Below are positions 1-32,079 of a stretch of DNA of 32,079 nt, one piece after another (the stretch's first letter is position 1; each line of letters starts with the position of its first letter). This stretch comes from Candidatus Eiseniibacteriota bacterium (lineage in GTDB: Bacteria; Eisenbacteria; RBG-16-71-46). The stretch is taken from assembly GCA_016223045.1 (NCBI GenBank), contig JACRPT010000114.1:1-32079 (forward strand). Direction: 5' to 3'. Both the position numbers and the translations under genes were made by a program. The notes beneath the pieces are model-generated. The model was not told the DNA's origin, made no database searches, and worked only from the letters and a program-made list of their open reading frames with translations.

Positions 1-1
1 C

Positions 2-103
2 CGCAACCACCGCTGCCGCACGATCGACGAGCTGCTGGCCGCCGCGCTGCGCTGGCTGGAGGCCCGCTTCACGCAGTCCCAGGAGTATGCTCATGCAGCT
101 TGA
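2..103 (+). pseudogene. C-terminal fragment of a transposase, probably IS630 family
   Basis: The window opens inside an open frame of 33 codons ending in TGA at 101-103. The peptide begins NHRCRTIDELLAAALRWLEA. It resembles the last helix of IS630/DDE_3 transposases, where an N-H/N-R motif is followed by an amphipathic helix that starts with a short S/T-hydrophobic-E/D-E-L pattern. The upstream part lies outside the window, so it cannot be said whether the gene is intact. No terminal inverted repeat could be recognised between its stop and the next gene. The family call rests on a short stretch and is tentative. Confidence 0.35.
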
Positions 104-151
104 TATCGACTTCTCCGAATCACGCGAAATGATTTAGCCGGGGAGCCCCTC

Positions 152-2347
152 TTGCCGATATCCAGCGCTGCAACGGAGATCCAGTTCAGGATCCACGGCA
201 TGGATTGCGCCGAGGAGATCGCGGTCCTCAAGCGCGAGGTGGCGTCTCGCGTGGGCGGCGAGGACCGGCTGGTCTTCAATCTCCTCGAGGGCACCATGAC
301 GGTCCAGTCGCCCCCCGCGGGTCTTGCGCCGGGCGCCGTCGAGGAAGCCGTGGCCCGCACCGGCATGCGCGCGGAGCTGCTCCGGGGCCAGGCAGGCTCG
401 CTCTCACGAGCGGGTCGCTCGGAGCGTCACGGTCGGATGGTCCTGACCGCGCTCAGCGGCCTCTTCACCGTGGCAGGATTCCTGACGCACGTGTGGCTGG
501 GTGGTGGGATCGCTGCAGCGCTTGGCTCCGAAGGCCTGGGCCTCGGGCATCGCCTCCCCGCGCTCACCGCGGTGCTCTACGCGCTGGCGATCGGGTGCGG
601 CGGATTCTACGTCCTGCCCAAGGCGTGGCTCGCTGCCAGGCGGCTCCAGCCCGACATCAATCTCCTCATGACCCTTGCGGTGCTCGGCGCCGCGGTGATC
701 GGCGAAGGGTTCGAGGCGGCGACCGTCACTGTCCTCTTCTCACTCTCCCTGACGCTCGAAGCCTGGAGTATCGGCCGCGCCCGTCGAGCCGTCGCGACGC
801 TCCTGAACCTCGCGCCGCCTGTGGTCCGGCTCAAGCGCGCAGACCACGACGAGCTCGAGGTGTCGCCCGACCAGGTTGCGGTAGGGGCGATCTTCATCGT
901 CCGTCCGGGCGAGCGCATTGCCCTCGACGGCGAGGTGGTCTCCGGCACGAGCGCCGTCAACCAGGCGCCCATCACCGGCGAGAGCCAGCCTGCGGCCAAG
1001 GCGCCCGGCGATCCCGTCTTTGCAGGAACCATCAACGGCGATGGCGCTCTCGAGGTGCGCAGCATCAAGCCCGCGAGCGAGACGACCCTCGCCCACATCA
1101 TCCGGCTCGTGCGCGGCGCGCAGGCCAAACGCGCTCGGTCGGAGCAGTGGGTGGACCGCTTCGCGCGGGTCTACACCCCGGCGGTCATGGCGCTCGCCGC
1201 TACCGTCGCGGTGGTACCGCCACTCCTGTGGGGCGGGCCGGCATTCCCCTGGTTCTATCGGGCGCTGGTGCTGCTCGTCATCGCCTGCCCCTGCGCGCTC
1301 GTCATCTCCACGCCGGTCAGCATCGTGGCGGGCCTCGCGGCCTCCGCAAGGCACGGCGTGCTGGTCAAGGGCGGCATGTACCTCGAGCTTCCCGCGAGGA
1401 TTCGGGCGGTCGTCTTCGATAAGACCGGCACGCTGACCCGAGGTGAGCTGGAGGTCGCCGAGGTGCTCCCGCTCAGCGGCCACAGCGAGGCCGAGTTGAT
1501 TTCGCGCGGCGCTGCGATGGAGGCCCGAAGCGACCACCCGATCGCCCGGGCCATCGTCAGCTACGCACGCCGGCAAGGCGCCGAACTCGAGCCGGCCGAC
1601 GACCTCCGCATCGTCCAGGGCAAGGGCGCGACCGCACGATTCAAGGGCAAGACCTACTGGCTCGGATCCCACCGCTATCTCGAGGAACGCGGCCAGGAGA
1701 CCGAGGAAGCGCATCGGTTGCTGGAGGCGATGGCCGACACCGGGATGACCGTGGTCGTGGTCGGCAGCGACACTCACCTGTGCGGATTGATCGGGCTGCG
1801 CGATGCGCTCCGCCCCGAGGTCGGGCGAGCCATCCACGAGCTGCGGCAGGCTGGTGTTCGGAGGCTGGTCATGCTCACAGGCGACAATGCTCCGACGGCC
1901 AAAGTCATCGCGCGCTCAGCCGGCGTGGATGAGCACGCCGCGGAGCTGCTCCCCCAGGACAAGGTCGCCGCCGTCGAGCGGCTCGTCCACCGCTATGGAG
2001 TGGTCGCAATGGTGGGCGACGGGGTGAACGATGCCCCTGCCATGGCGCGCGCGACCCTGGGCATCGCGATGGGTGCCGCCGGCAGCGATGCCGCGATCGA
2101 GACCGCCGACGTCGCGCTGATGGGAGACGACCTCACGAGGATCCCATGGCTCGTCGGGCACTCTCGACGGACCATGCGCGTCATCCGGCAGAACATCACG
2201 TTCTCGCTCCTGGTCAAGGCGGTCTTCGTCGTTTTGACCTTCGCGGGAGCAGCGACCCTCTGGAGCGCCATCGCCGCCGACATGGGCGCCTCGCTGCTCG
2301 TGATCTTCAACGGGCTGAGGCTCCTCAGGGGTGCCCCGACGGCCTGA
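152..2347 (+). CDS. Heavy-metal-translocating P1B-type ATPase (Zn/Cd/Pb class)
   Basis: Integral-membrane pump that exports soft divalent metals using ATP; 731 aa, the usual length for the CadA/ZntA group. The N-terminal metal-binding domain is degenerate, with GMDCAEE (residues 16-22) holding one Cys instead of CxxC. An actuator TGES motif follows. The membrane CPC metal site is at C379-P380-C381, the phosphorylated Asp is D423 in DKTGTLT, SDHPIARA is the nucleotide-domain HP motif, and GDGVNDAP (from residue 622) is the hinge. CPC followed by LVISTP is typical of Zn/Cd/Pb pumps rather than Cu pumps. The start is TTG at 152, preceded by GGGGAG at 140-145; a later ATG would cut into the metal-binding domain. 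The stop TGA overlaps the ATG of the RND-pump remnant. Metal specificity is inferred from motifs only. Confidence 0.93.
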   Translation: MPISSAATEIQFRIHGMDCAEEIAVLKREVASRVGGEDRLVFNLLEGTMTVQSPPAGLAPGAVEEAVARTGMRAELLRGQAGSLSRAGRSERHGRMVLTALSGLFTVAGFLTHVWLGGGIAAALGSEGLGLGHRLPALTAVLYALAIGCGGFYVLPKAWLAARRLQPDINLLMTLAVLGAAVIGEGFEAATVTVLFSLSLTLEAWSIGRARRAVATLLNLAPPVVRLKRADHDELEVSPDQVAVGAIFIVRPGERIALDGEVVSGTSAVNQAPITGESQPAAKAPGDPVFAGTINGDGALEVRSIKPASETTLAHIIRLVRGAQAKRARSEQWVDRFARVYTPAVMALAATVAVVPPLLWGGPAFPWFYRALVLLVIACPCALVISTPVSIVAGLAASARHGVLVKGGMYLELPARIRAVVFDKTGTLTRGELEVAEVLPLSGHSEAELISRGAAMEARSDHPIARAIVSYARRQGAELEPADDLRIVQGKGATARFKGKTYWLGSHRYLEERGQETEEAHRLLEAMADTGMTVVVVGSDTHLCGLIGLRDALRPEVGRAIHELRQAGVRRLVMLTGDNAPTAKVIARSAGVDEHAAELLPQDKVAAVERLVHRYGVVAMVGDGVNDAPAMARATLGIAMGAAGSDAAIETADVALMGDDLTRIPWLVGHSRRTMRVIRQNITFSLLVKAVFVVLTFAGAATLWSAIAADMGASLLVIFNGLRLLRGAPTA

Positions 2348-2511
2348 TGGACCGGGCCCGATTCGTTGCCCAACAAGCCAGGCCACAACTCGCGGCCAGT
2401 TCACCGGTGGTCATCGGCGGGGTCGTCTCGTCCACGCTGCTCACGCTGCTGGTGCTCCCGGTGCTCTACCGGCTCGCCCACCGGGACCGCGAGCCCGCAC
2501 CGGAGCCGTGA
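2347..2511 (+). pseudogene. C-terminal remnant of a CzcA/CusA-type RND metal efflux pump
   Basis: A 54-codon frame whose ATG overlaps the ATPase stop (TGATG at 2345-2349). Its second half, from SSPVVIGGVVSSTLLTLLVL (residues 18-37) to VLPVLYRLAHRD, matches the last transmembrane helix of heavy-metal RND pumps, where VVIGG(L/I)xSSTLLTLLVLPxLYR is highly conserved. The pump itself is normally about 1,000 residues, so more than 95% is missing. The first 17 residues do not match the family. The frame is either a dead fragment left by a deletion or, less likely, a small membrane peptide still translated by coupling to the ATPase. It indicates that a CzcA-like pump once stood next to this ATPase. 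Confidence 0.75.
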
Positions 2512-2612
2512 GGCACGGGGGCGAGGGTCCAAGAGTAGCAGTGCGCTCCGAAGCCGCGGCGGGCGATGCTGTCCGCTCCGGACCGCCGCCACCGTACCGC
2601 CAGGAGAGAGCC

Positions 2613-3950
2613 ATGACGACCGCCGAAGCACGCGAGCAAGGCGCCGAGCCGCCGAAGGAAGCCCTCACGCTGCGCGACAACGTCCGCATCCTGTTCGGGG
2701 CCGCGCGGGCCTTCTGGCTGGTGAACCTGGTCAACTTCGGCGACGGCATCGCCTACTTCGGCATCCTCAACCTGCTCACGCTCTTCATCCACCAGGGCGT
2801 GGGCTTCTCGGACCAGCTCACCGGCATCGCGGTCTCGGTCTTCACCGGGCTGGTGACGCTGTGCATGTTCGGCGGCGGGTTCGTCTCCGACCGGCTGGGT
2901 GTGCGGCGCGCGCTCACGCTCTCGGTCTCCGTGCTGCTGGCCGGGCGGCTGCTGCTGGTGCTGAGCCCCCTGCCGGGCGGGGCCGCGGGCCCGGCCACGC
3001 TGTGGTGCGGGCTGGTGCTCATGGGGCTGGCCTCGGGCGTGCTCCAGCCCGCGCTCTACGCGGGTGTGAAGGAGTTCACCGACCCGCGCACCACGACCAT
3101 CGGCTACAGCCTGCTCTACGCCATCATGAACCTCGGCATCGTTGCCGAGACCTTCGTCTCGCCGTTCATCCGCGGGCGCTGGCAGATCTCGGGCGTGTTC
3201 TGGGGCATGATCGGGGTCACCGCGCTCATGCTGGCCGCGAACCTGCTGTTCTTCACGCGCCGGATCGAGCGGCGCGACCGCGTCGTGGACCACGCGACCC
3301 CGGCGCACGAGGACCGCCGCACGCTGGCGGAGAAGATCCGGGCGCTGCCGTTCCTCGACGCCCGGTTCATCTTCTTCATCTTCGTCCTGCTGCCGGTGCG
3401 CACCCTGTTCGCCCACCAGTTCCTGACGCTCCCCGACTACGTGATGCGCTGCTTCCCGAAGGAGGTGGGGGCGCGCTACGAGTGGTTCCAGGGCCTGAAC
3501 CCTCTCATCATCGTGATCTTCGTGCCGCTCATCGCCGCGTTCACGCGCCGCGCGAACATCATCACCATGATGATCATCGGCACCACGATCTCGGCGGTCT
3601 CGACGTTCCTGCTGGTCCCGGGCCCGCGGCTGGAGACGCTCATCGCCTACGTGGTGCTGTTCTCGCTGGGCGAGGCGGTGTGGGCGAGCCGATTCCTCGA
3701 GTACGTGGCCGACCTGGCGCCGGCGGGGCAGGTCGGCGCCTACATGGGGCTGGCTGGCATCCCGTGGTTCCTCGCCAAGATGACGACCGGGTTCTACTCG
3801 GGGGCGATGATCGCGCGCTTCATCCCCGAGGGCGGGGCGCAGGACAGCGGCACGCTGTGGCTGGTCTACGCCGCCGTCGCGATGATCTCGCCCGTGGGCC
3901 TGGTGATCGGTCGCAAGTGGGTGCAGAAGGGGGTCAGGGTCGCGCACTGA
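2613..3950 (+). CDS. Major facilitator superfamily transporter
   Basis: A 445-residue inner-membrane transporter. About twelve hydrophobic segments can be traced, beginning with FWLVNLVNFGDGIAYFGILN (residues 34-53). The loop between helices 2 and 3 carries the MFS signature in the form GGGFVSDRLGVRRA. The N-terminal GDGIAYFGI region and a helix-4 segment ending in GVLQPALYAGVKEF recall the proton-dependent oligopeptide transporter (POT) branch, but the substrate cannot be told from sequence. The ATG at 2613 has a clear ribosome-binding site (AGGAGAG at 2602-2608); the frame is open upstream, but no start there has such a site. It stands alone between the metal-pump remnant and the TonB-dependent receptor. 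Confidence 0.88.
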   Translation: MTTAEAREQGAEPPKEALTLRDNVRILFGAARAFWLVNLVNFGDGIAYFGILNLLTLFIHQGVGFSDQLTGIAVSVFTGLVTLCMFGGGFVSDRLGVRRALTLSVSVLLAGRLLLVLSPLPGGAAGPATLWCGLVLMGLASGVLQPALYAGVKEFTDPRTTTIGYSLLYAIMNLGIVAETFVSPFIRGRWQISGVFWGMIGVTALMLAANLLFFTRRIERRDRVVDHATPAHEDRRTLAEKIRALPFLDARFIFFIFVLLPVRTLFAHQFLTLPDYVMRCFPKEVGARYEWFQGLNPLIIVIFVPLIAAFTRRANIITMMIIGTTISAVSTFLLVPGPRLETLIAYVVLFSLGEAVWASRFLEYVADLAPAGQVGAYMGLAGIPWFLAKMTTGFYSGAMIARFIPEGGAQDSGTLWLVYAAVAMISPVGLVIGRKWVQKGVRVAH

Positions 3951-4218
3951 GGCCCCGGGCGGGCTCCCCCGGAGGCCCGGAGCGGGCGCCCGGCCCGCCG
4001 CCTTCCCTCTCAAGCGCGGGGCGGAATCTGCCGATGAGACCGGGAGCAGGGGCCCTGGAGCCGCCCCCGGGCGCACGGGGCCGGAGCCGCGTGGCCCCGC
4101 TTCGTCCGAATCCCCGGCAGGGAGAGCCCAGAAGATGGCGACAGGGAGGACGCTGGCGCCCGACGGTGCCGGTCGCGCCCGGTGTCCGGGACGAACCCCG
4201 GACGGAGGAGCGCCGGCC

Positions 4219-6237
4219 GTGACGCTCGCCGCCGTTCCCACCCTGCTCGGCCTGGTCCTCGCGCTGGCCACGGCGCCCGCATGGGCCGGGGACCCCGGCG
4301 CTGCGGCTCCCGCGGCCCGCGACACCGACCTCACCGGGCTCTCCCTCGACGAGCTGATGCGGGTCGAGGTCGTCTACGCGGCCTCGCGCTACGAGCAGAA
4401 GCTCGCCGAGGCGCCCGCGGCCGTCACCATCGTCACCGCCGAAGAGATCCGGAAGCACGGCTACCGCACGCTCGCCGACGTGCTGGCGAGCACGCGCGGC
4501 ATCTTCATCACCTACGACCGCCTGTACCAGTACGCCGGGGTGCGCGGGTTCGGCCGGCTCGGGGACTACAACACCCGCCTGCTGCTGCTGGTGAACGGCC
4601 ACCGCATCAACGACAACGCCTACGGCTATGCCGGCATCGGGACCGACTTCGCGCTCGACCTGGACCTGGTGGAACGGGTGGAGGTCGTGCGCGGTCCGAG
4701 CTCCTCGATCTACGGCACCAGCGCGTTCTTCGGCGTGGTGAACGTCGTGACCCGTACCGCCCGCGACCTGAAGGGTTGGAGCTTCCAGGGCGGCTCGGCG
4801 AGCTACGGCACGCGCGCTGGGAGCCTCGGCTACGGCGGCGAGACCACCGCCGGCCTGCGCGTCGTCGCCAGCGGCCTCGTGGTGGACAGCGACGGCCAGG
4901 ACTTCTACTTCCCCGAATTCGACACGCCCGCCACGAACAGCGGACGCACCGTCGGGAACGATACCGACGAGGGGAACAAGCTCTTCGCGCAGCTCGCGTG
5001 GCGCGGCCTCACGCTCGAGGCGGTCCACAGCGTGCGGACCAAGCGCGTGCCCACCGCCTCGTACGGGACCCTGTTCAACGACCGGCGCTCGGCCACCCGC
5101 GACGAGCGGCAGTTCCTCGCGCTCCGCGTCGACCGCGAGCCCGCGGAGGGCGTCGGGATCGCGGCGCGGGTCTCCTACGACCGCTCCGACTACGACGGCG
5201 TCTACGTCTACGACGCGGGGTCGCCCGGAAGCCCGGACATCGCCGTGGACAACGACTACGGGCGCGGGCGCTGGTGGACGGCGGAACTCCAGTTGAGCCG
5301 GCGCCTGCTCGAGCGGCACCGCGTCCTGGTCGGGTCGGAGTACCGCTACGACAGCCGCGACGACCAGGGAACGTACGACGCCACGACCGTCTACCTGGAC
5401 GACCACCGCACCGCCCGCGTCTGGGCGATCTACCTGCAGGACGAGCTGGCACTGGCGCCGGTGCTGCGCCTGAACGCCGGTGCGCGCCTCGACCACTATC
5501 CGGCGTTCGGCGGCACGATCAACCCGCGCCTGGCCCTGATCTACAACCCGGTCCCGAACAGCGCGGTCAAGCTGCTCTACGGGCGGGCCTTCCGGGCGCC
5601 GAACGTGTTCGAGCTGTACTTCAGCGGGTTGGGCCTCAAGGCCGCTCTGGACCTCAAGCCGGAAGTCACCCGGACCTGCGAGCTGGTGGTCGAGCACGAA
5701 CTGACCGCCGGGCTGAGCGCCACCGCCTCGGGTTTCTACTACGACATCGCGCAGCTGATCAGCCAGCAGACGGATCCGGCCGATGGGCTGCTCGTCTTCC
5801 GCAACGTCGAGCAGGCCCGTGCGAGCGGGGTCGAGCTGGAGCTCAAGGCCCGCTCGAAGGCCGGCGCGACCGGCGACCTGAGCTATACCTACCAGCACAG
5901 CGAGAACGGGCAGGATCACGGCCCGACGCTCAACTCGCCGGACCACCTCGCCAGGCTGGGCGCGACCTGGCCGCTGCTGGACCGGAGGCTCTCCCTCGGC
6001 AGCGGGCTCCAGTGCACCTCGCGGCGCCGCACGCTGGCGGGCGCCTGGGCCCGCGGCTTCGTGCTCGGGAATCTCACGCTCCTCGCCCCGCTCCGCGCGA
6101 ACCAGCTCGAGGCGTCGCTCGGCGTCTACAACGTGTTCGACACGCGCTATGCCGATCCCGGTGGCGAAGAGCACGTGCAGGACCTGATCCCGCAGGACGG
6201 GCGGAGCTGGCGCGCGCGGCTGCGCTGGCGGATCTGA
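4219..6237 (+). CDS. TonB-dependent outer-membrane receptor
   Basis: A 672-residue outer-membrane beta-barrel gated by a plug and energised by TonB. The start chosen is GTG at 4219, with GGAGGAG at 4204-4210. It gives a clean signal peptide ending APAWA; the ATG at 4135 would add a long charged leader. The plug domain (about residues 50-180) has the usual sequence steps: VTIVTAEEIRKHGYRTLADV, then GVRGFG, LLLVNGHRIND, VERVEVVRGPSSSIYGTSAF and GVVNVVTR. The C-terminal strand region contains YNVFDTRYADPGG and ends in aromatic-rich WRARLRWRI. The yfiR and sensor-kinase genes follow directly, so it probably belongs to a signalling module rather than a siderophore system. I see no cobalamin riboswitch in the 268 bases before it. 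The ligand is unknown. Confidence 0.93.
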   Translation: MTLAAVPTLLGLVLALATAPAWAGDPGAAAPAARDTDLTGLSLDELMRVEVVYAASRYEQKLAEAPAAVTIVTAEEIRKHGYRTLADVLASTRGIFITYDRLYQYAGVRGFGRLGDYNTRLLLLVNGHRINDNAYGYAGIGTDFALDLDLVERVEVVRGPSSSIYGTSAFFGVVNVVTRTARDLKGWSFQGGSASYGTRAGSLGYGGETTAGLRVVASGLVVDSDGQDFYFPEFDTPATNSGRTVGNDTDEGNKLFAQLAWRGLTLEAVHSVRTKRVPTASYGTLFNDRRSATRDERQFLALRVDREPAEGVGIAARVSYDRSDYDGVYVYDAGSPGSPDIAVDNDYGRGRWWTAELQLSRRLLERHRVLVGSEYRYDSRDDQGTYDATTVYLDDHRTARVWAIYLQDELALAPVLRLNAGARLDHYPAFGGTINPRLALIYNPVPNSAVKLLYGRAFRAPNVFELYFSGLGLKAALDLKPEVTRTCELVVEHELTAGLSATASGFYYDIAQLISQQTDPADGLLVFRNVEQARASGVELELKARSKAGATGDLSYTYQHSENGQDHGPTLNSPDHLARLGATWPLLDRRLSLGSGLQCTSRRRTLAGAWARGFVLGNLTLLAPLRANQLEASLGVYNVFDTRYADPGGEEHVQDLIPQDGRSWRARLRWRI

Positions 6238-6278
6238 CGACCGCGCCCCGCCGCCGGACCGTCCGGACGACACCTTTG

Positions 6279-6774
6279 ATGCCGCCTCGACCTCGCGCCA
6301 CCGCCGCCGGATCCCGGCGCTTCCTGGGGATGGTGGCGGGGCTCTCGCTGGCGGCTGCGGCGCTCATGCCCCGAGTGCCGGCCGGCGCCGCCGACGCCTC
6401 GCTCGAGTACGACGTCAAGGCGGCGTTCATCTACAACTTCGCCAAGTTCACCGAATGGCCCGAAGGGAGCCTGCGCGACCAGGTGCTGCGCGTCGGCATC
6501 GTCGGGAAGGACCCGTTCGACGGCAGGATCGACCGCTGCATGGACGGCAAGACCGTGCACGGCGCGCGGCTGCTGGTGAGGCGGCTCGAGGGCCTCGAGG
6601 GCGCCGGGGAGTGCGACCTGCTCTTCGTCCCGGCCTCCGAGGACCAGCGTCTCGGGGAGATTCTGGGGCGGGTGCGCGGGCTCCCCGTCCTCACGGTCGG
6701 GGAGACCGGCTCAGCTCGAAGCTCCTGCAGGTGGCCGACGCCGTCCGGACGGATCGTCCCGCGGAGAGTCACTG

Positions 6775-6775
<1 letters not shown>
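6279..6775 (+). pseudogene. yfiR: YfiR-family (DUF4154) periplasmic protein gene with an out-of-frame internal deletion
   Basis: YfiR proteins are small periplasmic regulators; in Pseudomonas YfiR inhibits the CHASE8-bearing cyclase YfiN. The ATG at 6279 opens a signal peptide (about 35 residues), then the family hallmark VKAAFIYNFAKFTEWPEG, and the frame matches as far as GLPVLTVGET at about 6707. The expected last third (a glycine-rich strand followed by VRFEIN and a helix) is then missing. The conserved final helix RLSSKLLQVADAV appears immediately, but in another frame (6707-6745). That frame ends in TGA at 6773-6775, overlapping the kinase ATG as expected for the original stop. Reading on in the first frame gives an unrelated tail that runs into the kinase gene until 6932. 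Roughly 30-35 codons plus one base appear to be lost. Either the gene is broken or the assembly is wrong here. Confidence 0.82.
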
Positions 6776-8742
<1,967 letters not shown>

Positions 8743-8761
8743 CGAAGGGCCCGCGAGGCCG

Positions 8762-9919
8762 TCAGTACAGGAACATCGGCTTGCCGAGCAGGTGCGCGAC
8801 CTTCGGCCGGTACTCCCGGACATCGTAGAGCTCTTCCACGTCCACGCGCTTGCGCCCCGCGGCGATGATCTCGGCCGGGACCGTCGTGTACTTGCCGTCG
8901 CGCAGCGCCACCATCCGGCCGCTCTGCCGCCTGAGCAGCAGGTCGGTGGCCAGGCAGGCGTAGCTGGTCGCCACCATGCGGTCGAGCGCATCCGGTTCCC
9001 CGCTGCGCATCAGGTAGGCGACCTGCTGGTAGAGCGTGGCGATGCCGGAGCGCTTCTCGATCTCCTGCGCCACGTGGAGCCCCACGCCGCCGAGCTTCTT
9101 GTGGCCGTAGGCGTCGGGCGCGCCGGTCATCACCATGGCGCCGCCCACGGGCTTGGCCCCTTCCGAGATCGTCATGATGGCGTAGGAGCTGGGATTGCCG
9201 CGGCGGTCTTCCACCAGCCGGTCCACCAGCCGGTCCACCTCGAAATCCACCTCCGAGATGACCGCGCGATCCACGCCCGCGAGGTAGGCGGTGATGAGCG
9301 AGGTCTCGCCCGAGTAGCGGCCGAACAGCTCGACCACGCCGATGCGCTCGGCCGAGCCGATCACGGTTCGCAGCCCGTGGATGAACTCGACGCTGCGGGT
9401 CACGGCGGTCGAGAAGCCGATGCAGTAGTCGGTGCCGTGGACGTCGTTGTCCATGGTCTTGGGGATGCACACCACCGGCACGCCCTCGCGGTGCAGCCGC
9501 ACCGCGTAGCTCAGCGTGTCGTCGCCGCCGATGGCGATGAGCCCGTCGAGCCCGAGGTGCCCGATGACGCGCAGCACGTGCGGCGTGCAGTCGGCGTGCG
9601 CGCCCGGTGCGAGCCCGGCGCCGACTCCGCGCAGGAAGCCGGGGAGGTCCTCGCGGCGCACGCGTCCCGGGTTGGTGCGCGAAGTGTGCAGGAAGGTGCC
9701 GCCGCTGCGGTCGATGATGCGGGTGTTCGCGCGCGTGAGCGGCACGACCAGGGCGTCGCGGTCCTGCGGGTCGTCGGGGTCGAGGTGGAGCAGCCCGGCC
9801 CAGCCGCGCCTGAGTCCGAGCATCTCGTGCCCTTCCTCGGTGGCGCGCCAGACCGCGGCCTTGATGCAGGAGTTGAGTCCGGGGACGTCGCCGCCGCCGG
9901 TGAAGATGCCGATCCTCAT
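8762..9919 (-). CDS. pfp: 6-phosphofructokinase, predicted PPi-dependent type
   Basis: Phosphorylates fructose 6-phosphate to the 1,6-bisphosphate in the cytosol; 385 aa. The PFK fold begins with [11 protein letters not shown] (residues 6-16). The phosphoryl-donor site reads GGDDT, with Asp at residue 134 where ATP enzymes have Gly, and PKTMDND has Lys154 where ATP enzymes also have Gly. Both substitutions are the recognised marks of PPi-using enzymes, which makes the reaction reversible. D157 in TMDND is the catalytic base. The later GRYSGE segment corresponds to the substrate-binding GRxxGY region. The ATG overlaps the stop of the upstream glycosyltransferase gene (ATGA), so the two are probably translationally coupled. 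The gene ends 19 bases from the convergent kinase gene. Donor use is predicted from residues, not shown. Confidence 0.9.
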
Positions 9920-12000
9920 GGAAGTGCGCTCCCGTTCGGGTGGGAAGTCGCCCTAGCCGTGCGACAGTCGTAGAGCTCGAGCGCGGAGTCACCGTACATC
10001 ATCGAGACCATCTGGTCCGTGGGACCCCACATCGGCATGGGCGCCGAAGCCCCGGCTGTCCCCACGTCGGGGGACTGCCACGCCTCGACCGGCACCAGCG
10101 TCCCGTGGTTCCTCACCCACTCCTCGATCCCGTTCCGCGATGGGGATCGCGGGGAAGGTCCCGCCATCTGACCCGTGTCCCCGGCCGCGGCAAGGAGCAC
10201 GTAGCGGACTGCTCCCGCGGACACCATGCGGGCGAATCCCCCGACGTCCAGGGTCTCTTCGCGACCGTAGTAGCCGCCGAAGGCCATGACCGCCTCGCCG
10301 GCCTCGAGGATCACGGGTGCCGCCCGGTGGATGTCCCGCACGGCGAGCATGAATCGCTCGCCGCGGCGATTCGCCTGCAGGAATCGGACGAGGGTCGGAA
10401 GCTGCGTCGGCCGCGCGCCCGCGGCGGCCGCGGTCTTCCGGTAGTCGAGCAGCGCCGGATCGGCAATCGGCACCATGCGGCCCACCGGAGCCAGGGCGGG
10501 CGTGGCCGCCCACAGCAGGGGACACACGAACGTGGCCGCGCTTCCGAGGCACAGCGCGGACTTCCGGATGAGCGGCGTCCTCGCGATCAGCAGGCCGGCC
10601 ACGCTCGCGAAGCCGGCCACGCCCAGCACGGGCACGAGCGGGCGCGCCCACGAGGGGTGGAAGCCGAGGATGCCCGCGTGCCAGAGGAGCGTGAGCGCCA
10701 CGGCCGCGGCCGGGAGCAACACCGAGCGTCCGCCGTGTTCGAGTGACGCCCACAGACCGCCCGCCGCGACTACCGTGAGCACGGCGACCGCTGGCGCGAG
10801 CAGCGTGAGGTAGTAGGGGTGGATGAAAGTCGGCGGCAGACTGAAGACGGCGGCGAACGTCAGGAACCAGACGATCCAGAAGAACGCGTCCCGATGCGAT
10901 CGTCGCCACGTCCGGTCCACAGGCTTCCGGCGGATCGTCGCGATCATGCCGACCAGGACGACGGGCAGGAACCAGGTGATGTGGCCGGCCATGTCCCGGT
11001 TCGCCAGCCGGAACGGGCCCGGGGCCCCGCCGTGCCCGGTGATGACCCGGGGGGATGGGCCCGAGCCGCCCGGAGAACCGGGGCCGGGTCGGCCGGGGAA
11101 GCCCGCGTGCCCGGAGGCGGGCCCCGATCCGGCCGCGTCCGGTCCGGGGGCCGGGCCCCCGGACCGGGATCCCGAGGCTGGTCCGTCGTTGCTCATCGCC
11201 GGCGCGGCGCGGTTCACCACGCGGCCGAGGCCCTGGAACCCGAATGCGAGACTCAGCATGGAGTCGTCATTCGTCTCGGCGATGTAGGGACGTCGGTCGC
11301 GTGGCGTGAGATCCACGGCGACGGGCCAGACGAGCGACGTGAGGGTGACGACGACGGCCGCGAGACCGAGATGCGTCAGCCGCCGCCGAAGGGCGATCGG
11401 CGCCGTGAGCCCGTAGGTGAGGAAGAGCGCCGGGATCGAGAGATAGGCCACCATGAACTTGGTCAGGAATCCCACACCGACGAGCGCGGACCCCAGAGCC
11501 AGCCGCCTCGCGCTTCCGGTGTCGCTCGCGGACAGGGTCAGGGACGCGGCCCCGAGGAGGACGAGCAGGAGCCAGCTGTCGGCCAGGTTGCTCCGGTCCG
11601 CGGCGACGCTGGCCGGCGTGACGGCCGCGATCAACGCGGCGAGCGCCGCGCCAGGCACGCCCGTGACGCGCCGCGCCAGCCGGAACACGATCAGCACCGA
11701 CAGCACACCCGCGAAGGCCTGCGGCAGATGGATCGCCAGGCCGTTGAACCCGCACAGGCGGACGCTGAGCGCCTGCATCCAGAACGCGACGGGCGGCTTG
11801 CCGATCGCCAGGAATCCCGCCCGGTCGAACGCCGCGAAGAAGAAGTGGTGCCAGTCGGAGGCCATGCTGAGTGCGGCCGGGGAGTAATAGAGGTTGTCGA
11901 AGCCGTGGGCGGCGAGATTCCAGCAGCGCAGCGCGGCGGCGACCGACAGGATGAGTCCGACGAGGAGCGCCGTCCGCGCCCGATCCCTGGAAGGGTGCAT
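9916..12000 (-). CDS. GT39-type membrane glycosyltransferase (YkcB/ArnT-like)
   Basis: A 694-residue polytopic membrane enzyme of the PMT/ArnT superfamily, which moves sugars from a polyprenyl-phosphate donor on the outer face of the membrane. The N-terminal helix is followed by a first periplasmic loop with [20 protein letters not shown], then [17 protein letters not shown]; this pattern is typical of the YkcB branch. About ten further hydrophobic helices follow. The C-terminal soluble domain contains [16 protein letters not shown], also YkcB-like. Between helices there is a low-complexity insert of about 60 residues made almost only of Gly, Pro, Ser and Ala (about residues 265-325). The stop overlaps the PFK start. 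The acceptor is unknown. The ATG at 12000 has only a weak ribosome-binding site. Confidence 0.87.
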
Positions 12001-12095
12001 GAGGTCGAGGTCCCCAGTGCGAGACGTTGGCGAAATGGAGCGGCAAGCCGGACGAATCGCTCGGGCCCCGCGCCGGCCCGATGAGCTGTCGCGCC

Positions 12096-12101
12096 ATCAT
12101 A
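12096..12101 (-). promoter_or_regulatory. Possible -10 element for the glycosyltransferase-PFK operon
   Basis: On the minus strand the hexamer TATGAT (one mismatch to TATAAT) stands about 95 bases before the glycosyltransferase ATG, in a short AT-rich patch inside GC-rich sequence. The matching -35 position is poor, so this is a weak prediction. Confidence 0.25.
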
Positions 12102-12222
12102 TCGGGCGGAACGCATCCGGGCGACCGTCTCGGCAGGGCGTCCGCTGCCGGATGTCGGGGCGAGACACCCGCGAGCCCTGCGCGCGGCGATGGTCTGTTC
12201 GGACCAGGGAGCGCCCCGGGAC

Positions 12223-12253
12223 CGTCGGGGCCGCGGCGTGCGCGGCCCCGACG
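12223..12253. promoter_or_regulatory. Perfect 13-bp inverted repeat in the divergent hypF/glycosyltransferase spacer
   Basis: The arm CGTCGGGGCCGCG (12223-12235) is repeated exactly in reverse complement at 12241-12253 around a 5-base centre, GCGTG. The genes on both sides point away from it and no T-run follows, so it is not placed to act as a terminator for either. It ends 17 bases before the hypF -10-like hexamer, covering the -35 position, so a protein-binding site for hypF control is the best guess. High GC content makes palindromes commoner, but 13 perfect pairs is still striking. Confidence 0.5.
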
Positions 12254-12270
12254 CACACGCGGCCTTCGAC

Positions 12271-12276
12271 TACACT
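12271..12276 (+). promoter_or_regulatory. Leaderless-type -10 element of hypF
   Basis: TACACT is followed by six bases and then the hypF ATG at 12283, so transcription would begin at or within a base of the start codon. No Shine-Dalgarno sequence precedes that ATG. The same layout (hexamer, six bases, start codon) occurs at ispG in this window. Confidence 0.4.
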
Positions 12277-12282
12277 GGCGCC

Positions 12283-14640
12283 ATGTCCGTTCCCCCTGCG
12301 GTGGCGACGGCCCGGCTGCGGCTCGAGATCCGCGGCGCGGTGCAGGGCGTGGGCTTCCGCCCGTTCTTGTTCCGGCTGGCGGAGGAGCTCGCGCTCGCCG
12401 GCTGGGTCTCGAACGACACGCGCGGCGTGTTCGTCGAGGTCGAGGGCCCGCGCGAAGCGCTCGAGCGGTTCCGCGCGCGGCTCGAAGCCGAGCGCCCGGC
12501 ACACGCCGTGGTGCAGGGGATCGAGGCGGCGTGGCTCCCGCCTGCGGGCTTCCGCGGCTTCGAGATCCGCGAGAGCGACGCGCGGGGCGACCGGCGCGCG
12601 GCGGTGCTGCCCGACCTCGCGACCTGCGAGGACTGCCTGCGCGAGACGCTCGACCCGCGCGACCGCCGCCACCGCTACCCGTTCACCAACTGCACCGGCT
12701 GCGGCCCGCGCTTCACCATCCTGCGCGAACTGCCCTACGACCGGCCCCACACCACGATGCGCGGCTTCGCGCTGTGCGACGCCTGCCGCAGGGAGTACGA
12801 CGACCCGCGCGACCGCCGCTTCCACGCCCAGCCCAACGCCTGCCCCGCGTGCGGGCCGCGCCTCGCGCTGTGGGGACCGGCGGGGGAGACGCTCGCCGAG
12901 GGTGACGGCGCGCTCGAAGCCGCGGCCCGCGCGCTCGCGGAGGGCCGCATCGTGGCCGTCAAGGGCCTGGGTGGATTCCACCTGATGACCGACGCGCGCG
13001 ACGGAGCGGCGGTGGCGCGGCTGCGCGAGAAGAAGCTGCGCCGCGGGAAGCCGTTCGCCCTGATGGTGCGCGACCTCGAAGAGGCGCGCGCGCTGTGCGA
13101 AGTGCCGGACGGAGCGGCGGAGTGGCTGGCACGACCGGAGGCGCCCATCCTGCTGCTGCCGCGGCGGCCCGGGGCGCCGGTCGCGCCCGCCGTGGCGCCG
13201 GGGAACCCCAACCTCGGCGTGATGCTGCCGGCGACGCCGCTCCACCACCTGCTGCTGCGCGCGTGCGGCTTCCCCGTGGTCGCGACCAGCGGGAACCTCG
13301 GCGACGAGCCGATCTGCACGGACGAGCGCGAGGCGCTGCGGCGCCTCGACGGCATCGCCGAGCTGTTCCTGGTGCACGACCGACCGATCGAGCGCCACGT
13401 GGACGACAGCGTGGGCTGGATGCTGGAGGGCCGCATGCGCCTGCTGCGCCGCGCCCGCGGCTTCGCGCCGCTGCCGGTCGTGGCGCCGCGCGAGCTGCCG
13501 GTGATCCTCGCGGTGGGTGCGCACCTCAAGAACACCGTGGCGCTGAGCGTCGGCCGCCAGGTGTTCGTGAGCCAGCACATCGGCGACCTCGAGACCCCGG
13601 AAGCCATGGACGCTTTCGAGCGCGTGATCGCGGACTTCCAGCGGCTCTACCAGGCGCGCCCGGCCGCCATCGCCCACGACCTGCACCCCGACTACCTCTC
13701 GACCCGCTGGGCGCTCGCGGCCGCGCGCGGCACGCGCGGCGCGGCGCCGCCGCGGCTGGTCGCGGTGCAGCACCACCACGCGCACCTGGCGGCGTGCCTG
13801 GCCGAGAACGGCGCCACGGAGCGCGCGCTGGGCGTGACCTGGGACGGCACCGGCTACGGCACCGACGGCACGGTATGGGGCGGCGAGTTCCTGCTGGGCG
13901 ATGCCGCCGGCTTCGCGCGCGTCGCACACCTGAGGCCGTTCCGCCTGCCGGGCGGCGAGGCCGCGGTGCGCGAGCCGGGGCGCGTCGCGCTCTCCCTGCT
14001 GTGGGAGTGCCTCGGCCCGGCTGCGCTGGAGCGCGAGGACCTGCCCGTGGTGGGCGCCTTCGGCCGCAGCGAGCGACGCGTGCTCGGGCAGATGCTCGAG
14101 CGCGGATTGAACTCCCCGCTCACCACCAGCATGGGGCGGCTCTTCGACGGGATCGCGGCGCTGGTCGGGTTCCGCGGGCCGGTCACGTTCGAGGGGGAGG
14201 CGGCGATGGCGCTCGAGTTCGCGGCGGACAGCGCCGAGCGGGGAGTGTATGTTGTCCCCTTCGCCGGGCCGGAGCCCGGGTCCACCGGGACGGCGGGCGG
14301 GGAGCCGGCCGCCCCGACCCTCATGGATTGGCGCCCGCTGGTCGAGGACGTGCTGCGGGATCTGAAGAAGGGGGTCGCGCCGGGGATCATCGCGGCGCGC
14401 TTCCACAACGGGCTGGTCGCGGTCGCGGCGCACCTGGCGCGGACCATCGGGATCGAGCACGTCGCGCTCTCCGGCGGCTGCTTCCAGAACCGGCTGCTGA
14501 CCGGGCGGCTCAAGGTGGCGCTCGAACAGGGGGGACACACGGTGCTGCTGCACCGGCAGGTGCCGGCCAACGACGGCGGCGTGAGCCTGGGACAGGTCAT
14601 GGTGGCGGCCGCGCGGCTCGCCGCGGACGAGGAGAGCTGA
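12283..14640 (+). CDS. hypF: Carbamoyltransferase HypF, hydrogenase maturation
   Basis: Uses carbamoyl phosphate and ATP to make thiocarbamate on HypE, the source of the CN ligands of NiFe hydrogenases; 785 aa, normal length. Domains in order: acylphosphatase with VQGVGFRPF (R26) and WVSND (N44); two zinc-finger units, each C-x2-C-x18-C-x2-C (for example CEDC ... CTGC, then CDAC ... CPAC); a YrdC-like domain with VKGLGGFHLMTDA and RRGKPFALM; and the Kae1-like domain with HHHAHLAACLAENG and ALSGGCFQNRLL. The ATG at 12283 is preferred to the in-frame ATG at 12190 because the acylphosphatase domain starts about ten residues after it. First gene of hypFCDE; its stop is two bases before the hypC start. 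Confidence 0.97.
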   Translation: MSVPPAVATARLRLEIRGAVQGVGFRPFLFRLAEELALAGWVSNDTRGVFVEVEGPREALERFRARLEAERPAHAVVQGIEAAWLPPAGFRGFEIRESDARGDRRAAVLPDLATCEDCLRETLDPRDRRHRYPFTNCTGCGPRFTILRELPYDRPHTTMRGFALCDACRREYDDPRDRRFHAQPNACPACGPRLALWGPAGETLAEGDGALEAAARALAEGRIVAVKGLGGFHLMTDARDGAAVARLREKKLRRGKPFALMVRDLEEARALCEVPDGAAEWLARPEAPILLLPRRPGAPVAPAVAPGNPNLGVMLPATPLHHLLLRACGFPVVATSGNLGDEPICTDEREALRRLDGIAELFLVHDRPIERHVDDSVGWMLEGRMRLLRRARGFAPLPVVAPRELPVILAVGAHLKNTVALSVGRQVFVSQHIGDLETPEAMDAFERVIADFQRLYQARPAAIAHDLHPDYLSTRWALAAARGTRGAAPPRLVAVQHHHAHLAACLAENGATERALGVTWDGTGYGTDGTVWGGEFLLGDAAGFARVAHLRPFRLPGGEAAVREPGRVALSLLWECLGPAALEREDLPVVGAFGRSERRVLGQMLERGLNSPLTTSMGRLFDGIAALVGFRGPVTFEGEAAMALEFAADSAERGVYVVPFAGPEPGSTGTAGGEPAAPTLMDWRPLVEDVLRDLKKGVAPGIIAARFHNGLVAVAAHLARTIGIEHVALSGGCFQNRLLTGRLKVALEQGGHTVLLHRQVPANDGGVSLGQVMVAAARLAADEES

Positions 14641-14642
14641 CG

Positions 14643-14903
14643 ATGTGTCTCGGCGTGCCGGGCAAGGTGCTCACGGTCGAGCAGAACGCCCTCGGCATGA
14701 CCATGGGCACGGTGAGCTTCGGCGGCGTCACCCGGGAGGTGTGCCTCGCCTGCCTGCCCGGGGTGAAGCCGGGCGAATACGTGGTGGTGCACGTCGGCTT
14801 CGCCATCAGCCGCATCGGCGAAGCGGAGGCGGCCGAGGTGTTCGAGCTGCTCCGGCGGATGAACGAGCTCGGCGAGCTCGACATCCCGCAGCCCGGGTCC
14901 TGA
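14643..14903 (+). CDS. hypC: Hydrogenase maturation chaperone HypC
   Basis: Small chaperone of 86 aa that carries the Fe(CN)2CO unit with HypD and delivers it to the hydrogenase large subunit. It starts MCLGVPGKV; the Cys right after the initiator Met is the essential Fe ligand. The [15 protein letters not shown] strand is typical of the family. It lies between hypF (two-base gap) and hypD (ten-base gap), as in many hyp operons. Confidence 0.97.
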
Positions 14904-14913
14904 GGAGGAAGCC

Positions 14914-15998
<1,085 letters not shown>

Positions 15999-16002
<4 letters not shown>

Positions 16003-17063
16003 GCGGCGCCGCCGTGGACTTCGCCGGGCTCCAGTGCCCGATCCCGCTCGGCGACTATCCGCAGGTGACGCTCGCGCACGGCGGGGGCGGGCGGCTCACG
16101 CATACCCTGATCGAGCGCATGTTCCTGGCCGCGTTCCGCAACCCCGCGCTCGAGACGCTCCACGACGGGGCGGTGCTCGAGGTGGGGAAGGGGCGCATCG
16201 CCGTCACCACCGACTCGTTCGTGGTGAGCCCGCGTTTCTTCCCGGGCGGCGACATCGGCTCGCTCGCCGTGCACGGCACGGTCAACGACCTGGCCATGTG
16301 CGGCGCGCGGCCCTTCGCGCTGACCGCCGGCTTCGTGCTCGAGGAAGGGCTGCCGATGGACGAGCTGTGGCGGATCGTGCGCTCCATGGCGCGCGCCGCG
16401 GAGGAGGCCGGAGTGGCCATCGTCACCGGCGACACCAAGGTGGTGGACCGCGGCAAGGGCGACGGAGCGTTCATCAACACCACCGGCCTCGGCACCGTGC
16501 CCGACGGGGTGGACGTGTCGCCGCGGCGCGCCTGCCCGGGCGACGTCGTGCTGCTGAGCGGCCGCATCGCCGAGCACGGCGTGGCCGTGATGTCCGTGCG
16601 CGAGGGACTCGGCTTCGAGACCACGATCACCAGCGACTCTGCCGCCCTCCACGGCCTGGTGGCCGGGCTGCTCGACGCCGTCGGGGGCGCCGTCCACGTG
16701 CTGCGCGACCCCACGCGCGGCGGGGTGGCGAGCGCGCTCAACGAGATCGCGGGGAGCGCACGCGCCGGGATCGTGCTGGACGAGGCCGCCATCCCGGTGG
16801 CCGAGGAGGTGCGCGGCGCCTGCGAGCTGCTGGGGCTGGATCCGCTCTACGTCGCGAACGAGGGCAAGTGCCTGGCGATCGTCGAGCCCGCCGCGGCCGG
16901 CGCCGCGCTCGCCGCGCTGCGCGCCCACCCGCTCGGCCGCGAGGCCGTCGCGGTCGGCGAGGTGGTGGCCGGGCATCCCGGCCGGGTCCACCTGCGGAGC
17001 CGCATCGGCGGCACGCGCGTCGTGGACATGCTGAGCGGCGAGCAGCTCCCGCGGATCTGCTGA
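15999..17063 (+). CDS. hypE: Hydrogenase maturation protein HypE
   Basis: PurM-like ATPase that dehydrates the thiocarbamate on its own C-terminal cysteine to thiocyanate, the CN donor; 354 aa. The protein ends exactly in PRIC, so the modified Cys is the last residue, as required. Other hallmarks are [10 protein letters not shown] near the N-terminus, [30 protein letters not shown] and [15 protein letters not shown]. The GTG start overlaps the hypD stop. Immediately after the stop, the last 26 bases before the stop region are repeated once in slightly altered form (see the repeat entry). Confidence 0.97.
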
Positions 17064-17085
17064 GCGGCGAGCGGTTCCCGCGGAT
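17031..17085 (+). repeat. Imperfect 29-bp tandem duplication across the hypE 3' end
   Basis: The bases 17031-17056, coding for the hypE C-terminus LSGEQLPRI, recur at 17060-17085 with two differences. The period is 29 bases. The second copy lies after the stop codon and is not translated as part of hypE. Confidence 0.85.
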
Positions 17086-17105
17086 ACACCGGGAAGCGAG
17101 TCGCC

Positions 17106-17459
17106 TCACGCGACCGCTTTGTTTCCCCTCGGTTTCCGCGCCTTCGCTTTCCGGACCGGGACGAAGCGCAGTTCGATGCGGCTGGCGAGCGCGCTCGCGA
17201 TCCGGTGCAGCATCGAGAGCGAGTGCCCCGAGTAGTCCGCATCCTCGAGCCGGCAGATCACGGACGCCGTCGTCCCCACCAGTTTCGCGAGCTGTCGCTG
17301 GCTGAGCTTCGCGCGCATGCGGAGCTCGTAGATCTGCGCTCCGATCTCCAGGCTGAGGCGGGCACGCTCAAGAGCGGCGAGCCGCTGCGGCCGGCCTTCA
17401 TAGAACCGGCGGTGGAGGATCTCCAGCGCATCGGTGGTGGGCTCCCGCTTCGGTACCAT
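17106..17459 (-). CDS. HigA/XRE-type antitoxin
   Basis: A 117-residue helix-turn-helix protein, predicted to neutralise the adjacent toxin and repress the shared promoter. The HTH is clear: LSQRQLAKLVGTTASVICRL, followed by EDADYSGHSLSMLHRIASAL, the standard pattern of antitoxins paired with Gp49/HigB-like toxins. The C-terminal tail is rich in Lys and Arg. The ATG at 17459 is chosen because GGAGG stands seven bases upstream, inside the end of the toxin gene. A TTG at 17465 overlapping the toxin stop is possible but has poor spacing. Gene order is toxin first, then antitoxin, as in HigBA. Confidence 0.85.
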   Translation of the reverse strand: MVPKREPTTDALEILHRRFYEGRPQRLAALERARLSLEIGAQIYELRMRAKLSQRQLAKLVGTTASVICRLEDADYSGHSLSMLHRIASALASRIELRFVPVRKAKARKPRGNKAVA

Positions 17460-17461
17460 GT

Positions 17462-17827
17462 TCAAGCCTCCGCGTGCATGTGTCGCTCCGGATCCGACGT
17501 AAACACCACCCTTCGCCTCAAGGCGCGTTCGAGCTCGCTCGCCGGGACGCGGGCCTGCCGTTTCACGAAGCCCTGCGTGAGGACCACGGCATCGCGTCCG
17601 AAGAAGAAGTACAAGAGGCGGTAGTTGACGCCCTCGTGCTTCACGCGCAGTTCATGGATCCCGTCCCGCAGGAAGTCGGCCTTGGGCCGGCGAAGCAAGT
17701 GACCGAATGTGCGCAGGCGCTCGATTCGAGCCTTGCACCTGTCTCGCGCTCCTTCCGGGAGCAAGACGATCCACTCGAGCATCGGAACGCTGCCGTCATT
17801 CTCCCGGAAGAACACCACCTGCGGCAT
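17462..17827 (-). CDS. HigB/RelE-type toxin (phage Gp49-like)
   Basis: A 121-residue protein of the RelE/ParE superfamily, Gp49-like branch; relatives are ribosome-dependent mRNA endonucleases. It begins MPQVVFFRENDGSVPMLEWI, the usual opening of this family, then RCKARIERLRTFGH and the core strand region GIHELRVKHEGVNYRLLYFF with GFVKRQARVP. The ATG at 17827 fits this family start. A GTG at 17839 would add four residues and lies nearer to the likely promoter. The stop is two bases before the antitoxin ATG. It sits between the ends of the two hyp operons, downstream of and on the same strand as the nickel transporter gene, and so looks like an inserted module. Confidence 0.85.
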   Translation of the reverse strand: MPQVVFFRENDGSVPMLEWIVLLPEGARDRCKARIERLRTFGHLLRRPKADFLRDGIHELRVKHEGVNYRLLYFFFGRDAVVLTQGFVKRQARVPASELERALRRRVVFTSDPERHMHAEA

Positions 17828-17841
17828 CCCACAGTCCACGC

Positions 17842-17870
17842 AGTGTTCGCGATATTGCGAACACCGTCAA
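17842..17870 (-). promoter_or_regulatory. Toxin-antitoxin promoter with an 8-bp-arm operator between -35 and -10
   Basis: On the minus strand TTGACG (17865-17870, five of six bases of the -35 consensus) is followed at a 17-base spacing by AACACT (17842-17847), a weak -10. The spacer holds a perfect inverted repeat, GTGTTCGC-AATATC-GCGAACAC (17843-17864). This is the layout expected for an antitoxin-bound operator blocking RNA polymerase. It lies just upstream of the toxin start. Confidence 0.65.
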
Positions 17871-18095
17871 GCGCATTCCCGGCGGTTTCTGCCAGGCATA
17901 CGCGGAGTGCGGGGGCGCTTCGATCGGGTTCGGGGGAGGACCCCGGGCCGCTCACCGGATCCGCCGGGGACGAGGGAGACGCAAGAGCCGGGCCGGGGGC
18001 GGGCAGGCGGCGAGCGGCCTGCAGGCGGCGCGTGCGTGCGGGGTCGTGACCAGACCGGCCACGCGGTGACAACGCCGATTGCAGCGAGCACCCCG

Positions 18096-18812
18096 CTACA
18101 GCCCCAGCAGCACCACCGCCAGCCCCGAGGCCGCGATGACCGCGCCGGCCAGGGCGTGGGTCCAGCGCTCGAGCCGGCCGAGCGGCAGGCGCTCGATGCC
18201 GGCGTGGCCGAGCGCGACGATCGCGATCATCGCCGCGATCGTGAAGGCGCCGAACACCGCGCCGGTCGTGATCGCCAGGTCCCAGCGGCCGCGGCTCGCC
18301 GGGAGCACGAACAGCGGGATCAGGGGCTCGCAGGGCCCGAGCACGAACACGATGAACAGCGCCCAGAACGTCGAGCCGGCCTGCGGCGAGTCCTCGAGGT
18401 GGACGTGGTGGTGGTGATGCCGCCCGCCCGGGTGCATGTGCACGTGGGCGCCGTGCGCGTGCGGCTCGATCCCGCGGCGGCGGCGCAGCGCAGCGCGCAC
18501 GCCCCACAGCATATAGGCGAGGCCGAACCACACCAGCCCCCACGCCGCCCAGTCTCCGCGCGCGCCCTCGAGGCGCTGGATCCAGCCGACCGTGGCGCCG
18601 AGCATGAGCCCGAGCATGCCGAGCAGGATGGACGAGCCGACGTGGCCCACGCCGCACGCCGCGGTGACGATCAGCGTCCTCGCGCGGCCCCAGCGGCGCG
18701 CGCGCGCCAGCATGATGAACGGCAGGTAGTGGTCGGGACCGAGCAGGGTGTGGGTGAGGGCGAGGCCCGCGGCGGCGAGCAGCAGGTCGGCGGAGAAACG
18801 GTCCACGGTCAT
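18096..18812 (-). CDS. Nickel/cobalt transporter of the NicO/UreH type with a His-rich loop
   Basis: A 238-residue membrane protein with about six hydrophobic segments. Helix 1 carries HTLLGPDHYLPF, the H-x(n)-DH metal motif of NicO/UreH proteins; GHVGSSILLGMLG and LGPCEPLIPLFVLPA follow. The loop at about residues 125-150 is dominated by histidines (for example HAHGAHVHMHPGG, then a run of five His), as in nickel and cobalt handling proteins. The ATG overlaps the hypB stop (ATGA), so it is the third gene of hypA-hypB-transporter and most likely serves nickel supply for hydrogenase maturation. Direction of transport (uptake or export) cannot be read from sequence. The roughly 225 bases between its stop and the toxin promoter show no gene. 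Confidence 0.88.
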   Translation of the reverse strand: MTVDRFSADLLLAAAGLALTHTLLGPDHYLPFIMLARARRWGRARTLIVTAACGVGHVGSSILLGMLGLMLGATVGWIQRLEGARGDWAAWGLVWFGLAYMLWGVRAALRRRRGIEPHAHGAHVHMHPGGRHHHHHVHLEDSPQAGSTFWALFIVFVLGPCEPLIPLFVLPASRGRWDLAITTGAVFGAFTIAAMIAIVALGHAGIERLPLGRLERWTHALAGAVIAASGLAVVLLGL

Positions 18813-19480
18813 CGGGCAGCGGCGCTCCTCTTGCGGTCGAGCGACTCCATGAGCAACTGCTCCCACTCCGCCATCCCCTGGCCGGTGGTCGCCGAGAGGA
18901 CGAGGAGCCGGCACTCCGGGTTCAGCGCGGCGACCTGCTCCCTCGCCTCGTCGAGGCGAAACGCGACGTGGGGAAGGAGGTCGGCCTTCGTGATCACGGT
19001 GGCCGCAGCGCGCGAGAAGATCGCAGGGTACTTGAAGGGCTTGTCCTCGCCCTCGGTGACCGACAGCAGCACCGCCTTGAAGTCCTCGCCCAGGTCGTAG
19101 GAGGTCGGGCAGATCAGGTTGCCGACGTTCTCGATGAACAGGATGTCGAGGGCCCCGAAGTCACGCGCGGCGAGCGCATCGCGCACCTGCCGCGCGTCGA
19201 GGTGGCAGGCGCCGCCGGTGAGGATCTGGTGCGCGGGGATGCCGAGCCGGCGCAGCCGCTCGGCGTCGCGCTCGGTGGCGATGTCGCCCTCGATGGCGCC
19301 CAGGCGCAGGCGGGGGGCGAGTCCGCGCACGGTGGCCTCGAGCAGCGTGGTCTTGCCCGAGCCCGGCGAGGAGATGAGGTTGACGACCAGCGTGCCCTGC
19401 GCGGCGAAGCGGCGGCGCAGCTCCGCGGCGGCCGCGGCGTTCGCGGCCAGCACCTTCTCCCGGACGTCCACGCGGGTCAT
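18809..19480 (-). CDS. hypB: Hydrogenase nickel-insertion GTPase HypB
   Basis: GTPase that, with HypA, loads nickel into the hydrogenase large subunit; 223 aa. Walker A is SSPGSGKTT with K43. The G-domain metal site is intact, with C92-H93 in GGACHLDA and C124 in GNLICPTSYDLGE. The switch region IEGDIATERDAERL is present. Unlike E. coli HypB, there is no N-terminal CxxCGC motif and no His-rich stretch, so it is the short type without nickel storage. The ATG at 19480 overlaps the hypA stop. An upstream extension of the frame exists but duplicates hypA sequence and is not used. Confidence 0.96.
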   Translation of the reverse strand: MTRVDVREKVLAANAAAAAELRRRFAAQGTLVVNLISSPGSGKTTLLEATVRGLAPRLRLGAIEGDIATERDAERLRRLGIPAHQILTGGACHLDARQVRDALAARDFGALDILFIENVGNLICPTSYDLGEDFKAVLLSVTEGEDKPFKYPAIFSRAAATVITKADLLPHVAFRLDEAREQVAALNPECRLLVLSATTGQGMAEWEQLLMESLDRKRSAAAR

Positions 19481-19851
19481 GGAAGGGAGGTCTCGCGCCC
19501 GGCCAGCGGGGTGAAGGTGAAGTGCAGGATGTCGAGCTCGTCGCCGCCTTCGATGTGGAGCGCGTGACCGCAACGCGGGCAGAGCCTGAGCCACGTCCCG
19601 GTCGCGCGCTCGGGGATCTCGCCGCAGCCGGCGCACACCTGGTGCGCGGGGCGCCACTCGATCTCGAGCTGCGAGCCGTCGTCCGGCCCGCCCGATGTCA
19701 CCGCCTGCCAGGCGTAGCGCAGCAGGTCCGGCTCGACGGCCGACCGCTCGCCGACCGCGAGCCGCACGGTGTCGAGCCGCCCGGGCTCGTGCGCGCGGAG
19801 CCGGACCCGGCAGGTCTCGTAGACCTCGGTGGCGATGCTCAACTCGTGCAC
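19477..19851 (-). CDS. hypA: Hydrogenase/urease nickel chaperone HypA
   Basis: Nickel chaperone of 124 aa acting with HypB. It starts MHELSIATEVY; His2 is the conserved nickel ligand. The zinc site is C73-x2-C76 and C91-x2-C94. The start is a GTG at 19851; a purine-rich run containing GGGAGG and GGAGGAG lies directly upstream on the minus strand. First gene of the hypA-hypB-transporter operon, facing the hypFCDE operon from the other side of the toxin-antitoxin pair. Confidence 0.96.
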   Translation of the reverse strand: MHELSIATEVYETCRVRLRAHEPGRLDTVRLAVGERSAVEPDLLRYAWQAVTSGGPDDGSQLEIEWRPAHQVCAGCGEIPERATGTWLRLCPRCGHALHIEGGDELDILHFTFTPLAGRETSLP

Positions 19852-20051
19852 GTCTCCTCCCCTCCCTCACTCCCGCCCGGCGCCCACCGGTGCGGCGCCC
19901 CGGGCGTCATCGCCGCCCCGCGGCCCGGTCCCGACTTCGACCAGCAGCGACTCGACCGCCGCGCGCGCCGTCACGCCCCTGCGCAAGTCCCCTCGACGGA
20001 CCGCGCCCACGGCCACCTCCCTGCGTGTCAGTCCCGGCGGAACGCACTGCA

Positions 20052-20079
20052 AGGCTAGACCCCCATCGGGGGAAGTCAA
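20052..20079 (-). promoter_or_regulatory. Possible hypA operon promoter with a C5/G5 palindrome in the spacer
   Basis: On the minus strand TTGACT (20074-20079) is followed after 16 bases by TAGCCT (20052-20057). The spacer contains CCCCC-GAT-GGGGG (20060-20072), a perfect 5-bp-arm repeat. It lies about 200 bases before hypA and just after the 3' end of the penicillin-binding protein gene. The -10 match is weak. Confidence 0.3.
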
Positions 20080-20110
20080 ACACCGGAACGGCGGATGCCG
20101 CGGCGCACCG

Positions 20111-22540
20111 CTACCGCGCCGAGTCGAGCACCGCCGCGGCCGGCAGCGAGTCGGGCGCCGCGACCGCGCTGCTGTCGCGCGCGGCGAGGCTGTCGGCCGG
20201 CTCGTGGTGCAGCGTGCACGCCGCGCGCGGCGCGGTGCCGGGCAGGAACGGCACGCGCATCACAGGGCAGTCCGGCCGCGCGACGCCGCCGCTCCACGGG
20301 TCGATCCACGCCAGCTCGAGCCCCGCGTCACCCGCGAAGGGCGTGGGCGGAAAGCCCGCGAGCAGGCGGCCCATGATCCCGGCCCACACCGGCAGCGCGG
20401 TCTGCGCGGCCGGGCGGTACAGGCTCGCCGGCGTGTCGTAGCCCACCCACACGCCCGCCGCGACGTCAGGGGTGAAGCCGACGAACCACGCGTCGTCGTA
20501 GTCGTTCGTGGTGCCGGTCTTGCCGCCTACCGGGAAGGTGAACCCGTATCGCGCGCGCAGCGGGTAGGCCACGCCGTAGATCACCACGTCCTCGAGCAGG
20601 CCCGTCATGAGGTCGGCGGTCTCCCCGGGCAGCGCGCGCACCGGCCGCGCCGGCGCGTCGAGCAGGCTTCTTCCCGCGCCGTCCACCACCGCGCGCACCG
20701 GGGTGGGCTCGCGGTGCTGGCCGCGGCCGGGGAACACCGCGTAGGCGCCGGTGAGCGCCAGCAGCGACACCTCGTTGGTGCCGAGCCCGATGCTCGGCAC
20801 CGGCTTGAGCTTCCCCAGCCCGAAGCGCGCGGCGTAGCGCGCCACCACGCCGGCGCCGATCGCCTCGACCAGGTTCGCGGTGGCGACGTTGAGCGACCGG
20901 GCCAGCGCCTTGGCGAGCGTCACCTGCGGGTGGTAGTCGCCCTCGTCGTTGCGCGGCTTCCACACGGTGTCGCCGGCGGCGAACGCGCGGCGCAGGTCGG
21001 GCACCGTCGAGGCCGGGGTGAAGCGCGGCGCGCCGCGCTCGGGATCGAGCGCCGCGGCGTAGACGATGGGCTTGATGGCTGAGCCGGTCTGGCGCTTGGC
21101 CTGCGTGGCGCGGTTGAAGTCGCCGGCCTGGAGCGCGCGCCCGCCGACGATCGCGCGCACCGCGCCGGTCGCGGGCTCGAGCGCCACGAACGCGCCCTGG
21201 AGCGGCTGGCCCCGGCGCCCGCTCCACCGCTCGAGCTGCCCCACCCCGTCCGCGAGCCCGGCCTCGGCCGCGGGCTGCCACGCCAGGTCCATGGTGGTGA
21301 AGATCGCGAGCCCCCAGCGCTCGGCCGCGCGGCGCGGCAGTCGCGCCCCGAGCCAGTCGCGCACGGTGCCGGTGAAGCCCGGGAAGCGCGCGGGCGGGGG
21401 TGGTCCGCGCCGCGCGCGCAGCGGCTCCGTGCGCACCCGCGCCGCGGTAGCGGTGTCGAGCGCGCCGGTCGCGATCATGTCGGCCAGCACCGCGTCGCGC
21501 CGCACCCGCGCCGCGCGCGGGTTGCGGAAGGGCGACCAGGCGTTCGGCGCGGGGATGATGCCGGCCAGCAGCGCGGCCTCGGCCAGGCCCAGCGACTCGG
21601 GCGGCGCGTCGAAGTACCAGCGCGACGCCTCGCCGATGCCCGCGACGCCGCCCGCATCGCTCTGCCCCCAGTAGACGGAGTTCAGGTACATCTCGAGGAT
21701 CTCGTCCTTCGAGAGCAGCAGCTCGAGCCCGACCGCGAGCGCCGCCTCGGACAGCTTGCGACCGAAGGTCCGCTGACGGCCGAGGAACAGCCCGCGCGCG
21801 AGTTGCTGCGTGATGGTGCTCGCGCCCTGGCGCACGCGTCGCGCCTGCACGTTCGCGGCGAGCGCGCGGACGTTGCCCCTGAGGTCGAGCCCGAGGTGGC
21901 TGCGGAAGCGCCGGTCCTCCGCGGCCACCACCGCGTCGCGCACCGCGCGCGGGACGCGCGCGAGCGGCGTCCAGGTGCGCAGCACGCGCTGCGAGTCGGC
22001 GAGCACCGCGATCAGCGCGGGCTCGAGCCGCGGCGGGTGGGCGAGGTCGGGCGGCGCGGCCCCCGGGACGCCGCCCAGCCGCCGCACCGCGGCGAGCCGG
22101 CCGCCCGCGAGCTCGACGCGCACGCGCTCCGGCCCGCCGGCGCCGTCCGGATCCGGCGCCTCGGCGAAGCCGCGCAGCACGATCTCGGCGCCGCGCGGGA
22201 GCCCCGCCCAGGTGCCGGGCTCGCGCGGGGGCCCCGCGACCTCGCGGTAGCCGCGGGCCTCCAGGTGGGCGCGCAGGTATCCGGGCGGGAGCGGGCGCCC
22301 CGGCGAGAGGACCAGGCCGTCCGCGTAGACCCGAGACGGGAAGTTCCACGAGGGCCCCGCGGCGTGGCGCGCGCGCAGAGCGCGCACCTCGAGCGCCAGT
22401 CGCACGAAGCCGGCCAGCGTGGCGAGCAGCAGCACGCCGAGGGCGGCGAGGAGCCTGCGCCGCACGCGGCGCGGGCCGCGTGCGCGGACGACCGGCGCGG
22501 CGGTTCGGACCGGGGGGCAGGCGTCAGGCGGATCGGGCAT
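20111..22540 (-). CDS. Class A penicillin-binding protein, PBP1b-like (bifunctional peptidoglycan synthase)
   Basis: An 809-residue inner-membrane enzyme that polymerises lipid II and cross-links the product. A basic N-terminus and one membrane helix (about 30-50) are followed by a UB2H-like region (WNFPSRVYADGLVL, then LRAHLEARGYREV), which points to the PBP1b type. The GT51 domain has catalytic E208 in AAEDRRF and QGASTITQQLARGLFLGRQR. The transpeptidase domain has nucleophile S487 in TGSAIKP (S-x-x-K), then SLN and KTGTTNDYDDAWFVGF. The C-terminal tail is short and Ala-rich. No clear ribosome-binding site stands before the ATG at 22540. It is a single gene upstream of the hypA operon with a 259-base gap; the KGG gene diverges on the other side. 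Confidence 0.95.
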   Translation of the reverse strand: MPDPPDACPPVRTAAPVVRARGPRRVRRRLLAALGVLLLATLAGFVRLALEVRALRARHAAGPSWNFPSRVYADGLVLSPGRPLPPGYLRAHLEARGYREVAGPPREPGTWAGLPRGAEIVLRGFAEAPDPDGAGGPERVRVELAGGRLAAVRRLGGVPGAAPPDLAHPPRLEPALIAVLADSQRVLRTWTPLARVPRAVRDAVVAAEDRRFRSHLGLDLRGNVRALAANVQARRVRQGASTITQQLARGLFLGRQRTFGRKLSEAALAVGLELLLSKDEILEMYLNSVYWGQSDAGGVAGIGEASRWYFDAPPESLGLAEAALLAGIIPAPNAWSPFRNPRAARVRRDAVLADMIATGALDTATAARVRTEPLRARRGPPPPARFPGFTGTVRDWLGARLPRRAAERWGLAIFTTMDLAWQPAAEAGLADGVGQLERWSGRRGQPLQGAFVALEPATGAVRAIVGGRALQAGDFNRATQAKRQTGSAIKPIVYAAALDPERGAPRFTPASTVPDLRRAFAAGDTVWKPRNDEGDYHPQVTLAKALARSLNVATANLVEAIGAGVVARYAARFGLGKLKPVPSIGLGTNEVSLLALTGAYAVFPGRGQHREPTPVRAVVDGAGRSLLDAPARPVRALPGETADLMTGLLEDVVIYGVAYPLRARYGFTFPVGGKTGTTNDYDDAWFVGFTPDVAAGVWVGYDTPASLYRPAAQTALPVWAGIMGRLLAGFPPTPFAGDAGLELAWIDPWSGGVARPDCPVMRVPFLPGTAPRAACTLHHEPADSLAARDSSAVAAPDSLPAAAVLDSAR

Positions 22541-22723
22541 GGGGTCGGGGATGCGAAGCGGGTGCGGGCAAGGTGGTCGGTCCGCCGCCGGTGCGGCGGC
22601 GTCTCGGGGTCGGTCGTGACGGGGGCCGGCGCCGCCCGCCCGCGGGCCGGGAGCCCGGGATTATAGCCTGCGGGCGCCGTGCCGCGCCGGGCGCCTCCGG
22701 GCGACGCCCCGACTTGCAGGAGA

Positions 22724-22761
22724 CCTGTGGAATCGTCCGGAGAGCCGGTGTCATCCACAGG
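22724..22761. promoter_or_regulatory. Inverted repeat before the KGG-protein gene
   Basis: CCTGTGGA (22724-22731) and TCCACAGG (22754-22761) are exact reverse complements, 22 bases apart. They lie in the 274-base divergent spacer between the PBP gene and the KGG gene, about 55 bases before the latter. This may be an operator or a leader hairpin. No convincing -35/-10 pair was found around it. Confidence 0.4.
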
Positions 22762-22814
22762 GGTGCCGCGACCTGCGGCGGGGCCGCGTTCGGGGTGGAA
22801 GGAGGTCGGTGACC

Positions 22815-23126
22815 ATGACGAGCACCGGGAGACGCGGGTTCGCCGCGCTGGACCGCGAGAGGCAGCGCGAGATCGCCAGCAAGGGCGGACGTGCCGCACA
22901 CGATAAGGGGACGGCCCACGAGTTCACGCCCGACGAGGCCCGCGAGGCCGGCCGCAGGGGCGGCGTCGCCGTGAGCCGCGACCGCGAGCACATGTCCCGC
23001 ATCGGCAGGGAGGGCGGCCTGAGCTCGCGTGGCGGACGCCGTCACGCTGGCGCCCGCTCGGGGGAAGAGCGCCCGGCGCGGGACGGCGAAGGCCCGGCCG
23101 CGGCGCCGGCCCGAACGGGCACCTAG
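22815..23126 (+). CDS. KGG-repeat stress protein (GsiB/YciG-like)
   Basis: A 103-residue, very hydrophilic protein. Residues about 8-70 follow the KGG family: GFAALDRERQREIASKGGRA, then AHDKGTAHEFTPDEAREAGR, RGGVAVSRDREHMSRIGREG. Such proteins are induced by general stress or desiccation in several bacteria; their molecular role is not settled. The C-terminal 30 residues are low-complexity Ala/Gly/Arg. The ATG at 22815 is chosen because AAGGAGG (22799-22805) is nine bases upstream; a GTG at 22809 would be too close to it. Confidence 0.85.
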   Translation: MTSTGRRGFAALDRERQREIASKGGRAAHDKGTAHEFTPDEAREAGRRGGVAVSRDREHMSRIGREGGLSSRGGRRHAGARSGEERPARDGEGPAAAPARTGT

Positions 23127-23364
23127 CGTCCAGAACCAGCTTGGCGGCACGCCCCGTCCGGTGCACACTGATGGCGGCCAGTGAAGCCGCCGTCCCCCGC
23201 GGAGGCCGCTCCCGCGCGGTCCGGCGGCACGTTCCGGTCTCTGGGTGCCCGTCGGGCCCGGCGGGCCGGCCCCTCGACCCTCGGAAGCCCCCTCGGATGT
23301 CCCGCACCGTCTTCGAGCCATGCGTCACCAGGGCCCCGGCGCCGCCGCGCGGGAGGGCCCGGCG

Positions 23365-25326
23365 GTGAGCACGCCGATCCGCGTCCTGTTCGTCGAGGAC
23401 TCGCGCGAGGACGTGGAGCTGGTGCTCCACGAGCTCGAGCGCGGCGGCTTCGCCGTGGACCACGGCGTGGTGGACACCGCGCCGGCGTTGCGCGCGGCGC
23501 TCGCCGCCCGCGCCTGGGACATCGTCATCGCCGACCACTCGATGCCGCGCTTCGACGCCCCGGCCGCGCTGGAGCTTCTCAAGGCGAACGGCAGCGACCT
23601 GCCGTTCATCGTGGTCTCGGGCCACATCGGCGAGGAGCTGGCGGTGGCCTGCATGAAGGCGGGCGCGCACGACTACATCGGCAAGGGCCACCTCGCGCGC
23701 CTGGTGCCGGCGATCGCGCGCGAGCTGCGCGATGCCGAGCAGCGGCGCCAGCGGCGCGCCGCCGAGGAGGCGCTGCGTTCCAGCGAGGAGCGGTACCGGC
23801 TGCTGGTCGAGAACGCCGCCGACCTCATCACCGTGCTGGACGGCGAGGGCCGCTACGTGTTCGCCAGCCCCTCGATCCGGCGCATGCTCGGATACGAGCC
23901 CGAGGCGCTGATCGGGACGGACGCGCTGGACCTGATCCACCCCGAGGACGCGGAGCGCGTTCGGGCGGCGATGGCGGAGGTGCTGGGCGGCACCCCCAGC
24001 TCGCTCACCGGGCTGCGCGTGCGCCACCGGGACGGCTCCTGGCGCACCATCGAGGGCAGCGGTTCACGCCTCGTGGACCGCGAGGGCCGGCCCTTCCTCA
24101 TCGCGACCGCGCGCGACATCACCGAGCGCGTCCAGCTCGAGCTGCAGCTCAACCAGTCGCAGAAGATGGAGGCGGTCGGCCGCCTGGCGGGCGGCGTGGC
24201 GCACGACTTCAACAACCTGCTGACGGTGATCCTGGGCTACGGCAACCTGCTGCTGGACCAGCTCACGGAGAACCCGCTGCTGTCCGAGGAAGTGGAGGAG
24301 ATCAAGCGGGCCGCGACGCGCGCCGCCACGCTCACGCAGCAACTGCTGGCGTTCAGCCGCAAGCAGGTGCTCTCGCTGCGCGTGCTCGATCTGAACGCGG
24401 TTGTGGACGGCATGAACCTCATGCTCAAGCGCCTGGTCGGCGAGAACGTCCGGCTCGAGATGCGGCTCGACCACGCGCTCGGCCGCGTCAAGGTGGACCC
24501 CGGGCAGATCGAGCAGGTGGTGATGAATCTGGCGGTCAACGCGAGCGACGCCATGCCCGACGGCGGGCACCTGCTGGTCGAGACCTCGAACGTCGAGCTC
24601 GACAACTCCTACGCGCGCCGCCGCGCGGTGACGCCGGGCCGCTACGTGATGCTGGCCGTCACGGACACCGGCATCGGCATGGACGAGGCCACCCAGGCGC
24701 GGCTGTTCGAGCCGTTCTTCACCACCAAGGAGCCGGGCAAGGGCACCGGCCTCGGGCTCTCGACGGTCTATGGGATCGTGCGCCAGTGCGGCGGCAACAT
24801 CTTCGTCTACAGCGAGCCGGGGAAGGGGAGCAGCTTCAAGATCTACCTCCCGCGGGTGGACGAGCCCGCCGCGGCCCGCGAGGGCCCGCCGCCGCCGCGC
24901 GGCGGCACGCGCGGGACCGAGACCGTGCTGCTGGTGGAGGACGAGCCGCTGGTGCGCAGCTACGTCCACGACGTCCTGCGCAAGAACGGCTACCGGGTGC
25001 TCGAGGTCCCCAACGGCGACGAGGCGATCGGGCGGTCCGCGGGCCACCGGGAGCCGATCCACATCCTGGTGACCGACGTGGTGATGCCGGGGATCAGTGG
25101 CCTGGACCTGGCGAAGCAGCTCGCCGGCTCGCGGCCCGGGTTGCGCGTGCTCTACCTCTCCGGCTACACCGGCGACCTGGTGGAGCAGCAGGGGGTGCTC
25201 GAGCCCGGCTCGGCCTTCCTGCAGAAGCCCTTCACGCCGGACGCCCTGCTCCGCAAGGTCCGCGAGCTGCTCGACGCGCCGCTCCACCGGGGGAAGCCGG
25301 CCCGGCGAGCGGCTGCCCGGGGCTGA
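23365..25326 (+). CDS. Soluble hybrid histidine kinase (REC-PAS-HisKA-HATPase-REC)
   Basis: A 653-residue cytoplasmic kinase without membrane helices. The N-terminal receiver starts VLFVEDSREDVELV, with acceptor D57 in IADHSMP. A PAS domain (about 145-260) begins EERYRLLVENAADLITVLDG. HisKA has H280 in GGVAHDFNNLLT; the ATPase domain has NLAVNASDAM, DTGIGMD and GTGLGLS. The C-terminal receiver has D571 in VTDVVMP and FLQKPF. The kinase-plus-receiver half is closely similar to that of the kinase at 6775-8742, so the two are paralogues. The GTG at 23365 follows GGGAGGG and places the receiver at residue 5; the frame is open further upstream but that part looks unrelated to any domain. No response-regulator gene is nearby. 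Confidence 0.92.
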   Translation: MSTPIRVLFVEDSREDVELVLHELERGGFAVDHGVVDTAPALRAALAARAWDIVIADHSMPRFDAPAALELLKANGSDLPFIVVSGHIGEELAVACMKAGAHDYIGKGHLARLVPAIARELRDAEQRRQRRAAEEALRSSEERYRLLVENAADLITVLDGEGRYVFASPSIRRMLGYEPEALIGTDALDLIHPEDAERVRAAMAEVLGGTPSSLTGLRVRHRDGSWRTIEGSGSRLVDREGRPFLIATARDITERVQLELQLNQSQKMEAVGRLAGGVAHDFNNLLTVILGYGNLLLDQLTENPLLSEEVEEIKRAATRAATLTQQLLAFSRKQVLSLRVLDLNAVVDGMNLMLKRLVGENVRLEMRLDHALGRVKVDPGQIEQVVMNLAVNASDAMPDGGHLLVETSNVELDNSYARRRAVTPGRYVMLAVTDTGIGMDEATQARLFEPFFTTKEPGKGTGLGLSTVYGIVRQCGGNIFVYSEPGKGSSFKIYLPRVDEPAAAREGPPPPRGGTRGTETVLLVEDEPLVRSYVHDVLRKNGYRVLEVPNGDEAIGRSAGHREPIHILVTDVVMPGISGLDLAKQLAGSRPGLRVLYLSGYTGDLVEQQGVLEPGSAFLQKPFTPDALLRKVRELLDAPLHRGKPARRAAARG

Positions 25327-25627
25327 ACGCGACCGGTCCGCTCCGCGGCATCCCGCGGGGCGATGCCCGCGCGGCGTCGCCGGCGCAGGGGTTCGCCCGC
25401 GCGGCCGGACAGGGTCGCGCCGGGTCACGCCGCGCCGCGCCGGGGTCCTGAGAGGGATTCCATGCGGACTCGAAACCCCCTTTCCACCCCTGCTGCACGC
25501 TTTTTCACTGGCAAGTCCCTTGCGAGTTTTGACAGAATCGTGACCTCGTGACCGGGCCGGGAGCGGCGGGGCATTCTCCGCCGGCGCCGCGGTCGCGTGG
25601 GACGGTTCTCACCCCTGGAGGACTCTC
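25327..25627. other. Intergenic region before the metalloprotease gene
   Basis: No gene is seen here. The right half (about 25480-25555) is clearly less GC-rich than its surroundings. It contains a T-run, the sigma-54-like promoter described separately, and an exact TTGACA (25529-25534) that lacks a good -10 partner. GGAGGA at 25617-25622 is the ribosome-binding site of the next gene. Confidence 0.7.
25509..25523 (+). promoter_or_regulatory. Sigma-54 (RpoN)-type promoter for the metalloprotease
   Basis: TGGCAAG-TCCC-TTGC has the invariant GG and GC elements with the required ten bases between them. It differs from the TGGCACG-N4-TTGC consensus at one core position. Transcription would start near 25535, about 90 bases before the ATG. 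A short GCAAG-TCC-CTTGC hairpin overlaps the same bases and is followed by a T-run, so a weak terminator for the upstream kinase is an alternative reading. Confidence 0.5.
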
Positions 25628-26860
25628 ATGAAGAGTCGGCTTCTGCTTCCCGCAGCGCTCACCGTCGCCATGCTGCTGGCCTGTGCCGCCGCATTCGCGG
25701 CCAGGCCTCCAATCGACTACCCCGAAGGCCCCGGCGGCCCGTTCGGGGACGTCGAGCTGTCGCGCTGCGCCACGCCCGAGCCCACCGTCGCCGAGATGAA
25801 CCGCGTGCAGGCCGCGCTCAAGCGCTACGTGGACGAGCTCGGGGTGCAGGCGGTCGGGGGGCAGATCAAGGTCGCCTTCCACGTGATCTACTCGGGCACC
25901 ACCGGCAACATCCCGCAGTCCCAGATCGACGCCCAGATCGCCGAGCTCAACAAGGCCTACGCGGGCTACTACGGCGGCGTCAACACCGGCTACACGTTCG
26001 TGCTCGCGAGCGTGGACCGCAAGAACAGCAGCTCGTGGTTCAAGATGACGCCGGGCAGCGGCGCCGAGAAGAACGCCAAGAACGCGCTGGCCATCGATCC
26101 CGCGCACCGGCTCAACCTCTACACCTGCAAGCCGGGGCAGAACCTGCTCGGCTGGGCCTACTTCCCCTGGTCGTACGCCGAGAGCAACAAGATGCACGGC
26201 GTCGTATTCCACTACGGCTCGGTGCCGGGCGGCTACCTGTCGCCCTACAACCTGGGCGGCACCGCGGACCACGAGGTCGGCCACTACCTCGGCCTCTATC
26301 ACACGTTCCAGGGCGGCTGCACCGATCCCAACGACTACGTGTCCGACACGCCGCAGGAGGGCACCTCGACCGCGGGCTGCCCGACCAACAAGGACACCTG
26401 CCCGGCGGCGGGGGCCGATCCGGTCCACAACTACATGGACTACTCGGACGACGTCTGCTACACGCAGTTCACAGCCGGCCAGGACGCGCGCATGGACCAG
26501 ATGGTGCCGACGTATCGGCCGAGCCTGCTGAACGCGGCGGTGGCGCAGCAGATCTCCGGCCCCGACGCCGACCCGGCGGGCGTGCCGTCGCTGAAGGGTG
26601 GCGTGGCGTTCCGCGGCGCGTTCCCCAACCCGTTCTCCGGTCAGACCGTGCTGCGCTTCGCGCTGCCGCGCGCGGCGAGCGTGTCGCTCAGGGTCTACAG
26701 CATCACCGGCCAGCTGGTGCGCAATCTGGTGGACGGAGAGCAGGCAGCGGGTGAGCGCACGGTGCTGTTCGAGGCCGGCGACCTCCCGGCGGGGATGTAC
26801 TTCGCGGTGCTGAAGGTCGGCGCCACGCAGGCGAGCCGCAGCGTCATCCTGGTGCGGTAG
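25628..26860 (+). CDS. Secreted M43-family (pappalysin-type) zinc metalloprotease with C-terminal sorting-like domain
   Basis: A 410-residue exported protease. The signal peptide ends about AAFAA. The zinc site HEVGHYLGLYH places H215, E216, H219 and H225 as ligands and base; the later NYMDYSDD is the Met-turn, with surrounding cysteines (CTDPND, CPTNKDTC, DDVCY) as in cytophagalysin-like M43 enzymes. The last 85 residues form a separate beta domain: FPNPFSG, then SVSLRVYSITGQLVRNLVDG and LPAGMYFAVLKV. This pattern is annotated as FlgD-like or T9SS type A sorting domain in FCB-group bacteria. The ATG has GGAGGA five bases upstream. A sigma-54-type promoter precedes it and a strong terminator follows. 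Its substrate is unknown. Confidence 0.92.
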   Translation: MKSRLLLPAALTVAMLLACAAAFAARPPIDYPEGPGGPFGDVELSRCATPEPTVAEMNRVQAALKRYVDELGVQAVGGQIKVAFHVIYSGTTGNIPQSQIDAQIAELNKAYAGYYGGVNTGYTFVLASVDRKNSSSWFKMTPGSGAEKNAKNALAIDPAHRLNLYTCKPGQNLLGWAYFPWSYAESNKMHGVVFHYGSVPGGYLSPYNLGGTADHEVGHYLGLYHTFQGGCTDPNDYVSDTPQEGTSTAGCPTNKDTCPAAGADPVHNYMDYSDDVCYTQFTAGQDARMDQMVPTYRPSLLNAAVAQQISGPDADPAGVPSLKGGVAFRGAFPNPFSGQTVLRFALPRAASVSLRVYSITGQLVRNLVDGEQAAGERTVLFEAGDLPAGMYFAVLKVGATQASRSVILVR

Positions 26861-26880
26861 TCGCGATCCTCATCCGAAGC

Positions 26881-26917
26881 GCGAGCGGGGCCGGTCCCAC
26901 GACCGGCCCCGTTCGTC
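26881..26917 (+). terminator. Strong terminator hairpin after the metalloprotease gene
   Basis: Perfect 11-bp arms CGGGGCCGGTC (26886-26896) and GACCGGCCCCG (26901-26911) enclose a CCAC loop. Five further pairs, including two G-U, extend the stem at its base, and TTCGTCT follows. It begins about 20 bases after the stop codon. Confidence 0.65.
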
Positions 26918-27012
26918 TCGTGCGTGTGGATGAGGAGAAGTGCGGCGACCGCGACGGGCCCGGGACGAGAGGGCCGGTTCGTTTCGCGCACGTGGATGTG
27001 GCAGAGTGCTGC
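26911..27012 (+). repeat. Two diverged copies of a ~36-bp unit downstream of the terminator
   Basis: The stretch 26911-26946 (from GTTCGTCTCGTGCG to AAGTGCGGC) aligns without gaps to 26977-27012 (from GTTCGTTTCGCGCA to GAGTGCTGC) at about 27 of 36 bases. The G/C-rich bases before each copy also resemble one another. The second copy runs up to the start of the next gene. Confidence 0.5.
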
Positions 27013-27013
27013 C

Positions 27014-29032
27014 ATGCCAAGCGTGCCCGACCCGCTGCGCGTCCAGGCCCTGCTGGTCGCGGCGCGCGCGCGCCCGGCCGCGCCGGACGAATGGGAGCGG
27101 CTGCTCGTGGTGGACGTCCCGCGCCAGCGCCTGGTGCTGTGCGACGACGCCGGGCGCGGCCTCGCCGAGTACCCGGTCTCGACCGCGGCGGCGGGGATCG
27201 GTGGGGCGGAGGGCTCGCTCCAGACTCCGCCGGGCTGGCACCGCATCCACGCCCGGATCGGGGCCGGCGCGCCGAGCGGCGCCCGCTTCGTGAGCCGCGC
27301 GCCGACCGGCGAGGTGTGGGACGGCGAGCCGCGCGCGGAGGACCTGATCCTCTCGCGCATCCTGACGCTCGAGGGGCTCGAGGACGGTGTGAACCGCGGG
27401 CCGGGGCGCGATTCACTGGAGCGCTTCATCTACCTCCACGGCACCAACCACGAGGACGCGCTGGGCCGCGCCGCCTCGCACGGCTGCGTGCGGCTCTCGA
27501 ACGCCGACGTCATCGAGCTGTCCGACCGGGTGCGCGAGGGCGACCCGCTGGTGGTGCTCGACCAGGTCCCGCTCATCCCCCTGCTCGCGGGCCGCTTCCA
27601 CTACGCGGGCATCGGCGGCAGCGGGATGAGCGCGCTCGCCCAGTTCCAGGTGATGCGCGGCGGCCGCGCGAGCGGCAGCGACCGCGCCTTCGACCGCGGT
27701 GAGCGTGCCGGGGCGCGCGCGCAGCTCGAGCGACTCTGCATCGGCATCACGCCCCAGGACGGCAGCGGCGTCGCGGGCAGCTGCGCGACGCTGGTGGTCT
27801 CCAGTGCGGTCGAAGACCAGGTGCCCGACGTGGCCGCCGCGCGCGCGCGCGGCGTGCCGGTCGCGCACCGCTCCGAGGTGCTCGCCGATCTCGTGGCGAG
27901 CCACCGCACCGTCGCCGTCACCGGCACCAGCGGCAAGTCCACGGTGGTGGCGATGATCTTCGAGATCCTGCGCGGTGCCGGCCGCGATCCCTCGGTCGTC
28001 ACCGGCGGCGACCTGGTGGTGCTGCAGCGCGAGGGGCTCTGGGGGAACGCCTGGGCCGGCGGCTCCGACCTGCTGGTGGTCGAGGCCGACGAGAGCGACG
28101 GTTCGGTGGTGCGCTACGCGCCCGCCGTCGGCGTGATCCTGAACCTCCAGCGCGACCACCGGGAGATGGACGAGGTGGCCGCGATGTTCGCTGCGTTCCG
28201 CGCGCGCACCCGCGAGACGGCGGTGCTGGGCGAGGGCGGGAACCTCGCCGCGCTCGCCCGGGACGCGCTGGTGTTCGGCTTCGGGCCGCTCGCCGCGGTG
28301 CGCGGCGAGGAGGTGGCGCTCGCGGCCGCGGGCAGCGCCTTCGAGGTGGACGGCGTGCGTTTCATGCTCCCGGCGCCGGGGCGGCACAACATCGAGAACG
28401 CGCTCGCCGCCATCGCCGCCTGCCGGGCGCTGGGCGTGCCGCTGGCCGGCATGGTCGAGCCGCTCGCGCGCTTCCAGGGCGTGGGCCGGCGCTTCCAGCC
28501 GCTGGGCGGGGTGCGCGGCGTCGAGGTCGTGGACGACTTCGCGCACAACCCGGCCAAGCTCGCTGCCGCCATCGCCACCGCGCAGGCGCGTGTCGCCGCG
28601 GGCGTGGCGGCCAGCGCCCCCGGGCCGCCGGGTCCAGACGCCGCGCCGCCCGCCGGGGTGCGGCCGGGCCGCGTGCTCGCGGTCTACCAGCCGCACGGCT
28701 ATGGCCCGACGCGCTTCCTGCGCCGCGACCTGGTCGAGACCTTCGCCGCCGCGCTGGGGCCCGAGGACCGGCTGTGGATGCTCGAGGTGTTCTACGCCGG
28801 CGGCAGCGCGCTGCGCGACTTCTCCGCCGCCGACATCGTCGCCGAGATCGCCGCGCGCGGCGCCCGCGCCGAGTTCGCGCCGTCGCGCGCGTGGCTGGTC
28901 GAGCGCATCGCGGCCGAGGCGTGCGCCGGCGACCTGGTGCTGGTGATGGGCGCGCGCGACCCCTCGCTCACCGGCCTGGCGCGCGACATCCTCGCCGCGC
29001 TCGAGCCTGCGCGCGCGCCGGAGGCCCGCTGA
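27014..29032 (+). CDS. Fusion of a YkuD (L,D-transpeptidase/carboxypeptidase) domain with a MurC/Mpl-type Mur ligase
   Basis: One 672-residue polypeptide with two peptidoglycan enzymes. Residues 20-190 form a YkuD domain: LLVVDVPRQRLVL, catalytic H142 in YLHGTNHED and nucleophile C158 in SHGCVRLSNADV. Residues 195-672 form a complete Mur ligase: YAGIGGSGMSALAQF, P-loop TGTSGKST with K308, VVEADESDGS, LNLQRDHREMD, GRHNIENALAAIAA, FQGVGRRFQPLGG, VVDDFAHNPAKL and VYQPHGYGPTRFLRRDLVE. The motifs are those of MurC and Mpl, with DDFAHNP nearer to Mpl. A Pro/Ala-rich insert (about 530-553) sits in the C-terminal domain. There is no signal peptide, so both domains should be cytoplasmic. The likely job is peptidoglycan recycling: trimming a tetrapeptide, then ligating it to UDP-MurNAc. 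The ATG at 27014 is the first that fits the YkuD domain; no strong ribosome-binding site precedes it. Confidence 0.9.
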   Translation: MPSVPDPLRVQALLVAARARPAAPDEWERLLVVDVPRQRLVLCDDAGRGLAEYPVSTAAAGIGGAEGSLQTPPGWHRIHARIGAGAPSGARFVSRAPTGEVWDGEPRAEDLILSRILTLEGLEDGVNRGPGRDSLERFIYLHGTNHEDALGRAASHGCVRLSNADVIELSDRVREGDPLVVLDQVPLIPLLAGRFHYAGIGGSGMSALAQFQVMRGGRASGSDRAFDRGERAGARAQLERLCIGITPQDGSGVAGSCATLVVSSAVEDQVPDVAAARARGVPVAHRSEVLADLVASHRTVAVTGTSGKSTVVAMIFEILRGAGRDPSVVTGGDLVVLQREGLWGNAWAGGSDLLVVEADESDGSVVRYAPAVGVILNLQRDHREMDEVAAMFAAFRARTRETAVLGEGGNLAALARDALVFGFGPLAAVRGEEVALAAAGSAFEVDGVRFMLPAPGRHNIENALAAIAACRALGVPLAGMVEPLARFQGVGRRFQPLGGVRGVEVVDDFAHNPAKLAAAIATAQARVAAGVAASAPGPPGPDAAPPAGVRPGRVLAVYQPHGYGPTRFLRRDLVETFAAALGPEDRLWMLEVFYAGGSALRDFSAADIVAEIAARGARAEFAPSRAWLVERIAAEACAGDLVLVMGARDPSLTGLARDILAALEPARAPEAR

Positions 29033-29082
29033 GCGCGCGGTGCCGACTCCCGCCGGCGGCGCCGGCGGCACCCGTGACGCTG

Positions 29083-29601
29083 ATGGCACTGGCTGCCGTG
29101 GCGGTGCTGGCTGCGGTGGCGCCACCGGCTGCGGCGGCGGCACGGGCGACCGCGCCGGCGCTGTCCGCGGCCGTCTCGCCGGCCGCAGCGCGCCCCGACT
29201 TCAGCGGCACCTGGGCGCTCGACGTCGCGCGCTCCGACTTCGGCCGCGTGGCGGGCAGCACCCCGCCGCGCGCGCGCACCGACGTGGTGCGGCAGCAGGG
29301 GGAGAGCCTGGGCGTCACCACCACGATCGAGAAGGCATCCGGGACGATGACCCTCCCGGTCACCTACGTGATCGACGGGAAGCAGCGGACGGTCCGGGTG
29401 GGGGGGCAGGACGTGGCGGCCACGGCCGCGTGGGCCGGGGACACGCTGCGGCTGGACACGCGCGCGAAGGTGCTGCTGCTCGAGCTGATCGTGAAGGAGC
29501 GCTGGGTGCTCGCTCCCGGCGGCCGCGGCATGACCATCCTGCGCCACGTGAAGACGCCGCTCGGCGGGGGCGAGCAGGTGCTGAAGTTCGCGCGGAAGTA
29601 G
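29083..29601 (+). CDS. Small secreted protein of unknown function (lipocalin-like N-terminal motif)
   Basis: A 172-residue protein with an Ala-rich signal peptide (MALAAVAVLAAVAPPAAAAA). The mature part starts PDFSGTWALDVARSDFG. This F-S-G-T-W ... S-D-F-G opening is common in a group of small secreted proteins of Acidobacteria and FCB-type genomes, whose function I do not know. The rest looks all-beta, with VTYVIDGKQRTVRVGGQDVA and LELIVKERWVLAPGGRGMTI. An in-frame GTG at 29074 is an alternative start. It lies 50 bases after the Mur-ligase fusion and may be co-transcribed with it. Its stop is three bases from the convergent ispG stop. Confidence 0.75.
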   Translation: MALAAVAVLAAVAPPAAAAARATAPALSAAVSPAAARPDFSGTWALDVARSDFGRVAGSTPPRARTDVVRQQGESLGVTTTIEKASGTMTLPVTYVIDGKQRTVRVGGQDVAATAAWAGDTLRLDTRAKVLLLELIVKERWVLAPGGRGMTILRHVKTPLGGGEQVLKFARK

Positions 29602-29604
29602 CAG

Positions 29605-30858
29605 CTACTCGCCGGCCGCAGCGCCGAAACGTCGCTCGACGTAGGCGTCGAGCAGTTTCGCGAACTCCGCGGCGATCGCCTCGCCCCGGAGCGTCACCGC
29701 GAGCTTGCCGTCCACGTAGACCGGCGCGCGCGGCTCCTCGCCGGTGCCGGGGAGCGAGATGCCGATGTCCGCGTGCTTGCTCTCGCCGGGTCCGTTCACC
29801 ACGCAGCCCATCACCGCGACGCGCAGGTCCTCGACGCCGGGGTGGTGCGCGCGCCAGTGGGCGAGGCGCTGCTGGATGTGCGCGGTCACGTCGGCCGCCA
29901 GCTCCTGGAAGGTCGTGCTGGTGGTGCGCCCGCAGCCCGGGCACGCGGTGACCTGCGGCGCGAAGTGGCGGATCCCCAGCGACTGGAGTACCTGCTGGCA
30001 GATCCGCACCTCCTCGGCCCGGTCTCCGCCCGGCGTGGGGGTGAGGCTCGCGCGGATGGTGTCGCCGATCCCCTCGGCGAGCAGGATCGAGAGCGCCGCG
30101 GTCGAAGCGACGATGCCCTTGGCGCCGAGGCCGGCCTCGGTGAGCCCGAGGTGGAGCGGGTAGTCGCAGGCCGCGGCGAGCGCGCGGTAGATCGCGACCA
30201 GGTCGCGCACCTCGCTCACCTTGGCCGAGAGCACGATCTTCTCGTGCGGCTGGCCGCAGCGCTCCGCCAGCTCGGCCGAGCGCAGCGCGCTCTCGCGCAT
30301 GGCCTCGAGCACCACCGCGTGGTCCTCCAGCGGCTGGGGGCGGCGCGCGTTCTCGTCCATCAGGCGGGTGAGCAGCTCCCGGTCGAGCGAGCCCCAGTTG
30401 ACGCCGATCCGCACCGGCTTGCCGTGCGCGACCGCCACCTCGACCATGCGCCGGAAGTTGTCGTCGTGGAACTCGCCGTAGCCGACGTTGCCGGGGTTGA
30501 TGCGGTACTTGTCGAGTGCGGCGGCGCAGGCGGGGAACTCGCTCAGCAGCTTGTGTCCGTTGTAGTGGAAGTCGCCCACCAGCGGGGCCGCGACGCCTAG
30601 GTCGGCGAGCCGCTCGCGGATCCCGGGCACGGCAGCGGCGGCGGCGCGGGTGTTCACCGTGATCCGCACGATCTCGGAGCCGGCCCCGGCCAGCTCAGCC
30701 GCCTGGCGCGCGGTGGCGGCGGCATCGGCGGTGTCGCTGTTGGTCATGGACTGCACCACAACCGGATGCGCCGCGCCGACGGGGACACCGCCGATCCAGC
30801 AGCTGACGCTGGGGCGGCGGCCGGCGAGGCGGGTGTTCTCGATCCGGACCACGGGCAC
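29605..30858 (-). CDS. ispG: 4-hydroxy-3-methylbut-2-en-1-yl diphosphate synthase IspG (GcpE)
   Basis: Iron-sulfur enzyme of the MEP isoprenoid pathway, converting MEcPP to HMBPP; 417 aa. The TIM-barrel half has [24 protein letters not shown] and DFHYNG, then [10 protein letters not shown]. The [4Fe-4S] ligands are C306 and C309 in [11 protein letters not shown]352 in [11 protein letters not shown] and E359 in the same motif. It is somewhat longer than the 372-residue E. coli enzyme. The start is GTG at 30858 ([10 protein letters not shown]); a second GTG follows two codons later. A promoter with the -10 hexamer six bases before the start suggests a leaderless transcript. Confidence 0.96.
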
Positions 30859-30864
30859 GCGCCG

Positions 30865-30894
30865 AGGATAGCGGCGGCTTCGGAAGGGCGTCAA
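30865..30894 (-). promoter_or_regulatory. ispG promoter, leaderless layout
   Basis: On the minus strand TTGACG (30889-30894) is followed after 18 bases by TATCCT (30865-30870), then six bases, then the ispG GTG. No Shine-Dalgarno sequence is present. Transcription would start at the GTG itself. Confidence 0.55.
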
Positions 30895-30976
30895 GAAGAT
30901 CAGGCTGCCACCCGAGAGAAACGAGTGCCCCGGGCCATTGCCGAGCACATCGGCGTTGGCCACCGTCTCCGACGGG

Positions 30977-31609
30977 CTACCACCCGAACAGGACGCGCGT
31001 GCCGACCGTGAACGCGGAGAAGTGCGGGATGTCCTTATTCTCCGACCGCAGGTGGTGGTAATTCGCGTCGAGGCCGAGCACCATGTTGGAGCACGTCCGG
31101 AAGTCGAATCCGACGCTGGCGTACCAGCCGGGCACAACCGTGATGTTGCTCAGGCCTCGGCCCACGACAATGACAACGCTGTCGTCCCAGTTCGGGTCTG
31201 CGAGGTTGCGATTGAGGCGATACATGCCTGCGCCGACCTGGAGCCAGGGGCCGTGCCGCTCGATCATCGGCGCCACCAGCTTCAGGTGGGCCGTGACCTG
31301 GAATGCGCTGAAGGCCCAGGTCGAGCCGTCGATTGCTTCGTAGCGCGTGCTCCTCAGGTAACGGTCGAACGCGGCCTTGTATTCCGGAGACGCTGGCCAA
31401 TAGTGGTAGACCAAGTCCACGCCGACACCGACGTGCGAGCTTCCCATGTTGTTGAGCGTCACGCCGGCATCGATGCCGAGCTGAGTGTCGCCGATGTCGC
31501 GGGCCGGCACAGGGAAGGCGAGTTGGGGCCCGAACCACGTGCTCTTGGCCTCAGCGCCCGCCGCAATCGCGAGGCACGCGAAGGTCAATGATAGGCTCCT
31601 GAGCCACAT
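30977..31609 (-). CDS. Small outer-membrane beta-barrel protein, function unknown
   Basis: A 210-residue exported protein with a signal peptide ending AAGAEA. The mature part alternates polar and hydrophobic residues in short strands ([73 protein letters not shown]) and ends in [11 protein letters not shown]. The terminal aromatic residue is the usual insertion signal for outer-membrane barrels. The pattern fits an 8-stranded OmpW/OmpA-like barrel. The ATG at 31609 has GGAG eight bases upstream. The 118 bases between its stop and the ispG start hold the ispG promoter. Confidence 0.8.
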
Positions 31610-32079
31610 GCGATCTCCATGTTCCGGGCCCGGCCGGTCGGGCGCGCGAAGAACGTCTGCATTCCGGCGCGGCCCGGGAAGTGCCGGCCACGGCCCGCAT
31701 CGCTGTGATGTTGCCCGATACATGATGCTCGCCGTCAATCCTGAAGGAGGATCAGAACCACTCGACTGTCAGCACCGCCCCTGCGATCTCTCGCAGAACA
31801 CCAGACCCAGGCGCTATCGTCGTATGGGGGGACAGTGGAACGATAGAAGACGTGTGAACTACTCCGAGTGCTGTAGAGGACGTAGTCTCCCAAGCGAGCG
31901 TCCTTGATGATCAGGCGCGAGTCGGTGGACCAGTCGTAGACTAGGCCCTGAACAAGCGCGGTTTCATCTGAGAAGTTGATCAGCGCCAAGAAACAACTCG
32001 AAATGCCCGCCCAGAGCGGCTAAGAAGGAGGTGTTCGAGAGTCACCTTCCCAACGCCATGGAGGGCACTTCGAGTGAGC
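31610..32079. other. Window end without a convincing gene, lower GC
   Basis: Apart from the doubtful frame listed separately, nothing codes convincingly here. Base composition from about 31700 onward is visibly less GC-rich than the rest of the window. On the minus strand a TTGACG lies at about 31733-31738, upstream of the outer-membrane protein gene, but without a good -10. Confidence 0.5.
31735..31989 (-). CDS. Doubtful 84-codon frame, hypothetical
   Basis: Open from a TTG at 31989 to TGA at 31735. The product contains LVQGLVYDWSTDSRLIIKDA and LGDYVLYSTRSSSHVFYRS, less Arg/Ala-rich than the usual false frames of this sequence, because the region is less GC-rich. No ribosome-binding site, signal peptide or known domain was seen. 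It may be a decayed gene or chance. Confidence 0.2.
   Translation of the reverse strand: MALINFSDETALVQGLVYDWSTDSRLIIKDARLGDYVLYSTRSSSHVFYRSTVPPYDDSAWVWCSARDRRGGADSRVVLILLQD

Follow-up and report, generated by a model that had tools for sequence, protein, structure and literature searches.

A fused YkuD–Mur ligase as a probable two-step murein-peptide salvage enzyme in Eisenbacteria and other bacteria

Introduction

Tetrapeptide stems are toxic and cannot serve as cross-link donors, as shown for LdcA in Escherichia coli and ElsL in Acinetobacter baumannii. In the known recycling pathway, both ElsL and LdcA are placed before the ligase Mpl. The window analysed here, a stretch of 32,079 nucleotides from a Candidatus Eiseniibacteriota bacterium, carries a gene in which a YkuD domain, the fold to which ElsL belongs, is followed by a Mur ligase in the same reading frame. 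Is this join genuine, and what would a protein of this composition do? The original prediction, made from this DNA alone, took the protein for a cytoplasmic recycling enzyme that first trims and then ligates the stem peptide. Here, we examine the gene, its relatives in other genomes and the recycling genes that accompany them.

Results

The gene lies at positions 27014–29032 of the forward strand and is a single open frame of 672 amino acids plus a stop codon, the translation of which comprises a YkuD domain and then a complete three-domain Mur ligase; all four Pfam domain matches in the protein exceed the curated cut-offs. The ElsL-like YkuD domain (residues 29–181; 27098–27556; PF03734, E = 4.6e-20) bears the catalytic His142 in HGTNH (27437–27439) and the nucleophile Cys158 in SHGC, within SHGCVRL (27485–27487). 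A linker that varies across the aligned fused homologues (residues 182–194; 27557–27595), corresponding to a 13-residue gap between the Pfam domains, leads to the N-terminal, UDP-MurNAc-binding domain of the ligase (residues 195–297; 27596–27904; PF01225, 1e-13). The central ATPase domain (residues 302–470; 27917–28423; PF08245, 8e-12), with Lys308 in the P-loop GTSGKST, and the C-terminal peptide-binding domain (residues 471–672; 28424–29029; PF02875 at residues 551–648, 2e-15) complete the protein. EADESD and GRHN are present in the ligase half, and a signature alignment placed DDFAHNP, QPHGYGPTR and GARDPSL in its C-terminal domain. The original prediction had named most of these catalytic motifs and described a short join between the halves; all of the motifs were located, and the join is indeed short.

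His142, Cys158 and Lys308 are invariant in 35 fused proteins, and the 34 homologues are 42–74% identical to the window protein. The AF2 model of the latter has a pLDDT of 90.2 and a pTM of 0.84. In the C-terminal domain, the alignment also revealed an insert rich in Pro and Ala (residues 531–552; 28604–28669), which was modelled at low confidence (low pLDDT at residues 532–539); among the nine fused proteins in alignment A1, L006 is the only other one with such an insert.

By eye, no signal-peptide-like hydrophobic stretch was found in the N-terminus of the window protein (MPSVPDPLRVQALLVAARARPAAPDEWERLLVVDV), also when it was viewed against the aligned homologues, in agreement with what had been predicted. 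A longer in-frame start is possible at a GTG (26924), but we favour the ATG at 27014 on the strength of the homologues and of a promoter-like motif that is conserved. This motif, TGTGGCANNNT (26997–27007, forward strand), lies 6 nt before the ATG; in eight genomes of the same family or order it precedes the start codon by 6–7 nt (by 3 nt in L013), and it is also found before the GTG start of the fusion in Methyloceanibacter (L043). As the motif resembles an extended -10 element of leaderless mRNA, a leaderless start is likely.

Directly upstream of the fusion lies a gene for an M43 (pappalysin-type) metallopeptidase with a Por/FlgD-like C-terminal sorting domain (25628–26860, forward strand), and ispG (gcpE; 29605–31137, reverse strand) is convergent with the fusion and with a small ORF after it. 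Elsewhere in the window are genes for a PBP1B-type bifunctional penicillin-binding protein with a UB2H domain (20111–22540, reverse strand), a HypF carbamoyltransferase (12190–14640, forward strand) and, beyond a gap, a protein of the AIR-synthase type that may be HypE (15732–17063, forward strand); the last two are perhaps part of a hydrogenase maturation region. Across phyla, no conserved neighbour genes of the fusion were found.

A scan of named genomes, most of them metagenome-assembled (MAGs), yielded at least 80 loci: the two halves are fused in one ORF in 50, a YkuD ORF lies directly upstream of, and overlaps, the ligase ORF in 17, and the ligase stands alone in 13. Among the matches listed, fused genes occur in the cultured bacteria Geothrix fermentans DSM 14018, Geothrix campi, Methyloceanibacter superfactus and M. 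marginalis, and in MAGs of Holophagaceae, Syntrophorhabdus, Syntrophus, Nitrospirota and Fibrobacterota. Within the source family and its sister family, most genomes have the fusion or parts of it. Because independent single-ORF fusions were found in 50 named loci from several phyla, we reject the possibility that a frameshift or an assembly join created the window gene. In the open-access full-text literature, we found no description of a YkuD–Mur ligase fusion. A 2026 study of recycling in Caulobacter noted that both LdcA and Mpl are missing in many species (PMC13046382).

The source assembly (3.88 Mb, 97.6% complete) has a murC of its own at C36:48933, near hits to MurD, MurE and MurF in a dcw cluster and with ordinary MurC motifs. 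Besides MurC, MurD, MurE and MurF, the only Mur ligase in the genome is the fusion. The original prediction had called for a check of separate enzymes, and neither a separate mpl, nor an S66 (LdcA-family) protein, nor a second ElsL-like gene was found in the source genome; a VanY/LdcV-type enzyme was found neither there nor in any of the 39 genomes of the class set. An AmpG-like permease and an AmpD amidase were likewise not found in the source genome, which makes it probable that the peptide comes in by a different route; free peptides may enter via an oligopeptide importer. AmpG-like genes are present in most of the taxonomic family to which the genome belongs.

The YkuD half matches the NCBIfam ElsL model (NF040925) along its whole length (residues 31–182) with 129.8 bits, below the curated cut-off of 270 bits, and the nearest structure, as judged by AF2 and Foldseek, is Bacillus subtilis YkuD (1y7m). 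In A. baumannii, ElsL is a YkuD enzyme of the cytoplasm. In vitro it cleaves the tetrapeptide and leaves the pentapeptide uncut; the purified protein is a recycling L,D-carboxypeptidase, ElsL keeps Mpl from re-using tetrapeptides to toxic effect, and its C138, the equivalent of Cys158 in the window protein, is essential (PMC8649774). The two share the YkuD fold, the Cys/His active site, the apparent lack of a signal peptide and a proposed role as recycling L,D-carboxypeptidase in place of LdcA, whereas ElsL is a separate short protein and the window domain is fused to a ligase within 672 residues. The published survey of ElsL dropped proteins longer than 200 residues (PMC8649774), and fusions would therefore have been excluded; the window protein falls outside the standalone size of 105–200 residues used there. 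In three members of fused clade B (L077, L083 and L085), the Arg position of SHGCxR, behind the catalytic Cys, is occupied by Thr, Cys or Glu, which is unusual for YkuD enzymes.

The ligase half is harder to name. Its best NCBIfam score is to murC (TIGR01082), with 267.6 bits against a cut-off of 335.1, and it reaches 95.8 bits against mpl (TIGR01081), the cut-off of which is 388.7. MurC also provides the closest solved folds (HiMurC, 1p3d: TM 0.89 over the target, rmsd 2.4). Nevertheless, of the L-Ala-binding residues of HiMurC, only His376 is kept (H561); Gly562 and Pro565 stand in the places of Arg377 and Arg380, respectively. The ligase half further differs from MurC in lying outside the dcw cluster, and in a careful tree (which leaves out L047) the ligase class is set apart from the MurCs of the same genome group at 100/100. 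With Mpl (3hn7) it shares the UDP-MurNAc ligase fold, the proposed substrate and a DDFAH motif; the MurC sequence DDYGHHP reads DDFAHNP here. On the other hand, the Mpl motif (S/T)AFFDKRSK, as defined in PMC3060825, is absent from the aligned ligase half, and GGSGM replaces the G(C/G)TFM of Mpl. The ligase half has its own signature instead, QPHGYGPTR and GARDPSL, and the latter is an end motif that is invariant in the fused alignment and occurs in neither MurC nor Mpl of E. coli. Judged by these sequence features, the ligase half is neither a canonical Mpl nor a MurC. The Mpl-like role given to it in the original prediction is supported, as the trimming and ligation that this role implies are favoured below, with the qualification that by family criteria the ligase does not belong to Mpl and is closer in score to MurC. 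Fusions of consecutive peptidoglycan enzymes are known in MurC–Ddl (NF011171) and MurE–MurF (NF008896); those proteins join biosynthetic steps, whereas in the window fusion a predicted hydrolase is combined with a predicted salvage ligase.

We then compared the distribution of the fusion with that of LdcA-type carboxypeptidases. In the source class, S66 (LdcA-family) proteins occur in 0 of 17 genomes with the fusion, in all 7 with a standalone ligase and in 1 of 14 with neither. Among the named genomes listed, they were found in 1/20 with the fusion, 0/17 with the two-gene arrangement and 6/13 with the ligase only. A near-strict exclusion of all S66 proteins by the fusion was broken by a further fused set, in which 10 of 30 genomes have one; the exceptions are in Holophagaceae. 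However, each of the 11 S66 proteins in the fused genomes carries an RR[ST]FL twin-arginine signal and is therefore probably exported, so that the exclusion is restored for S66 proteins without a signal. Among the six S66 proteins in ligase-only named genomes, five lack a signal and the sixth bears a Sec-like one. Altogether, signal-less S66 proteins are present in 0/82 genomes with a YkuD-linked ligase versus 11/19 with the ligase alone (Fisher's test, P = 4.8e-10), a test that ignores the relatedness of the species and uses a split by signal chosen once the exceptions had been seen. Phylogenetically independent pairs ran in the predicted direction with none against expectation, and are too few for significance.

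The ligase-only genomes are not uniform. L108 (Krumholzibacteria), which has the ligase alone and no LdcA, has an unlinked ElsL-like gene, and the sole S66 protein of L093 bears a signal. Six others of the 19 ligase-only genomes yielded no S66 protein and no full ElsL-like domain. From this distribution, a ligase without a YkuD partner often has another cytoplasmic-type carboxypeptidase available, and no tested genome has both. As separate observations, Elusimicrobia-type L094, L104, L109, L111 and L113 have the ligase with no LdcA or full ElsL-like domain found, and Holophagaceae and their near relatives (L150, L154–L163) have an S66 peptidase with a twin-arginine signal, a probably exported relative of LdcA.

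The careful tree recovered two fused clades, one of Eisenbacteria, Holophagaceae and Methyloceanibacter (support 100/98, with one ligase-only Armatimonadetes row inside) and the other of Syntrophorhabdus, Syntrophus, Nitrospirota and Fibrobacterota (100/100). Two-gene lineages stand between them, and a single clade of all fused rows was rejected (AU test, P = 0.015). On this phylogeny, the fusion arose twice. In 14 of the 17 listed two-gene loci, a TTG located 13 nt within the 3' end of the YkuD gene appears to be the start codon of the ligase, and a Shine-Dalgarno sequence (typically GAAGGRGATCCCGTTGTCATC), embedded in YkuD codons, lies ~12 nt upstream of it. Both elements are kept at the DNA level across phyla (L090, L091, L092, L095–L099, L102, L103, L105, L107, L110 and L112). 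As the genes overlap and the ligase frame is open upstream, a one-base indel could fuse them. Programmed +1 frameshifting at these junctions was considered, since the ligase is read in the +1 frame and a Shine-Dalgarno sequence lies close by; we judged it unlikely because that sequence sits at initiation distance from the conserved TTG and about 17 nt from the stop codon.

In the trees, the Methyloceanibacter fusions nest within the Eisenbacteria group. This placement and the TGTGGCANNNT motif shared by L043 suggest horizontal transfer of the fusion to Methyloceanibacter, and the motif may have travelled with the gene. Within the fused clade, L011 and L017 (Eisenbacteria, genus g6) have the halves in separate overlapping ORFs, probably as a result of a secondary split.

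Discussion

The fusion is quite probably a cytoplasmic bifunctional enzyme of murein-peptide salvage, which trims the tetrapeptide and ligates the tripeptide. The ElsL-like YkuD domain (Cys158/His142) would act as an L,D-carboxypeptidase and strip the terminal D-Ala from recycled L-Ala-gamma-D-Glu-mDap-D-Ala; the MurC-like ligase, using ATP, would then, like Mpl, attach the tripeptide to UDP-MurNAc; and the resulting UDP-MurNAc-tripeptide would pass to MurF, which would complete the pentapeptide. We propose that, with both activities in one chain, trimming is tied to ligation and the tetrapeptide is not re-used. It is from sequence comparison that we infer both activities, the order of the reactions and any coupling between them. 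On the comparative evidence, trimming followed by ligation is thus the best-supported reading, as first proposed; of the observations that the original prediction had named as counting against it, neither a separate mpl or ldcA, nor a sign of export, nor an assembly join was found. The label of a one-protein recycling enzyme, however, is too broad, as just these two steps of recycling are covered.

The YkuD half might instead edit the ligase product, the tetra- or tripeptide being ligated first and UDP-MurNAc-tetrapeptide being trimmed afterwards as a form of proofreading. The same parts and comparative data fit this order, but ElsL and LdcA are placed before Mpl in the known pathway, and we consider it improbable. 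In its favour, Mpl accepts tetra- and pentapeptides (PMC3060825), and ElsL also cleaved disaccharide-linked tetrapeptide, so that a sugar-linked substrate is acceptable to such an enzyme (PMC8649774).

Alternatively, the YkuD domain could act as an L,D-transpeptidase and exchange the terminal D-Ala of cytoplasmic precursors for another amino acid, given that the YkuD fold is known mostly from transpeptidases. We regard this as very unlikely: the best family match is the carboxypeptidase ElsL, the domain takes the place of LdcA in the distribution among genomes, and clade B does not keep the Arg after the catalytic Cys. Least credible of all is a second MurC that adds L-Ala while the YkuD domain modifies other peptides, since the best family score and the closest structures, which point to MurC, are outweighed by a score below the murC cut-off and the loss of both L-Ala-binding arginines; these losses, the separate dcw murC with its normal motif and the distinct, fully supported ligase clade also led us to reject the replacement of MurC, an alternative in the original prediction, as the main reading.

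Going back to the salvage enzyme that trims before it ligates, a more far-reaching version can be offered tentatively, although we would rather bet against it as a whole. The fusion might be a quality gate that hands tetrapeptide, or UDP-MurNAc-tetrapeptide, between its two sites and lets only tripeptide proceed to lipid II; this state might have been reached at least twice from overlapping, translationally coupled genes, and the ligase might represent a third, unnamed class of UDP-MurNAc peptide ligases through which the recycling loop is closed in phyla that supposedly lack Mpl and LdcA.

The fusion protein is real and widespread, most likely bifunctional and, as far as we searched, previously undescribed, although built from known activities. 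As far as we found, the balance of these two activities has so far been studied with separate enzymes only. In Geothrix and Methyloceanibacter, they appear to be physically joined in cultured bacteria, and their coupling is therefore directly testable. Our results also suggest that tripeptide recycling extends to phyla in which LdcA and canonical Mpl are looked for without success, as this class of ligase resembles MurC in its scores and long proteins were left out of the published survey of ElsL.
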